From Akkermansia sp. RCC_12PD (lineage in GTDB: Bacteria > Verrucomicrobiota > Verrucomicrobiia > Verrucomicrobiales > Akkermansiaceae), in assembly GCF_036417355.1 (NCBI RefSeq), contig NZ_CP143889.1:1922001-1986000 (forward strand): a stretch of DNA of 64,000 nucleotides, given 5' to 3'. Shown here in pieces: positions 1 to 64,000 of this stretch. The first letter of the stretch is position 1. Every line of letters starts with the position of its first letter. A program made the position numbers and the translations under genes. A model generated the notes under the pieces. That model searched no databases. It worked only from the letters and a program-made list of their open reading frames with translations, and was not told where the DNA came from.

Positions 1-919
1 TCAGGCAGCGGGGCTGAGGGGCCGCTCCGGCTTCAGGGCCGGCCTTGGTGCTGGCGCCTTCCGGGATACGGGGCAGTTTGGCGATGGGAACACCCGCAGG
101 AATGCCGGGGCGCTTATGGCCTGTTTCCGTCAGCCATGCCAGTTTGAAGAGGTTGTGCCGCTCCAGGATTTTCCTGAAGGCGTCTCCTTCCGGGAAACGA
201 ACGTCCGGGGGGAGGTTCAGGAAGGAAGCTACTGCGGGCCAGACGGACCTGGCGATCATCAAATGGCCTTCCGGGCCGGGATGGACGCCATCAGGGGCAT
301 AAATGAATCCGGGATTCTTTTCTTTGGCGGTCCTGATTTGGCGGGAAAGCCCGGGGCGCATGTCCGCCACCAGCCAGCCTTTATTTTTCTGCCCGTTCAG
401 CCATCCGGCATAGATGTCCAGAACCGCGTTGTAGCGGGCGGAGTCTTTTTCAGGCGTGTCCGCCATGTAAAGGGGAGGCGTCACGGCGATGAACCGGGCT
501 TTGGCTGATTCTGCCTTTGCTTTCAGTCGTTCCATGCCTTTCTGGTAGGCTTGAAAGTTGGCCTTGGAAAAAGGCTGCATCATGCCGTCGTTCATGCCGT
601 AGCAGGCGATGACCAGGGTGGGCTTGTACCGGGAAAGAATGGCGTCCAGGCGATCATGGATGCAGGGGCGAGGAAAGGCTCCCTGCGCATGGCCGGGCTC
701 TGAAAGTCCGGAGGCTGTTTCGCTGGGAAGGGAAAAGTTGACGATTTCCGCATTCCTGTACGCGGAATTCTGCCGCAGGCCGGATTCCAGGAGAGCCGGC
801 CAATAGCCAGCGTAGGGGATACTGTCCCCCAGAATGGCGATTCTGGGAACTGCTGCCGGGGATTGGGCCGGGAAGAGTGCGAGCAGGACCGGAATGATGC
901 GTATGATGGACATTCCCAT
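1..919 (-). CDS. SGNH/GDSL-type hydrolase, C-terminus cut by window edge
   Basis: Reading the minus strand from ATG at 919 (alternative ATG at 913) gives an open frame of 306 codons with no stop before base 1, so the C-terminus lies outside the window. A hydrophobic N-terminus (about residues 5-22) looks like a signal peptide. SGNH blocks are visible: Gly-Asp-Ser-Ile at 31-34 with Ser33 as nucleophile, Gly-Met-Asn-Asp at about 108, and Asp210-Gly-Val-His213 completing the triad. The family hydrolyses esters; in gut Verrucomicrobia such secreted enzymes often de-acetylate glycans, but the substrate here is unknown. It reads away from msrB upstream. The family call is firm, the substrate open. 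Confidence 0.82.
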   Translation of the reverse strand, partial: MGMSIIRIIPVLLALFPAQSPAAVPRIAILGDSIPYAGYWPALLESGLRQNSAYRNAEIVNFSLPSETASGLSEPGHAQGAFPRPCIHDRLDAILSRYKPTLVIACYGMNDGMMQPFSKANFQAYQKGMERLKAKAESAKARFIAVTPPLYMADTPEKDSARYNAVLDIYAGWLNGQKNKGWLVADMRPGLSRQIRTAKEKNPGFIYAPDGVHPGPEGHLMIARSVWPAVASFLNLPPDVRFPEGDAFRKILERHNLFKLAWLTETGHKRPGIPAGVPIAKLPRIPEGASTKAGPEAGAAPQPRCL

Positions 920-1042
920 GATACGTCACTACGTGGGAGCAGGAATGGATGTTTCAGGGAAACGCCTGTCCGGAAAGAGGAATGCCGCAGGAGTCCCCTG
1001 ATGGAACTCCCGGTGGGTGTCCGGCTCTTCCTTTTTCCGTCT

Positions 1043-1558
1043 TCAGGATATGTGTCCAGCGATGACTGGTTGAGGAGCAGGCTGGAAATCCAGGGAAAGG
1101 GAATTGACGCAATAACGCATGTTTTTCGGCGTAAGACGTTCGCCACTAAATAGATGTCCCAGGTGTCCTCCGCAATGTGAGCAGGTGATTTCCGTGCGCT
1201 GGCCGGAGTTCTGGCGGATGCTCCGGACGGCGTCCGGCAGGGAGTCGTCAAAGCAGGGCCATCCGCAGCCGGCATCGAATTTGTCTTCCGACCGGAACAG
1301 GGGTTCCCCGCATTTGCGGCAGACATAGGTGCCCTGTTCGAAAAAGCTGACGAATCTTCCGGAAAAGGGAGGTTCCGTTCCCTGATGCTCAATGATGCGC
1401 TTTTCCGTTTCAGTCAGCGGATGCCGCCTGCGGGAGGGACCGGGATCAGGCACGCTCTGGGAGGCGGGAACTCCTCCTTCCACGGCCATGACGCCCGCCA
1501 CGCCTTCCGCGATCGTCGCCATCCATGATATCCAGTGTTTCCGTTCTTCCGTATTCAT
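1043..1558 (-). CDS. msrB: Peptide-methionine (R)-S-oxide reductase MsrB
   Basis: Reduces methionine-R-sulfoxide in oxidised proteins. The 171-residue protein carries the SelR/MsrB fold from about residue 47. Two CxxC pairs (Cys80/Cys83 and Cys126/Cys129) form the structural zinc site, and the resolving motif Arg-Tyr-Cys150-Val-Asn-Ser holds the catalytic cysteine. The Gly-Trp-Pro motif at 99-101 is followed by Cys102 where Ser is usual, which could act as an extra or recycling thiol. About 46 residues precede the domain; they contain no clear signal peptide, and Met13 is an alternative start. The gene stands alone between the SGNH hydrolase and dinB on the same strand, with no msrA alongside. 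Confidence 0.93.
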   Translation of the reverse strand: MNTEERKHWISWMATIAEGVAGVMAVEGGVPASQSVPDPGPSRRRHPLTETEKRIIEHQGTEPPFSGRFVSFFEQGTYVCRKCGEPLFRSEDKFDAGCGWPCFDDSLPDAVRSIRQNSGQRTEITCSHCGGHLGHLFSGERLTPKNMRYCVNSLSLDFQPAPQPVIAGHIS

Positions 1559-1669
1559 ACGGGGGTAAGACCGGAGCAGATGCGGTTTCGCTCATTCATG
1601 GCACGATATCTTGTGTATAAGGTTCTTTTTTAGGGAAGAAACCAGAAAATATGGGAGTATGTGGAGGTA

Positions 1670-2749
1670 TTAGTATTCCAAATCCAGCCAAAGCTGTTCC
1701 CAGACGCCCGGAAGGTGTTCTTCAAGAGGGTTGGAGACGGACAGGCCCAGAAGGCGGAAGGTGCTGTCTCCGGAATCCAGTTCTTCCATCATCGTGCGCG
1801 CCAGGGGCAGGATGTCCTCCATGTCCGTCAGGCAGTCCGGCACGGTAATGCTCCGGGATTTCTGGACGAAGTCCGGGAATTTGATTTTCAGGGTCAGGGT
1901 ATTGCCCCGGAATCCGGCGCGCGCCAGGCGCCCCGCCAGTTCTTCCGCCAGAACGGGGAGGCTGTTTTCCAGGGCCTGGGCTTTAGTGACGTCTTCCCGG
2001 TAGGTCTGTTCGCAGCCCACGGATTTGCGGATGCGGGATGATTCCACGGGGCGCTCGTCAATGCCGCGGGCGAAGTTGTAGAATAGGACACCGATTTTTC
2101 CGAAGTGGCGGACCAGGAATTCCTGGTCCCGTTCCCTGAGCTGGGCTCCGTTGGTGATGGACAGGGCGTGCATGCGTGCGGCGGTGGCCTGTCCCACGCC
2201 CCAGAAGGATTCGATGGGCAGGCGCGCGATGAATTCCGCGGCGCGGGAGGGGTGAATGGTGAACAGGCCGTCCGGTTTGCGGTAGTCGGAAGCGATTTTG
2301 GCCAGGAATTTGTTGTAGGAGACCCCCGCGGAGGCCGTCAGGCGCAGTTCCTGGCGAATTTCCCTTTTGATGCGCCGGGCGATTTCCACGGCCAGCGGGA
2401 TTCCCGGCTTGTTTTCCGTGACGTCCAGAAAGGCTTCGTCCAGGGAAAGAGGTTCCACCAGGTCCGTATAACGGTGGAAAATCTCGCGGATCTGGGCGGA
2501 AACGGCTTTGTAGACGTCCATGCGGTTGCGGGTGAAGATCAGCTTGGGACAGAGTTTCATCGCCTTCATGGAAGGCATGGCGGACCGGACCCCGAAGCGG
2601 CGCGCTTCATAACTGGCCGCCGCTACCACGCCGCGCATTTCCGCACGTCCCACGGCAATAGGTTTGCCGCGGTATTCCGGATGGTCCCGCTGTTCAATGG
2701 ATGCGTAAAAGGCATCCATATCCACATGGATGATTTTTCTCTGTTTCAT
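1670..2749 (-). CDS. dinB: DNA polymerase IV (Y-family translesion polymerase)
   Basis: Error-prone polymerase that copies past damaged template bases. The 359-residue length matches the family (E. coli 351). The N-terminus has the catalytic motif Val-Asp10-Met-Asp12-Ala-Phe-Tyr, and the second acidic pair is Asp104-Glu105 in Ser-Leu-Asp-Glu-Ala-Phe. Palm and fingers domains are followed by a helix-hairpin-helix thumb around 170-230 and a little-finger domain ending near 350. The terminal residues do not show an obvious beta-clamp box of the Gln-Leu-x-Leu-Phe kind, although a short Leu-rich end is present. No LexA box was recognised upstream. It is monocistronic, followed by a 111-bp gap to msrB. 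Confidence 0.95.
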   Translation of the reverse strand: MKQRKIIHVDMDAFYASIEQRDHPEYRGKPIAVGRAEMRGVVAAASYEARRFGVRSAMPSMKAMKLCPKLIFTRNRMDVYKAVSAQIREIFHRYTDLVEPLSLDEAFLDVTENKPGIPLAVEIARRIKREIRQELRLTASAGVSYNKFLAKIASDYRKPDGLFTIHPSRAAEFIARLPIESFWGVGQATAARMHALSITNGAQLRERDQEFLVRHFGKIGVLFYNFARGIDERPVESSRIRKSVGCEQTYREDVTKAQALENSLPVLAEELAGRLARAGFRGNTLTLKIKFPDFVQKSRSITVPDCLTDMEDILPLARTMMEELDSGDSTFRLLGLSVSNPLEEHLPGVWEQLWLDLEY

Positions 2750-3194
2750 GGGGAATGTCCGTGTTCCGGCCGATACCGGATGGGTGAACGGAGAAGACGG
2801 CTCAGGATACCACGGGTTCCCTTTTCAGTCCAGTTGGACGGGGAAAAAGGGGATGTTGAGGAAATTTATGTTTCCAGTGGGAAATGGATTTTTCAAAGGG
2901 AGGAATTATGCATTCAACGCAGAAGAAAACCAGGAACCGGGAATCCGGACAAGAGAGGCGGCCGGATGGATGGGCGTGCGATTGGGGGCTGCTCTCCGTG
3001 CCCGACAGGGGTGTTGTCCAATATCCTGAAGAAGCGGCTTTCATCCGCGTTTAAGGAGATGCGCGGATTCCTTTTTTCATGGAAGTCCCCCGTCTTCCGG
3101 CTTGAACCGGGGATGCCGGTAAACGGAGAAAGGAATTCAGGGAAAAGGAATAATTGGAGTTAGGCGTTTGTCCGGAATATGGTACATTGCGGAC
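2750..3194. other. Intergenic region, no supported gene
   Basis: Divergent spacer between dinB (minus) and the MFS-like gene (plus). Short open frames occur on both strands but none has protein-like composition or recognisable motifs. A possible promoter for the downstream gene lies just before it: TTGGAG near 3154 and TATGGT near 3178. No repeat or convincing terminator was seen. Confidence 0.5.
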
Positions 3195-4514
3195 ATGTCC
3201 AACCGGAAAAGGGGAGGCCTGGGGCGCCTGCTGCAAAAGGTCTTGAATATGGATGAGGCCGAGCTGCCTGCAGCGGCGGGAGGCATTCTGCTGTTTTTTC
3301 TGCTGTTCCTGGCGTATTCCATGCTGCGCCCGGTCCGGGAAATGATGGGCATTGCGGGCGGAGTCCGGAATTTGCAGTGGCTGTTTACGGCTACGTTTGC
3401 GGCATCTCTCATGTTTCAGCTGTTGTTCGGGTGGATTGCCTGCCGCGTGCCGAGAAGGTCCATCCTTCCGTGGACGTACGGATTTTTTATTCTCAATCTG
3501 GGGATGTTTGCCGCACTCATGTTGGCGTGTCCGGACAGTGTCTGGACGGCACGGGTGTTTTACGTGTGGCTGTCCGTTTTCAATCTGCTGGCCGTATCCG
3601 TGGCATGGAGCGTGCTGGCGGATGTGATGAGAGGAGGACAGGTGAAACGCCTGTTCGCGCTGGTGGCCAGCGGCAGCAGCCTGGGAGCCGTGCTGGGGCC
3701 TGCCGTGACGGCGTCTCTGGCCGGAATAGTGGACAGCATATGGCTGTTTGCCCTGGCCGCCATTCTTCTGGGGCTGGCGGTTCTGGCGGGGATGTATCTG
3801 CACCGCTGGCGGGACGGGAATCCGGCCAGCGGAGGGGAAGCAGGCGCGCCTTTTCCGGAGGATTGCCGGGCGCGTCCCCTTGGCGGCAACCCGTTTACCG
3901 GGGCTTCCGCCGTGTTCCGTTCCCCCTTTCTGATGGGGATCGGGCTGTTCATCGTTCTTCTGGCCAGCACCAACACCTTCCTGTACTTTGAACTGATGCG
4001 GGCTGTGGCTTCCGCCTTTCCCGATCCTGTCCGGCAGACCCGGGTGTTCGGAATCATTGATGTCATTGTTCAGGGGAGTACCATGCTGCTGCAGGTGTTT
4101 TTTGCCGGGCGCATTGTCCGGAGGTTTGGACTATCCGCACTGCTGGTGGCGGTTCCGGTCCTCATTTCCCTGGGATTTGTCTGGATGGCTTTTTCTCCGG
4201 TCTTTGCCGTGGCAGCCGTCGTGATGGTAGCGCGGCGCATTGGAGAATACGGCCTGGTGCGGCCTGGACGCGAAATGCTGAATTCCGTGCTGTCTCCGGA
4301 GGAAAAGTACAAGGCCAAAAGCTTTATAGATACGGTGCTTTACCGCGGCGGGGACGCCGCGAGCGCATGGCTGAAACGTTCACTTGACGTTCTGGGCGGC
4401 CATTCCCCGCTTGCCATGCTGGGCGGGGCCGCTATTTCCGCCCTGTGGGCGGCCACCGGATTTTTCCTGGCCCGCAGGCACCGCGAGATGGCCGGAAGAC
4501 AGGATGAAGGCTGA
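3195..4514 (+). CDS. MFS-like transporter, resembling the NTP/NDP exchange (Tlc) branch
   Basis: Integral membrane protein of 439 residues with about 12 hydrophobic segments, two halves of six around a charged cytoplasmic loop near residues 210-235. The early Leu-Arg-Pro-Val-Arg-Glu-Met-Met-Gly stretch and the following Asn-Leu-Gln-Trp-Leu-Phe segment resemble a bacterial family often annotated as MFS or ATP/ADP-translocase-like proteins; substrate is unknown. I prefer ATG 3195 to an in-frame ATG at 3168 because the membrane domain is preceded by a short basic stretch from 3195. It has no operon partner; the Sel1-repeat gene follows after about 200 bp. Confidence 0.75.
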   Translation: MSNRKRGGLGRLLQKVLNMDEAELPAAAGGILLFFLLFLAYSMLRPVREMMGIAGGVRNLQWLFTATFAASLMFQLLFGWIACRVPRRSILPWTYGFFILNLGMFAALMLACPDSVWTARVFYVWLSVFNLLAVSVAWSVLADVMRGGQVKRLFALVASGSSLGAVLGPAVTASLAGIVDSIWLFALAAILLGLAVLAGMYLHRWRDGNPASGGEAGAPFPEDCRARPLGGNPFTGASAVFRSPFLMGIGLFIVLLASTNTFLYFELMRAVASAFPDPVRQTRVFGIIDVIVQGSTMLLQVFFAGRIVRRFGLSALLVAVPVLISLGFVWMAFSPVFAVAAVVMVARRIGEYGLVRPGREMLNSVLSPEEKYKAKSFIDTVLYRGGDAASAWLKRSLDVLGGHSPLAMLGGAAISALWAATGFFLARRHREMAGRQDEG

Positions 4515-4716
4515 AAGATTGTTCCGGAGAAGGAAATGAAAAGGGAGAAAGGAAGACCGGCTCCCCCGGACGGGGAGGAAAAATGTGGAAGATATGCTCT
4601 TGATCCCTCCTGTTTTTTGGGTTACTGATATATAACCTGTTCTTCACTGAATGATTATGTGTCTGTCCGGCATATGGCAGAAAGCCGCCTTCGGTTAAAA
4701 AAATCCGGTACTTCCT

Positions 4717-6645
4717 ATGATGTCTGGTTGTTTCGATCTAGTTTATAAGCGTGCCTTCGCTCTGTCTTCCGGCATCCGGAAACTTCGGTTATTCCGGTTT
4801 GCCGTCAGGTTCGCGGGGGCATGGATGCTGCTCGTTCCTTCGGTGCCTGCTTCCGGGACGCTTCCCTCCCTTCCTCCCGTTGAAGAGGGGAAGGGACCGT
4901 CTTTCTTTCTTTTCCGCCGCATGGCGGATTCCGTCATGGCATCAGCCCGGCAGGGGAATGCCAGGGCACAGTTCCTGACCGGAGTTTGTTATTATACCGG
5001 GGAAGGGGTGGGGAAAGATCTGAAAGAAGCGTTTCAATGGTTTTCCCGTGCCGCGCAGCAGGGAGATCCGGAAAGCCAGTTTTATCTTGGGGTGATGCAT
5101 GAATGCGGAGAAGGTGTGGAACAGGATGCAAAAAAGGCTTTTGAATGGTACCTGCTGGCAGCCGGGCAGGAATATGCGCCGGCCCAGCACAATGTGGGGA
5201 ATTTTTATTATAAGGGAGTGGGGACGGAGAAGGATTTAAAGAAGGCGGTCAAATGGCTGACTCTGGCGGCTATGCGCGGAATACCCCAGTCGCAGAACCT
5301 GCTTGGTCTCTGTTGTACGGAAGGGCTGGGCATGGAACAGGATTTCAAGGAAGCTTCCAGGTGGTATACTTTGTCCGCCCAGCAGGGACTTGCCGATGCC
5401 CAGAACAATCTGGGGATTCTCTATGAGCGGGGGCTCGGGGTTCCTCAGGATTTCAAGGAAGCCTTCAAATGGTTCTCCGCCGCTGCCCGTCAGGGATATT
5501 TTGCTGCTCAAAATAATCTGGGAACCCTGTATGACCGGGGTCTCGGAGTCCGGCAGGATTGGAAGAAGGCGTTTGAATTATATTCCCTGGCTGCGGCGCA
5601 GGGGTATGGAATGGCCCAGAGCAACCTCGGAAAGATGTATGAGACGGGAAGAGGAGTTCGGCAGGATTTAAAAAAAGCATTCGATCTGTATTTGTCCGCC
5701 GCGCAGCAGGGAGAGGCCGACGGCCAAAACAACGTGGGAGTCATGTATGAGAGAGGAATGGGAATCCCGCAGAATTTGAAAGAAGCGTTCAAGTGGTTTT
5801 CCGCCGCCGCCCGGCAGGAAAACGCATGGGCGCAAAACAACCTCGGAGCCATGTATTATTACGGTCGTGGCGTTCCGCAGGATCCAAAGGAGGCGTTCCA
5901 ATGGTTTTCTCTTTCCGCCGCGCAAGGCAATTCTTCCGCTCAGAAAAATCTGGGACTCCTGTATGAATATGGACAGGGTGCGGAAAAGGATCTGAAAGAG
6001 GCGTTCCAATGGTTTTCCCTGGCTGCCGTCCAGGGAGAGAATGATGCCCGGTACCGGTTGGGGCTTTTGTATGAGAATGGCAAGGGTGTTGATAAGGATG
6101 TAAAGGAAGCGTGCAAATGGTATGCCCTTGCGGCGGAACAGGGGCATCCCGCGGCTCAAAACAATCTGGGGACCATGTATGAGGCGGGAGACGGGGTGCA
6201 GAAGGATTTGAAGGAAGCGTGCAAATGGTACGCCCTTGCGGCGGAACAGGGATATGCCGCGGCTCAAGACAATCTCGGGACCATGTATGAAGGGGGGCAG
6301 GGAGTGGAGAAGGATTTGAAAGAGGCCTTCAAATGGTATCTGGCGTCCGCCCGGCAGGGAAATTCAAACGCCCAGTATCATTTGGCGCGGATGTACCTGA
6401 AAGGTGCAGGCGTGGAGCAGGATTACCGTGAAGCTGTGAAATGGTACGGGAAAGCGGCGGAACAGAACGTTCCGGCTGCCCAGTTTGGGCTGGGGCTGCT
6501 TTACCTGACAGGGAACGGAACTGAGCAGGATGAGGCAGAAGGCAGAAAATGGATTGCCAAGGCGGCGGAACAAGGCCTGGAGGAAGCCCGGGATATGCTC
6601 AAACTGCTTGATGACCTATTTCCGAAACAGAACGGAGAAGATTGA
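4717..6645 (+). CDS. Secreted Sel1-repeat (SLR) protein with 15 tandem repeats
   Basis: 642 residues. A basic start followed by a hydrophobic segment (about residues 26-46) suggests a signal peptide, so the protein is probably periplasmic. From about residue 85 to the end there are 15 consecutive 36-residue Sel1-like repeats, each with the pattern Ala-Gln-x-x-Leu-Gly, then Gly-x-Gly-Val, then Asp-x-Lys-Glu-Ala, then Trp-(Phe/Tyr)-x-x-Ala-Ala, closed by a partial repeat. These fold as an alpha-solenoid used for protein-protein contact. Repeats 11-13 are the most alike at DNA level, suggesting recent internal duplication. Partner unknown. The start could also be the second Met. Confidence 0.9.
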   Translation: MMSGCFDLVYKRAFALSSGIRKLRLFRFAVRFAGAWMLLVPSVPASGTLPSLPPVEEGKGPSFFLFRRMADSVMASARQGNARAQFLTGVCYYTGEGVGKDLKEAFQWFSRAAQQGDPESQFYLGVMHECGEGVEQDAKKAFEWYLLAAGQEYAPAQHNVGNFYYKGVGTEKDLKKAVKWLTLAAMRGIPQSQNLLGLCCTEGLGMEQDFKEASRWYTLSAQQGLADAQNNLGILYERGLGVPQDFKEAFKWFSAAARQGYFAAQNNLGTLYDRGLGVRQDWKKAFELYSLAAAQGYGMAQSNLGKMYETGRGVRQDLKKAFDLYLSAAQQGEADGQNNVGVMYERGMGIPQNLKEAFKWFSAAARQENAWAQNNLGAMYYYGRGVPQDPKEAFQWFSLSAAQGNSSAQKNLGLLYEYGQGAEKDLKEAFQWFSLAAVQGENDARYRLGLLYENGKGVDKDVKEACKWYALAAEQGHPAAQNNLGTMYEAGDGVQKDLKEACKWYALAAEQGYAAAQDNLGTMYEGGQGVEKDLKEAFKWYLASARQGNSNAQYHLARMYLKGAGVEQDYREAVKWYGKAAEQNVPAAQFGLGLLYLTGNGTEQDEAEGRKWIAKAAEQGLEEARDMLKLLDDLFPKQNGED

Positions 6646-6762
6646 TTCCGGCCAGTACAGGCTCAAAACGGGCTGCTTCATTTCTGCCGAATCCCGGAGG
6701 AAGGGAGGAGATTCGCCAAGGGTACATGGATCACGGATAGCCGCAGAAGTTGCGGCAAATGG

Positions 6763-7716
6763 TCAGTCTATCACCAGTTCCATTTGAATATCGACCCTTT
6801 CGTAGGCCGGATGGCTTTTCGGAATTTCCTTGAACCCCAGTTTTCTGTAGAGCCGTATGGCCGGGCGCAGAAGCGTGTTGCTTTCCAGAAAGATTTTTTT
6901 GCATCCCAGTTCTTTTGCCTTGCTGATGACGGTCCGGCACAGCAATACACCGATTCCTTTTCCCTGAACCCCGGGACTGACTGCGAGCTTGGCCAGTTCA
7001 TATTCATGCTCCGGATCGTCTTTTTTGCACAGAGCGCATACGCCGACAGGTTCATCCCTGTACAGGGCAATGAAAATGTGGCCTCCTTTGTCCAGAATGT
7101 ATTCCTGCGGGTGGTCCAGCGCCTTGTGGTCGGGTTCTTCCATTTCCCAGTGGGCGGTGATCCATTCTTCATTGAGAGCCTTGAAAGCGGATTGGTAGCG
7201 GGGCTCATAGGCAATGACGGCGATGTCTTTTCCCTCCCTCTCCTTTTTGGCTTCTTTTACCCGTTCGAATAATGTTTTTTCCGACAGCAGGTCTTCCCAT
7301 TCTTCAATGGCCCGCCACAGGTCGTTCCGGGCCTGCCGGGCGATTTGTTCCACGGCGGATTCAACGTCGGGATAGCATTCGGCCATGATTCCGGCCATTT
7401 TTTTTCCTTTGGAGGACAGCGTGACCATGTTTCTTCTTCCGTCCGATTTGTCCCTAGTTTCTTTCACCAGTCCCCTTGCTCCCATTTCTTTTACGATGTT
7501 GCTGACGGACGGATGCGAATGCCCTATTTCCCTGGCGATTGCGGTGATGGTCTTCGCCTCGCCGCGGGACAGCACAAAAAAGACGGGAAACCACTTCGGG
7601 CGGATGTCCACGCCGTACATGCCGTAAATTAGTTCGGCGTCGTTTGTTATCTTATCCGTCAGCATGCGCAGCCTGCTTCCGATGGCCATTTTGCCCGTCT
7701 GGTTGAAAAAATCCAT
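6763..7716 (-). CDS. MarR-family regulator fused to a GNAT acetyltransferase
   Basis: 317 residues in two domains. Residues about 1-150 form a MarR winged helix-turn-helix: the recognition region contains Ser-His-Pro-Ser-Val-Ser-Asn and the wing Asp-Lys-Ser-Asp-Gly-Arg-Arg. Residues about 165-317 form a GNAT domain with the acetyl-CoA motif Val-Gln-Gly-Lys-Gly-Ile-Gly and a late Tyr-Arg-Lys-Leu-Gly-Phe segment. MarR-GNAT fusions are a known architecture, but the acetylated substrate is usually unknown. Upstream lies a strong palindrome (7738-7765), a probable autoregulatory site. The gene converges with the Sel1 gene and has no evident co-transcribed target. Confidence 0.9.
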   Translation of the reverse strand: MDFFNQTGKMAIGSRLRMLTDKITNDAELIYGMYGVDIRPKWFPVFFVLSRGEAKTITAIAREIGHSHPSVSNIVKEMGARGLVKETRDKSDGRRNMVTLSSKGKKMAGIMAECYPDVESAVEQIARQARNDLWRAIEEWEDLLSEKTLFERVKEAKKEREGKDIAVIAYEPRYQSAFKALNEEWITAHWEMEEPDHKALDHPQEYILDKGGHIFIALYRDEPVGVCALCKKDDPEHEYELAKLAVSPGVQGKGIGVLLCRTVISKAKELGCKKIFLESNTLLRPAIRLYRKLGFKEIPKSHPAYERVDIQMELVID

Positions 7717-7737
7717 ATCGTTTTTGTGTTATTAAAA

Positions 7738-7765
7738 ACGTAATTAGTTACGAAATTAATTACGT
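7738..7765. promoter_or_regulatory. Palindromic operator candidate for the MarR-GNAT regulator
   Basis: Perfect 9-bp arms ACGTAATTA and TAATTACGT are separated by 10 bases. A third half-site TTACG sits inside at 7748-7752, pairing with CGTAA at 7739-7743. It begins 22 bp upstream of the regulator's start codon. MarR proteins typically bind AT-rich palindromes of this size; binding here is inferred. Confidence 0.6.
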
Positions 7766-7978
7766 ATTATCTCATAGATGTCAAAGATTTTTTTACCCAT
7801 TTTGCGAAACTTCGTTCATTTTGTCCGTGTTTCCAGGATGACCGCTCCGGTATTTGTTTCCCATAGTATCTGGCGTACGAATTTTTCTCCGATTGGGCCG
7901 GGGCCGGAAGGACGTGCCGCCCTTTTTAAGGCACGGCTATTCCTGATTATTGAGGAATAATAGGGAAAAGAGAATGAA

Positions 7979-8012
7979 AGACCCTTGCAAAACACTTCTT
8001 TTGCAAGGGTCT
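7979..8012 (-). terminator. Intrinsic terminator after tRNA-Arg
   Basis: Perfect 14-bp stem (arms 7979-7992 and 7999-8012) with a 6-base loop, lying directly downstream of the tRNA on the minus strand and followed there by a T-rich stretch. The only plus-strand coding region it could serve would be a short doubtful frame, so it belongs to the tRNA. Confidence 0.85.
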
Positions 8013-8025
8013 GGAATTGAAAATC

Positions 8026-8100
8026 TGGTAGGCCCGGTAGGAATCGAACCTACATCGTCGGTACCGGAAACCGATGTCCTATCCATTGAACGACGAGCCC
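8026..8100 (-). tRNA. tRNA-Arg (anticodon CCG)
   Basis: The minus strand folds into a full cloverleaf. The acceptor is GGGCTCG with CGGGCCT, the D stem GTTC/GGAC, and a 5-bp anticodon stem encloses loop TTCCGGT with CCG at positions 34-36. The T arm is GTAGG/CCTAC with loop TTCGATT. Discriminator A and an encoded CCA (8026-8028) follow. CCG reads codon CGG, so this is arginine. Length with CCA is 75 nt. A possible promoter (TTGCAT, 17-base spacer, TTCTAT) lies about 30-60 bp upstream on the minus strand. Confidence 0.96.
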
Positions 8101-8276
8101 ATGTTCCAATCGGAACGAGAGAGATAGAATATAAAAAACGGACCGGATGCAAGTGTTTTTATGCGGGTGACGAAATTGGAGGGGAAGGTGGGGCGGAAGG
8201 CAAAGGGCTGAACAGCGGAGTTGTCCGGCCTAGGGGCGCATTCAGGGATGGGCGGCAGGAATAGCCTGGGTTCCCG

Positions 8277-9389
8277 TCAGGAGATTTTGTGATGGAAGGA
8301 GAAGATGGCAGCGAATACGGATACCGCCGTTACGATCAGAATGGCCCCGAAGAGCGGCCAGAGGTCCAGGAATCCGGCCCCTTCCAGGAAGATGCGCTGG
8401 ATGAGTTCCAGGCCGTACCGCATGGGGTTGAGCAGGGTAAGGTCCTGGAAGATGTCCGGCATGCTGGAGATGGGGGTGGCGAAGCCGGAGAGCATGACCA
8501 TGGGCACCAGGAGCAGGAAGGTTCCCACAATGGCCTGCTGGAGGGATTGGGCGAAGGAGGAGATGCACAGCCCTATGGCCGTCGCGGTGATGATGAAGAG
8601 CAGAATGGCCGTGGCAAGGAGCCAGATGGAGCCCTGGAAGGGGATGCGGAACCAGAACATGGCCACCAGCACCACGAAGACGGCCTGCATGGAGCCGGTG
8701 ATGACCGTGGCGATGCCTTTGCCCAGCAGGATTTCCCCCGGGTTGTACGGGGCTACCAAGAGCTGGTCAAAGGTGCCTTCCTCCCGTTCCCGGGCGATGG
8801 AGAGTGCCCCGGAGAGGATGGAGTTGATCAGGGCCAGGACGGCGATGAGGCCGGGCACGATGAACCAGCGCGTAATGAGATTAGGGTTGAACCAGGAGCG
8901 GGTTTCTATTTCCACCGGGGAGGCGCCGCCGTTTCTGGCGGCCAGGTCCGCGCCGAAGGCGGAGGCGATTTGCTGGGCGTAGCCGAGGGCGATGGCTGCC
9001 GTGTTTGCGTTGCGCCCGTCCGCAATGAGCTGAAGGGAGGCAGGGCGGCCCGTCTGGAGGTTGCGGGAGAAGTCCGGCGGAATGGTGAGCCCTATGACGA
9101 TTTTCCGGTTGTCGATCATGCGGTCTATGTCCTTTTCCGTGGATGCCGCGGCCTGCCGCCGGAAGATGCCTGTGCCTTCCAGGTCCGCAATGTACTGGGC
9201 GGCGGATTCCCCGCCGTCCTTGTCCAGCACGGCGTAGGGCACGCGCGTGACGTTCATGGTAGCCGCGTATCCGAAGATGCAGATCTGGATGATGGGCGGG
9301 ATGATGAGGGCCATGCGGCTTTTTTTGTCCCTGAGCACGGCCAGCAGTTCCTTTTTGACGAGGGAGGTTATTCTGACGAAGAAGTCCAT
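8277..9389 (-). CDS. ABC-2 type efflux permease, YbhR-like
   Basis: 370-residue ABC-2 permease, last gene of a four-gene efflux operon. Topology is typical: one membrane helix near residues 25-45, a large extracytoplasmic domain (about 50-180), then five helices to the C-terminus. The conserved Ala-Arg-Glu-Arg-Glu-Glu-Gly-Thr-Phe-Asp-Gln-Leu motif marks the cytoplasmic coupling helix. Sequence features such as Leu-Ile-Ala-Asp-Gly-Arg-Asn-Ala-Asn match E. coli YbhR more than YbhS. It starts 4 bp after the YbhS-like gene stops. It presumably pairs with that protein as the heterodimeric membrane channel. Substrate unknown; YbhGFSR of E. coli affects drug and cation tolerance. Confidence 0.88.
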   Translation of the reverse strand: MDFFVRITSLVKKELLAVLRDKKSRMALIIPPIIQICIFGYAATMNVTRVPYAVLDKDGGESAAQYIADLEGTGIFRRQAAASTEKDIDRMIDNRKIVIGLTIPPDFSRNLQTGRPASLQLIADGRNANTAAIALGYAQQIASAFGADLAARNGGASPVEIETRSWFNPNLITRWFIVPGLIAVLALINSILSGALSIAREREEGTFDQLLVAPYNPGEILLGKGIATVITGSMQAVFVVLVAMFWFRIPFQGSIWLLATAILLFIITATAIGLCISSFAQSLQQAIVGTFLLLVPMVMLSGFATPISSMPDIFQDLTLLNPMRYGLELIQRIFLEGAGFLDLWPLFGAILIVTAVSVFAAIFSFHHKIS

Positions 9390-9393
9390 GACG

Positions 9394-10500
9394 TTATTCC
9401 AGGGATTTGGGAGCTTTCAAACGGGCGATGCCCATGAGGACGACGGCAAAGACGCCCAGTGTGATGCAGCACGGGATGATGACGGAGGGGATGTCCCCGG
9501 CCAGGAAGAGGGTCTGGAGCAGGGTGACGTAATAGCGCGCCGGGATCATGTAGGTGAGGGCGCGCACGGCGGGCGGCATGTTCAGAATGTCGTACAGGAA
9601 GCCGGAGAGCATGAGGGCCGGCATGAAGGTGCCCATGATGGCGAACTGGCAGGCCAGGAACTGGTTTTTCGTGGCCGTGGAGATGACGAGCCCCAACCCC
9701 AGGGCCACAATGAGGAACAGGGCGGAGACCGCCAGCAGCAGGGTGAGGGAGCCGCGGATGGGGATGCCGAAGACAAAGGCGGCGAAGACCATGGAGATGG
9801 CCAGGCTGACCATGCCCAGCAGGAAGTTGGTAGCCGCCTTGGCAGTGAGGATTTCCCCGCTGCCCACGGGGGTGACGAAGAGGCTTTCCAGTGTGCCCCG
9901 TTCATATTCCCGCGCCATGACCAGGGAAGTGAGGAGCGCCCCGATCATGGTCATAATGGTGACGATGACGCCGGGAACCAGGTAGTAGTGGCTGTCGTTG
10001 GCTTCATTGAAGCGGGTGCGCGTCTGTACGTCCAGCACGGGGGCGGACTGTCCGTGCAGGGAGGCCCCCCAGGAACCCACAACGGCCTGAAGGTAGTTGC
10101 GGATGAGGGTGGCCTGGTTGGCGTTGACCCCGTTGACGACGATCTGGACTTTGGTGACGCCGCCGTTGAGGGTGTCCGGGGCGTTGCTTTGCAGGGCGAT
10201 GAAGGCATCCACTTCATGGGTGCGCAGCAGTTCTTCCGCCTCGCGGGTGGAGAAGACGCGCCGGGTCTGGAAGTATTTGGAGAGGGTGAGGCGCGTTTCC
10301 AGATTGGTGGATTCGCTGGAGGCCGGAACGGCCAGGTACGCGATGCGCACGTTTTTGATGTCCATGCTCATGCCGTAGCCGAAGAGGAGCAGAAGCACGG
10401 CGGGAAGGATGACGGCGATTCCCACGTTGCCGGGGTCTCTGACTACCTGGTGCAGTTCCTTGACGATGAGGGCGCCGATGCGTTTGAGAGAGGAGATCAT
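9394..10500 (-). CDS. ABC-2 type efflux permease, YbhS-like
   Basis: 368 residues with the same ABC-2 layout as the next gene: one N-terminal helix, a large external domain, five C-terminal helices. The coupling motif Ala-Arg-Glu-Tyr-Glu-Arg-Gly-Thr-Leu-Glu resembles YbhS (Arg-Glu-Trp-Glu-Arg-Gly-Thr-Met-Glu), as do the Val-Arg-Asp-Pro-Gly-Asn N-terminal stretch and the late Met-Ile-Pro-Ala-Arg-Tyr-Tyr-Val segment. The start codon overlaps the end of the ATPase gene by 4 bp, indicating translational coupling. It forms the inner-membrane part of an export complex with the downstream YbhR-like protein. Confidence 0.9.
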   Translation of the reverse strand: MISSLKRIGALIVKELHQVVRDPGNVGIAVILPAVLLLLFGYGMSMDIKNVRIAYLAVPASSESTNLETRLTLSKYFQTRRVFSTREAEELLRTHEVDAFIALQSNAPDTLNGGVTKVQIVVNGVNANQATLIRNYLQAVVGSWGASLHGQSAPVLDVQTRTRFNEANDSHYYLVPGVIVTIMTMIGALLTSLVMAREYERGTLESLFVTPVGSGEILTAKAATNFLLGMVSLAISMVFAAFVFGIPIRGSLTLLLAVSALFLIVALGLGLVISTATKNQFLACQFAIMGTFMPALMLSGFLYDILNMPPAVRALTYMIPARYYVTLLQTLFLAGDIPSVIIPCCITLGVFAVVLMGIARLKAPKSLE

Positions 10501-12260
10501 GGGTTTTCCCCTCCTTTCTTCATGTATTTTTCCGTGATAGCCAGGAAGGCATCTTCCAGGGAGGCGGGCGCGCCATCCTCCCGGGGCGGGGCGTGTTTGC
10601 GTATTTCATCCGGGGAGCCTTCCGCCAGCGTGGTGCCGTCCATCATGATGAGCATGTTGTCGCAGAATTCCGCTTCTCCCAGGAAGTGCGTGGTGATGAT
10701 GATGGTGACTCCTTTTTCCGCCAGCGAGTTGATGCGCAGCCAGAAGTCGCGCCGTGCCAGCGGGTCCGCGCCGGAGGTGGGCTCGTCCAGAAAGAGGATG
10801 TCCGGGGAGTGGAGCAGCCCGCACGCCATGCTGAGGCGCTGCTTGTAGCCGCCGGGCAGGTGGGCGGCGGGGGCGTTCATGTAGGGGGTGAGGCGGAATT
10901 CCTTTTCCATGGCCTGGATGGCCTCCTTTCTTTCCTTCCCGGCCATGCCGTAAGCCCCGGCGAAGAATTCCAGGTTCTGCCGCGTGGTGAGCATGCCGTA
11001 CATGGAGAATTTCTGGGCTACGTACCCTACTTTCCGCCGTGCCCGGGCGGCGGCTGTCCGCAAATCAGCACCCGCTACGTTGAGCGTGCCGCTAGTGGCA
11101 GGCAGCAGCCCGCAGAGCATGCGGAAGGTGGTGCTTTTCCCGGCACCATTCGGACCCAGCAGTCCGAAGACCTGCCCTTTCCGGACGGAGAAGCTGACGT
11201 GGTTGACGGCGGTGAAGCTACCGAATTGGCGCACGAGGTCCGTGACCCGGATGACGACGTCCCCTTCCGCCGCCTGTTCCGGGAGCGGCTTGCCTTCCGG
11301 AACGGGAATGTCGCCGGACGCCGGGTCCGTTTGTTCCGCCAGCAGGGTCATGAAGCCGTCGGAGAAATCCGGACGGCCCGGCTGGGGATGGTATTCCTCC
11401 AGTTTTTGCCGCGTGGGGTGGTCCGGCGGCAGGATGATGCGGACTGTTCCGCCCTGGGGCGTGGCGTTGATGATGCCGGGCATGGTGGCCAGCCTGCTCT
11501 GGAACTGGCGGGTGTTGATTTTTTCCGGGGTCTGCACCGTGACGCACATGCCTTCCGCGCGCGCGATGACGTCCGCGGGCGGCGCGTCCACGAGCAGCCG
11601 CCCCTGATACATGATGAGGGTTCTGTTGCAGTAGGCGGATTCATCCATGTACGAGGTGCTGACGAGCACCCCCACGCCTTCCTCATGGGAGAATTGCCGG
11701 AGGATGTTCCACAGTTCCCGGCGGGAGAGTGGGTCCACGCCCACCGTAGGTTCGTCCAGCAGGATGAGGGACGGGGAGGAGATCAGCGAGCAGCACAGCC
11801 CCAGCTTCTGCTTCATGCCGCCGGAGAGTTTGCCTGCCAGGCGTCCGGTGAAGCGTTCCAGGCTGGTCATGGAGAGGAGGTCGCGGAAGCGTTTTTCCCG
11901 GTCCTGGCCGGAGACGCCGTGCATGCGGGCGTAAAGCTCCATGTTTTCCCGGACGGTGAGGTCCTCGTACAGGCCGAATTTCTGCGGCATGTAACCGATG
12001 GAGGATTGAATGGCACGGCTTTTTTTCACGGAGTCCAGATTCAGGACGGAGATGGAGCCTTCATGCGGTTTCATCAGCCCCGTGATCAGGCGGATGAGGG
12101 TGGTTTTTCCCGCGCCGTCCGGCCCCAGCAGCCCCACGATTTCCCCGGAAGACAGGCGGAAGGAGATTCCGGCCACCGCCGCAAAGGGGACGCCTGCCGG
12201 GTCCGGGAACATTTTGCGCACGTTCCGGCAGTCGATCAGAAGACGGGAGTTTGCGTTCAT
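10497..12260 (-). CDS. Dual-domain ABC exporter ATPase, YbhF-like
   Basis: 587 residues, two fused nucleotide-binding domains. Domain 1 (about 8-240) has Walker A Gly-Pro-Asp-Gly-Ala-Gly-Lys-Thr-Thr, signature Leu-Ser-Gly-Gly-Met and Walker B Leu-Ile-Leu-Leu-Asp-Glu-Pro. Domain 2 (about 330-560) has Walker A Gly-Pro-Asn-Gly-Ala-Gly-Lys-Ser-Thr, a deviant signature Leu-Pro-Gly-Gly-Tyr, and Walker B Ile-Leu-Phe-Leu-Asp-Glu-Pro. The Pro in the second signature suggests unequal ATP sites, though the overall design is that of YbhF/RbbA-like efflux ATPases. It overlaps the membrane-fusion gene upstream (12257-12260) and the permease downstream (10497-10500) by 4 bp each. Confidence 0.93.
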   Translation of the reverse strand: MNANSRLLIDCRNVRKMFPDPAGVPFAAVAGISFRLSSGEIVGLLGPDGAGKTTLIRLITGLMKPHEGSISVLNLDSVKKSRAIQSSIGYMPQKFGLYEDLTVRENMELYARMHGVSGQDREKRFRDLLSMTSLERFTGRLAGKLSGGMKQKLGLCCSLISSPSLILLDEPTVGVDPLSRRELWNILRQFSHEEGVGVLVSTSYMDESAYCNRTLIMYQGRLLVDAPPADVIARAEGMCVTVQTPEKINTRQFQSRLATMPGIINATPQGGTVRIILPPDHPTRQKLEEYHPQPGRPDFSDGFMTLLAEQTDPASGDIPVPEGKPLPEQAAEGDVVIRVTDLVRQFGSFTAVNHVSFSVRKGQVFGLLGPNGAGKSTTFRMLCGLLPATSGTLNVAGADLRTAAARARRKVGYVAQKFSMYGMLTTRQNLEFFAGAYGMAGKERKEAIQAMEKEFRLTPYMNAPAAHLPGGYKQRLSMACGLLHSPDILFLDEPTSGADPLARRDFWLRINSLAEKGVTIIITTHFLGEAEFCDNMLIMMDGTTLAEGSPDEIRKHAPPREDGAPASLEDAFLAITEKYMKKGGENP

Positions 12261-13297
12261 GGCCTGGACTGTTCCGGAGAGGGCCGGCCGTTTTCCTGGT
12301 CCAGGGGGATAGTGACTGTGGCCGGGGCGCCCAGGCGCAGCCGGTTGTCCGGGTCGTCCACGATGATGCGCACTTCATAGACCAGGGCTGTTCTGAGGTC
12401 CGGCGTTTCCACGTTCTTGGGCGTGAATTCCGCAACGGAGGAAATGAAGCCCACCGTTCCCTTGAAGTCCGTGCCGGGAAAGCTGTCGTTATGCACGGTG
12501 GCGGAGAAACCGGGCCTGACTTTTCCAAGCTGGGTTTCCGTGAGGTATGCCCTTACCCATTTGGTGTGGTTCAGGGAGAGGTTGTAAACGGGTTTCTGGG
12601 GTGAGGCCATGTCCCCTTTTTCCAGGATGCGGTTGCGCACTACGGCGTCACTCGGAGCGTAGAGAATGGCGTCTTTCAGATTTTGCTCCCTGATGGTGAG
12701 ATTGGCCCTGGCCTGGTTGTACTGGGCGAGTGCCTGGGCTATGTCTTCCGCGCGGGAGCCGGCCAGGAGCAGTTCCAGCTGTTTTTGCGCTACGTCCAGA
12801 TTGGCGGCGGCCACCCGCTGGGAGGCTACGGCGTCGTCCGCTTCCTGCCGGGAGATGGATTTGGTTTCAGCCAGCGCCACGAGCCTTTTGCTGCGCAGGG
12901 CGGCATTGTTCAGCGTGGCCTGGGCGGATTCCACATTCGCCCGTGCCTGGGCTATTTCTTCCCGGCGGGGGCCGTTTTTCACCCGCAGGTAGTTCTGGCG
13001 GGCGGCTTCCGCCGTCTGGCGCGCTTCATCTACGGCCTGCTGCAGGCGGACCGTTTCCAGCGTGGCGAGTTTCTGTCCGGCGGTGACGGTGTCTCCTTCG
13101 TCCACCAGCACGGAGTCGATCCTCTCGGAGATCAGGAAAGCCAGATCCACCTGCCTGAGGTCCACGTTGCCGTAGAGCACGGCTTCCTGCTCGGGGCCGG
13201 CGGGAGCTTCCCGGTAAATGAACCAGGCCGCCGCGCCTGCGGCACACAGCAGGATCAGGATGATCACCAGCTTTTTCATGTCTATGTTTATACGCAT
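12257..13297 (-). CDS. HlyD/YbhG-type membrane fusion protein
   Basis: First gene of the efflux operon. 346 residues: a single N-terminal membrane anchor (about 9-27), a beta-barrel/lipoyl region, a long alpha-hairpin coiled coil (about 80-200) rich in Ala and Gln, and a C-terminal barrel. The stretch Leu-Tyr-Gly-Asn-Val-Asp and the late Glu-Phe-Thr-Pro-Lys-Asn-Val-Glu-Thr-Pro-Asp-Leu-Arg-Thr match E. coli YbhG closely. Met7 (13279) is an equally good start, directly before the anchor. A TATTAT hexamer 2 bp upstream of 13297 would make the longer start leaderless. It bridges the ABC pump to an outer-membrane channel, but no TolC-type gene is in the operon. Confidence 0.92.
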   Translation of the reverse strand: MRINIDMKKLVIILILLCAAGAAAWFIYREAPAGPEQEAVLYGNVDLRQVDLAFLISERIDSVLVDEGDTVTAGQKLATLETVRLQQAVDEARQTAEAARQNYLRVKNGPRREEIAQARANVESAQATLNNAALRSKRLVALAETKSISRQEADDAVASQRVAAANLDVAQKQLELLLAGSRAEDIAQALAQYNQARANLTIREQNLKDAILYAPSDAVVRNRILEKGDMASPQKPVYNLSLNHTKWVRAYLTETQLGKVRPGFSATVHNDSFPGTDFKGTVGFISSVAEFTPKNVETPDLRTALVYEVRIIVDDPDNRLRLGAPATVTIPLDQENGRPSPEQSRP

Positions 13298-13411
13298 GTA
13301 TAATATTTCTTTGCAAACAAAAACGCAGTCATCATGACGGAGAAGGAATTAGCGGTTTACTAAGGGGGGGAGAACGGGCATAATCCGGCGACTTTTACTT
13401 TTCCAATCGAT

Positions 13412-16240
13412 ATGATGACCGCCACCGAGATCCGCCAAAGCTTTCTGGAATTTTTCCGCGAGAAACAGCACACGGTCGTGCCTTCTGCCTCTTTGATGCC
13501 CCAAAGCCCCGGCCTGTTGTTCACAAATGCCGGCATGAACCAGTTTGTTCCCTATTTCCTGGGCGTGTGGACGCCGCCGTGGAAGCCCGCCCGCGCCACG
13601 GACACCCAGAAGTGCATCCGCGCCGGAGGCAAGCACAATGACCTGGAGGATGTGGGCTATGATTCCTACCACCACACGTTTTTCGAGATGCTGGGCAACT
13701 GGTCCTTCGGCGATTATTTCAAGAAGGAAGCCATTCACTGGGCCTGGGAGCTGGTCGTGGAACGCTGGGGGTTTCCGGCGGAACGGCTGTACGCCACGGT
13801 GTACGCGCCGGACAAGAGCAAGGGGGATCCCGGGGAGTTTGACCAGGAGGCCTGGAATTACTGGGCGGAACTGTTCCGTTCCCGCGGGCTGGACCCGGAG
13901 GTTCACATTGTGCACGGCAACGTGAAGGACAATTTCTGGATGATGGGAGAGACCGGTCCCTGCGGCCCCTGCTCCGAATTGCACGTGGACCTGACCCCGA
14001 ACGGCGATACGCAGGGCAGGCTGGTGAACAAGGATTCCGATTTGTGCATTGAGATTTGGAATCTGGTGTTCATCCAGTACAATGCGGAGAGCGACGGTTC
14101 CATGCGCAACCTGCCGGCCTGCCATGTGGATACGGGCATGGGCTTCGAACGCGCCTGCTCCATCATGCAATGCACGGACGGGTTCAAGGATTTTTCCCGC
14201 AAGCCTTCCAATTACGCCACGGATGTGTTCCGCCCGCTGTTTGACAGGCTGGAAGCCTTGAGCGGCCGGGAGTACTCGGACGTTTATCCCGCCCCCGGCT
14301 CCAAGCTGGTGGCCGCCGGGGACGACGTTCTCCAGGAGGCGATCGCCTTCCGTGTGATTGCCGACCACGTGCGTACTTTGAGTTTTTCCATTGCGGACGG
14401 AATTTTGCCGGGCAACAACGGCCGCAATTACGTGTTGCGCCGCATTTTGCGCCGTGCCGTGCGCTATGGTCGCCGCCTGGGGTTCACCCAGCCGTTCCTG
14501 GCAGAACTGGTGGATACGCTGGTGGCCTCCTTCGGCCAGGTGTTCCCGGAACTGGTTTCCCGTGCTGATACGGTGAAGGAGGTACTGACCCGTGAAGAAG
14601 CCAGCTTCAATGAAACGCTGGACCGCGGCCTGGAATTGTTTGACGCGGAAACCGCTTCCGCCGGGAAGGTGACCGGCGAGTTTGCCTTCAAGCTTTACGA
14701 TACCTACGGATTCCCGGTGGACCTGACCGCCCTGCTTGCGGAGGAACGCGGGCTGGACATCGACATGGAACGCTTCAACCGTCTGATGGAGGAACAGCGC
14801 GACCGGGCCCGCGCGGCGCGGAAGAGCGAAGTGGTGCGCGCCCTGGATTTGAAGACGGACGCCGTAACGGATTTCACGGGCTACGATGTGGACGAGTGCG
14901 CCGCTACCGTGCTGGAAGTGAGCCGCCAGGGGGACTCCCTGTTTATTATTACGGACAAGACGCCGTTTTACGCGGAGATGGGCGGCCAGGTGTCCGATGC
15001 CGGACTGATCGAGATCGGCGGGGACAGCTACCACGTGGCGGCCGTCCAGCAGATCGGCGGAGCGCGCGCCCATGTGGTGGAGTACCAGGAAGGGCTGAAC
15101 GTGAAGCCCGGGGACCGCGTGCATTTGAGCATTGACGCGGAACGCCGCCGCCGGGTGGAGGCCCACCATACCGCCACCCACCTCCTGCACTGCGCCCTGC
15201 ACCAGGAGGTGAGCCCGGACGCGGCCCAGCAGGGGTCCTTCGTCTCGGAAGACCGCCTGCGCTTTGATTTCAACAGCGGAGCCGTCACGCCGGACCAGCT
15301 GCGGAAGATTGAAGAGAAGGTAAACGGCTGGATTGACGCCGGACTGCCGGTGTATTGCACGGAACGCGCCTATGCGGAGGTGAAGGGGAATTCCGCCATC
15401 GCCCAGTTTTTTGGGGACAAGTACGGAGATTTGGTGCGCGTCGTCCAGGTGGGCGGCTGCGAGAACGCGCTGGATGGCGTCTCCATGGAGTTCTGCGGGG
15501 GCACCCACATCGCGAACACGAAGGATATCGGCCTGTTCAAGATTAAAAGCGAAGGAGCCATCGCCTCCGGAGTGCGCCGCATTGAGGCCATGACGGGGGA
15601 TGCCGCCCTGGAGATGATCCGCCAGCACGTCGTCGCCAAGAGCCTGGAGATCGCCAAAGCGGTGGAAAAGATCAAGGAAGTGAATTATGCCCTGGAGGAC
15701 ATGGGGCTGGAGCAGGTTCCGGTTCCCACCATTGAGGGCAAGCCCGGCCTGTCCGCCATCGGAGCTTCCGACATTCGCACGGTGAACGAGTCTCTGGAAC
15801 GGTTTGACGCCAGCGTGGAACATTTCAAGCAGACGGCCCTGGATGCGGAGAAGAAGCTGAAGAAGGCCCGCGCCGGACAGTCCGCCGCCAGGGCCGACGC
15901 CCTACTGAACGAATGGCTTTCCGGTGGTTCCGCTTCCCTGATTCAGGTGGCGGAAGGGTCGGGGGAGCTTCTTCAGGAACTGCTCAACGGCTTGAAAAAG
16001 CGCCAATATGCGGGGGCGGCCTTTCTGCTGTGCGTAGACAGTTCTTCCTTGCTCCTGGGGGCGTATTGTGGCAAAGATGCCATTGCAGACGGCTTGTCCG
16101 CCGGGGATTTGGTCCGCGAGGTGTCGTCCCTTGGCGGCGGCAAAGGCGGCGGCCGGGCCGATCAGGCCCGAGGCTCCGCCCCGCAGGATGCGGACCCCCA
16201 GACGCTGGCCGCTGCGGCGCGCAAGATTATCAACGGGTAA
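13412..16240 (+). CDS. alaS: Alanine-tRNA ligase
   Basis: Charges tRNA-Ala in the cytoplasm and clears mischarged Ser/Gly. 942 residues, longer than E. coli AlaRS (876). Class II catalytic domain (1 to about 240) opens with the typical Arg-x-Ser-Phe-Leu-Glu-Phe-Phe; motif residues such as Phe-Glu-Met-Leu-Gly-Asn-Trp-Ser-Phe-Gly are intact. A tRNA-recognition domain follows. The editing domain carries the zinc ligands His586 and His590 (His-x3-His) and Cys695/His699 in Cys-Gly-Gly-Thr-His. The C-Ala domain ends with Gly-Gly-Gly-Lys-Gly-Gly-Gly and a final Ala-Ala-Ala-Arg-Lys-Ile. It is divergent from the efflux operon; pssA follows after 33 bp and may be co-transcribed. Confidence 0.98.
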   Translation: MMTATEIRQSFLEFFREKQHTVVPSASLMPQSPGLLFTNAGMNQFVPYFLGVWTPPWKPARATDTQKCIRAGGKHNDLEDVGYDSYHHTFFEMLGNWSFGDYFKKEAIHWAWELVVERWGFPAERLYATVYAPDKSKGDPGEFDQEAWNYWAELFRSRGLDPEVHIVHGNVKDNFWMMGETGPCGPCSELHVDLTPNGDTQGRLVNKDSDLCIEIWNLVFIQYNAESDGSMRNLPACHVDTGMGFERACSIMQCTDGFKDFSRKPSNYATDVFRPLFDRLEALSGREYSDVYPAPGSKLVAAGDDVLQEAIAFRVIADHVRTLSFSIADGILPGNNGRNYVLRRILRRAVRYGRRLGFTQPFLAELVDTLVASFGQVFPELVSRADTVKEVLTREEASFNETLDRGLELFDAETASAGKVTGEFAFKLYDTYGFPVDLTALLAEERGLDIDMERFNRLMEEQRDRARAARKSEVVRALDLKTDAVTDFTGYDVDECAATVLEVSRQGDSLFIITDKTPFYAEMGGQVSDAGLIEIGGDSYHVAAVQQIGGARAHVVEYQEGLNVKPGDRVHLSIDAERRRRVEAHHTATHLLHCALHQEVSPDAAQQGSFVSEDRLRFDFNSGAVTPDQLRKIEEKVNGWIDAGLPVYCTERAYAEVKGNSAIAQFFGDKYGDLVRVVQVGGCENALDGVSMEFCGGTHIANTKDIGLFKIKSEGAIASGVRRIEAMTGDAALEMIRQHVVAKSLEIAKAVEKIKEVNYALEDMGLEQVPVPTIEGKPGLSAIGASDIRTVNESLERFDASVEHFKQTALDAEKKLKKARAGQSAARADALLNEWLSGGSASLIQVAEGSGELLQELLNGLKKRQYAGAAFLLCVDSSSLLLGAYCGKDAIADGLSAGDLVREVSSLGGGKGGGRADQARGSAPQDADPQTLAAAARKIING

Positions 16241-16273
16241 GCCCCGAAGGGCAGCTCCAGTAAAAAGCCGATC

Positions 16274-17104
16274 ATGGACAAGAAGATTTTTCCGGATGAA
16301 CCCGAAATTCCCATTTTGCCGAACCTGTTCACGGCAGGGAACCTGGTGTGCGGATTTTTCGCCATTCTGACGATTTTTGAAGGGATCAACCAGGCGGACA
16401 GCGATGCCGTGGCGGCCTTTGCCTGTTATCAGAACGCCACGTTCCTGATTTTCGCGGCTTGTCTGTTCGATTTGTTTGACGGCCGGATTGCGCGTATGCG
16501 CGGGCAGGACGGCCCGTTTGGAAGGGAGTTCGATTCTCTGGCGGACATTGTTTCTTTCGGCATCGCTCCGGCGCTTCTGGTGGCCAAGGCGGTATTGTTC
16601 CAGCTTTCTCCGCCGGAAGTGGGCTGGGGCATCGGCATTTTGTACCTGCTGTGCGCCGCCCTGCGTCTGGCGCGCTTCAACTGCATGGCGTCGGCTCCCC
16701 GCAAGGAAGGCCAGAGCAGCGATTTCGTGGGACTTCCCGTTCCGATGGCGGCCGGGGCTGTGGTTTCCACCATGTATCTGGTGATGTACCTGGCTGGCAG
16801 GGCGCCGGATGGGGCCATGGACCTGGGCGTGTTCAAGTACGTGATCGCCCTGGCGATGGCAGGCGTTTCCGTGCTGATGATGAGCCGGGTGGTTTATCCC
16901 AGTTTCAAGCACATCAACATGCGTACGCGGGGTACGATGTACGCGATCGTGCTCATTGTGCTGACGGTCATCTGCATTTTCAAATTCCCGTGGGTGATGC
17001 CCGCGGTCATTTTCTCCATTTACCTGCTTTATGGGCTGGTGCGCCCCTGGGTGGCCCGCCGCTGGCGGAACAAGCTGGAAGCCAGCGACGGGGAGGAGGA
17101 GTAA
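16274..17104 (+). CDS. pssA: CDP-diacylglycerol-serine O-phosphatidyltransferase
   Basis: Makes phosphatidylserine, the precursor of phosphatidylethanolamine, in the inner membrane. 276 residues with about eight hydrophobic segments. The CDP-alcohol phosphatidyltransferase signature is complete: Asp69-Gly70, Ala73-Arg74, Gly83, Asp87 and Asp91. An N-terminal Pro-Asn-Leu-Phe-Thr-Ala-Gly-Asn-Leu stretch is typical of the PssA type (type II). No decarboxylase gene (psd) is in the window. The gene lies directly after alaS; the AT-rich island begins within a few hundred bases of its stop. Confidence 0.93.
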   Translation: MDKKIFPDEPEIPILPNLFTAGNLVCGFFAILTIFEGINQADSDAVAAFACYQNATFLIFAACLFDLFDGRIARMRGQDGPFGREFDSLADIVSFGIAPALLVAKAVLFQLSPPEVGWGIGILYLLCAALRLARFNCMASAPRKEGQSSDFVGLPVPMAAGAVVSTMYLVMYLAGRAPDGAMDLGVFKYVIALAMAGVSVLMMSRVVYPSFKHINMRTRGTMYAIVLIVLTVICIFKFPWVMPAVIFSIYLLYGLVRPWVARRWRNKLEASDGEEE

Positions 17105-17142
17105 CAGAATTTTTCCAGCAAACGGAGGACCTTGCCCTGGCC

Positions 17143-17547
17143 ATGCCGCCACAGGAACTGTGGATATTCCTTGCCCGATGCCGGGTCTCTTGTTCCAACT
17201 TTGTCCTGAACGCCATGTATCGTTACTCCATATCCCGGGAAGATTTCCACGCATGCGTCAATCATCTTCTTGGCCGCCGAGCGCGAAAGGCTTTTTATGC
17301 GGTGCACCTCAAGAGAGGCATTTTCCAAGTAATAGCTTTACTGATTATTTTTTATGTTTGCTGGTATCTTCAAGCAAATTATGCGGAATCAGGATGGGTT
17401 AAAGCTTGGTTTCCTGCAGGTAATGTAATGGTTTTTTACTATATTTTTATAGTTTTGATTTTTTTAAATCGAAACTATTTACTTTGGTCTTGTATCAGTC
17501 GTTTTGGCTGTCTCTCCCGTCAATTTATTACCGAATATCAGCGTTAG
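17143..17547 (+). CDS. Small membrane protein, copy 1 of a duplicated cassette; C-terminus replaced by repeat DNA
   Basis: 134 residues from ATG 17143 (a GGAGG lies 14 bp upstream), or 110 residues from ATG 17215, where similarity to the decayed second copy begins with Met-Tyr-Arg-Tyr-Ser-Ile-Ser. Two hydrophobic segments are present, at about residues 74-90 and 103-120. Family not recognised. The last 25 codons lie inside the 120-bp repeat at 17470-17589. The second copy loses similarity at exactly that point, so the natural C-terminus seems to have been displaced by the repeat. Base composition drops from GC-rich to AT-rich within the gene. Whether it still functions is unclear. Confidence 0.55.
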   Translation: MPPQELWIFLARCRVSCSNFVLNAMYRYSISREDFHACVNHLLGRRARKAFYAVHLKRGIFQVIALLIIFYVCWYLQANYAESGWVKAWFPAGNVMVFYYIFIVLIFLNRNYLLWSCISRFGCLSRQFITEYQR

Positions 17548-17589
17548 CAGCAATGCGATATTCCAACAAGATTATTCTACATAATTCCG
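17470..17589. repeat. MITE-like 120-bp repeat, copy A
   Basis: The stretch aligns without gaps to 50420-50539. Over the 118-bp core there are 14 mismatches (about 88% identity), 13 of them transitions. Ends form imperfect inverted repeats: CGAAACTATTTA at the left, and CGGAATTATGTA when the right end is read on the minus strand. An 8-bp direct repeat TTTTAAAT flanks the element at 17462-17469 and 17590-17597 (a target duplication is possible, though the site is AT-rich). An internal hairpin has arms GAATATC (17533-17539) and GATATTC (17557-17563). Differences are spread evenly over codon positions, so it does not look coding. Confidence 0.7.
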
Positions 17590-17663
17590 TTTTAAATTAT
17601 ATACGTCTCTAGAAAAATCTCAGCTGGAAGCATCAGCGACATGATGCAAGAATACAATCGAGC

Positions 17664-17924
17664 ATGAAAAATGCTCTCGAAAAAATTAGCAAAGGCAAAG
17701 AATGGGACGAACCTGATTTGATGGAATACGACCCGGATAAAAAAGAAATAAAATTTCTTAATAAGACTCCTAAGAAGTGTTCATTGCCTCCAGATTGGGA
17801 ACAGTCATTGAATCACGTTCAGGATAATCTTTACTATGGTTTGGTATGGACGGGTCAAAACAAATTATTATTCCATTCAAATCTACTGGAAATGATAAAT
17901 CGTCTTTTTAATCTTAAATCATAG
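17664..17924 (+). CDS. Small acidic protein, copy 1 of a paralogous pair; function unknown
   Basis: 86 residues from ATG 17664. The frame is open upstream to 17613, so a longer product is possible. It is clearly paralogous to the product at 18204-18437: both share the pattern Gly-Lys-(Glu/Asp)-Trp, Glu-Pro-Asp or Asn-Pro-Asp, Met-Glu-Tyr-Asp, Glu-Ile-x-Phe-Leu-Asn-Lys, then Trp-Glu-x-Ser-Leu and Val-x-Asp-(Asn/Asp)-Leu. No membrane segment or signal peptide. The C-terminal 28 residues do not match the paralogue. The AT-rich composition, unlike alaS/pssA, suggests acquisition by transfer. The pairing with a small membrane protein could reflect an effector/immunity or phage-related role, but nothing in the sequence proves this. 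Confidence 0.6.
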   Translation: MKNALEKISKGKEWDEPDLMEYDPDKKEIKFLNKTPKKCSLPPDWEQSLNHVQDNLYYGLVWTGQNKLLFHSNLLEMINRLFNLKS

Positions 17925-17941
17925 ATCCTTTGATTTTAATT

Positions 17942-18201
17942 ATGTACCGTTATTCCATTTCTCAAGCATAAGCACGTGCAGGCCTTTTATTTTCATTCTA
18001 TGGTTTGTTGCTCTCCTGTTGCTCCGGTAGGTGCAAGTTCATTATCGATAGTCAGGATGGATGCAAACGTGGCCGTTTTCTGGAGATGCAGTAGATTTCT
18101 TTTACGTGTTTTCTGCTTTGTGTGTTATTTTCAGAGGAAAAAATTTGATAAGCTTAATTGACTTTACATCTTTTAAACAGATAAATATCGGAAGCGTTTA
18201 A
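17942..18201 (+). pseudogene. Decayed second copy of the small membrane protein gene
   Basis: Starts ATG-TAC-CGT-TAT-TCC-ATT-TCT, matching Met-Tyr-Arg-Tyr-Ser-Ile-Ser of the 17215 start, then hits a stop two codons later. After a probable internal deletion and frame change, similarity resumes: Ser-Gly-Trp-Met-Gln-Thr-Trp and then Phe-Tyr-Val-Phe align with Ser-Gly-Trp-Val-Lys-Ala-Trp and Tyr-Tyr-Ile-Phe of copy 1. An in-frame TAG stands directly before the Ser-Gly-Trp motif. The frame ends at TAA 18199-18201, 2 bp before the second small gene. This shows the two-gene cassette was tandemly duplicated and one membrane gene has decayed. Confidence 0.6.
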
Positions 18202-18203
18202 CC

Positions 18204-18437
18204 TTGCCTCTTGAGAAGATGGAAAAAGGTAAGGACTGGGAAAATCCGGATTGGATGGAATATGATGAAGAGAACCGAGAGATAAGGTTTCTCAATAAGC
18301 AGCCCGGGACGTATTCAATTCCGCTCCGCTGGGAAGATTCTCTTACTAAGGTGAGAGACGATTTGTTCTGCGGTTTTGGTACGAATCAATCGGGAAAGCC
18401 TATTCTTATTCCTTGGAAAGGACAACACACAAATTGA
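18204..18437 (+). CDS. Small acidic protein, copy 2 of the paralogous pair
   Basis: 77 residues from TTG 18204, the codon aligning near the start of copy 1; the frame is open upstream to 18177. Over the first 50 residues it matches the 17664 product at roughly half of positions, including Met-Glu-Tyr-Asp and Phe-Leu-Asn-Lys. The C-terminus (Gly-Lys-Pro-Ile-Leu-Ile-Pro-Trp) differs. Family not recognised. Retention of an open frame in both copies while the neighbouring membrane gene decayed suggests the small protein is, or was until recently, the selected part. The TTG start and short length keep confidence moderate. Confidence 0.5.
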   Translation: MPLEKMEKGKDWENPDWMEYDEENREIRFLNKQPGTYSIPLRWEDSLTKVRDDLFCGFGTNQSGKPILIPWKGQHTN

Positions 18438-18655
18438 AAGCGATTCTGCGGCTTGGGCTGGAGCCAGGGCTCTCTAAGCTTTGGTTGCAGTTGTATAAGC
18501 ACGCTTCCTGATCCTGGACCTGATCACGAATATCATATATTCGTTACTTCATCGTTGGAAATGAATTCCAGTAAGCGGCATGTCAAGCCGTGCAAGTTGT
18601 GCGATTTCATCCCTCCCGTTGGGAACGATATGCTGGATTTGAGGAGTTCCGGCAC

Positions 18656-19171
18656 TTATCGGTTTTTCTTTTTGAAGTCGTCCGCAAAGGGGTCCCTTTC
18701 CGGAGCGGAAGGCCCGTTGTGGATTTCAAGGTTCTTGTTTTTGACCAGCGTGATGCATATGGGCTTGCTCCGGTTTCCCTGGGCGTCATACCTGTACAGG
18801 AAGCGGCGGACGAGTTCCTTGGTCTTGGAGTCGAACATGCGTTCTTCCACCAGCTCGGCGTATTGGTTGTAGCCGTAGCTCACATGGAACAGTTCATTTT
18901 TCTTGCCGTCATAAATCAGGCAGGACGTAAGCTGTCCGAATTTGCCGCGGGAATAGTAGGTGACGGAGACAAGGACGTTGTTGACGTTGTAAGTGCGCTT
19001 CCGCATTCCCTGGCCGTTGGAAGTTCTTTCAAAATAGCTGCGCGAACCGTCCTCATGCTTGACCAGGCGGGAGGAAGAGGGTTCCCGTATCTTGAATTCG
19101 TCCTGTCCGGCCTGGAGGGCGGAAGCCGCCAGGGCCAGCGGGACGATGAAAAGCAAGGGCGATGTTTTCAT
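18656..19171 (-). CDS. Secreted protein of unknown function
   Basis: 171 residues with a clear signal peptide: Lys2, a hydrophobic core (about 5-20) and an Ala-Leu-Gln-Ala cleavage region near residue 21. The mature part is basic and rich in Tyr and Arg, with beta-type stretches such as Val-Ser-Val-Thr-Tyr-Tyr and Arg-Arg-Phe-Leu-Tyr-Arg-Tyr-Asp that recall YD/MORN-like antiparallel repeats, too divergent to assign. It ends with Asp-Asp-Phe-Lys-Lys-Lys-Asn-Arg. It is divergent from folP, sharing a 64-bp promoter spacer. It probably acts in the periplasm or outer membrane. Confidence 0.7.
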   Translation of the reverse strand: MKTSPLLFIVPLALAASALQAGQDEFKIREPSSSRLVKHEDGSRSYFERTSNGQGMRKRTYNVNNVLVSVTYYSRGKFGQLTSCLIYDGKKNELFHVSYGYNQYAELVEERMFDSKTKELVRRFLYRYDAQGNRSKPICITLVKNKNLEIHNGPSAPERDPFADDFKKKNR

Positions 19172-19235
19172 GATGAAAAAAGTGTTTCTGACTTATTAAA
19201 GTGATGTATAGTGCCTTTGACAAGAACGTAATTAA

Positions 19236-20075
19236 ATGAATTGGTTCGTAAGGCGACATGAGTTGAACGTAGAACGCGGCGGCGTGCTGATGGGGATTGT
19301 GAATGTTACTCCGGATTCCTTTTCCGACGGAGGCCGTTTTTATGCGCTGGAAGAGGCCCTTGGCCATGCGGAGGAGCTGGAACGGCAGGGCGCCGTTATT
19401 CTGGACATAGGGGGCGAGTCCACACGTCCGGGAGCGGCGGAGGTTTCCGCGGATGAGGAGGTGGCCCGCGTGCTGCCCGTGGTGCGGGAGCTCCGGAAGC
19501 GGTCGGAGGCCGTGATTTCCGTGGATACACGCCATGCCGCCGTGGCCGCCGCGGTGCTGGAGGCGGGGGCGGACGTGATCAATGATATTTCCGGCTTGTC
19601 GGACCCCGGCATGGCGGAACTGTGTGCGGAAGCGCGCTGCGGTGTAGTGGTGATGCATATGCAAGGGCGCCCGGAGACGATGCAGGACGCGCCCGCATAC
19701 GGGGATGTTCTGGAGGAGGTGCGCCGCTATTTTGAGGAACGGTATGATTTTCTGCTGGGAAAGGGGCTTTTGCCGGAACAGGTCTGCTGGGACCCCGGCA
19801 TCGGTTTCGGCAAGACGCTGGACCATAACCTGACTCTTCTTTCCAATATGGACCAGCTGCATGTGGCGGGGCGTCCGGTGCTGCTGGGCCTTTCCCGCAA
19901 GCGCATGCTGGGCGCCATCCTGGGCGGAACGGATTCGGGACGGGAGCCGCTGAGTACTGCGGTGATGACGGTATGGGGGCATTTGCACGGCGCCCAAATC
20001 CACCGCATTCATGATGTGGAAGAGAGCGCCCGCGCGCTGCGGCTGGTCCAGGCCGCCGAACCGTTTGTACGCTGA
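19236..20075 (+). CDS. folP: Dihydropteroate synthase
   Basis: Condenses p-aminobenzoate with dihydropterin pyrophosphate in folate synthesis; the sulfonamide target. 279 residues, a TIM barrel with the diagnostic motifs Gly-Ile-Val-Asn-Val-Thr-Pro-Asp-Ser-Phe-Ser-Asp-Gly-Gly (residues about 20-33), Asp-Ile-Gly-Gly-Glu-Ser-Thr-Arg-Pro-Gly and Asn-Asp-Ile-Ser-Gly. A TATAGT hexamer at about 19205 lies roughly 30 bp upstream, a plausible -10 element. The YfhO-type gene starts only 8 bp after the stop, so the two are probably one transcript. No other folate genes are nearby. Confidence 0.96.
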   Translation: MNWFVRRHELNVERGGVLMGIVNVTPDSFSDGGRFYALEEALGHAEELERQGAVILDIGGESTRPGAAEVSADEEVARVLPVVRELRKRSEAVISVDTRHAAVAAAVLEAGADVINDISGLSDPGMAELCAEARCGVVVMHMQGRPETMQDAPAYGDVLEEVRRYFEERYDFLLGKGLLPEQVCWDPGIGFGKTLDHNLTLLSNMDQLHVAGRPVLLGLSRKRMLGAILGGTDSGREPLSTAVMTVWGHLHGAQIHRIHDVEESARALRLVQAAEPFVR

Positions 20076-20082
20076 ACATTCC

Positions 20083-22674
20083 ATGGTTTCCGCCTCTTCA
20101 CGTCCGGTATTGACGTCGCTGGCGTCCGCGGGGTTTGCCCTTCTGGCTGCGTGCCTGTTTCTGGCCCTCAGGGGCGTCTGGCCGTTCGGCAGCCATTTTC
20201 TGGAGTACATGGACAACGGGCAGATGGTGTACCCGTCCCTGAAGTATTATGCCTCCGCTCTGATGTCCGGAGTGTGTGACGGCTCTTTTTTTTATGATAT
20301 CAATGCGGGGTGCGGCATCCGGGTGAGCCCCTCCCTGCCTCATCAGCTTTTGGTCCCCTCCTCCTGGATTGCCGTGGCGATGGGGGATTCCTTCCTGCTG
20401 AGGGACATGGTCTGGGTGATGCTGGCGGACGTGGTCTGCATTTGCCTGACGGCTTCCTGGTTCCTGAGGCGCGTGTTTCCATCCCTGTCCGTGGGGTGGA
20501 CCGTGCTTTTGACCGCCGGGTACGCCCTGGGGGGATTTTTCCAGACCAAGTACGGCTTCATGCAGTTTCTGGACCATGCCGCCATGTTTCCGCTGTTTGC
20601 GCTGGGGCTGTACCGGCTGGTGAACGGCGGCCGGGGGTGGCTGTATGCCGTGGGGCTGTTCCTGCTGGCTACCTCCCTGTACAGCGCTTTCATGGCCGTG
20701 GTGGTCGGGTGGCTGTTTGCGTGGGCCTATACGCTGCCGTTGAAGGGAACGGAAGAGCGGCGCATGATTCTGGGCCGCGTTTTCTGGTACACGGCGGCGG
20801 TGACGCTGGTTACCAGTTATTACTGGCTGCCGATGATGGAGATGAGCCGGGATTCCATGAGGTCCCTGTTCATGACGGCTCCCTTGTTTTCCGAGCTGCT
20901 GTGGCCGTTTGATCCTCCCAAGTTCCTGGAACGCCTGTATTCCTGCCTGCCGGGGATGGCCCCGGCCGCCCTGGCAGTCCTGTTCCTGGTGCGGAGACGG
21001 AGGGAGTCCGCGCCTCCGGACAGGTGCGTGCGCCTGTTTGTCCTGCTCCTGGCGGCTTCCATTCTTCCGGCGTTCGTGGAACCTTTCCACCGCGCCGCCC
21101 ATTTGTGGAGCTACGTGGATTTTCCCGTGCGGTTCGGCTTTGTTCCCGGACTGGTCGTGACGGCGTTTTGCGCCTGGATGTTGACGGGAGATCGGCTGCC
21201 CGTGCCGCAGGGCCGGAGATTCGGATGGCCGCTTTGTCTGGGATTGCCCGCCGCGGCGTTTGCCGTTTCCGCGGTTGTTCTGCACGTGGCGGAGATGGAT
21301 GTTGCCGTCCGCCTGCTTCCGCTGCTGTTTTTCCTGTGCGCCTGGTTGATCTGGAAGCATGCGGAAGGCAGGAGGCTGATGGGCGGCATTGCCGCCGTGC
21401 TGCTGCTGGGGCTGCCCGTGGGGGCTGCCGCTTTCTGGAAGAAGGGGGATGAGGAAAAGGCTGCCGTGCAGTGCCTGAATGCGGAGTGGCTGGCGCGGCA
21501 GATGCATGGGTATCAGGGGCTTTTGCGCGTGAAGGACCGGGACAGGGTGATGGTGGACAATTCCGCCTGCCTGGGGAACATTCCCTCCATCAGCAATTTC
21601 CGGCACACGACGAGCATTGCCCATTTCCGTTTTCTGAAGAACCTGGGATACCGGGACGAGTTTACGCGCACTTATGGACAGGGGGGAACCCTGTTTTCCG
21701 ATCTTTTGCTGGGGCACGGATTCGTGCTGGCGTCCTGCCCCGTGGAAGGCATGGAAGATGTCCTGTCCCGCGACGGCATGTATTTGTACCGCCTGCCGGG
21801 CGCGCAATGGGGGCGGGTGGTGCCTGAAAGCGCCCTGGGGCTGGAGCTTGACGACAAGGCTTCCGTTTTCGAGAATCTCAATGTATTGTACGCGCGGCTG
21901 TTCCCTTCCGGCAAGAGTCCGCTGTACGTTCCTGCGGAGGCGCGGACGGAAGTATGCGGGAATGCCTACAGCATGAGGATTCCGGAGCGGGATGGGGACG
22001 TGTACGGCTTTCCCCTGACGGATACGGATGAATTGAAGGTGGACGGGCGGGAGGTCCCCGTGATGGCGGAAGCGCAGAAGAAGCCCGGCTGGAAAGGGAG
22101 GACTTACAACGGAACTCTGGAATTGAAATCCGCCGTAACCGGCGGGGAAACCCTGGTAACCGGGGTGATGCGGCGGCTGGTGGAGTGCCCCATGATCGTG
22201 GCCGCCGCACAGCAGGGGGAATGGGATTTGCCCGCATTTCCGGAAGGTTCCGCCCCCCGCAGGATGGAGGAACGGGGGAGAGGCGGCCACGTGGAGGTGG
22301 ACCTTGCCGCCGGGGCAGGGGAGGCCCTGATGATTCCGGTGGTATATGACAGGGGATGGAGCGCCGTCCGCAACGGGGTTTCCGTGCCTGTGGAGAAGGT
22401 TGGGGAGTTGATGGCGGTGCGTTTGGAACCTGGACGGAACCGGGTGGTGTTTGATTATTTTCCCCCTCTGCTGAAGGAAACGTTGGCGGTGTCCGCTGTG
22501 GCGGCCCTGTTCCTTTTGCTGTATGCCGGGTGGGCGCGTCGGCATCCGGAAGCGCCGTTGAGAAGGGCCGTGCTGGCTTGCGGTTACCGCCTGTTCCTGT
22601 TTTGCTGCGCCTGTCTGCTGCTGGCCGTGTATGCCGGGTCCGTTGTTGTGTTTGCCGTGCAGTGCCTGTTGTAA
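20083..22674 (+). CDS. YfhO-family integral membrane protein (GT-C type)
   Basis: 863 residues, with about a dozen membrane segments in the N-terminal 470 residues, a large soluble domain, and two more segments at the C-terminus (about 800-860). The N-terminal Asp-Asn-Gly-Gln-Met-Val-Tyr-Pro and Phe-Tyr-Asp-Ile-Asn-Ala-Gly stretches match the YfhO family, whose members have a GT-C fold and in Gram-positive bacteria help glycosylate lipoteichoic acid. Here the acceptor is unknown. Start chosen at ATG 20083, 8 bp after folP; an upstream in-frame ATG (20011) lies inside folP and is less likely. Confidence 0.85.
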   Translation: MVSASSRPVLTSLASAGFALLAACLFLALRGVWPFGSHFLEYMDNGQMVYPSLKYYASALMSGVCDGSFFYDINAGCGIRVSPSLPHQLLVPSSWIAVAMGDSFLLRDMVWVMLADVVCICLTASWFLRRVFPSLSVGWTVLLTAGYALGGFFQTKYGFMQFLDHAAMFPLFALGLYRLVNGGRGWLYAVGLFLLATSLYSAFMAVVVGWLFAWAYTLPLKGTEERRMILGRVFWYTAAVTLVTSYYWLPMMEMSRDSMRSLFMTAPLFSELLWPFDPPKFLERLYSCLPGMAPAALAVLFLVRRRRESAPPDRCVRLFVLLLAASILPAFVEPFHRAAHLWSYVDFPVRFGFVPGLVVTAFCAWMLTGDRLPVPQGRRFGWPLCLGLPAAAFAVSAVVLHVAEMDVAVRLLPLLFFLCAWLIWKHAEGRRLMGGIAAVLLLGLPVGAAAFWKKGDEEKAAVQCLNAEWLARQMHGYQGLLRVKDRDRVMVDNSACLGNIPSISNFRHTTSIAHFRFLKNLGYRDEFTRTYGQGGTLFSDLLLGHGFVLASCPVEGMEDVLSRDGMYLYRLPGAQWGRVVPESALGLELDDKASVFENLNVLYARLFPSGKSPLYVPAEARTEVCGNAYSMRIPERDGDVYGFPLTDTDELKVDGREVPVMAEAQKKPGWKGRTYNGTLELKSAVTGGETLVTGVMRRLVECPMIVAAAQQGEWDLPAFPEGSAPRRMEERGRGGHVEVDLAAGAGEALMIPVVYDRGWSAVRNGVSVPVEKVGELMAVRLEPGRNRVVFDYFPPLLKETLAVSAVAALFLLLYAGWARRHPEAPLRRAVLACGYRLFLFCCACLLLAVYAGSVVVFAVQCLL

Positions 22675-22757
22675 CAGGGAGTGCGTGCGGCAGTTTACGG
22701 GGGCTTTTTTCACCGGAAGCGGGATGAAAATGAGAAAGAGATTTTTTTGTCTTGCGT

Positions 22758-22783
22758 ATTTTCTGAAATTACAGAAAATAGAG
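22758..22783. promoter_or_regulatory. Operator candidate in front of the GbsR-type regulator
   Basis: Perfect inverted repeat ATTTTCTG-N6-CAGAAAAT (arms 22758-22765 and 22772-22779) ending 3 bp before the regulator start. A near copy lies before the next gene at 23367-23392, with 22 of 26 bases identical. Position suggests autorepression. Confidence 0.65.
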
Positions 22784-22785
22784 TC

Positions 22786-23307
22786 ATGGTTTTGGACGAC
22801 GTGCAGAAAGCTTTTGTGGAGCAATGGGGGGAGATGGGCGCCAGATGGGGCGTCAGCCGGTCCATGGCGGCGGTTCATGCGTTTTTGTATTTGAGCGAGG
22901 AGGCCCTGAGCGCCGATGATTTATGCGAGGCTTTGTCCATGGCGCGTTCCAATGTTTCCACGGCGCTGAAAGAACTGGAGGGGTGGGAGCTGGTGTTCCG
23001 GGAAAGCAGGATGGGGGACAGGAAGTCCTATTACCGCGTGCAGGCCGATGTGTGGGAGATGGCCAGAGCCATCATGAAGGAGCGTAAGAGGAGGGAGGCC
23101 GAGGGCGCCTTGAGAACGGTCGGCGAATGTCTGGAAAAAGCCCGGAAAGTGCGGAACGAGTTTCAGGAAGGCAGACTGGAGGCCATGCAGGAGATATTGC
23201 AATTGGGCTGTTCTTTTGCGGACAAGGCCGCTTCATGTCCGCCTTCCCTGATTAAGAAAGCGCTGAAGATGGGAGGAAAGGTTCTGGATTGGGTAGCCAG
23301 GAAGTAA
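22786..23307 (+). CDS. GbsR/MarR-type transcriptional regulator
   Basis: 173 residues from ATG 22786; an upstream in-frame start at 22681 would translate across the palindrome and is unlikely. A winged helix-turn-helix occupies about residues 20-85: Leu-Ser-Ala-Asp-Asp-Leu-Cys-Glu-Ala-Leu followed by Arg-Ser-Asn-Val-Ser-Thr-Ala-Leu-Lys-Glu-Leu as recognition helix, and a wing with Arg-Lys-Ser-Tyr-Tyr. The N-terminal Phe-Val-Glu-Gln-Trp-Gly-Glu-Met-Gly-Ala-Arg-Trp-Gly is characteristic of the GbsR group. The C-terminal helices are probably for dimerisation. The shared palindrome before this gene and the next suggests it controls both. Confidence 0.88.
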   Translation: MVLDDVQKAFVEQWGEMGARWGVSRSMAAVHAFLYLSEEALSADDLCEALSMARSNVSTALKELEGWELVFRESRMGDRKSYYRVQADVWEMARAIMKERKRREAEGALRTVGECLEKARKVRNEFQEGRLEAMQEILQLGCSFADKAASCPPSLIKKALKMGGKVLDWVARK

Positions 23308-23366
23308 AGGAAGAGCCGCCCGGAGATATGGTTGAAGAAAGAGTGAAAGGCATGATGGTGTTCTGA

Positions 23367-23392
23367 AATTTCTGTAATTATGGAAAATAGAG
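23367..23392. promoter_or_regulatory. Second operator candidate, before the NAD(P)-binding protein
   Basis: The sequence matches the 22758-22783 site at 22 of 26 bases, including the shared 3' end GAAAATAGAG, and ends 7 bp before ATG 23400. An extra TTCTGAAAT half lies just upstream at 23361. It links the GbsR-type regulator to this gene; binding is inferred from sequence only. Confidence 0.6.
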
Positions 23393-23399
23393 AAATAAA

Positions 23400-24350
23400 A
23401 TGAAAACGAATGTGTGTGAATGTCCGGACAAGGTTGCCGTGACCGGCGTCCTGGGGTACAGCGGGCGTTATATGGCCCGGAAGCTTGCGAACCGGGGCGT
23501 AGGGGTTGTCGGGCTGACCAATTCCTTGGGGAAGCCCAATCCGGATGGATGGCGGCTGTCTCCCCTGTGCTGGAATGATCCCGTCGCCTTGGCGGAGAGC
23601 ATGAGGGGATGCCGTGCCCTGATCAATACGTACTGGGTGCGGTTCAATTCCCGGTGGTTTTCCCATGCGGAGGCTGTGGAGCATACAAGAGTGTTGTTCG
23701 AGGCCGCCGCCAAGGCCGGAGTGGAAAGGATCGTGCATATCAGCATCACCCATCCCGACAGGGACAGCAGCCTGAGCTATTTCCGAGGGAAGGCGGAGTT
23801 GGAACGCATGCTGGAAAGTCAGGATATTCCGTATTCCGTCTTGCGTCCGGCCGTCTTGTTCGGCGAACGGCCGGGGGAAGATATCCTGATTAATAATATG
23901 GCCTGGGTTCTGAGGAATTTTCCGGTAGTGGGCATTCCGGGGAATGGGGAGTACCGTCTTCAACCGATCCACGTGGAGGATCTGGCGGCTCTGGCCGTCC
24001 GGGAGGCGATGGCGGAAGACGGGGAAAACAGGGTTATTGAGGCGGTAGGGCCGGAGGCCTATACGTTCCGCGGCCTGTTTGCCATGCTGGGGGAAGCGAT
24101 AGGCGTCAAAAGGCCGGTTATGTCCGTTCCCCCGTGGAGCGCCCTTGCCGCCGCCAGGGTGATGGGGGCGTTCCATCGCGATGTGATGCTGACAAGGGAC
24201 GAGATACGTGGATTGATGGAGGACAGGCTGTGTGTTGAAGGAGCCGTTCCGGCCGGTTTTTCCCGGCTTTCCTCATGGGCCCGGAAACATGCTCAGGAGT
24301 TGGGAAGGGCGTATGCCTGTGAAATGGCCAGGAGGAGAGTTGAACGGTAG
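23400..24350 (+). CDS. NAD(P)-binding atypical SDR (NDUFA9/NmrA-like)
   Basis: 316 residues. A Rossmann start has Val-Thr-Gly-Val-Leu-Gly-Tyr-Ser-Gly-Arg-Tyr at about 14-24, a variant of Thr-Gly-x3-Gly-x2-Gly. Later come His-Ile-Ser-Ile-Thr-His-Pro, Tyr-Phe-Arg-Gly-Lys (Tyr-x3-Lys, the usual SDR pair) and Leu-Arg-Pro-Ala-Val-Leu-Phe-Gly. The layout matches atypical SDRs related to complex I subunit NDUFA9, which bind NAD(P)H for redox sensing or assembly rather than a defined conversion. Expression is probably controlled by the adjacent GbsR-type regulator through the shared palindrome. Function unknown beyond the fold. Confidence 0.82.
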   Translation: MKTNVCECPDKVAVTGVLGYSGRYMARKLANRGVGVVGLTNSLGKPNPDGWRLSPLCWNDPVALAESMRGCRALINTYWVRFNSRWFSHAEAVEHTRVLFEAAAKAGVERIVHISITHPDRDSSLSYFRGKAELERMLESQDIPYSVLRPAVLFGERPGEDILINNMAWVLRNFPVVGIPGNGEYRLQPIHVEDLAALAVREAMAEDGENRVIEAVGPEAYTFRGLFAMLGEAIGVKRPVMSVPPWSALAAARVMGAFHRDVMLTRDEIRGLMEDRLCVEGAVPAGFSRLSSWARKHAQELGRAYACEMARRRVER

Positions 24351-24457
24351 CTTTTCCGGAAAACGGGGCGTGCCGCTCCGGGCGGGACAGGCGCAGGACG
24401 CCGCGGTGTCCTGCCCTGCCGCGTGACGTGAAAAGGCTTTGCGCTTTTGAAGGATGG

Positions 24458-24485
24458 TTGACAGCGGAGCGTGGCCGGGTAGAGT
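24458..24485 (+). promoter_or_regulatory. Sigma70-type promoter of ispG, apparently leaderless
   Basis: TTGACA (24458-24463), 16-base spacer, TAGAGT (24480-24485). The ATG of ispG begins 6 bases after the -10 hexamer, so the expected transcription start falls at the start codon itself. A GC-rich hairpin (arms GCAGGAC and GTCCTGC, about 24400-24421), probably the terminator of the preceding gene, lies just upstream. Confidence 0.65.
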
Positions 24486-24491
24486 GGCGTT

Positions 24492-26264
24492 ATGCAGTCT
24501 TCCTATTGTCCGAGTCCCTATCGATACACGCGCCGCGTGACCCGCGAAGTCATGGTGGGCAATGTGGGTGTTGGCGGCGCCAATCCCATCCGCGTCCAGT
24601 CCATGTTGACGTCCGACACGCGGGATACGGATGCCTGCGTGAAGGAGGCCCTGGAGCTGGCCGCCGCCGGCTGCGAGATTATCCGGCTGACCGCCCAGAC
24701 GAAGGCGTATGCGGCCAATCTGGAGAATATTTCCCGCGAATTGCGCGCGGCAGGCTGCCATGTGCCGCTGGTAGCGGATATTCATTTCAAGCCGGACGCC
24801 GCGATGGAGGCCGCCAAATGGGTAGAGAAGATCCGCATTAATCCCGGCAATTTCATCGACAAGAAGAAGTTCGAGGTGCGCGAGTACACGGATGCCGAGT
24901 ACCAGGAGGAACTGGACCGCGTGCGGGAGGAGTTTACGCCCCTGGTGCTGTTCTGCAAGGAACATGGCCGCGCCATGCGCATCGGTTCCAACCACGGTTC
25001 CCTGTCCGACCGCATTTTGAACCGTTTTGGCGATACGCCGGAGGGAATGGTGGAGAGCGCCATTGAGTTTGCGCAGATTGCCCGCGACCTGGATTACCAT
25101 TCCCTGGTGTTTTCCATGAAGGCGTCCAGCGTGAAGGTGATGATCGCCGCGTACCGCCTGCTGGTGGAGCGCATGAACGCGCTGGGTCCGGACTGGAATT
25201 ATCCCATCCATCTGGGGGTGACCGAGGCGGGGGGCGGGGAAGACGGCCGCATCAAGAGTGCGGTGGGCATCGGGTCCCTGCTGATGGACGGCATTGGCGA
25301 TACCCTGCGCGTGTCCCTGACGGAAGATGCCGTGCGCGAGGTGCCCGTGGCCTACCGGCTTTCCAATCCGTTCCAGCCGTCCGAAAGGCCGGACGATCCC
25401 CCCTCCGCGTTTCCGGAACCGGAGTTGTGCTATGATCCCCTGAAGTTTTCCAAGCGGCAGGGCGGCCTGGCCATGTGCTACGGCGTTCGCCTGGGCTGGG
25501 AACAGCCCGTGCGCGTGGTGGTTCCCGATGCCGGTTTTTACGCCCTGCAGGATGAGCGCGGCGCCATGGGCGACATGATGCCGGAGCTGGCCCTGGGCCA
25601 GTTGGACGCCATTGAAGTTGACCCCCGCAGCGATGCCGACCTGGAGCCGCTGAAAGAGTTGGCGGAGCCGTCCATCGTGACCGTGAAGAACGGGCTGGAC
25701 ATGGAGCCGGTGCACGCGTTCCGCCTGCTGGCTTCCCGCATTGAGGACAGGCATTTGATTTTGCTGAAGGATACGCTGGCGCCCGGTTCCGTTTCCGGAG
25801 AAGACGTGCCGCTGGTGGCCGCCCGGAATGCGGGCTCCCTGCTGTGCGACGGGATTGGGGACGCTTTGCTGGTGCAGGGAGAGTCCGATCCGCGGCTGGC
25901 TTCCTTCCTGGCCTTTAATATCCTGCAGGCCACCGGGATGCGGTTGACGCGCGCGGATTACGTTTCCTGCCCGTCCTGCGGGCGCACCCTGTACAATATT
26001 CAGGAGGCGACGGACCGCATCCGCAAGGCCACGGAACATTTGAAGGGGGTGAGGATTGCCGTGATGGGGTGCATCGTGAACGGGCCGGGAGAGATGGCGG
26101 ACGCCGACTTCGGGTATGTGGGGGGGGCTCCGAACAAGATTAACCTGTATGTGAAGCATACCCCCGTCAAGTTCAATATTCCCGAGGAAGAGGCGGTGGA
26201 GAGGCTGGTGGACCTGATCAAGGAGTACGGACGCTGGGTGGAGCCGAAACGGGAGAGTTTTTAA
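24492..26264 (+). CDS. ispG: 4-hydroxy-3-methylbut-2-enyl diphosphate synthase (long IspG)
   Basis: Penultimate step of the MEP isoprenoid pathway: reduces MEcPP to HMBPP using a [4Fe-4S] cluster. 590 residues, the three-domain form with an insert between the TIM barrel and the Fe-S domain, as in plants, Chlamydiae and Bacteroidetes; the short E. coli form has about 370. Cluster ligands are Cys493, Cys496 and Cys527, with Glu534 completing the site in Gly-Cys-Ile-Val-Asn-Gly-Pro-Gly-Glu. The N-terminal barrel has Arg-Val-Gln-Ser-Met-Leu-Thr and Val-Ala-Asp-Ile-His-Phe. ispE at 57.4 kb belongs to the same pathway. Confidence 0.97.
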   Translation: MQSSYCPSPYRYTRRVTREVMVGNVGVGGANPIRVQSMLTSDTRDTDACVKEALELAAAGCEIIRLTAQTKAYAANLENISRELRAAGCHVPLVADIHFKPDAAMEAAKWVEKIRINPGNFIDKKKFEVREYTDAEYQEELDRVREEFTPLVLFCKEHGRAMRIGSNHGSLSDRILNRFGDTPEGMVESAIEFAQIARDLDYHSLVFSMKASSVKVMIAAYRLLVERMNALGPDWNYPIHLGVTEAGGGEDGRIKSAVGIGSLLMDGIGDTLRVSLTEDAVREVPVAYRLSNPFQPSERPDDPPSAFPEPELCYDPLKFSKRQGGLAMCYGVRLGWEQPVRVVVPDAGFYALQDERGAMGDMMPELALGQLDAIEVDPRSDADLEPLKELAEPSIVTVKNGLDMEPVHAFRLLASRIEDRHLILLKDTLAPGSVSGEDVPLVAARNAGSLLCDGIGDALLVQGESDPRLASFLAFNILQATGMRLTRADYVSCPSCGRTLYNIQEATDRIRKATEHLKGVRIAVMGCIVNGPGEMADADFGYVGGAPNKINLYVKHTPVKFNIPEEEAVERLVDLIKEYGRWVEPKRESF

Positions 26265-26282
26265 TACGGAAGACCGCACGGC

Positions 26283-26933
26283 ATGGGAAGGGTGTTTATC
26301 AGCGGCGGAAAAGGGGGACTGGCCCGCGCCGTGGCGGCGCATTTTTCCGCCGCCGGATGGGCAGTGGACGCCCCCTCCCGTGCGGAGCTGGACGTGGGGG
26401 ACTGTTCCGCCGTGGAAGAGTGGTTTGCGGGGCGGCCTGCGTATGATCTGGCGGTGTGCGCCGCCGGAGTGACGAAGGACCGCCCTTTTTTGAAACAGAC
26501 GGAGGATGAATGGGACGCCGTGATGGGCGTGAATGCCAGGGGGGCCGCCTGGTGCGCCCGCTGCGCTGCGGCCGGCATGCTGCGGGAGGGCAGAGAGGGG
26601 CAGGTCGTGATGATCGGTTCCTATGCCGCGTACAGGCCCGCGCCGTCACAGGCGGCGTATGCCGCTTCCAAGTCAGCTCTGGAAGGCCTTGTCAAGAGTC
26701 TGGCCCGGGAGTGGGGGAAGAAGGGAATCCGTGTGAATCTGGTTTTGCCGGGGTTCATGCTTACGGATATGACGGAGGGATTGCGCGGAAGCGTGAAGGA
26801 GGCGGCTTTGTCCCGGCACGTTTTGGGCAGGTTCAATACGCCGGAGCAGACGGCGGCGTTTCTTCTGTTTCTGCAGGAGGCGCTGACGGCCGCCTCCGGG
26901 CAGGTTTTTGATCTGGACAGCCGGATTCTTTAG
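26283..26933 (+). CDS. SDR-family oxidoreductase (FabG-like)
   Basis: 216 residues, classical short-chain dehydrogenase. Cofactor loop Ser-Gly-Gly-Lys-Gly-Gly-Leu-Ala at about 7-14, Asn-Ala-Arg-Gly (the conserved Asn), catalytic Ser in Ile-Gly-Ser-Tyr-Ala-Ala-Tyr, and Tyr-Ala-Ala-Ser-Lys as Tyr-x3-Lys. FabG-like 3-ketoacyl reduction is possible. It starts 18 bp after ispG, so it may be in that transcript. The nearby ketoacyl synthase and AONS-type gene (28.7-31 kb) offer a possible partner pathway. Its stop overlaps the stop of the convergent hydrolase gene by 3 bp. Confidence 0.85.
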   Translation: MGRVFISGGKGGLARAVAAHFSAAGWAVDAPSRAELDVGDCSAVEEWFAGRPAYDLAVCAAGVTKDRPFLKQTEDEWDAVMGVNARGAAWCARCAAAGMLREGREGQVVMIGSYAAYRPAPSQAAYAASKSALEGLVKSLAREWGKKGIRVNLVLPGFMLTDMTEGLRGSVKEAALSRHVLGRFNTPEQTAAFLLFLQEALTAASGQVFDLDSRIL

Positions 26934-28264
26934 GGGGTGGCCGGGGATTCCGAGGCTACCGCCGGTTGTTGTGAATCTGCGGGGCGTTCAGCGGTTTGTT
27001 CCGCGTTCAGGAGGCTTTTGATCCACGGGATGACGGCGTCTTTTTTGAAGAAGTGGTTGCGCGGATCGACGTTGGCCAGGCGGAAGAATTCGGTTCTGTC
27101 CAGTCCGGAGGGGAGGCGTTCCCCCTGCCAGCGTTTGGCGGGGTCCGCAAAGCGCGGCTGGTGCAGGAAGCGGAAGGCGTCTTCCCTGCCCGCCATGCGG
27201 TAGGCCTGCGCGATAAGGCCGAAGTCCCGGTCCAGCCCCCCTTCCGTACAGATGACGGGGCGCGGAGCCAGGGAGGCGACGATGTCCGGGAAGTCGAATT
27301 GCTGCCAGAAGCCGGGTATCAGGTGGCGGATGGAGTTGGGCGCAGGGCGGGAGCCGTTGGCGGACGGTTTGGTCATGGTTTGCGCCCGTTCCAGCGTACG
27401 GCACAGAAAGTCGTTGTACACGAAGGCATAGATGTCCGGGTTAAGGACTCCCAGAACCATCATGGGTTCCGTGCCCAGGGAGAAGCCGCTGAGGATGATA
27501 TGGCTTTTTTGTATGAAGGGGAGTTTTTTTACCCAGTCCAGAATGCATTGGTCCGTGTAGGATGTGTAGCCCAGCCAGCTCCAGTCCATTTCCAGCAGGA
27601 GGCGCGCCAGGTTGTCGTAGTCGTGGGAGGCGCGTCCGGCCGCATGTTCCGCGTCTCCCTGTTCTCCGGCGCCCGCGTTGTCCACCACGACGGCCACCCA
27701 GCCTTCCCGGACATAGTGCCAGGCCATGGCGTTGGGACTTGGCCGGGGAAGGGGGGAGTTTTCCAGTTCCGCGGATGTTTCCGCCGCCAATTCCTCCTTG
27801 GTCTGGTCCGACCCGGGAATGCAGAAGAGGACGGGTGCCGGGCGCTGCGGTGTGGCGGAGTCCGGTACGAGTACCAGAAACGGTACGGCGGCGTTCGGGA
27901 AAGGATAGCTTTCCCATTTTTCCACCCTGTATCCCTGCCGTGAAACGGTTTTGACGAGCCTGGGGGGCTGTATTTCCTGCGAGGCCGGGAATTTCATCAG
28001 CTTTTTCATGGCCTGGCGCACCTGTTCCCGCCATGAAGGGAAGTTTTCAGGGGGCATGCCGGGCTGAAAGGCGCATGCCGGGCGCACTTGTTCCAGCATG
28101 GTTTGGACAATGCCGCGGGAGGAGGTATGGCGACGGTCCGCGCGCGGCGATTGGAGGACAGCCCATTCGGAAGGCTGGAAGGCCGTTGGGGAGGGAGAGG
28201 CGGCCCATGCCGGCAGGCAGCAGGCGAGAAGAAGGGTGCTGCGGAAGAGTGTTTGCAAGGGCAT
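26930..28264 (-). CDS. Secreted alpha/beta hydrolase (acetyl-xylan-esterase/dienelactone-hydrolase type)
   Basis: 444 residues from ATG 28264, chosen because it directly precedes a signal peptide (Leu-Phe-Arg-Ser-Thr-Leu-Leu-Leu-Ala-Cys-Cys, cleavage after Ala-Trp-Ala); an in-frame ATG at 28300 adds 12 residues. The hydrolase core has the nucleophile elbow Gly-Phe-Ser-Leu-Gly, an acid in Gly-Gly-Leu-Asp-Arg-Asp-Phe-Gly and a His in Pro-Arg-Asn-His-Phe. A Cys next to the hydrophobic core could also indicate a lipobox-like site, but it is not convincing. The C-terminal 25 residues are Pro/Ala/Ser-rich. Probably removes acyl groups from glycans or other esters outside the cytoplasm. Confidence 0.82.
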   Translation of the reverse strand: MPLQTLFRSTLLLACCLPAWAASPSPTAFQPSEWAVLQSPRADRRHTSSRGIVQTMLEQVRPACAFQPGMPPENFPSWREQVRQAMKKLMKFPASQEIQPPRLVKTVSRQGYRVEKWESYPFPNAAVPFLVLVPDSATPQRPAPVLFCIPGSDQTKEELAAETSAELENSPLPRPSPNAMAWHYVREGWVAVVVDNAGAGEQGDAEHAAGRASHDYDNLARLLLEMDWSWLGYTSYTDQCILDWVKKLPFIQKSHIILSGFSLGTEPMMVLGVLNPDIYAFVYNDFLCRTLERAQTMTKPSANGSRPAPNSIRHLIPGFWQQFDFPDIVASLAPRPVICTEGGLDRDFGLIAQAYRMAGREDAFRFLHQPRFADPAKRWQGERLPSGLDRTEFFRLANVDPRNHFFKKDAVIPWIKSLLNAEQTAERPADSQQPAVASESPATP

Positions 28265-28681
28265 GGAGGAGAGTTTGCCACGGTTTTTCCGGTTTTTCAA
28301 GAAGGCTGGACTGGTCTGTTTTTCATCCGTTGTGAGTGGGAAAGCGGAGAAAGCTGATGCCTTCCGTGAAATATTTCCCGCATTGGGGGAAGAATGCCTT
28401 CCTCCCTGTGTTTTCCGTTTTTTGCGGCTGATTATTCTTCCCCTGTCCTGTGGAGGGGAGTCAAGAGAAGTAACGAAGATGGGGAAGCTAAGGCTTTTCA
28501 GTCCCCCTGGTTATGCCGGAAGGGAGATGTTCCGCAAGAGCAGGCAGATACCGCCGTAAAGTTTCCGTAGTGTCCATGAGTTCGGCTTTTCGCCTTGCCG
28601 TAGATATTTATGGATTGCCTTTCATTCCCGACGTATTCGGGGCTTGTTTCCGGGGCGGCGGAGGGGTACTTTTCCCGGGTC
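28265..28681. other. Divergent intergenic region, no supported gene
   Basis: Spacer of 417 bp between the hydrolase (minus) and the ketoacyl synthase (plus). It holds overlapping short frames without protein-like character. An in-frame upstream ATG for the synthase lies at 28610, but the homologous N-terminus begins after 28682. No hairpin or repeat stands out. Confidence 0.45.
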
Positions 28682-29854
28682 ATGATTTCGGAGGGGAACA
28701 GCTGTGCGGAACCGCGGGTTTGCGGGCTTGGCCTGGCTTCCGCATTCGGGCTGGGCGCGGAGGCTCATGTCAGCGGCGTCCGGCAGGGACTCCAGGTGTT
28801 GAAGCCGTTGAAGGAGTTGTGGGGTGCGGGGCATCCCTGGGGTGATGTCCGCAGCGGCTGGATTCCGGAGCGGGGCATGTTGTGCAGCCGCCGGAACGGC
28901 CCGGCGTCCCAGTTGGCCCTTCTTCTGGCCCGCCAGGCCGTGGAGGAAGCCGGATGGGGGCCGCACGAGCTGGAGGACGCCGCGCTGATTGTAGGCAGTT
29001 CCCGCGGGAATGCCTCCGGCTGGCTGAGTCCGTGGCCCGGCAGGCGGCCCATGAAGATTCTGGCCGTGCCCAATTCCCTGCACAGCGAGCTGGCTTCCTG
29101 CGTGAGCATTGAACTGGGCATTCACGGTCCCTACCATGTGCTGGCAAGCGGCTGCGCCGCCGGGCTGGATGCCGTGGGGATGGCGGCCATGCTGATGCGG
29201 CAGGGTATCGTGAAGCGGGCCCTGGCTGTGGGGCTGGACCTTCCCTTGTGCCGGGAGCTGCTGGGGACGTACTGGGCTTCCGGCATGTTGTCCCGCAACG
29301 GCATGAACGATCCCTATGGTTCCGGTGCGGACGGGATGTGCATTTCCGAAGGAGGGGCTGCCGTTGCTCTGGAAATATCTGCGGAGCCGGGTATTCATTT
29401 GAGGGATTATGTGGTGAATTCCGACGCGTTCAGTCCGCTGGGCATGCCGTCCGACGGGAAGCGCATTGCGGAGCTGCTTGAAAGGGTTCTGAAGGGATGG
29501 GATGGAAGGGTGCCCCTGACCGTGTGTCCCCATGCCAGCGGTACGGCGGGGAATGCCCTGTCCGAACGGAATGCCCTGGAGCTTGTTTTTAGCCGGGACA
29601 GCCTGCCGGACCTGAGGATGATGAAGCCGTGGACGGGCCATGCGATCGGCGGCAGCGGCATTCTGGAGTTGGCGCTGATGCTGGCTTTTGTGCGTGAAGG
29701 AAGCCTGCCTCCCAATCCCGGCTGGGTGAGTTCTCCGTGCGGAGGGGCCGTTCCGGCGGCGGAAACAGCGCTGGACGGAGAACGTTTGCTGGTCAAGTCC
29801 GCCGCGTCCATGGGCGGCCATAACGTGGTGCTGAGTTTGTCCGTGGATGCCTGA
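28682..29854 (+). CDS. Beta-ketoacyl-ACP synthase family protein (KAS II-like)
   Basis: 390 residues from ATG 28682. Thiolase-fold condensing enzyme with the Cys-His-His triad: Cys158 in Ala-Ser-Gly-Cys-Ala-Ala-Gly, His284 in Cys-Pro-His-Ala-Ser-Gly-Thr, and His320 in Thr-Gly-His-Ala-Ile-Gly-Gly-Ser-Gly. The C-terminal Gly-Gly-His-Asn replaces the usual Phe-Gly-Gly-x-Asn. It condenses an acyl chain with malonyl-ACP. It is followed after 24 bp by an AONS-type enzyme, so the two are likely co-transcribed and may supply and use one specialised acyl chain. Divergent enough from FabF that a dedicated secondary role is likely. Confidence 0.85.
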   Translation: MISEGNSCAEPRVCGLGLASAFGLGAEAHVSGVRQGLQVLKPLKELWGAGHPWGDVRSGWIPERGMLCSRRNGPASQLALLLARQAVEEAGWGPHELEDAALIVGSSRGNASGWLSPWPGRRPMKILAVPNSLHSELASCVSIELGIHGPYHVLASGCAAGLDAVGMAAMLMRQGIVKRALAVGLDLPLCRELLGTYWASGMLSRNGMNDPYGSGADGMCISEGGAAVALEISAEPGIHLRDYVVNSDAFSPLGMPSDGKRIAELLERVLKGWDGRVPLTVCPHASGTAGNALSERNALELVFSRDSLPDLRMMKPWTGHAIGGSGILELALMLAFVREGSLPPNPGWVSSPCGGAVPAAETALDGERLLVKSAASMGGHNVVLSLSVDA

Positions 29855-29878
29855 TTGCTGTCTCCAATATATCTGAGT

Positions 29879-31045
29879 ATGAGAAATCCTGAACGGTTTT
29901 TATCAGAGTTGAAGTCCGCGGGGCTGCTGCGCGTTCTGCGGAATGTGGAATGCCTGCCCGGCGGGATGGCCCGCATGGAGGATGGCCGGGAAGTGGTGAA
30001 TCTGGCCAGCAACGATTATCTGGGGCTGGCACATCATCCGGCTCTGGTGGAGGCTTTTGCCAAAGGCGCGCGCGACGGCGGGGCGGGGGCCATGGCTTCC
30101 CGCCTGGTAACGGGAACGCGCCGTGCGCATTCCAGGCTGGAAGAGGCCCTGGCCGTTTTGAAGGGGACTGAAGCGGCCGTCAGCTTTTCCTCCGGTTACG
30201 CTACCTCGCTGGGAGTGATTACCTCCATTGCGGGCCGGGAGGATACGGTGGTCATGGATAAGCTGTCCCACGCCAGCCTGATTGACGGGGCGCGGCTGTC
30301 CGGAGCCCGTTTGTCCACATTCCTGCATAACGATATGGAATCGTTGCGGAAAAAACTGGAGTACCTGCGGAGCACGAATCCTTCCGGAGGAATCCTGGTG
30401 GTGACTGAATCCGTCTTCAGCATGGACGGGGATCGCGCGCCTCTTCAGGAGATCGTGCGTCTGAAGGAGGAGTTCGGCGCCTTGCTGCTGGTGGACGAGG
30501 CCCACGGATTCGGCGTACTGGGTGAACATGGAGCCGGGCTGGCGGAAGAGCTGGGGGTTTCCTCCGGAGTGGATTTCCAGATGGGTACGCTGAGCAAGGC
30601 GGCCGGGCTGAGCGGAGGATATGTGGCCTGTTCCCGGGCATGGGCTGATGTGATGATCAATTCCGCCCGCTCCCTGATTTATTCCACGGCTCCGCCTCCA
30701 GCGCTGGCCGCAGCCGCCCTGGCAGCGGTACGGATCATCAGCGGGGAGGAGGGGAAGGAGCTGCGCCGGCATGTTTCCACTCTGGCGGATGCTCTTTCCG
30801 GAGCCCTGGGTATGCCGGGACGGCCCGTTTCTTCCATCTTTCCGGTCGTGATCGGTGAGAACGGGGCGGCCCTTTCTGCAGCGCAGGAGCTGCTGGAACA
30901 AGGTTTTCTGGCTCCCGCCATACGCTACCCAACCGTGCCGCGCGGAACGGCCCGGTTGCGCATCACGGTGACGGCGGCCCACCAGCCCGAACAGATAGAA
31001 GCGCTGGGGAAAAGACTGGCGGATTTGCTGGGGCGCGTGCATTAA
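29879..31045 (+). CDS. AONS-type PLP enzyme (8-amino-7-oxononanoate synthase-like)
   Basis: 388 residues from ATG 29879; a TTG at 29855 directly after the previous stop is a weaker alternative. Alpha-oxoamine synthase family: joins an acyl thioester to an amino acid with loss of CO2. PLP lysine is Lys240 in Gly-Thr-Leu-Ser-Lys-Ala-Ala-Gly; Asp-Glu-Ala-His-Gly-Phe-Gly holds the PLP-ring Asp and His; Asn-Asp-Tyr-Leu-Gly-Leu-Ala is the N-terminal family motif. By sequence it resembles BioF (biotin) but Kbl- or sphinganine-type activity cannot be excluded. No other bio genes are in the window; the partner ketoacyl synthase suggests the acyl donor may be special. Confidence 0.88.
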   Translation: MRNPERFLSELKSAGLLRVLRNVECLPGGMARMEDGREVVNLASNDYLGLAHHPALVEAFAKGARDGGAGAMASRLVTGTRRAHSRLEEALAVLKGTEAAVSFSSGYATSLGVITSIAGREDTVVMDKLSHASLIDGARLSGARLSTFLHNDMESLRKKLEYLRSTNPSGGILVVTESVFSMDGDRAPLQEIVRLKEEFGALLLVDEAHGFGVLGEHGAGLAEELGVSSGVDFQMGTLSKAAGLSGGYVACSRAWADVMINSARSLIYSTAPPPALAAAALAAVRIISGEEGKELRRHVSTLADALSGALGMPGRPVSSIFPVVIGENGAALSAAQELLEQGFLAPAIRYPTVPRGTARLRITVTAAHQPEQIEALGKRLADLLGRVH

Positions 31046-31062
31046 AGTTTTCATCACTCGTT

Positions 31063-31593
31063 ATGAATGTTTTTTCCTGCCGTTCCCTGCATTTGGTGCT
31101 GAGCCTGTTTTTTCTTCCCATGGTGGTGGTGTATGCCGTCACCGGCCTGCTTTATCTGGCCGGTACGGATGAGAATTTTACCTCCACCGTGACGGTGCAT
31201 GAGCTGGACGGCACCGACCGTCCTCCCTACGAAGCCTCCCTCCGGGAGCTGGAACGGCGCGGAGCCACGCTGCCGGAGGGGAAAGTGCGTCCATTCAAGG
31301 GGAATTACGTGCTCGGCCCTTTGACGGATGACCATGTGTTGTTGATCAGGAAGGGGGATGCGCTCCGCGCGGAGATGGTGTCTCCGGGGGTGTATTCCAA
31401 ATTGCTGCTGGTACATAAGGGGAAGGCCGGATGGTGGTTTACTTTTCTGGGCGGGGGGGCCGCTTTTTCCCTGCTGGCGGCTTATGTGACAGGCGTCGCC
31501 CTGATGTGGAGAAGCCGCAGCAAGCGTAGGTTGATGTTGTTCAGCGCCGCGCTGGGTATTGGCGCCGTTGCGGCGGGTTATCTGCTGCTTTAA
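31063..31593 (+). CDS. PepSY-associated-like membrane protein
   Basis: 176 residues. A membrane helix at about 10-30 is followed by an extracytoplasmic domain (about 35-125), then helices at about 127-148 and 158-176. The early Leu-His-Leu-Val-Leu-Ser-Leu-Phe-Phe-Leu-Pro segment and the central Tyr-Ser-Lys-Leu-Leu-Leu-Val-His-Lys-Gly resemble PepSY-associated TM proteins, often linked to iron uptake or redox enzymes. It starts 18 bp after the AONS-type gene and could share its transcript. No haem- or flavin-binding motif is seen; function unknown. Confidence 0.65.
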   Translation: MNVFSCRSLHLVLSLFFLPMVVVYAVTGLLYLAGTDENFTSTVTVHELDGTDRPPYEASLRELERRGATLPEGKVRPFKGNYVLGPLTDDHVLLIRKGDALRAEMVSPGVYSKLLLVHKGKAGWWFTFLGGGAAFSLLAAYVTGVALMWRSRSKRRLMLFSAALGIGAVAAGYLLL

Positions 31594-31607
31594 GCAGTGT
31601 CATAAGG

Positions 31608-31662
31608 AGAACCCGGTTAGAAAGGCGATATGTCCCCCTGGATGTTTTTACGGGTTCTTTTT
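31608..31662 (+). terminator. Possible terminator after the PepSY-like gene
   Basis: 8-bp arms AGAACCCG (31608-31615) and CGGGTTCT (31651-31658), followed directly by a T run. The 35-base loop is long for an intrinsic terminator, so confidence is low. Confidence 0.35.
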
Positions 31663-31697
31663 CAAGTCAGGCGCGCCGGGATGCCAGAGCTTGCATC

Positions 31698-31726
31698 TTG
31701 ACAGGAGATAGATATTCCAGTAGGAC
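31698..31726 (+). promoter_or_regulatory. Promoter candidate for the first DUF4190-like gene
   Basis: TTGACA (31698-31703), 17-base spacer, TAGGAC (31721-31726). It would give a leader of about 45 nt before ATG 31780. Confidence 0.5.
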
Positions 31727-31779
31727 GGACACAACGATTCCAAGAAGGAATTTCAACAACCCCATATAGGAATAATACG

Positions 31780-32238
31780 ATGATGAACGATCCCTCTTTC
31801 CCCCAAAATCCGTCCTGCTGCAGTGGTTCCCCTTCCTGCACGGCTGCCCTGGTCCTCGGCATTATTGCCCTGGTTCTTGCATTGATAGGCTTTTTCCCGT
31901 GCCTGGGCTGGGTGGCCCTGATCCCGGCCGGCCTTCTTGCCATTATCGCGTTGATTATGAGTATTGTGGCCGCAAGCAAGGGCTCTCCCAAGGGCGCGCT
32001 TGTCGTTTCCATTATTGCCGTAGTGCTGACGTTGATGGCCTGCGGCGCCCAGATATGGATGGTCAGCTCCGCTTCCGCCTTTGCGGAAGAACACAGCGTG
32101 GAATTTCAGAAGATCATGGATAATTCGACCAAGGAAGTTCCGAAGGAAGGGGAATCCCTCCGGAGGCCGCAGGCTCCCGCTCCTGCTGTTCCCGCTGCGC
32201 CTGCCGCCGAAAGGGGAGAAACGTCCGATACTCTTTAA
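31780..32238 (+). CDS. DUF4190-like small membrane protein, paralogue 1
   Basis: 152 residues with two or three hydrophobic segments (about 22-45, 46-66 and 70-92). The N-terminal half contains Ala-Leu-Val-Leu-Gly-Ile-Ile, then Phe-Pro-Cys-Leu-Gly-Trp-Val-Ala and an Ile-Pro motif, which recur in the product at 32968-33528, so the two are paralogues. The C-terminal tail is Pro/Ala/Glu-rich and soluble. DUF4190-type proteins have no known biochemical role. Strong hairpin at 32280-32310 follows. It has its own promoter candidate. Confidence 0.75.
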   Translation: MMNDPSFPQNPSCCSGSPSCTAALVLGIIALVLALIGFFPCLGWVALIPAGLLAIIALIMSIVAASKGSPKGALVVSIIAVVLTLMACGAQIWMVSSASAFAEEHSVEFQKIMDNSTKEVPKEGESLRRPQAPAPAVPAAPAAERGETSDTL

Positions 32239-32279
32239 AAGCCGGGCAAGAGGTTTTTCCCCGGATCATTTATATGTTA

Positions 32280-32310
32280 CATGGCGGGGATGCCAGGCAT
32301 TCCCGCCATG
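32280..32310. terminator. Strong hairpin between DUF4190-like and DUF2752 genes
   Basis: Arms CATGGCGGG and CCCGCCATG, then a G-T pair, then ATGCC/GGCAT, closing on a single-base centre: about 15 bp of stem in 31 bases. It is followed by ATTTGTT rather than a clean T run. It would block ribosomes starting upstream, which supports the DUF2752 start at 32322. Confidence 0.6.
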
Positions 32311-32321
32311 ATTTGTTCGGC

Positions 32322-32657
32322 ATGATCAGGAAAGTATGGCTCCCCGTGTGGGCGGGATTATCCCTTATGCTGCTGATCCCTTCCGTCATGGCTTTGCTGA
32401 TTAGTCCGGGAGGGATGAATTCCATAGCCGCTGCCGTTGCCGTGCCCCATCAGGAATGTCCTCTGTGCGGCATGACCCGCGGTTATGCAGAAATGGCGAA
32501 CGGCCATGTACGCGAGGCGTGGGAATGGAACAGGGGAGCCCCGTTCTGGTTTTCCATTGGCCTGCTCAACGGCGGAGCCGCCGTGATTTACGTGTTGTGG
32601 ATGTTGATGAAGAGATACAGAGAAAAGGATATGGATTCAGGCCAGCGGGAGCGGTGA
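32322..32657 (+). CDS. DUF2752 membrane protein
   Basis: 111 residues from ATG 32322 (an in-frame ATG at 32274 would run through the hairpin). Two hydrophobic helices (about 6-30 and 68-92) flank the family motif Cys-Pro-Leu-Cys-Gly-Met-Thr-Arg, followed by the family's Trp-Asn-Arg-Gly-Ala-Pro segment. DUF2752 proteins are small membrane proteins with a paired-Cys motif; role unknown. It lies between two DUF4190-like paralogues, an arrangement that may be functional. Confidence 0.82.
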   Translation: MIRKVWLPVWAGLSLMLLIPSVMALLISPGGMNSIAAAVAVPHQECPLCGMTRGYAEMANGHVREAWEWNRGAPFWFSIGLLNGGAAVIYVLWMLMKRYREKDMDSGQRER

Positions 32658-32893
32658 AGGGGGCCATTTCAGGGATTTTCCTTGTTTGCCCGGCTGTGAC
32701 GTCATGTTCTTTCATTTAATTCCCGTCATGAAGAGAAGGGGAGCATAAGACAGGAAATCCTGATTTCCAACATTTCTTAAATTTCAATAATTGTTTTTAT
32801 TTCCGGATGTTGCGGCACATCCAGCGAAGATTTGCAGGGGACCTGATGTCTCTGAAAACAACCAGGGCGCTTTTTGTGTAACGGAAAGGCACC
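32658..32893. other. Intergenic region
   Basis: AT-richer spacer upstream of the second DUF4190-like gene. No coding frame is supported. The promoter candidate at 32894-32922 follows it. Confidence 0.4.
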
Positions 32894-32922
32894 TTGACAG
32901 TTTTTGTCTGAATTCTTTAATT
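32894..32922 (+). promoter_or_regulatory. Promoter candidate for the second DUF4190-like gene
   Basis: TTGACA (32894-32899), 17-base spacer, TTAATT (32917-32922), giving a leader of about 38 nt before ATG 32968. Confidence 0.55.
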
Positions 32923-32967
32923 TCAAGAGTGTTTCCCGGATGGGGAATGCCAATGAAAAAATGAATT

Positions 32968-33528
32968 ATGGACAAGTCAAATGATTTGGACGGGATTCGT
33001 CCTGTTCGCGAAGCTGTTTCGCCGATTGCGGCACTGGTTTTAGGTATTATCGGATTGGTGCTTGCAATTCTCGCCTTTCTTCCATGTCTGGGTTGGGTGG
33101 CAGTTATTCCCGGGCTGCTTTGCGCCATTTTATCCGTGATTCTGGGAGTCGTCGCGGTAAGACGCTATGACAATAGAACCTACTGTATGGCCAAAGGAGC
33201 GTTGACTTGCGGTTGTATTGCTCTGGTAGTCATTATCGGCGCGGTTATTTACCAGGGGATGATTCTGGCTCCGGTCATGAAGCAGGCGGATGTGCATACG
33301 CACGAATTCCGGCGCACTGCCCTTCGCGCCGTGAATGAGGCCAAAAAGGATATGTGCCCGGATTCCTGTGAAGCGGTGGATCGGGTCGTCTCCGTAGTGA
33401 TCAAACCGGACGATTCGTCGGAAACCGTGACTGAAACGTTTTTGGAAGTAGCTCCGCCTCCGGAACGGGGAGCTACCGCCGAGCTGGAAGGTCCCGTTCC
33501 GGAACGTTTCAAAGAGCAGGATAAGTAA
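32968..33528 (+). CDS. DUF4190-like small membrane protein, paralogue 2
   Basis: 186 residues. Hydrophobic segments at about 18-40, 42-64 and 80-100. Ala-Leu-Val-Leu-Gly-Ile-Ile-Gly-Leu-Val-Leu-Ala and Pro-Cys-Leu-Gly-Trp-Val-Ala-Val-Ile-Pro-Gly are shared with the 31780 product; the C-terminal half is a soluble domain of about 85 residues containing Cys-Pro-Asp-Ser-Cys. The paralogy and the DUF2752 gene between suggest duplication of a DUF4190 gene around it. Function unknown. Its promoter candidate is separate from that of the first copy. Confidence 0.75.
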   Translation: MDKSNDLDGIRPVREAVSPIAALVLGIIGLVLAILAFLPCLGWVAVIPGLLCAILSVILGVVAVRRYDNRTYCMAKGALTCGCIALVVIIGAVIYQGMILAPVMKQADVHTHEFRRTALRAVNEAKKDMCPDSCEAVDRVVSVVIKPDDSSETVTETFLEVAPPPERGATAELEGPVPERFKEQDK

Positions 33529-33820
33529 TTTTCCGAGAAGAGAGAGGGCGGGCTCCATCTTTCCAATTTTTGAGTGTGTCTGTTTCGGATTCCCTGCATT
33601 ATGGCGAATGACCCCCGTATATGTTCCGCAGAACGGGCCGGATTTGTCCTGTGGCTGCTTCTTATGTGAGCGGGCGTTCTTTGATGAATCATGGAGAAAG
33701 GGCAGTCCGGAGGGCTGGAAAATAACTTGAAGTGCTGAAGCAGGAAATTCATGGAATGTCCCTCCTGTCCGATTGGGGGCGGGCAGTTGGAGGGAATGCT
33801 CAAGCAGCGTTGATCGTTGA
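33529..33820. other. Intergenic region, no supported gene
   Basis: Spacer after the second DUF4190-like gene. Frames are short and broken on both strands; no hairpin with a T run. It leads into a possible glycosyltransferase remnant. Confidence 0.4.
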
Positions 33821-33988
33821 AAACGTAAAAGGCGTGGGAATGGAGATCTGAAAAAGATTCCTGCACGGTTGGGAGCGGATGACGGATTTATTTCGTACCA
33901 TGCTCCGGATTTGCAGGAAGAAGAGCTTGCCGCGGAGGAGGCATGCCACTTGATGATTGATTCAATAGTCTTGGGATCAATGGTCTAG
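33821..33988 (+). pseudogene. Possible C-terminal remnant of a glycosyltransferase
   Basis: An open stretch of 55 codons without a good start, bounded upstream by a stop, ends at TAG 33986-33988. Its translation (containing Gly-Ala-Asp-Asp-Gly-Phe-Ile-Ser-Tyr-His-Ala-Pro-Asp-Leu, then Glu-Glu-Ala) has strong protein-like composition. It resembles tails of family-4-like glycosyltransferases as I remember them. A second such fragment lies at 34983-35174. Weak on its own. Confidence 0.35.
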
Positions 33989-34074
33989 GCCCCTGGAAAC
34001 AAGGTGCGTTTTCAAAAGATGATGGGAGAAATGGAGCTGATGCGAGGCATCATTTCAATTGAACTATCATTTAT

Positions 34075-34863
34075 ATGAACCAATCCATATCAGAATATGC
34101 GCAGGGTATGCCTGCGGAACGGCCGGGAATGACATTTTTCATTCCCTGCAAAGCTAATAATGCCCCTCTGCTGGTTGAGGCGGTTCAATGCATCCGCTGG
34201 AGCACGCCGGAAGCGGGCATCGTCGTTCTGGACGACGAGCGGGCTCCGTGCCCCCAGACCGTGAAGGAAGTATTGCTCCATCTGTCCGTAGAATGGAAGC
34301 TTTTGAAAAAAACGCACACGTCTTCAGACCATGCGGCCTCCATCCTTTCCCTGATGGCCCAGTCCATACGGCATCCGGAGGACGTTCTGGTGCGCACCAA
34401 GCCGGATAATCTGGTTCTGTGTGCCGATTTCCTGAGGAACTTCGGCCGCTCCGGTTCCGGGCTCTGCGGGACCTGTTTGCGCTCCGGTTTGCTGAGCAAT
34501 GAGCTGTATGCCTTGAAGCCCCCCGTTCTGCTGGCCATTCTTCAGCATTTGGAACAGTCTTCCTCCACGATGAAGTGTCCGGAAGGAGCGGTGGTTCTGG
34601 GGGCGTTTACCGCTTTGTTTCCGGACGGGGCGCCGCTGCTTGCCAAGGCATGGACGCGCGGCTCCGGAGGTCCCCTGTGGGGATATTACAACTGGATGAC
34701 TTTCCCGTCTGCGGAATCCCTGGCGGATATGGACGTGGTTTCCCTGAGCCGGCGCTACCAGGACAAAGTGGCGCGTTCTGCACGGCTTTCCGTGATGAGG
34801 TGCCTACGCCGCACGCTTGGCATTCCCCGTACCTCCGCCAATTCCCAGGGCGCCGATGAATAA
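34075..34863 (+). CDS. Protein of unknown function, possibly GT-A-like
   Basis: 262 residues, no signal peptide or membrane segment. An early Thr-Phe-Phe-Ile-Pro-Cys-Lys-Ala-Asn strand, an Ile-Val-Val-Leu-Asp-Asp strand and Val-Arg-Thr-Lys-Pro-Asp-Asn-Leu-Val-Leu could fit a nucleotide-sugar GT-A fold, with Asp-Asn in place of the usual DxD. I cannot assign a family. It lies between two glycosyltransferase-like remnants, so it may be the surviving gene of a decayed surface-polysaccharide locus. Confidence 0.65.
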   Translation: MNQSISEYAQGMPAERPGMTFFIPCKANNAPLLVEAVQCIRWSTPEAGIVVLDDERAPCPQTVKEVLLHLSVEWKLLKKTHTSSDHAASILSLMAQSIRHPEDVLVRTKPDNLVLCADFLRNFGRSGSGLCGTCLRSGLLSNELYALKPPVLLAILQHLEQSSSTMKCPEGAVVLGAFTALFPDGAPLLAKAWTRGSGGPLWGYYNWMTFPSAESLADMDVVSLSRRYQDKVARSARLSVMRCLRRTLGIPRTSANSQGADE

Positions 34864-34982
34864 CAACAGCAGCATCTCCGGGAATGGGTTGAGGAAAAGC
34901 CCGGCGAAGTTTTCCCCCTTTTCCCGGCGGATACAAACATTCAACGAAAAAACAAGGTGAATGAAAACGGCAATCATCTGCC

Positions 34983-35174
34983 TGCTCCGGAATAGTCCGA
35001 AGACATTCATATCATCCTGAGGCCATGGCTGCTGCTGATTTTTCCCGGCAGGATTTTTGTGAGAGGTGCCATATTGTGCTGTGCCCAACGGATGTGGCGG
35101 AGAACTGGCCGTGCATCGGCTTTGAAGCGATGGCGGGCGGGAGCGTGCTGGCCGTGGACAGGCGCGGTGCCTAG
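34983..35174 (+). pseudogene. Glycosyltransferase gene fragment
   Basis: The frame reads Cys-His-Ile-Val-Leu-Cys-Pro-Thr-Asp, then Asn-Trp-Pro-Cys-Ile-Gly-Phe-Glu-Ala-Met-Ala-Gly-Gly-Ser-Val-Leu-Ala-Val-Asp, the E-x-x-x-G nucleotide-sugar loop of GT4/GT1-type enzymes. It is stopped by TAG 35172-35174. A shifted frame continues Lys-Lys-Met-Ile-Glu-Tyr-Gly, a usual continuation, so a frameshift is likely. The rest of the enzyme is missing. An ATG at 35025 exists but the similarity starts upstream of it. Confidence 0.5.
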
Positions 35175-35374
35175 GAAAAAGATGATCGAATACGGCAGTC
35201 CGATAGGAATGGAGGCTTCCCTGGAGAGCTGGGGGAGGCGTTTGCACGATTGCGGAATTGCCGGAATGGGCCTGCCTTTTTATTTCTTAATTTCCTTTTT
35301 CTGCCGGGCCCTTCTCTGCGGCCAGCCGACTCCTGTTTCATTGGGAAAAGGAGCATTCCGCCAGGGATACTGCC
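35175..35374. other. Remnant sequence, no intact gene
   Basis: Shifted continuation of the glycosyltransferase fragment for about 30 codons, then nothing recognisable before the stop of the FtsB-type gene. A 107-codon plus-strand frame spanning 35059-35382 is compositionally poor. Confidence 0.35.
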
Positions 35375-35743
35375 CTATTTAAGACGATTGGATTCCGCAA
35401 AGCGGAGGATATGCTCGCCGGGAAGGGCCAGGTTGCCCTTGTCCCGCGCGATCATTTCAAAGTAGTGGGGGTCCTGCGATATCCAGATGAATTCGTTTTT
35501 GGACTGTTCCATCTGTTCCCGCGCCTTTTCCAGACGCGCCTGCAGGAAGGAGCGTTCATGTTCCAGGGAGCGCAGGTCCTTCCACGGCTTGAAGCAGACC
35601 AGAGAGAGCAACATGGTCAGGCACAGGGCCAGCACAATGGCGAAGAGCCGCAGAGCCCTCTGAACGATGAGGGCACGTTTTTCCCGGCGGATTTCAAGTT
35701 CCGCCAAGGTAAAACGATGGTAATAGCGGCGTCTCCAGAGCAT
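35375..35743 (-). CDS. FtsB/DivIC-type septum formation protein
   Basis: 122 residues: a basic cytoplasmic N-terminus, one membrane helix (about 31-50), a coiled coil (about 55-90, rich in Leu, Glu, Arg), then Glu-Met-Ile-Ala-Arg-Asp-Lys-Gly-Asn-Leu-Ala-Leu-Pro-Gly-Glu, the typical FtsB/DivIC tail. These proteins join FtsL and DivIB/FtsQ at the division site. It follows eno by 28 bp on the same strand, an arrangement found in many bacteria, so the two are probably one transcript. Confidence 0.87.
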   Translation of the reverse strand: MLWRRRYYHRFTLAELEIRREKRALIVQRALRLFAIVLALCLTMLLSLVCFKPWKDLRSLEHERSFLQARLEKAREQMEQSKNEFIWISQDPHYFEMIARDKGNLALPGEHILRFAESNRLK

Positions 35744-35771
35744 TTTACTAAGTCAAACAAAGCATTTTTGA

Positions 35772-37127
<1,356 letters not shown>

Positions 37128-37161
37128 TCATGAGCCGGAAATGAGCCGGAAAAGTGTGGCT

Positions 37162-37815
37162 TCAGGCCCGGAAACGGCGCAGAACGAGGGTTATGTATTC
37201 CAGGACGTCCGGTTCTGAAATTCCTCCCGAGAAGTAGAAGGGCCTGCCGGAGGGCTGGGGAATGGAGATGCGGCGGTATTTGTCCCCATCCCCTCCCGGA
37301 CGTTCCACGGCCACATCAGCCTGCATGGGCAGCAGGAAGGTCCATGTGGAGCCCAGCGGCCCGATGCCGCGGAAGAGGGCGCCGCGACCCGGTTCCGCGC
37401 GGACTACGACCTTGCCCAGAAGCATGTCCACGCAAATGAAGATGATGAATGCCTCGCTTACGGCAAAGAAGGTGGTGAAGACGGGCAGGGCGAAGTCCGT
37501 TTTTGCCGGTCCCAGGGACAGCCAGAGAAGGAAGAGGGTGATGAGGCCCCAGATGAGGGCGAAGCCCAGAGCTAGCAGGACTTTAAAGCGGGAGTGCCTG
37601 TAGGTGAGCGTGATCCTGCCGTCTTCCATCTGCATGGTCAGATGTTTGGGAGGTGAGGCCAGGGGGGCGGGGGATTCGTTTTCCCGGATCAGGGAGTTCC
37701 AGGGGACGGCATGGCCGCAGCTTCCGCAGGTGACGGTATCCTGGACGGCGTCCACATCCGCGGCGGAAAAGGGGGCGCCGCATTTGGGGCAGTTGAATTG
37801 GCCGGGCTGTTTCAT
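37162..37815 (-). CDS. Zinc-ribbon membrane protein of unknown function
   Basis: 217 residues. The N-terminus has two CxxC knuckles (Cys9/Cys12 and Cys30/Cys33), a zinc ribbon. Two membrane helices follow at about residues 79-103 and 110-132, then a C-terminal beta-rich domain of about 80 residues. Such proteins are common in Planctomycetes/Verrucomicrobia, with no known activity. It is divergent from the AlkD-type gene and stands upstream of eno on the same strand, with a gap of about 95 bp. Confidence 0.72.
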   Translation of the reverse strand: MKQPGQFNCPKCGAPFSAADVDAVQDTVTCGSCGHAVPWNSLIRENESPAPLASPPKHLTMQMEDGRITLTYRHSRFKVLLALGFALIWGLITLFLLWLSLGPAKTDFALPVFTTFFAVSEAFIIFICVDMLLGKVVVRAEPGRGALFRGIGPLGSTWTFLLPMQADVAVERPGGDGDKYRRISIPQPSGRPFYFSGGISEPDVLEYITLVLRRFRA

Positions 37816-37911
37816 AGGGACAAGGGTGCGTGCTGCTCCCTACGCTACTATAATGGCCTGTCGGTTGCCATTTCTTTTTCTCCCTTGTCCCTGATTCCCT
37901 CCTTTTATAGG

Positions 37912-38616
37912 ATGCCGCCCATGATTGAGAGAAGACGCAGACTCCGGGAGAAGGTGGAGGCACTGGCAGAACCGGAGTTCCGGAAATTTTCCGCTTCCCT
38001 GATTCCCGGCGCTATCCGCCTTCTGGGGGTGAGGATCCCCCTGTTGAGGAGCCTGGCGAGGGAAGAGGCGCGGGGAGACTGGAGGGAACTGCTGGAGCAC
38101 CCGGCGGAAGAGCCGTATGCGGAAGAGGTGATGCTGGACGGAATGCTGACCGGATTGGCGCGGATGGAGCCGGAGGAGCGCCTGGAGTGGGTGGGGCGTT
38201 TTGTTCCACGCATGGATAACTGGGCTGTGTGTGATATGTTCTGCGCCGGGTTGAAGTTCAGCAAAAGGCATCCGGAAATGGTCTGGGATTTCATTCAGCC
38301 GTATTTGAAGCATCCGGATGCGTGGCATGTGCGCTTTGCCGTGGTGATGTTGCTGGACCATTTCATCACGGAGGATTACGTGGAACGCGTGCTGGACCTG
38401 CTGGACGGGGTGCTCCACAGGGATTATTATGTGTCCATGGCCGTAGCCTGGGCCGTTTCCGTCTGCTATGTGAAGTTCCCGGCGCTGACGCTGAAGTACC
38501 TGCGGCGTTCCTCCCTGCCTGATTTTTCTTACAACAAGGCTCTTCAAAAGATTATCGAGTCTTTGAGGGTGAGCCGGGAGGACAAGGCGCTGATGAGGAG
38601 CATGAAACGGCGCTGA
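37912..38616 (+). CDS. DNA alkylation repair protein (AlkD-like HEAT glycosylase)
   Basis: 234 residues from ATG 37912; ATG 37921 would give 231. All-helical HEAT-like repeats as in AlkD: Arg-Asn/Asp-Trp-Ala-Val-Cys-Asp-Met-Phe (the conserved Trp and Asp), followed by Trp-Asp-Phe-Ile-Gln-Pro and Trp-His-Val-Arg-Phe-Ala-Val-Val-Met-Leu, then Tyr-Val-Ser-Met-Ala-Val-Ala-Trp-Ala. AlkD-type enzymes remove bulky or cationic alkylated bases without base flipping. Monocistronic, between a divergent gene and dapL. Confidence 0.85.
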   Translation: MPPMIERRRRLREKVEALAEPEFRKFSASLIPGAIRLLGVRIPLLRSLAREEARGDWRELLEHPAEEPYAEEVMLDGMLTGLARMEPEERLEWVGRFVPRMDNWAVCDMFCAGLKFSKRHPEMVWDFIQPYLKHPDAWHVRFAVVMLLDHFITEDYVERVLDLLDGVLHRDYYVSMAVAWAVSVCYVKFPALTLKYLRRSSLPDFSYNKALQKIIESLRVSREDKALMRSMKRR

Positions 38617-38755
38617 ATTCCCTGGAGCGCCTCTTTCCGGCGAGTGCCCAGCAAACGCGAGAAGATTTTTTACCAGAAGGGGCGGAGATGCCGGACCCCG
38701 GTCTTGATTCCTTCCTGTGTACGGTATGGAATGGGTTCCACTTACTACTACAACC

Positions 38756-39997
38756 ATGGCTATTATCAACGACCATTTCCTCAAGCTGCAGGCGGGATAT
38801 TTGTTCCCGGAGATCAATCGCCGCGTGAACGCGTTCATCCAGGCCCATCCTGAAGCGGCTCGCCGGCTGATCCGCTGCGGCATAGGCGACGTGACGGAAC
38901 CGCTACCCCAGGCCGCCATTGAGGCCATGCACCAGGCGGTTGACGATCTTGCCACGCATGAACGCTTTCACGGCTACGGTCCGGAGCAGGGTTATTTCTG
39001 GCTGAGGGAGGCGATTGCGAAGAAAGCCTACCAGGTCCACGGAATTCATGTGGAGGTGGACGAGATTTTCGTGTCCGACGGCGCGAAGTGCGACACGGGG
39101 AACATTCTGGATATTTTCGGCAGAGGAAACAGGATTGCCGTGCCGGACCCGGTTTATCCCGTTTACGTGGATACAAACGTGATGGCCGGCAATACGGGGG
39201 AGGCCCGCAAGGACGGATCCTACGAGGGGTTGGTGTATCTGCCCTGCACGCCGGAGAACAATTTTGTGCCCGATCTGCCACAGGAACATGTAGATTTGAT
39301 TTACCTGTGCTTCCCGAACAATCCGACCGGGGCGGTAGCCTCCCGCATGGAGCTGCTGAAGTGGGTGGAGTACGCCCGCGCCAACCATGCGATTATTCTG
39401 TATGATTCAGCCTATGAGGCGTTTATTCAGGATCCGGATGTTCCCAGGTCCATTTTTGAGATTCCCGGCGCGCGCGACTGCGCCATTGAGTTCCGTTCCT
39501 TTTCCAAGCAGGGCGGCTTTACGGGCGTGCGCTGCGGCTATGTGGTGATTCCGAAGGAGCTGAAGGGCCATGACGCCGACGGGAACAAGGTGCCTATCTC
39601 CCAGTTGTGGAGCCGCCGCACCAGCACGAAGTTCAATGGAGCCTCCTACATCGTCCAGCGCGGTGCGGCAGCCCTGTTCACGCTGGAAGGGATGGCGCAG
39701 ACCGATGTTCTGATCAGCCATTATCTGGGGAATGCCTCCCTTCTGCTGAATGCGTGCCGCCAGGCGGGCATGCGCGTGTGGGGTGGAGAAAACGCGCCCT
39801 ATGTGTGGGCGGCCTGTCCGGACGGCCTGGACAGTTGGGGATTGTTTGACAAGATGCTGGCCGAGGCGAATGTCGTCATCACTCCGGGTTCCGGCTTCGG
39901 CTCCAAGGGGGAAGGCTTCTTCCGCATTTCCGCGTTCAACTCACGGGAGAACGTGGAGGAGGTGTGCCGCCGCATTCACGCCCTGTTTGCCAGATAA
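38756..39997 (+). CDS. dapL: LL-diaminopimelate aminotransferase
   Basis: Makes LL-diaminopimelate directly from tetrahydrodipicolinate, giving lysine and peptidoglycan precursors; the short pathway is known in Chlamydiae, Verrucomicrobia and plants. 413 residues from ATG 38756 (an in-frame ATG at 38717 is unlikely). Fold-type I PLP enzyme: Gly-Tyr-Leu-Phe-Pro-Glu-Ile near the N-terminus, Phe-Pro-Asn-Asn-Pro-Thr-Gly-Ala, Asp-Ser-Ala-Tyr-Glu-Ala-Phe, and [10 protein letters not shown] with the PLP lysine. A strong terminator follows at 40022. Confidence 0.95.
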
Positions 39998-40021
39998 ACG
40001 GAGTTTTCAGCCTTGATGGCA

Positions 40022-40057
40022 AAACACCCTCCGCCCGGGCGGAGGGTGTTTATTTTT
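40022..40057 (+). terminator. Strong terminator after dapL
   Basis: A perfect 30-base palindrome (40022-40051) around a GGGCCC-type centre, followed by TATTTTT. The stem has up to 13 bp with a small loop. It can work in both directions, also for the degraded minus-strand gene that converges from the right. Confidence 0.92.
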
Positions 40058-40102
40058 GACGCTTCCTATTTGCGCGGCGGGGTGTTTTATGCAGAAGGTT
40101 TT

Positions 40103-41110
40103 TCAGAAGACTGCGCGGAGCTGAATGCTGCCGTTAAATTCATCCCGCTTGCCGGTGTAACCTTTTATTCCCAGACCAAGGAAGATTGGTTTTCCCGCCA
40201 ACGGCTGGAATTCCACTCCCAGTTCCTCCATGCCCGTCCCTCCGCGGAGGCTGGGCGCGGCGATGTCCTGTCTGTACGCGACGGCACGGAACCTGATGTT
40301 GTTCCCGGCCGATGTCAGCGCGGTCACCGTTCTGATGGATTCAGAGGAAACGGGCAGGGGAATTCATTCTGATTTTGGAGTTAAAATTGCGTTCACAGAA
40401 TAATCCGGCATGCCCCCGTAGCAGGGGGGGAGAGGTTGCAGGTGGAGGGATTGCCCGCTCCGTCTGTCAAGTCCCCGCTGCGATAGTCCGCATCCGGCCT
40501 TCCCGCTTGGAAGGAGGCTTCCAGCACAAGCCCTTTCAAGCCTCAGGAAATGAAGTTTTATAGCGGGGCAGGATGCCGCCGCCGTAATAGGATGTGTCCC
40601 CGGTGGCGCGGACGGAAGTGGCATCTTCAAAGAAGCTGCCCAGTACCAAGGAGCGGAGTTTCTGAAGACTGGTGGAGACGCTGGAGAGGTCCACATGGGC
40701 TCCGTACCATATTGGGAATGGCTTCCGGACATGGCGAAGAAGGCCCGCATGCCGGATGGGGCAGTTTCCTGCATGGGGCCAGAACGGCATTGTTGATTTC
40801 CTGGTCAGTGACCAGAGCTCCGCCCTGGCCGGCCAGGAGCATGACGGCGGCTCAGCCTTCGGAAGGGGATTTGGTTGGCGGATTGAACCGCGCTCCGTGA
40901 TGGGGGCGTCAATGCTGTTTTCTCCGGGAGTGACGGTCACGTCATACAGGAAGGAGGTACCGCGTTTGATGCCGGAAATGGGAGGTGTTTTCTGCGTTAT
41001 TCCCGTCGTGTTTATCCCATTTCCGTTGCGGATGAAAGAGATGGTTTTTCCAACGAAGGGAAGGGGGTATCAGAGTCAAATCCTCTCATTAACTTGGATT
41101 GACCAAGGTC
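40103..41110 (-). pseudogene. Decayed autotransporter (passenger end and beta-barrel)
   Basis: Reading the minus strand in order and switching frames gives: Tyr-Asp-Val-Thr-Val-Thr-Pro-Gly-Glu-Asn; Leu-Ala-Gly-Gln-Gly-Gly-Ala-Leu-Val; Trp-Tyr-Gly-Ala-His; Gly-Asp-Thr-Ser-Tyr-Tyr-Gly-Gly-Gly-Ile-Leu-Pro-Arg-Tyr; Gly-Leu-Val-Leu-Glu-Ala-Ser-Phe-Gln-Ala-Gly-Arg; and a last segment ending Leu-Arg-Ala-Val-Phe, a typical outer-membrane C-terminal strand. These are autotransporter barrel signatures in the right order, but in at least three frames with stops between. The 5' passenger is missing, so the gene is dead. A-type mutations and deletions caused the decay. Confidence 0.6.
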
Positions 41111-41162
41111 CGGCATGCCGGACAAAATGATAGCGTTATGGCTGGCTGCCCCGTTTTCCGTT

Positions 41163-45822
<4,660 letters not shown>

Positions 45823-45876
45823 AAGAAGTGCGGCGGACATGACGTTTTGTTGAAGTATTCCCATATTGAAAACGTT

Positions 45877-47478
45877 ATGAGATTATGCCGTCTTTTATGT
45901 CTTGCCGCCATCGGGTCAGCCGTTCCCTCCGCGGTTTGCGCCGATTTTCCAAATCCCTATCCCGCTCCGGTTTCCGGAGCGCGCCTGACGCCGGAGACAT
46001 CTCCGCTGCCGTCGATCAATGGAGCCCGCGTCCTGGGAGTCAGGCCTGGGTCCGAAGTGCTGTTCCAGGTGCCGGTTTCCGGAGAGCGTCCCATGCAGAT
46101 CAGAGTGTCCGGATTGCCCTCAGGGGTGAAGATGGATTCCCGAGGCCTGATTTCCGGCAAAGCCCCGATGCGGAAGGGGGAATACCGGGTGAAGCTTGAG
46201 GCCGCCAACAGGCACGGAAAGGATGCCGGGGAATGGGTATTGAAGGTGGGTGACGATTTATGCCTCACTCCGCCGATGGGCTGGAGCAGCTGGTATTCTT
46301 ACAGCGAGGCGGTAGGACAGGACCAGGTACTCAAGACCGCCCGGCTTTTTGTGGAACGCGGGCTGGTCAACCATGGCTGGACCTACATCAACATTGACGA
46401 TTGTTGGCAGGGGAAACGGGGAGGGAAGAATTTTTCCATTCAACCCAACAAGCGTTTCCCCGATATGAAGTCCATGTGCCGTGCCATTCATGCCATGGGG
46501 CTGAAGGCTGGCATTTATTCAACGCCGTGGATGGGGACGTATGCCGGCTTTATCGGCGGAAGCGCGCCGGACAAGAAGGCGGATTATGCAGGATTGAGCA
46601 TCCCGGAAAAGGACCGTTTGCAGGAGTATCAGATATTCGGACGCTATCCCGGCGTTCACCGTCAGCATGCCGACCGCACAGGGCCCGTATGGCTGTTTGA
46701 CCGCGACGCCCGGCAGTGGGCCGAATGGGGATTCGATTACGTGAAGGTGGATTGGAAACCCAATGACGTGCCCACGACGAAACGCATCCGGAAAGCACTG
46801 GATGAGTCCGGGCGCGATATCGTGCTGAGTCTGTCCAATGCGGCTCCGTATGAGCATGTGGAAGAGTTGTCCAGGCTGGCCAATTTGTGGAGAACGACGG
46901 GAGATATCGAGGACCATTGGGGCAGTGTCAGCGGCATCGGCTTTTCCCAGGAACGCTGGCAGAAGTACATGCGCCCGGGACATTGGAACGATCCGGACAT
47001 TCTCCAGGTCGGCAAGCTGGGCAAGCCCAACCGGCCCAATACTGCGTTTGGCCAGACGAGGTTGTCCCCGGATGAACAATACACGCATGTGACTCTGTGG
47101 TGTCTGCTGTCTGCTCCCCTCATTATTTCCTGCGACCTGGAGAATATTGATTCGTTCACGATGGGTCTGCTGACCAATGACGAGGTGATTGCCGTGGACC
47201 AGGATCCGGCGGCCCATCCGGCCCGTAGGGCGTGGAACCAGGGGAATTTCCAGGTATGGACGAAGGAGCTGGCGGACGGTTCCACAGCTGCGGGCTTTTT
47301 CAATATCGGCGGTTCGAAGGAGGTTCTGAAGGTGAATCTGAAGGATATCGGCCTGTCTGGTCCCCATCAAGTGCGGGACCTTTGGAAGCGTGCGGACCAG
47401 GGAACGGCTGAAGGGGACATTGCCGTGGAGCTCAACAGTCACGGTGCGGCCATGTTCCGCTTCACCAAGAAAGAGTGA
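45877..47478 (+). CDS. Secreted GH27 alpha-galactosidase
   Basis: Removes terminal alpha-galactose (or alpha-GalNAc) from glycans. 533 residues from ATG 45877, which precedes a signal peptide (Leu-Cys-Leu-Ala-Ala-Ile-Gly, cleavage after Val-Cys-Ala). An Ig-like/putative-Ig domain (about 40-125) is followed by the TIM barrel: Pro-Pro-Met-Gly-Trp-Ser-Ser-Trp, Asn-Ile-Asp-Asp-Cys-Trp, the nucleophile Asp292 in Val-Lys-Val-Asp-Trp, and Asp343 in Thr-Gly-Asp-Ile as likely acid/base. A C-terminal beta domain ends at Phe-Arg-Phe-Thr-Lys-Lys. In a mucus-dwelling bacterium it could act on mucin caps; specificity cannot be read from sequence. Confidence 0.93.
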   Translation: MRLCRLLCLAAIGSAVPSAVCADFPNPYPAPVSGARLTPETSPLPSINGARVLGVRPGSEVLFQVPVSGERPMQIRVSGLPSGVKMDSRGLISGKAPMRKGEYRVKLEAANRHGKDAGEWVLKVGDDLCLTPPMGWSSWYSYSEAVGQDQVLKTARLFVERGLVNHGWTYINIDDCWQGKRGGKNFSIQPNKRFPDMKSMCRAIHAMGLKAGIYSTPWMGTYAGFIGGSAPDKKADYAGLSIPEKDRLQEYQIFGRYPGVHRQHADRTGPVWLFDRDARQWAEWGFDYVKVDWKPNDVPTTKRIRKALDESGRDIVLSLSNAAPYEHVEELSRLANLWRTTGDIEDHWGSVSGIGFSQERWQKYMRPGHWNDPDILQVGKLGKPNRPNTAFGQTRLSPDEQYTHVTLWCLLSAPLIISCDLENIDSFTMGLLTNDEVIAVDQDPAAHPARRAWNQGNFQVWTKELADGSTAAGFFNIGGSKEVLKVNLKDIGLSGPHQVRDLWKRADQGTAEGDIAVELNSHGAAMFRFTKKE

Positions 47479-47837
47479 TGCCTAGTATGCGGGCAGGCTT
47501 ATCAGGATGATTCTTCCTGGGGGCTTATCCAGAGATTCCGCACCTTGATTACGGATATCCGGCAGATACGTACAGGTCTGGAGCCGGAGCTCCGGATTGT
47601 TTTTCCGTCCGTGTTTTCTGATTTATTTGCGGAGCATTTCATTTACCGGTGCGGGAGCAAGCTTAAGACATATGAAAACATCCCGGAATGGTGCTTATTT
47701 TTCCCCTATGCTTTTTGTGTTTCCGTTTCTTTATTTCAGAGGATGGATGATTTAATTTTTTACTTTGAAATCAATTTGTGCCCGGCAGGGAACAAGAGAA
47801 ACACATTTGTTATTTGATTGCACGGGTACAAATAGAA
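47479..47837. other. Intergenic region, no supported gene
   Basis: Spacer after the alpha-galactosidase, fading into AT-rich sequence. A 90-codon frame at 47545-47817 has no family resemblance or good start. The region separates convergent transcripts; the terminator at 47838-47867 marks its right end. Confidence 0.4.
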
Positions 47838-47867
47838 AGAACCGCCCCGGTAATCCGGGACGGTTCT
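47838..47867. terminator. Terminator, mainly for the small minus-strand gene
   Basis: Arms AGAACCG (47838-47844) and CGGTTCT (47861-47867), then one mismatch and a further 5-bp CCCGG/CCGGG stem around loop TAAT. On the minus strand it is followed by TTTCTATTT, fitting the gene at 47921-48145; the plus strand has a weaker A/T context. Confidence 0.75.
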
Positions 47868-47920
47868 CAAGTTTCAAAAAGATTGAATGTGACTTTGCCT
47901 TGTTCTCTGTTCAGAGCGGC

Positions 47921-48145
47921 TTAGGCGGCGATGCCGAAGTGCTGCTGAATGGAGGCGAAAATCTTGTCGCGGCGTGCGCGGGCTTTTTCGATGTCGCGGG
48001 TTTTCAAGGAGAATCTCAGGCGTTCCGCCGTGGAGTCGGGCTTGTGAACCGTGACGTGGCACCACCAGACCCCCCTGTTGTTCCACAGGTGATGGTTGGG
48101 GTTGTCATCATTAATTCTAAGAGCGATTTTGGTTTGGGCTTTCAT
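47921..48145 (-). CDS. Small basic protein resembling an integrase arm-binding domain
   Basis: 74 residues, basic. The core pattern Trp-Trp-Cys-His-Val-Thr-Val, then Arg-Leu-Arg-Phe-Ser-Leu-Lys-Thr-Arg-Asp, then Ala-Arg-Ala-Arg-Arg-Asp resembles the N-terminal arm-type DNA-binding domain of tyrosine recombinases, where a three-stranded sheet is followed by a helix. No catalytic domain follows, so it is a stand-alone or relic domain, or an excisionase-like factor. An inverted repeat GGACGT-N8-ACGTCC lies upstream at 48168-48187 and a strong terminator downstream. A tRNA-like fragment lies 150 bp away, suggesting an old integration site. Confidence 0.68.
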   Translation of the reverse strand: MKAQTKIALRINDDNPNHHLWNNRGVWWCHVTVHKPDSTAERLRFSLKTRDIEKARARRDKIFASIQQHFGIAA

Positions 48146-48296
48146 CTGTGTGATCTTTTCCAGTAGAGGACGTCTTATATTACGTCCGATGGTATATTAG
48201 TGTTTCAATAAAACCTTCAACTTGGAGGTGCCTCACTTAAGCAGATGATCCCTTGTCTTTTGGAAATCCTTTTTGCCAGTTGCTCACCTCGTTGAA

Positions 48297-48324
48297 GCCT
48301 TAGAGTTCAGCCGGCAGAGCAACG
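48297..48324 (+). other. tRNA 5'-half-like fragment
   Basis: The sequence from 48297 reads like the first 28 bases of a tRNA: a 7-base acceptor-like start, then the D-arm GTTC-AGCCGGCA-GAGC with all four stem pairs, then AACG. No anticodon arm, T arm or 3' end follows. It could be an attachment-site relic of an integrated element or a chance match. Confidence 0.4.
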
Positions 48325-48344
48325 TTCAAAAAAAGAATCTTTTT

Positions 48345-48608
48345 TTACAGGAGACCTACCTTTTTAAGAGTGTTGTACGCACCGTTCTTGTTGATTGTAC
48401 GCAAGGCCTTGGCAGAAATCTTCATTTTAACGAACTGGCCCAGTTCAGGAACCCAGATACGCTTTTCCTGAAGATTGGGATAAACGGTACGATTGACAGT
48501 CTTAGTGACGTGACGACCAATACCGCCCTTTTTCTTGGCAAGACCGGAGCGATGGATACGACGACCTTTGTGAGGCATGGTACCTCGGATGATGCAAATT
48601 CGGGACAT
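48345..48608 (-). CDS. rpmB: 50S ribosomal protein L28
   Basis: 87 residues, basic. Begins Met-Ser-Arg-Ile-Cys-Ile-Ile-Arg-Gly, followed by His-Lys-Gly-Arg-Arg-Ile-His-Arg-Ser-Gly-Leu-Ala, and ends with the L28 core Lys-Arg-Ile-Trp-Val-Pro, then Lys-Ile-Ser-Ala-Lys-Ala-Leu-Arg-Thr-Ile-Asn-Lys-Asn-Gly. Only two Cys-like positions of the zinc-binding L28 form remain (Cys5 alone), so this is the zinc-free variant. A good promoter lies 35-62 bp upstream. An A/T-rich hairpin with a T run follows the stop on the minus strand. Confidence 0.93.
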   Translation of the reverse strand: MSRICIIRGTMPHKGRRIHRSGLAKKKGGIGRHVTKTVNRTVYPNLQEKRIWVPELGQFVKMKISAKALRTINKNGAYNTLKKVGLL

Positions 48609-48642
48609 GGCAATCGAAGTTATTTGTTAATGCGAGGAAGAA

Positions 48643-48670
48643 AGATTACCGTATTTTTGCCCAAGGTCAA
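48643..48670 (-). promoter_or_regulatory. Sigma70-type promoter of rpmB
   Basis: On the minus strand TTGACC (48670-48665), 16-base spacer, TAATCT (48648-48643), with the start codon at 48608, giving a leader of about 28 nt. Confidence 0.65.
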
Positions 48671-48786
48671 GAATAACTGATCAAAAGCTCCGGATTTTAC
48701 GTCCGGCGCCATGCAGACCGACTTCATTCCTTGTTAAAACGTAGCCTGCACTTGCACGCGGAGGAGCTCCGTGAGAGATTGGAAGC

Positions 48787-49803
48787 ATGAGTGAAAATCA
48801 TTATGCAGAGTTTTCCGAATGCGGCATGAAGCCCCAGGACGTGCTGGCTTATGTTTCCGGTCCCGCCCCGGTTCCGGCAGAGGGGGAAGTGCTGGTGCGG
48901 ATGATGGCCGCCCCGATCAATCCGGCCGATATCAATTTCATTCAGGGCGTGTACGGCGTGAAGCCCGTACTACCGCATTCACGCGCAGGACTGGAAGGCT
49001 GCGGCGTGGTGGAAGAGTCCCGTGCGGACGGCTTCCGGAAAGGGGACCAGGTGATTCTGCTGCGCGGCGTGGGCTCCTGGAGCAAGCTTGTGGCGGTTCC
49101 TGCCGTCAACCTGATGAAGCTGCCCGTGGCGGTGGACCCCGTGCAGGCGGCCATGCTGAAGGTGAATCCCCTCACGGCTCTGCGGATGCTGGAAGGGTTC
49201 GTGAGCCTGAAGCCCGGCGACTGGGTCGTCCAGAACGCCGCCAATTCCGGGGTGGGGCGCTGCATTATCCAGCTTGCTCGCCAGATGGGTGTCAAGACGG
49301 TGAATTTTGTCAGAAGGCCGGATGAATTGAGGGATGAGCTGACGATGCTGGGAGCGGATCTGGTGGTTGGCGAGAATGACGAGGATGCAGTGAAGAGAAC
49401 CTTGGCTTTTCTGGACGGGAAGCGTCCTGTTCTGGCTTCCAACGCCGTAGGGGGGGAAAGCGCCTTGAGGCTGATGGATATGCTCGCACCCGGCGGAAGC
49501 ATGGTTACCTACGGAGCCATGAGCAGGAAGAGCATCAAGGTGCCGAACGGGTTCCTGATTTTCAAGGGCATCAGGCTGGAGGGCCTGTGGGTGACCCAAT
49601 GGCTTAAACATGCTCCGGCCCAGGATATTGCGGCTGCCTATGACAAGCTTGCGCGGCTGATGGCGGAGGGCAGCCTGGTGCAGGCCGTGGATACGGTGTT
49701 TCCGCTGAACGAAGTGCGCCGGGCCGTGGAGAAGGCGCAGGAAGAGTTCCGCAACGGCAAGATTGTGCTGAAGATGGGTTGGAGTGATTTCTTGTTTAAA
49801 TGA
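48787..49803 (+). CDS. Zinc-free MDR reductase, enoyl-thioester reductase (MECR/ETR)-like
   Basis: 338 residues, medium-chain dehydrogenase fold without zinc ligands. Pro-Ile-Asn-Pro-Ala-Asp-Ile-Asn-Phe-Ile-Gln-Gly (about 35-46) matches MECR, as do Val-Asn-Pro-Leu-Thr-Ala, Gln-Asn-Ala-Ala-Asn-Ser-Gly-Val-Gly (NADPH loop) and Thr-Val-Asn-Phe-Val-Arg. MECR enzymes reduce trans-2-enoyl-ACP/CoA with NADPH, in fatty acid synthesis or related reductions; a quinone oxidoreductase role is also possible. Monocistronic, divergent from rpmB. A short hairpin follows at 49807. Confidence 0.86.
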   Translation: MSENHYAEFSECGMKPQDVLAYVSGPAPVPAEGEVLVRMMAAPINPADINFIQGVYGVKPVLPHSRAGLEGCGVVEESRADGFRKGDQVILLRGVGSWSKLVAVPAVNLMKLPVAVDPVQAAMLKVNPLTALRMLEGFVSLKPGDWVVQNAANSGVGRCIIQLARQMGVKTVNFVRRPDELRDELTMLGADLVVGENDEDAVKRTLAFLDGKRPVLASNAVGGESALRLMDMLAPGGSMVTYGAMSRKSIKVPNGFLIFKGIRLEGLWVTQWLKHAPAQDIAAAYDKLARLMAEGSLVQAVDTVFPLNEVRRAVEKAQEEFRNGKIVLKMGWSDFLFK

Positions 49804-49806
49804 AAG

Positions 49807-49827
49807 TTTCTAATGAATTATTAGAAA
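49807..49827. terminator. AT-rich hairpin between convergent genes
   Basis: 8-bp arms TTTCTAAT and ATTAGAAA with loop GAATT. It separates the reductase gene from the convergent minus-strand frame, whose stop codon falls inside it. AT-only stem, so it is a weak terminator. Confidence 0.4.
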
Positions 49828-50420
49828 GAAGAGACTTGTTTTGCTGTTGTTTGGGTAGGAACGGCGAGGTGGCGGTGTATACTTTGCTCTTTGGAGCGCT
49901 TGCTCTGATATAAAGTAATGTGCATGGAATGGTTCAGGGAAGCGGAGCGGAAATTGGGTAATTCATCAATTGGGATGTAATTTTTTAGGATGATGTTTTT
50001 GTAGGGTTCCATGATGGGGGCATCCAAGGGGAAGCTGACTATCAGAAAATCGGCTTTTTGATTTGTCAGGTAGAAACACACTTCTTTCACAGCTTTGTCC
50101 CATGTGGGTCTGATAATATAAAATTTCAATTTCGGGTAGACAGGAGCTTGTTGTACAAACCCGAAGGAAAGGTCCATGAAGTGTATGATTTGTGGGTCTG
50201 TAATGGATCGCAAGTGGGCACATATTTTTTCCAGCCCCCTGTTGTTCTCTTTTAATTTTCCAGTAAATTTTTGATAGAAGTTGTATGAAGAAGCAGCCAG
50301 AGGACACAAAATGGCTAAAAGATAAAGTTTACGGGAATAAAACAATTTCCATTGCAACTTTTCTTTCACTAATTCCATGAGCCCGACCAAGCCTATGAAG
50401 GCGTATGGTAAAAGAATAAC
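49821..50420 (-). pseudogene. C-terminal remnant of a GT39-type membrane glycosyltransferase
   Basis: The only possible starts are a TTG (50390) and an ATG (50378); the frame stays open upstream (Val-Ile-Leu-Leu-Pro-Tyr-Ala-Phe-Ile-Gly-Leu, a membrane helix) until the repeat at 50420-50539 begins. The helix plus a following hydrophobic segment (about 20-40) and a soluble tail match the end of dolichyl-phosphate-mannose-type or ArnT-like enzymes, whose first 8-10 helices are missing. The 5' part was therefore probably lost at the repeat junction. AT-rich composition suggests foreign origin. A short expressed protein cannot be excluded. Confidence 0.55.
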
Positions 50421-50539
50421 GGAACTATTTACTTTAGTCTTGTATCAGTCGTCCTGGCCATCTCTCCTGCCAATTTATTACCGAATATCCACGTTGGCAA
50501 TAATGCAATATTCCGACAAGATTATTCTACATAATTCCG
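50420..50539. repeat. MITE-like 120-bp repeat, copy B
   Basis: Ungapped partner of 17470-17589, about 88% identical. Terminal inverted repeats are clearer here: left CGGAACTATTTA, and the right end on the minus strand CGGAATTATGTA, 10 of 12 identical. The internal hairpin is weaker than in copy A. No direct repeat at its flanks was seen. It abuts the broken GT39-type gene and lies 123 bp before the GT4 gene. Confidence 0.7.
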
Positions 50540-50662
50540 TATTTTTATAAGTTTCGTAGATTTCAGAAAATTATTTCTGAATAATTGTTTAATTTCTGGG
50601 AATGTTATATATTTTTCTTGACAAAATATATAGGGAGACACCAAAATCAAAATTTGAGTTCT

Positions 50663-51913
50663 ATGAATATTTTGGTTTCTGCTTTTTCGTGTATTCCTCA
50701 TCGTGGTTCGGAACCGGGGGTCGGCTGGAATTTTATTAAGGAAATGTCTTCAAGGCATGAAGTGACCGCTCTGGTTCGCAGAAAGTATAAAGAGAGTATT
50801 CTTTCTGCGAACGAGCCGTGGATGAAGAGAGTTCAGTGGGAGTTTATTGATCCTGAAAAAACGTTTTGGACAAAGGACGAGGAAGGAGTAGGAGAACAGA
50901 TGTTTTATTTGCAGTGGCAGAAGGTGGCATTGCAACATACAATGCGTTTATTAGAAACAAAAACTTTTGACTTGGCACATCATATCACTTTCGGGAAGTA
51001 TTGGGTGCCTTCCCTTTTGCCTCTTTCCGGTATTCCGACGGTATTTGGCCCTGTGGGGGGGGGCGAAACTTTTCCACGAGGATATTTTTCTCATTTTTCA
51101 TGGAAGGGCCGTGGATTTGAGATACTAAAACGGATAATGAGTACGCTTGTATCTAGTTTCCCACTGTATCGGAGAGCATACAAAGAAATGGTGCATGCTT
51201 TAGCTACAACCAGCGATAGCCGCCTGAAATTGATGAAGTTGGTGAATTGTCAGGTGGAAGTTGTTCCTCAATCGGGATTGAGCCGGGATGAACTGGACAT
51301 GATGGACAGTATTTCCACATCAACTTCTATTTCTGATATTCCCAAATTCGTAACTGCCAGCAGGCTGAATCATTGGAAAGCGATAGATATTGCGGTAGCC
51401 GCTTTTGCGGAGATAGTTCCGGAATTTCCTTCAGCACAGCTGGTCATTATTGGTCAGGGGCCTGAAGAAAAGCGTATCGGAAAAATGGTCTCAAGATTAA
51501 AACTGACAGACCATGTAAAGCTCATTGGAAGATTACCGAATATTTCAGATGTTTATAGAGAGATGGCGTCAGCCACGGCATTCATTCATCCCGCATTACA
51601 TGAGGCTTTTGGCCAGGCGTGTGTAGAGGCATTGGCTTTGCAGACTCCCGTGATTTGTTTTGATCATGCTGGTCCTGGGTTAATTGTTGATTCCAAGTGC
51701 GGAATTCCTGTTACTCCATCGGGATGTCCACGCCGTGATATTCATTCTTTTGCGGAGGCTATGAAAAATATTGCTGCAACTCCTGAGCAACGAAAGTTGT
51801 TGGGAAAAGCTGGTCGGGCAAAAGTGGAGGACACATTTTTATGGGAAAGTATTGTTGACGTGATATGCAGATTCTATGGTAAATACGAAAAATCAAATGA
51901 TAAGATTTTATGA
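50663..51913 (+). CDS. Glycosyltransferase family 4
   Basis: 416 residues from ATG 50663 (an in-frame ATG at 50585 would include atypical residues). GT-B fold. N-terminal Gly-Ser-Glu-Pro-Gly-Val-Gly-Trp (residues 17-24) resembles the sugar-acceptor loop of GT4 enzymes; the C-terminal half has Phe-Val-Thr-Ala-Ser-Arg-Leu, Ile-Gly-Gln-Gly-Pro-Glu-Glu, and the E-x7-E motif His-Glu-Ala-Phe-Gly-Gln-Ala-Cys-Val-Glu-Ala. Possible promoter TTGACA at 50628. AT-rich, like its neighbours. Its stop overlaps the GT2 start by 4 bp. It probably builds a surface polysaccharide; sugar specificity unknown. Confidence 0.9.
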   Translation: MNILVSAFSCIPHRGSEPGVGWNFIKEMSSRHEVTALVRRKYKESILSANEPWMKRVQWEFIDPEKTFWTKDEEGVGEQMFYLQWQKVALQHTMRLLETKTFDLAHHITFGKYWVPSLLPLSGIPTVFGPVGGGETFPRGYFSHFSWKGRGFEILKRIMSTLVSSFPLYRRAYKEMVHALATTSDSRLKLMKLVNCQVEVVPQSGLSRDELDMMDSISTSTSISDIPKFVTASRLNHWKAIDIAVAAFAEIVPEFPSAQLVIIGQGPEEKRIGKMVSRLKLTDHVKLIGRLPNISDVYREMASATAFIHPALHEAFGQACVEALALQTPVICFDHAGPGLIVDSKCGIPVTPSGCPRRDIHSFAEAMKNIAATPEQRKLLGKAGRAKVEDTFLWESIVDVICRFYGKYEKSNDKIL

Positions 51914-52728
51914 ATGAGGAACCGGATTTTTCAATTGTCACGCCTAGTTATAATTATGCGCAATATATACGGGAGTGCATAGAGAGCGTGAAGTCCCAGG
52001 AAGGTGTGACGTTTGAACATATTGTCCAGGAAGCCGGATCCACTGACGGGACGAGGGAGATTTTAAAGGAGTATTCCCACCTCCGGGTGTATGAAGAGAA
52101 GGATTCCGGCATGTCGGATGGCATTAACCGCGGCTTCCGCCGTGCCAGAGGCAGGTGGGTGATGTGGTTTAATACTGATGACAGGCTGCTTCCCGGGGCA
52201 TTGGCTGCCGTAAAGAGATTTGTGGAAGAGCATCCGGAGGCCGATGTCGTCTATGGAGCATGGAATTTTATTGATAAGGACGGCAACCATATCCGGTCCA
52301 TGAAGGCATTGCCTTTCTGTGAAAATATGTTGATCTGGTATGGGTGCTACCTGCCTTCCACATCCTTGTTTTTTCGCCGTTCAACGATTATGGATGAAGG
52401 GTTTCTGGTGGACGAGCGGTTCAAGTTTATTATGGATGGTGAGTATTACGTGCGCTTGAGTCGTGCGGGAAAGAAATTTTTGAATTTCAATCATTTGCTG
52501 GCGGATTTTCGGCTGCATGGCGGAAATATCAGTGCAGAGCACAGGGAAAAGGCTGATATGGAGACTGAACTTTACCGGCAGAAATTGCAAGGGGAGGATG
52601 CCGCCATCAGGCGCGTGTACGGATATGCTTTTAAACGGTTCAGCTACAATTATGTTTTGGACGGCCTTCTGAAAGAGGCGTACCGAGTTAAAAAGCTGTT
52701 TTTGAATGTAGTTACCCCCTGGAAATAG
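51910..52728 (+). CDS. Glycosyltransferase family 2
   Basis: 272 residues, GT-A fold. Ser-Ile-Val-Thr-Pro-Ser-Tyr-Asn at the N-terminus, Gly-Ser-Thr-Asp-Gly-Thr, then Glu-Lys-Asp-Ser-Gly-Met-Ser-Asp-Gly-Ile-Asn and Phe-Asn-Thr-Asp-Asp as metal-binding DxD-like site, and Met-Asp-Gly-Glu-Tyr-Tyr-Val-Arg-Leu as the catalytic-base region. A soluble enzyme without membrane segments. It overlaps the GT4 gene by 4 bp, so the two are translationally coupled and likely act in one polysaccharide pathway. GC content rises along the gene towards the chromosome average. Confidence 0.93.
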   Translation: MNEEPDFSIVTPSYNYAQYIRECIESVKSQEGVTFEHIVQEAGSTDGTREILKEYSHLRVYEEKDSGMSDGINRGFRRARGRWVMWFNTDDRLLPGALAAVKRFVEEHPEADVVYGAWNFIDKDGNHIRSMKALPFCENMLIWYGCYLPSTSLFFRRSTIMDEGFLVDERFKFIMDGEYYVRLSRAGKKFLNFNHLLADFRLHGGNISAEHREKADMETELYRQKLQGEDAAIRRVYGYAFKRFSYNYVLDGLLKEAYRVKKLFLNVVTPWK

Positions 52729-52756
52729 AGGGGGGAAATCAGCAATTTATGGCGGT

Positions 52757-53182
52757 TCAGCACAGAGTAGAGTCCAGCCAGGAGCTGAGGATTTCCACGG
52801 CGGCCACCTGGTCGATCACGGGCCGGAAGCTCTTCGTCTTTTTTCCGGCGGCGTGCAGTTTTTCCTGGGCGATGACGGTCGTGAGGCATTCGTCCATGAA
52901 GATAAGGGGAAGGCCGGGCAGGGCGGCGGAGAGTTCCCTGCCGAAGGCGCGCACCTTGACAGCCGCACTGCCTTCCGTGCCGTCCATGCGTACGGGGAGG
53001 CCGAGCACCAGGGTGCGGATGCCCCGTTCCTGAACAATCTGCACGATGCGGGTGACGGCGTCCGTCTGCCGCCTGTGAATGGTTTCCACAGGATGGGCCA
53101 TGATGCCCACCGGGTCCGTGGCCGCTATGCCTATGCGGGCTTCTCCGTAGTCGATGCCCAGGGCGGGATGCTGGCTGGTCAT
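52757..53182 (-). CDS. ruvX: Pre-16S rRNA processing nuclease RuvX/YqgF
   Basis: 141 residues, RNase H-like fold. N-terminal Leu-Gly-Ile-Asp-Tyr-Gly-Glu-Ala-Arg-Ile-Gly, with Asp as first metal ligand, then Leu-Val-Leu-Gly-Leu-Pro-Val and Met-Asp-Glu-Cys-Leu-Thr-Thr, followed by Asp-Gln-Val-Ala-Ala-Val-Glu-Ile-Leu. In E. coli it trims the 5' end of 16S rRNA and affects recombination intermediates. Start at ATG 53182 overlaps the manC stop by 4 bp, indicating co-translation. The length and motifs fit the family. Confidence 0.92.
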   Translation of the reverse strand: MTSQHPALGIDYGEARIGIAATDPVGIMAHPVETIHRRQTDAVTRIVQIVQERGIRTLVLGLPVRMDGTEGSAAVKVRAFGRELSAALPGLPLIFMDECLTTVIAQEKLHAAGKKTKSFRPVIDQVAAVEILSSWLDSTLC

Positions 53183-54240
53183 CTGAGTTCGTCCGGGAGC
53201 TGGTTGACGATTTTCTTGATATCGTCCGCCTTGTCCCTGTTGGCGATGAGGATGGCGTCCGCCGTTTCCACGACAATGAGGTTTTCCACGCCCAGCAGGG
53301 CCACGTGCTTGTCCCCGCCCTGAGAGAAGACGATATTGCCGGAGGCGTCCTGCACGGTGATATCCGTGTTGGTTTTGTTCCGGTTGTGGCTTTCCAGATA
53401 GTCTGACACGGAGATCCACGAGCCTACGTCATCCCAGTCGAAGGTGGCTTCAAAGTTGAGTACCCGGTCGGCGTGTTCCATCAGCGCGAAGTCGATGGAA
53501 ATGGGAGTGAGTGAGGGGAATTCCTCCTGGAGGGCGTGATGAGGATCCGGCGCTTCTGCAATGTGTTCCACAAAGGAGGCCAGTTCCGGGCAGTGCTTGT
53601 CCAGTTGCTCGCAAACGGCGGGAATGCTCCAGACGAACATGCCCGCGTTCCAGCAGAAGTTGCCCTGCGCCAGGTAGGAGGCGGCTGTTTTCGTATCCGG
53701 TTTTTCCTTGAAGCGCAGAACTTCACGGCAGGAATGGGCCGGAGAGGCGCAGGGCGTTTCCTCCCCGCGTTCAATGTATCCGTAGGAAGGGCACGGCCAA
53801 GTGGGCTTGATGCCTACGGTGACGAGGGCTTTTTCCTGGGCGGCGGTGTCCATGGCAGCCTGCATCAGGGCGCGGAAGTCTTCCCGGTCCCGAATGAGCT
53901 GGTCGGACGGGATGACGAGCATGACGCCGTGCGGGTCCGTCGCCTTGATGAGTCCGATGCCCAGGGCGATGGCGGGCGCCGTGTCACGACGGACGGGTTC
54001 GGATACGATGTTGTCCGCGGGGATGTCCGGCGCCTGGCGGCGCACTTCCGCTTCCTGCAAATGGTTGGTGAGGATGAAGATGTTCTGCCTGGGGACGAGG
54101 CCGTCCAGCCGGTCGATGGCCTGGCGGAGCAGGGTGTCTTCCCCAATGATGTTGAGGAGCTGCTTGGGGCGGTGGTCCCGTGAGAGCGGCCAGAAGCGCG
54201 TACCACTGCCGCCGGCCAGAATGAGAGCGTATTGATTCAT
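53179..54240 (-). CDS. manC: Mannose-1-phosphate guanylyltransferase
   Basis: Makes GDP-mannose from mannose-1-phosphate and GTP for capsule, LPS or other glycans. 353 residues, the single-domain form without the C-terminal phosphomannose isomerase half. Signature Leu-Ala-Gly-Gly-Ser-Gly-Thr-Arg-Phe-Trp-Pro-Leu-Ser-Arg and Arg-Pro-Lys-Gln near the N-terminus; Pro-Ser-Asp-Gln in the active site; Phe-Lys-Glu-Lys-Pro; Trp-Asn-Ala-Gly-Met-Phe; and Asp-Trp-Asp-Asp-Val-Gly-Ser-Trp. Start at ATG 54240. It lies between uppS and ruvX in a minus-strand operon. Confidence 0.94.
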   Translation of the reverse strand: MNQYALILAGGSGTRFWPLSRDHRPKQLLNIIGEDTLLRQAIDRLDGLVPRQNIFILTNHLQEAEVRRQAPDIPADNIVSEPVRRDTAPAIALGIGLIKATDPHGVMLVIPSDQLIRDREDFRALMQAAMDTAAQEKALVTVGIKPTWPCPSYGYIERGEETPCASPAHSCREVLRFKEKPDTKTAASYLAQGNFCWNAGMFVWSIPAVCEQLDKHCPELASFVEHIAEAPDPHHALQEEFPSLTPISIDFALMEHADRVLNFEATFDWDDVGSWISVSDYLESHNRNKTNTDITVQDASGNIVFSQGGDKHVALLGVENLIVVETADAILIANRDKADDIKKIVNQLPDELR

Positions 54241-54274
54241 GGTTGTTCCTTGATGATTGAGGTGCAAGAGAGAA

Positions 54275-54991
54275 TCAGATGCCGCCGAAACGGCGCGTTC
54301 TGCGGGCGTAGTCCTTGACGGCCATTTCCATGTCCCGTTCGCTGAAGTCCGGCCAGAGGGTGTCCGTGAGGTAGAGTTCCGCATAGCTGATCTGCCAGAG
54401 CAGGAAGTTGGAAATCCTCATTTCTCCGGAGGTGCGGATAAGCAGGTCCGGGTCCGGCATGCCGGCAGTGTCCAGGTACTGACCGAACGTTTCTTCCGTA
54501 ATGGCGTCCGGATGGAGTTCCCCGGCGGAGATTTTTTCTGCGATCTTCCTGGCCGCTCCCGCGATTTCAGCCCGGCTTCCGTAGGAGAGGGCGAGGACGA
54601 GATTGATTTTGGTATTTCCGGCGGTTTGCTCAATGCTGCGTTCCAGCAGTTCCCTGGTGCGTTTGGGCAGGCGGCTAGTGTCCCCGATGGCGAGGAGACG
54701 CACGCCTTTGTTTTTCATTTCCCGGAGGCGCTTTTTTAGGAAGTCATGCAACAGGAGCATCAGGGCCTGCACTTCCGTTTTGGGACGGTTCCAGTTTTCC
54801 GAGGAGAAAGCGTACAAGGTGAGCCAGGGAATGCCGTGGGAGATGCAGAAGTCAACGCAACGTTCTACGGTGTCAGCCCCCGCCCGGTGTCCGGCGCGGC
54901 GCGGCAGTCCGCGGCTGTGCGCCCAGCGGCCGTTGCCGTCCATGATGCAGGCGATATGGCGCGGCAGTTTTTCCTTGGGGATGGTGTGCAT
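54275..54991 (-). CDS. uppS: Undecaprenyl diphosphate synthase (cis-isoprenyl transferase)
   Basis: Adds isopentenyl units to farnesyl-PP to make the C55 carrier for peptidoglycan and polysaccharide. 238 residues from ATG 54991. Catalytic Asp18 in Ile-Met-Asp-Gly-Asn-Gly-Arg-Trp, then Gly-His-Arg-Ala-Gly-Ala-Asp, Ser-Ser-Glu-Asn-Trp-Asn-Arg-Pro, and Pro-Asp-Leu-Leu-Ile-Arg-Thr-Ser-Gly-Glu-Met-Arg-Ile-Ser-Asn-Phe with the conserved Arg-x-Ser-Asn-Phe. It starts 23 bp after the topoisomerase stop. The isoprenoid precursors come from the MEP pathway whose ispG and ispE lie elsewhere in the window. Confidence 0.97.
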   Translation of the reverse strand: MHTIPKEKLPRHIACIMDGNGRWAHSRGLPRRAGHRAGADTVERCVDFCISHGIPWLTLYAFSSENWNRPKTEVQALMLLLHDFLKKRLREMKNKGVRLLAIGDTSRLPKRTRELLERSIEQTAGNTKINLVLALSYGSRAEIAGAARKIAEKISAGELHPDAITEETFGQYLDTAGMPDPDLLIRTSGEMRISNFLLWQISYAELYLTDTLWPDFSERDMEMAVKDYARRTRRFGGI

Positions 54992-55013
54992 AGATAGATG
55001 TCGCGCCCACAGA

Positions 55014-56855
55014 CTAGTCCATGACGGGGTCCAGTTCAACACGCAAGTTTTCCAGAATGTATTCCTGGCGTTCCCGTGTGTTTTTACCCATGTAGAAGGC
55101 GAGCAGTTCCTTGACCTTGTGGGAGTCTTCCAGCCGTACCCGGTCCAAGCGCATTCCTTCCCCGATGAAGGCCTTGAATTCATCCGGAGAGATTTCCCCG
55201 AGGCCCTTGAAGCGGGTGATTTCCGGATTTTTGCCCAGCAGGGTGATGGCCGCTTCCCGCTCGGAGTCCGAATAGCAGTAGATGGTCTGTTGCTTGTTGC
55301 GCACGCGGAACAGGGGCGTCTGGAGGATGAAGAGATGCCCTTCCCGGATGAGTTCCGGGAAGAACTGGATGAAGAAAGTCATCAGGAGGATGCGGATGTG
55401 CATGCCGTCGTCGTCGGCGTCCGTGGCGATGACTACTTTGTCGTACCGCAGGTCTTCCAGGCCGTTTTCAATGTTCAGGGCGTGCTGGAGGAAGTTGAAT
55501 TCCTCATTTTCGTAAACGACCTTGCGGCTCATACCGAAGGAGTTCAGGGGCTTGCCCCGCAGGGAGAAGACCGCCTGGGTTTCCGCATCCCGCGCCGTGG
55601 TGATGGAGCCGGAGGCGGAGAGGCCTTCTGTGATGAACAGGGTGGTTTCTCCCGCGCGGGCATGCTTGGAGTTGTAGTGGACGCGGCAGTCCCGGAGGTT
55701 TTTGTTGTGGATTTTCGCCTTCCGGGCGTTTTCCCTGGCCAGCTTCTGGATGCCGGAGAGTTCCTTGCGGTCCCGCTCCGCGTCCTTGATTTTTATTTCC
55801 AGCGCCTTGGCGGTTTCCGGATTTTTGTGCAGGTAGTTGTCCAGTTCCCGCGCGATGAAGTTGCCGACGAAGGTGCGGATGGTTTCCCCTTCCGGGCTGA
55901 TGGTGTTGGACCCAAGCTTGGTCTTTGTCTGGGATTCAAAGACGGGTTCCTTCACCTTGATGGAGATGGCGGCCACCAGGGAAGAGCGGATGTCCGCCGC
56001 CTCATAGTTCTTTTTGAAGAAGTCCCGGAGAGTTTTGACGATGGCTTCCCGGAAGGCCGCCTGGTGCGTTCCCCCCTGCGTGGTGTGCTGGCCGTTGACA
56101 AAGGAGTAGTGCTCCTCCCCGTACTGGCTGCCGTGCGTGAAGGCTACCTCGATGTCGTGACCTTCCATGTGGATGATCGGATAAAGGGGCTCTTCACTCA
56201 TGGCTTCCGTGAGCAGGTCCAGCAGACCGTTTTTGGAGACGTAGCGGCGTCCGTTGAAGTGCAGGACCAGTCCCTTGTTGAGGTAAGAGTAGTACCGGCA
56301 CATTTTTTCAATGTATTCCGGCCGGAACTGGGTATTTGCCGGGAAAATTTCCTGGTCTGCATGGAAGGCCGTGCGGGTGCCGTTGGGCTCGTCCGTGCCG
56401 CCCTTCCGTCTCGCCTTGGGGACTTCCTCCCCACGGCAGAACTGGTAGGAACGCGTTTCCCCATCCCGATAGGCCTGGATTTCAAAAAAGTCGGAGAGGG
56501 CATTGACTGCCTTGATGCCCACTCCATTGAGGCCGACGGATTTTTTGAAGGCGTCGCTGTCGTATTTGGCCCCTGTGTTGATCTTGGCGGCGCAATCCAG
56601 CAGTTTTCCAAGCGGAATGCCGCGGCCGAAGTCGCGCACCTCGCACAGGCCGTCCGGGGTGATGTCAATGGTGATTTTTTTGCCGAATCCCATGACGAAT
56701 TCGTCAATAGAGTTGTCGATGACTTCTTTCAGCAGAACGTAAACACCGTCGTCCGGTGAGGTTCCGTCTCCAAGTTTCCCGATGTACATCCCCGGACGCA
56801 TGCGGATGTGTTCCCGCCAGTCCAGGGTTTTAATGCTGTTTTCGTCGTAGGCCAT
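55014..56855 (-). CDS. parE: Type IIA DNA topoisomerase B subunit (ParE/GyrB-like)
   Basis: 613 residues from ATG 56855. GHKL ATPase domain with Glu-Val-Ile-Asp-Asn-Ser-Ile-Asp-Glu, Asp-Phe-Gly-Arg-Gly-Ile-Pro and the Gly-Leu-Asn-Gly-Val-Gly loop; transducer domain with Gln-Thr-Lys-Thr-Lys-Leu-Gly; TOPRIM domain with Glu-Gly-Leu-Ser-Ala-Ser-Gly and Ala-Thr-Asp-Ala-Asp-Asp-Asp-Gly. Size is closer to ParE (about 630) than GyrB (about 800). The A subunit is not in the window. The Asn in the usual Glu-Gly-Asp-Ser-Ala is Leu-Ser here, a variant worth noting. It relaxes or decatenates DNA. Confidence 0.9.
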
Positions 56856-57326
56856 GTAATAGTAAGCGCACCCATGATACGGCAACCGAAGGGCAATGAC
56901 GACGAAAAAATTCCTCATACCTTCTGTACAGCGGCGGCCGTTCCTGCAGGGAGCTGCCATGTTATGCGGCGTGGATGCCTTTTCAGAGTGGAAAGCCTTT
57001 TCTGCGGGTTGAAATTGAAGCCTCTCGCGGGCACCGGTTCCGTGCAGGCGTTTTGTGGTAAAAGAGCTTCATTCATTCGAATTGCCGGGGTGCGGCAGTG
57101 GCCCGTTCCGGAATGGAAATTATCATGCGCAGTTCCGTCGCGCCGAATGTTATTTCCCGAGAGGGGTGGACAGGTAAGGGAAGAAGAAGGATTTTATGAA
57201 CAGGAAGGGAAATGGCTCGCTGGAGGCGGAACGGCATCAGGAATGGAAAACCGTGCAGCCTTCCTTTTTGGCATGCGTGCGGAAAGGGAAGGGCGGAAAC
57301 GCTGTAAGATTCTGCGTGAAAGGTGC
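56856..57326. other. Divergent intergenic region, no supported gene
   Basis: Spacer of about 470 bp between the topoisomerase gene and ispE. Long frames here are extensions of shadows of the neighbours. GC-rich with scattered A-runs; no repeat. Promoters for both flanking genes are expected here; that of ispE is given separately. Confidence 0.4.
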
Positions 57327-57355
57327 TTGACCCGGATGGCATTCCCTGCTGGAAT
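57327..57355 (+). promoter_or_regulatory. Promoter candidate of ispE, near-leaderless
   Basis: TTGACC (57327-57332), 17-base spacer, TGGAAT (57350-57355), 9 bp before the ATG, so the transcript would start at most a few bases upstream of the codon. Confidence 0.5.
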
Positions 57356-57364
57356 CCGTGAGGC

Positions 57365-58228
57365 ATGATCAGTTACAAGGCCCCGTGCAAGGTGAACGCT
57401 TCCCTCCGCGTTCTGGGAAAAAGGGAGGACGGTTTTCATGAGGTGGATACCGTGATGGTCCCTCTGGAATTGTCTGATGAATTGGGGTTTTCCCCGGCTC
57501 CCTGTCTGGAAATGAGTTGCAGCGCTCCCGGCGTGCCGGTGGATGAGAGCAATCTGGTCATGAAGGCCGGCCGTCTGATGGAACGGGAACTGGGGAGGAC
57601 GATGCCGTGGCACGTCCATCTGGTGAAGAATGTTCCCCACGGGGCCGGACTGGGCGGCGGCAGCAGCGATGCCGCCTGTGTGCTTAAGGTGCTGAACAGC
57701 CTGGAAAACGGAGGACTGCCGCCGGAACGGCTGGTGGAACTGGCCGGGGAGATCGGTTCCGACATCGGTTTTTTCATTTACGGCACGGCTTGCCGCTGCA
57801 CGGGCCGGGGAGAGAATGTGGCGCCTCTGCCGGATTGGCGGGAATGGGCGCCCCTGCTTGTTCTGCTTAAGCCGTCGTTCGGCGTTTCCACGCCGGATGC
57901 GTACCGACGCTGGGCAGGTTCCCGCGAGCTTCCGGGCATTCCCTACGGGGAGCAGGAGGTGGACGGGCATGTACTGGTCAACGACCTGGAGAAGCCCGTG
58001 TTTGAGAAGCACCTGTTCCTGGCGGAGATGAAACGCTGGCTGCTGGCCAGGCGGGGCGTCCGCGGAGCGATGATGTCCGGTTCCGGTTCTACCATGTTTG
58101 CCGTGATGGAGGATGAGAATGTCGCCCGCACACTGATGGAAGACGCCGCCCGGGAGCTGGATCCCACCCTGTGGATGTGGTCCGGCCGTGTCGCACAGCA
58201 GGGCTTTTGTAAAAACATGCCGCAGTAA
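57365..58228 (+). CDS. ispE: 4-diphosphocytidyl-2-C-methyl-D-erythritol kinase
   Basis: Fourth step of the MEP pathway: phosphorylates CDP-methylerythritol. 287 residues, GHMP kinase. N-terminal Lys-Val-Asn-Ala-Ser-Leu-Arg-Val-Leu-Gly-Lys-Arg, Gly-Phe-His-Glu, the ATP loop Pro-His-Gly-Ala-Gly-Leu-Gly-Gly-Gly-Ser-Ser-Asp-Ala-Ala (about 89-103), Asp-Ile-Gly-Phe-Phe, and Met-Ser-Gly-Ser-Gly-Ser-Thr-Met-Phe-Ala near the C-terminus. A promoter candidate lies directly upstream. Followed by a secreted-protein gene after about 47 bp; whether they share a transcript is uncertain. Confidence 0.96.
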   Translation: MISYKAPCKVNASLRVLGKREDGFHEVDTVMVPLELSDELGFSPAPCLEMSCSAPGVPVDESNLVMKAGRLMERELGRTMPWHVHLVKNVPHGAGLGGGSSDAACVLKVLNSLENGGLPPERLVELAGEIGSDIGFFIYGTACRCTGRGENVAPLPDWREWAPLLVLLKPSFGVSTPDAYRRWAGSRELPGIPYGEQEVDGHVLVNDLEKPVFEKHLFLAEMKRWLLARRGVRGAMMSGSGSTMFAVMEDENVARTLMEDAARELDPTLWMWSGRVAQQGFCKNMPQ

Positions 58229-58275
58229 GCGGCGTTGCCTTGACGCCGGGGGATGCATGCCGTTACACTCCACGC

Positions 58276-58848
58276 ATGTTCAAGAATTTGTTTGCAGGTC
58301 TGTTTTTTGCAGGTGCGTGCGTCCTTCAGGTTCAGGCGGGCGAGTACGGGGATAGTGCCGTTCAGGCCGCCCGGGAGCTTTCCGGAGCCGTCAAGACCGG
58401 CGACATGATGTGGATGATTGAGAAGATGTATCCGCCCATCAAGAAGCAGCTTGTGTCTTCCTTTCCGGGAGGGGAGGCCGCTTTCATGAAAACCATGAGG
58501 GAAAAGATGCAGGCAGCCGCCGCCGTCATGAAGGAGCGCGGCATGGTGGTGGAGACTTATGAAATCGGCAATCCAACGGCGGAACACTTGGTGAGGAACG
58601 GAACGGAGGCTCTTGTGGTTCTGCCCACGCGTATGGTGATTTCCATGAAGCGGCCGGACGGCGTTCCCGTCAAGACGGAGAGCAAAGGAATCCTCATTCT
58701 GGTGAAGGACGTGAAGGAGAATGGACCGTGGACGTTTATTGACGCTTCCAAGATGAACGTGAACGGGTTGCGCTCCCTGTTCTATGATCTTCCGGCTCAG
58801 GTGGTTCTGCCCCCGGTTTCTTCCCGTCAGCTTCCTGTCGGTCAGTAA
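58276..58848 (+). CDS. Secreted protein of unknown function
   Basis: 190 residues from ATG 58276, chosen because it begins a signal peptide (Met-Phe-Lys-Asn-Leu-Phe-Ala-Gly-Leu-Phe-Phe, cleavage after Val-Gln-Ala at about residue 22). The mature part is mixed alpha/beta with Leu-Ser-Gly-Ala-Val-Lys-Thr-Gly-Asp, and a C-terminal Phe-Ile-Asp-Ala-Ser-Lys-Met-Asn stretch as in NTF2/lumazine-like lipocalin-type folds, but no family is clear. It lies 15 bp before the DinG-type gene, which suggests a shared transcript, though function gives no clue. Confidence 0.75.
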   Translation: MFKNLFAGLFFAGACVLQVQAGEYGDSAVQAARELSGAVKTGDMMWMIEKMYPPIKKQLVSSFPGGEAAFMKTMREKMQAAAAVMKERGMVVETYEIGNPTAEHLVRNGTEALVVLPTRMVISMKRPDGVPVKTESKGILILVKDVKENGPWTFIDASKMNVNGLRSLFYDLPAQVVLPPVSSRQLPVGQ

Positions 58849-58863
58849 GGGAGGCGTGCCCGT

Positions 58864-60849
58864 ATGAACGGCGCCGGTGCAGGTGAGGATTGCGGCGTTA
58901 GCGCCTTTGAAGCGTATGTCCGGCAGGCGTTCGCGGAGGACGGCCTGTTTTCCCGTGCCAGGGATTTTGAATACCGGGCGGAACAGCAGAACATGGCCCT
59001 TGCCGTTGCACGGGCGCTCCAGGTGGACGCTCCCCTGCTGGTGGAAGCCGGAACGGGCGTGGGCAAGTCACTGGGCTATTTGCTGCCCGCCGTGAAGTTT
59101 GCGCTGGATTTTGAGCGGAAAGCCGTCGTTTCCACGCATACGATCAATTTGCAGGAGCAGTTGTTCAACAAGGATATTCCGCTCCTGCGCGCCGCCCTGG
59201 GGATTGATTTTTCCGCCGCCCTGCTGAAAGGCAGGCAGAATTACCTGTGCCACTCCCGGCTGAGACGCGCACTGGGGCAGATGGATTCCCTGTTTACGCA
59301 GACGGAGGCCGCGGAATTGAAGCGCATCCAGGACTGGGCCCTGCGGACGCAGGACGGCACCCTGAGCGACATGACGTTCAAGCCCTCTCCCAAGGTATGG
59401 GCCATGGTATGCAGCGAGCCGCACGCGTGCAGCATGCGCAATTGCGGCCCCTCCTGCCCGTACCAGGTGGCCCGCAAGAAGGTGTTGGACGCCAAAGTGG
59501 TGGTTCTGAACCATACGCTGTTTTTCGGTCTGATGGCGCAGGCGGAAGAGTCCGAGGAGGCGGGGTTCGTGTTTCCCGGGGATTTCGTGATTCTGGACGA
59601 GGCCCACATGATTGAGAACATTGCTGCCCGGCAGCTTGGCGTACAGTTGTCGGAATCCCATTTGAATTACGAGCTGCTGAGGATGTTCAATCCGCGCACG
59701 AAGAAAGGCCTGCTGAAGCCGCTGAATAATCCCTCCCTGTTCCAGAGGGTGGAGGAGGTGCTGGACGCTTCCGGCCTGTTTTTCCAGAATGTCCGTGATG
59801 ACTTGGGCTTTGCGGGGCACGGCAAGATTGTTCGCATTTTACAGCCGGAATGGTCGCAGGACATGCTTTCCCTGCCTTTGGCTGAATTAGTCGGGGAGTT
59901 GAAGCGGGAAGCGCTGAAACAAGAGGAAAACGTGTCCGTGAAGGATGAGCTGGCAGACATGGCGGCCCGCATGGAGGAGGCGCAGGCCTCCCTGAAAGTG
60001 CTGATGGACATGACGGAGGAAGAGCACGTTTACTGGGCGGAGAAGTCCGGCCCGGAGGGAAGGAACCTCAGCGTATGCTCCGCCCCCGTGGAAGTGGGGG
60101 AAATCCTGAGGGAGCGCCTGTTTTCCGCCGGCCGCGCCGCCATTCTGACTTCCGCCACGCTGGGCACAGGGGATGCGGACATGAGCTATTTTGCCGGGCG
60201 CGTAGGTGCGGAGAAGGTACGGAAGCTTCAGATAGGCAGTCCGTTCAACTACCGGGAGCAGATGCGCCTGATCGTGGCCCGCTCCATGCCGGAGCCGGAC
60301 CAGCCTGAGTACGCGGAAGTGCTGCCCGAATGGATCAAGAGGTATCTGGCGGAGTCAAAGGGCAGGGCTTTCGTGCTTTTCACGAGCTACCGCCTGATGG
60401 TGCAGGCGGCGGAGAAGGTGCGTCCGTTTTGCGAGGGGCAGGGATGGAATTTGTACGTTCAGGGCCAGGAGATGCAGCGGCATGCCATGCTGGAGGCGTT
60501 CAGAAAGGACGTGAACAGCGTTTTGTTCGGCACGGACAGTTTCTGGACGGGGGTGGATGTGCCGGGAGAGGCCCTTTCCAACGTGATCGTGACGCGTCTG
60601 CCGTTTGAGGTGCCCGACCACCCGCTGGTGGAGTCCCGCTTTGAGAGCATCAAGGAACGCGGCGGAAATCCATTTTACGAGTATTCCGTGCCCGTGGCCA
60701 TCCTGAAGCTGAGGCAGGGGGTCGGGCGGTTGATACGCACGAAGAACGATTCCGGGATGGTGGTGATTTTGGACTCCCGCGTGGCTACCAAGAGGTACGG
60801 GGCGAGGTTCATCAAGTCCCTGCCGGACGCGCGGCTGGAGTTTGTGTGA
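58864..60849 (+). CDS. DinG-type ATP-dependent DNA helicase
   Basis: 661 residues, XPD/Rad3-like superfamily 2 helicase. Walker A Ala-Gly-Thr-Gly-Val-Gly-Lys-Ser (62-69), motif Ia Thr-His-Thr-Ile-Asn-Leu-Gln-Glu-Gln, DEAH box Asp245-Glu-Ala-His248, and motif VI Gln-Gly-Val-Gly-Arg-Leu-Ile-Arg. Between motifs Ia and II, four Cys (in Tyr-Leu-Cys-His-Ser, and Cys-Ser-Met-Arg-Asn-Cys-Gly-Pro-Ser-Cys) are positioned for a [4Fe-4S] cluster. DinG unwinds D-loops, R-loops and G-quadruplexes 5'-3'. Product is cytoplasmic. The length is near E. coli DinG (716). Confidence 0.92.
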   Translation: MNGAGAGEDCGVSAFEAYVRQAFAEDGLFSRARDFEYRAEQQNMALAVARALQVDAPLLVEAGTGVGKSLGYLLPAVKFALDFERKAVVSTHTINLQEQLFNKDIPLLRAALGIDFSAALLKGRQNYLCHSRLRRALGQMDSLFTQTEAAELKRIQDWALRTQDGTLSDMTFKPSPKVWAMVCSEPHACSMRNCGPSCPYQVARKKVLDAKVVVLNHTLFFGLMAQAEESEEAGFVFPGDFVILDEAHMIENIAARQLGVQLSESHLNYELLRMFNPRTKKGLLKPLNNPSLFQRVEEVLDASGLFFQNVRDDLGFAGHGKIVRILQPEWSQDMLSLPLAELVGELKREALKQEENVSVKDELADMAARMEEAQASLKVLMDMTEEEHVYWAEKSGPEGRNLSVCSAPVEVGEILRERLFSAGRAAILTSATLGTGDADMSYFAGRVGAEKVRKLQIGSPFNYREQMRLIVARSMPEPDQPEYAEVLPEWIKRYLAESKGRAFVLFTSYRLMVQAAEKVRPFCEGQGWNLYVQGQEMQRHAMLEAFRKDVNSVLFGTDSFWTGVDVPGEALSNVIVTRLPFEVPDHPLVESRFESIKERGGNPFYEYSVPVAILKLRQGVGRLIRTKNDSGMVVILDSRVATKRYGARFIKSLPDARLEFV

Positions 60850-60861
60850 GGACGGGTGCGC

Positions 60862-62094
60862 TTAGTTCAGCTTCCAGTTCTGCCGTCCGAAGAAGATGCG
60901 GTAGAGTTTCCGTGTTATCCTTCTCTTCCGGCACAGGTGCCAGAGAGCCGGTTTTTTGTAGTTAAGCAGGAATTCCACGTCCTTTACCCAGGGTTCCGAC
61001 AGATGGCGCTGCCGGCAGAATTGAAGAAGAGTCTGGTAGGTATGGCGCAGGGAGAGCGTGGCCAGGTCAATGGAGCGGATGTCCCTGGAGGATAGTTCCA
61101 CGGACGGCATGCAGCCTTCCAGCAGGTGTTCCGCTCCGCAGGCCTTGAAGTTCAAGATGGTGCGTTTGCATTTTTCACACTGTCCGCAATTTTTCCCGCC
61201 CGGCTGCGGATTCTCCCAGCATACCCGGAGGCGGGATACGCCGAAGGGCCAGTTTTTAAGTTTTTCCGCCTTTTCCGTGCGGGAAAAGCCGTGGCCGTCA
61301 GGGTAAACCCGGAATTGCCGCTGGGAAAGAAGGTGGTCCGTGATGGGCTGGCTGCCCCAGGGAATGGTCAATGTGTCGTAGGGCGCCGAGCTTCCCGCGA
61401 TGAGGTTTCTGTAGCCGGAAGGGGCCAGGAAGGAAGCCAGTCCGGCAAGAACGGCAAGATGGCTCAGTTCCCCCCATAAGGCGGCATGTTCATGAAAGAC
61501 GTTTTGGTAATTGCAGCGGATGACGTACAGCTTGTCAATGCCGAGGTCCTTTAACATGAGGCGGGCATTTTCCTCCACATCCAGCAGGAGCTGTTCTTTC
61601 GCGAGGGGGACGTCCAGACCCGCTCCCAGGAAACCCGCCTTGATGTTCAGCGTATTTCTTCCCGCCTGGCCGGAGGTGTGCCTGTAGGCGGAGAAGGCCG
61701 CATCCAGCCCTCCCGAGAAGCAGACGAGGGCGGAGTCGTCCACCGGGTCCTGGGTATCGTCAATGATCTGTTCGGGAGACAGCGTGACGGGATGGAGCTT
61801 GTCTGGGTACCATTTGATGAATGCCTCCGTGAAGTTTTCCAGATTCCGGAGCAGGGTGAGGCTCACCGGAGCGTTGATTTTGAATTCGCCGCCGATGCGC
61901 ATCATCTCAAAGATGAGCAGGCGCGTCCACGCATCTCCCCTGGCGGGCGAGTCTATCCAGGCCCGGCAGGCTTGTTCTTCCAGTTCCGCCCAGACTTCGC
62001 GACGATCATCATCCGTTTGAAAGGTGCAGGTCAGGCGGTGCAAACCATTGGATTGCAGGTGTCCGGTTTTTGGAATATCCAAGGCTGAAGGCAT
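60862..62094 (-). CDS. PP-loop ATP pyrophosphatase-type protein with a CxxCxxC site
   Basis: 410 residues. The PP-loop Ser127-Gly-Gly-Leu-Asp-Ala-Ala-Phe-Ser135 marks the adenylating fold of QueC, TilS and related enzymes; the conserved Asp is kept. Near residue 308, Asn-Cys-Gly-Gln-Cys-Glu-Lys-Cys-Lys-Arg is a metal-site pattern like that of QueC (zinc). N-terminal about 100 residues are an extra domain, and the C-terminal about 60 are basic. Neither QueC nor another known subfamily fits fully. A role in nucleotide or sugar modification is possible. It is convergent with the DinG gene (12 bp between stops). Confidence 0.75.
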   Translation of the reverse strand: MPSALDIPKTGHLQSNGLHRLTCTFQTDDDRREVWAELEEQACRAWIDSPARGDAWTRLLIFEMMRIGGEFKINAPVSLTLLRNLENFTEAFIKWYPDKLHPVTLSPEQIIDDTQDPVDDSALVCFSGGLDAAFSAYRHTSGQAGRNTLNIKAGFLGAGLDVPLAKEQLLLDVEENARLMLKDLGIDKLYVIRCNYQNVFHEHAALWGELSHLAVLAGLASFLAPSGYRNLIAGSSAPYDTLTIPWGSQPITDHLLSQRQFRVYPDGHGFSRTEKAEKLKNWPFGVSRLRVCWENPQPGGKNCGQCEKCKRTILNFKACGAEHLLEGCMPSVELSSRDIRSIDLATLSLRHTYQTLLQFCRQRHLSEPWVKDVEFLLNYKKPALWHLCRKRRITRKLYRIFFGRQNWKLN

Positions 62095-62337
62095 GTCGGC
62101 CTACATTGTACGGATTCGGAATCCGTTTTAATCACAAATAGTTACAATCATCTCACTATAAACATAATATACGTATTCCACACAAAAGCCGCTCATCAAC
62201 CGGAAGCGCATCTCTAATCCTAATAGCTTCGTGTTCAAAATTGAACATTGACCCCGGATTCCGAATTTGCAGGGTAAATTTTCCGGACGGGACGGGAATG
62301 GCGGCAGCCCGGAACACAGTGTGGGGATATTTTCCTT

Positions 62338-63084
62338 TTACCTGCCGTAGTGCCTCAGACAGTAGCTTAGGGGTTGTTCCAGGCGGGCTTCCTCCAGCAG
62401 GGCACAGTCCGCAAAGATGTCCGGCACAGGAGCGTCCGCCAGGATGGAGCCGTCTTTCATAACGATGCAGCGGGTGCACAGGTCCATGACCATGTCCAGA
62501 TCGTGGGTGGCGATGATTTTGGTGTGGGAGAACCGGCGCAGCAGGTTGATGAGCGTGCGGCGGGAGGCCGGGTCCAGATTGGCGCTGGGCTCGTCCAGGA
62601 CGAGGATGTCTGGACTCATGGAAAGGACGGTGGCGATGGAGACGGCGCGTTTTTCCCCCCCGGAAAGGTGGTGCGTCATTTTGTCCGCCAGGGCGGCGGC
62701 ATTCACATCCTGCAGGGCCTGGGCCACGCGGCGGTCTATTTCTTCCTGAGGGAGTCCCATGTTCAGAGGGCCGAACGCCACGTCTTCCCGGACCGTGGGC
62801 ATGAAGAGCTGGTCGTCCGCCTGCTGGAATACCATACCTACGCTTTCCCGGACGCGGGCAGCCGTTTTAGGCGTCACGGGGATGTCTCCCACGCGCACCT
62901 GTCCCGAAGAGGGCGTCAGCAGGCCGTTGAGGTGGAGCAGCAAGGTGGATTTTCCCGCCCCGTTTCCTCCGACGAGGGCGACGGATTCTCCGTGCGTGAT
63001 GCGCATGGTGACGCCGTTCAGGGCCGGGGGAGAGTCCGGATAGCTGAAGCACAGGTCGATGGTTTCTACAAGATGGTGGCTCAT
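62338..63084 (-). CDS. ECF transporter ATPase (CbiO-type)
   Basis: 248 residues. ABC ATPase with Walker A Gly-Gly-Asn-Gly-Ala-Gly-Lys-Ser-Thr, Q-loop Val-Phe-Gln-Gln-Ala-Asp-Asp-Gln, signature Leu-Ser-Gly-Gly-Glu-Lys-Arg, and Walker B Ile-Leu-Val-Leu-Asp-Glu-Pro-Ser. CbiO/EcfA type, powering uptake with the EcfT-like protein encoded upstream, whose stop overlaps its start by 4 bp. Together with the PDGLE/CbiM-CbiN-like fragment this suggests cobalt or nickel uptake, but the specificity subunit is outside the window. Confidence 0.93.
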   Translation of the reverse strand: MSHHLVETIDLCFSYPDSPPALNGVTMRITHGESVALVGGNGAGKSTLLLHLNGLLTPSSGQVRVGDIPVTPKTAARVRESVGMVFQQADDQLFMPTVREDVAFGPLNMGLPQEEIDRRVAQALQDVNAAALADKMTHHLSGGEKRAVSIATVLSMSPDILVLDEPSANLDPASRRTLINLLRRFSHTKIIATHDLDMVMDLCTRCIVMKDGSILADAPVPDIFADCALLEEARLEQPLSYCLRHYGR

Positions 63085-63893
63085 GAGATGAGATTGCGGG
63101 TGAATTGGCCCGCCAGCATGGTGACGTTGACGCAGCGGAAAAGGATGGCGAAGAGGCAGAAAAGGAGGCCGCCCATTACTCCCCGCGCCGTGATGGCGCC
63201 GGGAACGGAAGAGAATTCGGGATCTTCCCCGCCCCTGCACTGGACGGCCTGGTAAATGCGTTCCGCCCGGCCGAACGCGCGCAGCAGGAGCTGTCCCGTC
63301 ATGGCCCCCCATATGGACAGCGGGACGGCGCCGGAGGAACCGCGCCGGGAACGGAAGGCCAGGAGCGTGTTCTGGAATTCGTCCACCAGAATGAAGGCAT
63401 ACCTGTACAGGAAGGCCAGCAGGGTGATCAGGATGCGCGGCACGCCGAGCTGCCGGAGGCCGCGGCACAGCGGGGCGAAGCCGGTGGAGGCCAGCAGGGT
63501 GAAGGCTGCCAGAATGGTCAGCATGCACCGCAGGATGATGGAGATGAAGGAGATCATGCCCCGCGTGACGGGAATGCCGAACCATTCCCCCGCGGGCGTC
63601 CTGTCCACCAGGGGATTGAATATCCCGATCATGACGGCGACGGGCAGGAGCCACAGGGTCCGTTTCAGCAGGTAGCCGAGGGGGAGCCCCGCCATGCGGA
63701 TGACGCACACGGGGAACAGGAAGAAGGGGAGCTGCCCCGTGATTTCCTGCGGCGGCCAGGAGAGGACGCAGATTTGAAAGACGATGAAGGCCCCTATCTT
63801 GATGCGGGCGTCCAGACGGTGGAATCCGGTGTTTCCGCAGGAAAACCGGTCCATTTGGCGGAATTGCCGCGCGGCGTCCGTGAAGAGGGGCAT
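63081..63893 (-). CDS. ECF transporter transmembrane protein (CbiQ/EcfT-type)
   Basis: 270 residues with about five or six hydrophobic segments. T-component motifs are visible in the C-terminal cytoplasmic part: Ala-Phe-Arg-Ser-Arg-Arg-Gly and Gln-Ala-Val-Gln-Cys-Arg-Gly-Gly, corresponding to the two Ala-Arg-Gly coupling motifs. It couples the ATPase to a substrate-binding S component. The start of the CbiO-type gene overlaps its stop by 4 bp, and the CbiN/PDGLE-type gene ends 8 bp upstream. Confidence 0.9.
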   Translation of the reverse strand: MPLFTDAARQFRQMDRFSCGNTGFHRLDARIKIGAFIVFQICVLSWPPQEITGQLPFFLFPVCVIRMAGLPLGYLLKRTLWLLPVAVMIGIFNPLVDRTPAGEWFGIPVTRGMISFISIILRCMLTILAAFTLLASTGFAPLCRGLRQLGVPRILITLLAFLYRYAFILVDEFQNTLLAFRSRRGSSGAVPLSIWGAMTGQLLLRAFGRAERIYQAVQCRGGEDPEFSSVPGAITARGVMGGLLFCLFAILFRCVNVTMLAGQFTRNLIS

Positions 63894-63900
63894 GGAGGAA

Positions 63901-64000
63901 TCAGCGGGGGCGGTCTTCGTGCGGTTTTCTGCCGAAGAGGAATCCGGCCAGGAAGATCAGCGCCGCGATGATGGCGCTGCCCAGGATGCCGGCCAGGCTC
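63901..64000 (-). CDS. CbiM/CbiN-type (PDGLE) protein, C-terminus only
   Basis: The last 32 residues are inside the window, ending at TGA (63903-63901). They form a hydrophobic helix (Ile-Leu-Gly-Ser-Ala-Ile-Ile-Ala-Ala-Leu-Ile-Phe-Leu) followed by a charged tail Gly-Arg-Lys-Pro-His-Glu-Asp. The segment resembles the end of the PDGLE domain of Co/Ni ECF transporter subunits. Its position upstream of EcfT and the ATPase on the minus strand supports a CbiM(N)-CbiQ-CbiO operon; the 5' part lies outside the window. Confidence 0.7.
   Translation of the reverse strand, partial: SLAGILGSAIIAALIFLAGFLFGRKPHEDRPR

Follow-up and report, generated by a model that had tools for sequence, protein, structure and literature searches.

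The described systems closest to the element analyzed here center on the IS1595 family. In the account of this family in PMC8101967, as far as seen here, the features are 8-bp target duplications, a zinc finger, and a DDE domain, and a single transposase gene is usual. The same account describes the eukaryotic Merlin transposons as having the same transposase domain, with 8-bp or 9-bp duplications. The relevant part of PMC3129680 deals with MITEs that are activated by cognate transposases and with ISs that bear passenger genes; the latter are called 'transporter ISs', with a citation to a 2009 paper on the IS1595 family. A third point of reference is MITEPye1 of Paracoccus yeei, which, in the portion of PMC11578231 that concerns us, is short, lacks a transposase, and has inverted ends resembling those of an IS family, together with direct repeats.

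The Akkermansia MITE family described here is like MITEPye1 in these respects. The two differ in their ends, which are of the IS1182 type in MITEPye1, whereas those of the Akkermansia MITE match the ends of an IS1595-family transposon. The Akkermansia MITE is also set apart, going by the same part of that source, by its 8-bp duplication and by exact empty sites in relatives. Its putative parent is like the IS1595 family, with its ISXO2-like transposases, in matching PF12762, PF12760, and NF033547 and in the 8-bp duplications given in the account in PMC8101967. The parents examined here depart from the usual single gene of that account by holding further genes, although passenger-bearing ISs have already been described, as the part of PMC3129680 referred to above shows. 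No prior description of an Akkermansia MITE family with IS1595-type ends was found in the open literature searched. The MITE family is new and its arrangement is of a familiar type; more unusual is the parent with its cargo.

The window, i.e., the whole stretch of DNA analyzed, comprises 64,000 nucleotides (G000:C1:1922001-1986000) of a one-contig genome of 3,168,262 bases. We are highly confident in reading the segment 17470-17589 of the window as a MITE on which the IS1595-family transposase of a larger transposon in the same genome probably acts in trans, with an 8-bp duplication at A+T-rich sites. With this reading, the Akkermansia group gains a defined, recently active miniature transposon family and, within one genome, the likely driver of it. 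The features in the window are as follows.

17143..17547, plus strand: open frame entered by copy A, with 109 codons outside and 25 within the element
17462..17469, no strand: left target duplication, TTTTAAAT, matching 17590-17597 at 8 of 8 bases
17470..17589, plus strand: copy A of the 120-bp MITE, one of the genome's nine near-full-length copies and the same at all 120 positions as that at G000:C1:2712526
17470..17492, plus strand: left terminal inverted repeat of copy A, CGAAACTATTTACTTTGGTCTTG, two mismatches to the family pattern
17567..17589, minus strand: right terminal inverted repeat of copy A, reverse complement CGGAATTATGTAGAATAATCTTG, no mismatches to the family pattern
17590..17597, no strand: right target duplication, TTTTAAAT
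49821..50420, minus strand: open frame of 199 aa, family unnamed, whose 5′ side abuts the left edge of copy B
50420..50539, plus strand: copy B of the MITE, diverged, differing from copy A at 15 of 120 positions and without a target duplication

The two copies lie where the original prediction placed them, and BLAST with copy A finds copy B at E = 7.8e-38. They form an alignable pair, as had been proposed, but the proposed 14 mismatches (13 transitions) over 118 bp become 15 mismatches (14 transitions) over 120 bp on recounting. Likewise, the inverted ends are present, but they are imperfect and measure about 23 bp rather than the 12 bp or so first suggested. The identical sequence said to flank copy A on both sides is an exact 8-bp direct repeat. 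Copy A, at 120 bp, is too short for a transposase, and its frame comes in only from outside. The element, as read here, is non-coding and consists of two transposase-type ends around some 70 bp of other sequence.

The gene breakage proposed at the two copies holds only in part. The frame entering copy A has no match in Pfam or NCBIfam or in the 58 other genomes of the genus, and so it may not be a gene. When the flanks of copy A are joined in silico, the frame starting at 17143 would stop four codons on; that is, insertion has replaced the last 4 codons by 25. Copy A would have exchanged no more than the tail of an orphan frame. The claim of a membrane protein broken here survives as an open frame that ends inside the element, but the frame belongs to no known family. 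At copy B, the minus-strand frame does read into the left end of the element, where it stays open for 24 bases. The GT39 identity proposed for this frame is unsupported: searches of Pfam to E = 5 and of the PDB to E = 10, like that of the 58 other genus genomes, gave nothing, and NCBIfam up to E = 1 gives two chance-level matches only (E = 0.13 and 0.15). No minus-strand ORF of at least 80 aa lies between 50390 and 52650, so no 5′ part is seen beyond copy B. The 199-aa frame may be a gene remnant. The flanks of copy B match at 3 of 8 bases, and the absent target repeat fits deletion or recombination; such a later event may have removed the duplication and perhaps also the 5′ part of a gene. 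With a small change to an orphan frame at one copy and an unnamed frame at the other, the proposed same-edge breakage of two genes is a weak argument.

The further genome copies that were to be searched for according to the original prediction are present. BLAST with copy A and its edges as query finds, besides the nine near-full-length copies, two end-only matches of 34–35 bp in the same genome. When the copy A query was run against 38 relatives, two matched, G004 with two copies and G017 with one end. The nine copies of the own genome and the two of G004 were aligned, and the identities given here rest on the printed rows of this alignment. In addition to copy A and 2712526, copies 415668 and 273617 are identical, as are the two G004 copies to each other. 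Within the close group, copy B has diverged furthest, at 88–91%, and copies 874443 and 504721 are 71–72% like copy A. At least four other elements in the genome, 148–152 bp long, have ends of the same type. A 141-base query had no match in the phage or plasmid collections. Viral contigs hold three stretches with the end pattern, one of which (L069) is the same element as the Prevotellaceae locus L055 discussed below; in the other two, no transposase is seen.

The end pattern, CGGAAYTATNTANNNTARTCTTG, is about 23 bp long, was drawn up from the copies, and fits both ends. With up to three mismatches it occurs 30 times in the own genome, and the reversed control not at all. With up to two mismatches it is found in 9 of the 59 genus genomes, the own genome included, and the reversed control once overall, in G053. 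Exact 8-bp duplications flank 16 of 29 distinct elements with two such ends, these ends having been set by the analyst from pattern scans. The 29 exclude L053, which is the same DNA as L191, and L069, as well as L061, whose stretch begins with the left end and so leaves no flank, and the one-end loci. In 10,000 trials with shuffled right flanks, exact 8-bp repeats numbered 0.78 on average and never more than 5, so that the observed 16 was never reached; among the elements themselves, no other repeat length between 2 and 12 is seen more than 5 times. The exact targets are 93% A+T.

Broken down by class, the exact duplications are found at 7 of the 11 copies of the 120-bp type (two of the 11 from G004), at 3 of 10 other small elements, and at 6 of 8 transposase-bearing elements. 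The count for the 120-bp type, which includes copy A and answers the proposed test for target duplications, was reached by none of 10,000 shuffles; for the 10 other small elements alone, 23 of 10,000 shuffles reach the observed 3. The 120-bp copies without an exact repeat are copy B (3/8), 2123457 (6/8), 874443 (3/8), and 2886403 of G004 (5/8).

Empty sites were read from the overlap between the matches to the left and right flanks of a copy. For copy 2712526, the left-flank match in G004 runs to 2766466 and the right-flank match begins at 2766459, an overlap of 8 bp, and in G051 the flank matches overlap at 48795-48802, again by 8 bp. For copy 273617, the overlap in G004 is 255620-255627, also 8 bp. 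The target is thus present singly at the empty sites of these two sister copies. Eleven genomes, the own one included, were searched for each of the two copies, and in the remaining relatives the match is one-sided or ends before the junction. At copy 415668, the left flank is not conserved in relatives. At copies A and B, the search of relatives yielded no empty site, a right-flank counterpart being absent among the best 6 (A) and best 5 (B) candidates per genome; since these numbers of candidates were scored, a diverged right flank at either copy could escape. Relatives match the left flanks to window positions 17095 (A) and 49781 (B), and beyond these match weakly (E ~8e-4) or within the element. 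The proposed test for empty sites thus gives exact ones at two of the five copies looked at, and copies A and B are not among the two.

A test for a parent transposase with the same ends had also been proposed, and an uninterrupted transposase gene does lie between matching ends. The transposon of the own genome has its ends at G000:C1:2440739 and 2444483 and holds a 305-aa transposase frame without stops. This frame scores 104 bits against PF12762 (cut-off 27; E = 8.7e-30), 189 against NF033547 (cut-off 75; E = 1.2e-55), and 27.7 bits against the N-terminal zinc ribbon, PF12760 (cut-off 25.4). For the transposase of L046, one of the Bacteroidales loci described below, PF12760 is not among the matches listed at E 0.001. 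The left end of the own-genome transposon agrees with MITE copy 415668 at 22 of 23 bases. BLAST alone, with the MITE as query, finds the parent ends at G000:2440739-2440763 (96%, E 8.5e-4) and at G004:74338-74364 (96%, E 7.1e-5). The transposase is found at 97–99% identity between such ends in three other genomes, as follows, and hence between matching ends in at least 4 of the 59 genus genomes.

G004 parent: 4219 bp, exact 8-bp repeat
G017 parent: 3807 bp, exact 8-bp repeat
G067 parent: 8501 bp, 7/8 repeat

Because the MITE ends match those of the IS1595-type transposon, the MITE probably moves with that transposon's enzyme. That is, the transposase encoded at G000:C1:2440739-2444483 would bind the MITE ends in trans and insert the MITE where the DNA is rich in A+T, with 8 bp of the target duplicated in the process. 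It is the matching of the ends that makes the present transposase the probable driver. The flanks of the own-genome transposon match at 3 of 8 bases, without a duplication, and its two ends may therefore derive from different insertions. Two more IS1595-type frames in the own genome are 40% and 33% identical to the transposase. The second of these, a transposase fragment with one stop (L184:2298-2864; G000:C1:2122797-2123363), lies 93 bp from MITE copy 2123457. Relatives of the transposase on 434 plasmid records are all below 60% identity.

An unlikely alternative, but the one that fares best, is that the family is a relic: the MITEs would have been spread by another, now lost transposase, and the present IS1595 transposon would resemble them in its ends only. 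When the 70 bases beside each end were compared by eye, MITE and parent showed no likeness past the ends, and it has been seen that the own-genome transposon has no duplication and that copies 874443 and 504721 are well diverged from copy A. The two further IS1595-type frames mean that another driver could act. However, the three identical pairs point to recent movement. Of the six paired copies, four lack a sister at their site, and exact duplications are present at all except 2886403 of G004. The absence of stops in the present transposase frame also speaks against a relic.

Far less probable is a functional chromosomal repeat, such as an RNA hairpin, a terminator, or a binding site, REP- or ERIC-like, that merely resembles a transposon. 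As RNA, copy A with its duplications does fold better than shuffles (z = −3.1), but the fold is weaker without the duplications (z = −2.1 and −0.8 for copy A, depending on the strand; −1.8 for copy B), and the inverted ends suffice to make a hairpin. The 8-bp duplications and the exact empty sites, moreover, are insertion footprints, and the empty sites contradict this reading. An Rfam scan of 17000-18200 up to E = 5 gave a single chance match (E = 3.8), and a scan of 17300-17800 gave three promoter-like sites (shuffles, 1.3) and one terminator-like site (shuffles, 0.3), none of them within the element.

A single homologous gene family, of which the two stretches would be ends, can safely be set aside, as no point was found in its favor, the sequence beside the copies varies among them (by eye), the frame entering copy A is unmatched in 58 other genomes, and the empty sites at two copies contradict it. 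Neither this outcome nor a lack of both further copies and empty sites, the two findings named at the outset as speaking against an inserting element, was obtained; the further copies, target duplications, empty sites, and transposase between matching ends all support a MITE.

The parents hold more than a transposase. All six with listed frames (L071, L179, L180, L181, L046, and L060) contain frames beyond it. The four parents of the Akkermansia group, L071:3740-7484, L179:1145-5363, L180:1048-4854, and L181:964-9464, have the same trio by one end, namely the IS1595-type transposase, an outer-membrane beta-barrel, and a frame of 115–118 aa. The beta-barrel reaches PF13505 in L071 and L179, the two tested, and is assigned in L180 and L181 by likeness of frames; the 115–118 aa frame gives weak helix-turn-helix matches under the Pfam cut-offs in L071 and L179, again the two tested. 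The far side varies. The frames there are unmatched in L071, as are the two in L180, and L179 has a frame resembling Peptidase_C13 (E 0.007, short of the cut-off). In L181, a PLD-like frame (below cut-off) is joined by an N6 methylase and a specificity subunit, and a second IS1595-type transposase is also present; the best PADLOC models for its methylase and specificity genes are type IIG and type II.

An exact scan of the species-genome collection with CGGAAYTATNTANNNTARTCTTG gave 23 loci. Seven of these hold a transposase of roughly 60% identity, namely L046 and L060 (61–63%) and L049, L051, L054, L055, and L061 (60–62%); in the same order, their titles are Rikenellaceae, Candidatus Enterocola, Bacteroidales, Barnesiella, Bacteroidales, Prevotellaceae, and Rikenella. 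Two of these Bacteroidales versions are flanked by an exact 8-bp duplication: L046:1043-4239 holds a C-5 cytosine methylase and an unmatched neighbor, and L060:2056-6035 an N6 methylase and a frame with a specificity domain. Five loci are titled Akkermansia and have no transposase in the fetched stretch; exact 8-bp repeats accompany three of them, L053, L058, and L063, which are small paired elements. Eleven loci have a single end and no transposase in the fetched stretch, and many of these may be chance, as 257 billion bases should give some 7–8 matches by chance alone if equal bases are assumed. Of more use as a lead than the MITE are the parent transposons, since restriction-modification-type genes lie within one set of ends in several of them, across two gut phyla.

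A tentative and rather doubtful extension is that the MITE is part of a modular cargo-transposon system common to gut Verrucomicrobiota and Bacteroidota, in which the parents of the Akkermansia group have the trio above as a fixed core and swap its neighbors (a methylase with a specificity subunit in one, frames weakly like PLD or a peptidase in others). The transposase may accept any DNA between 23-bp ends of this type, and MITE pairs could then move genes as composites.

A pair of 152-bp elements in inverted orientation lies at L072:1721-3504 (G000:C1:1084720-1086503). Their own target repeats are absent (2/8 and 4/8), and the outer flanks of the pair match at 7 of 8 bases (TTCAAAAA / TTCAAAAT), which is a hint of a composite formed by a MITE pair. 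The pair, which encloses two frames of 192 aa (one extending into an element), is possibly a MITE-bounded composite or an inversion. In the same stretch, L072:4225-5409 is a long simple repeat in which several frames are open, with runs of Pro-Val/Pro-Ala, Leu-Glu, Trp-Asn/Ser, or Gly-Thr/Ala.
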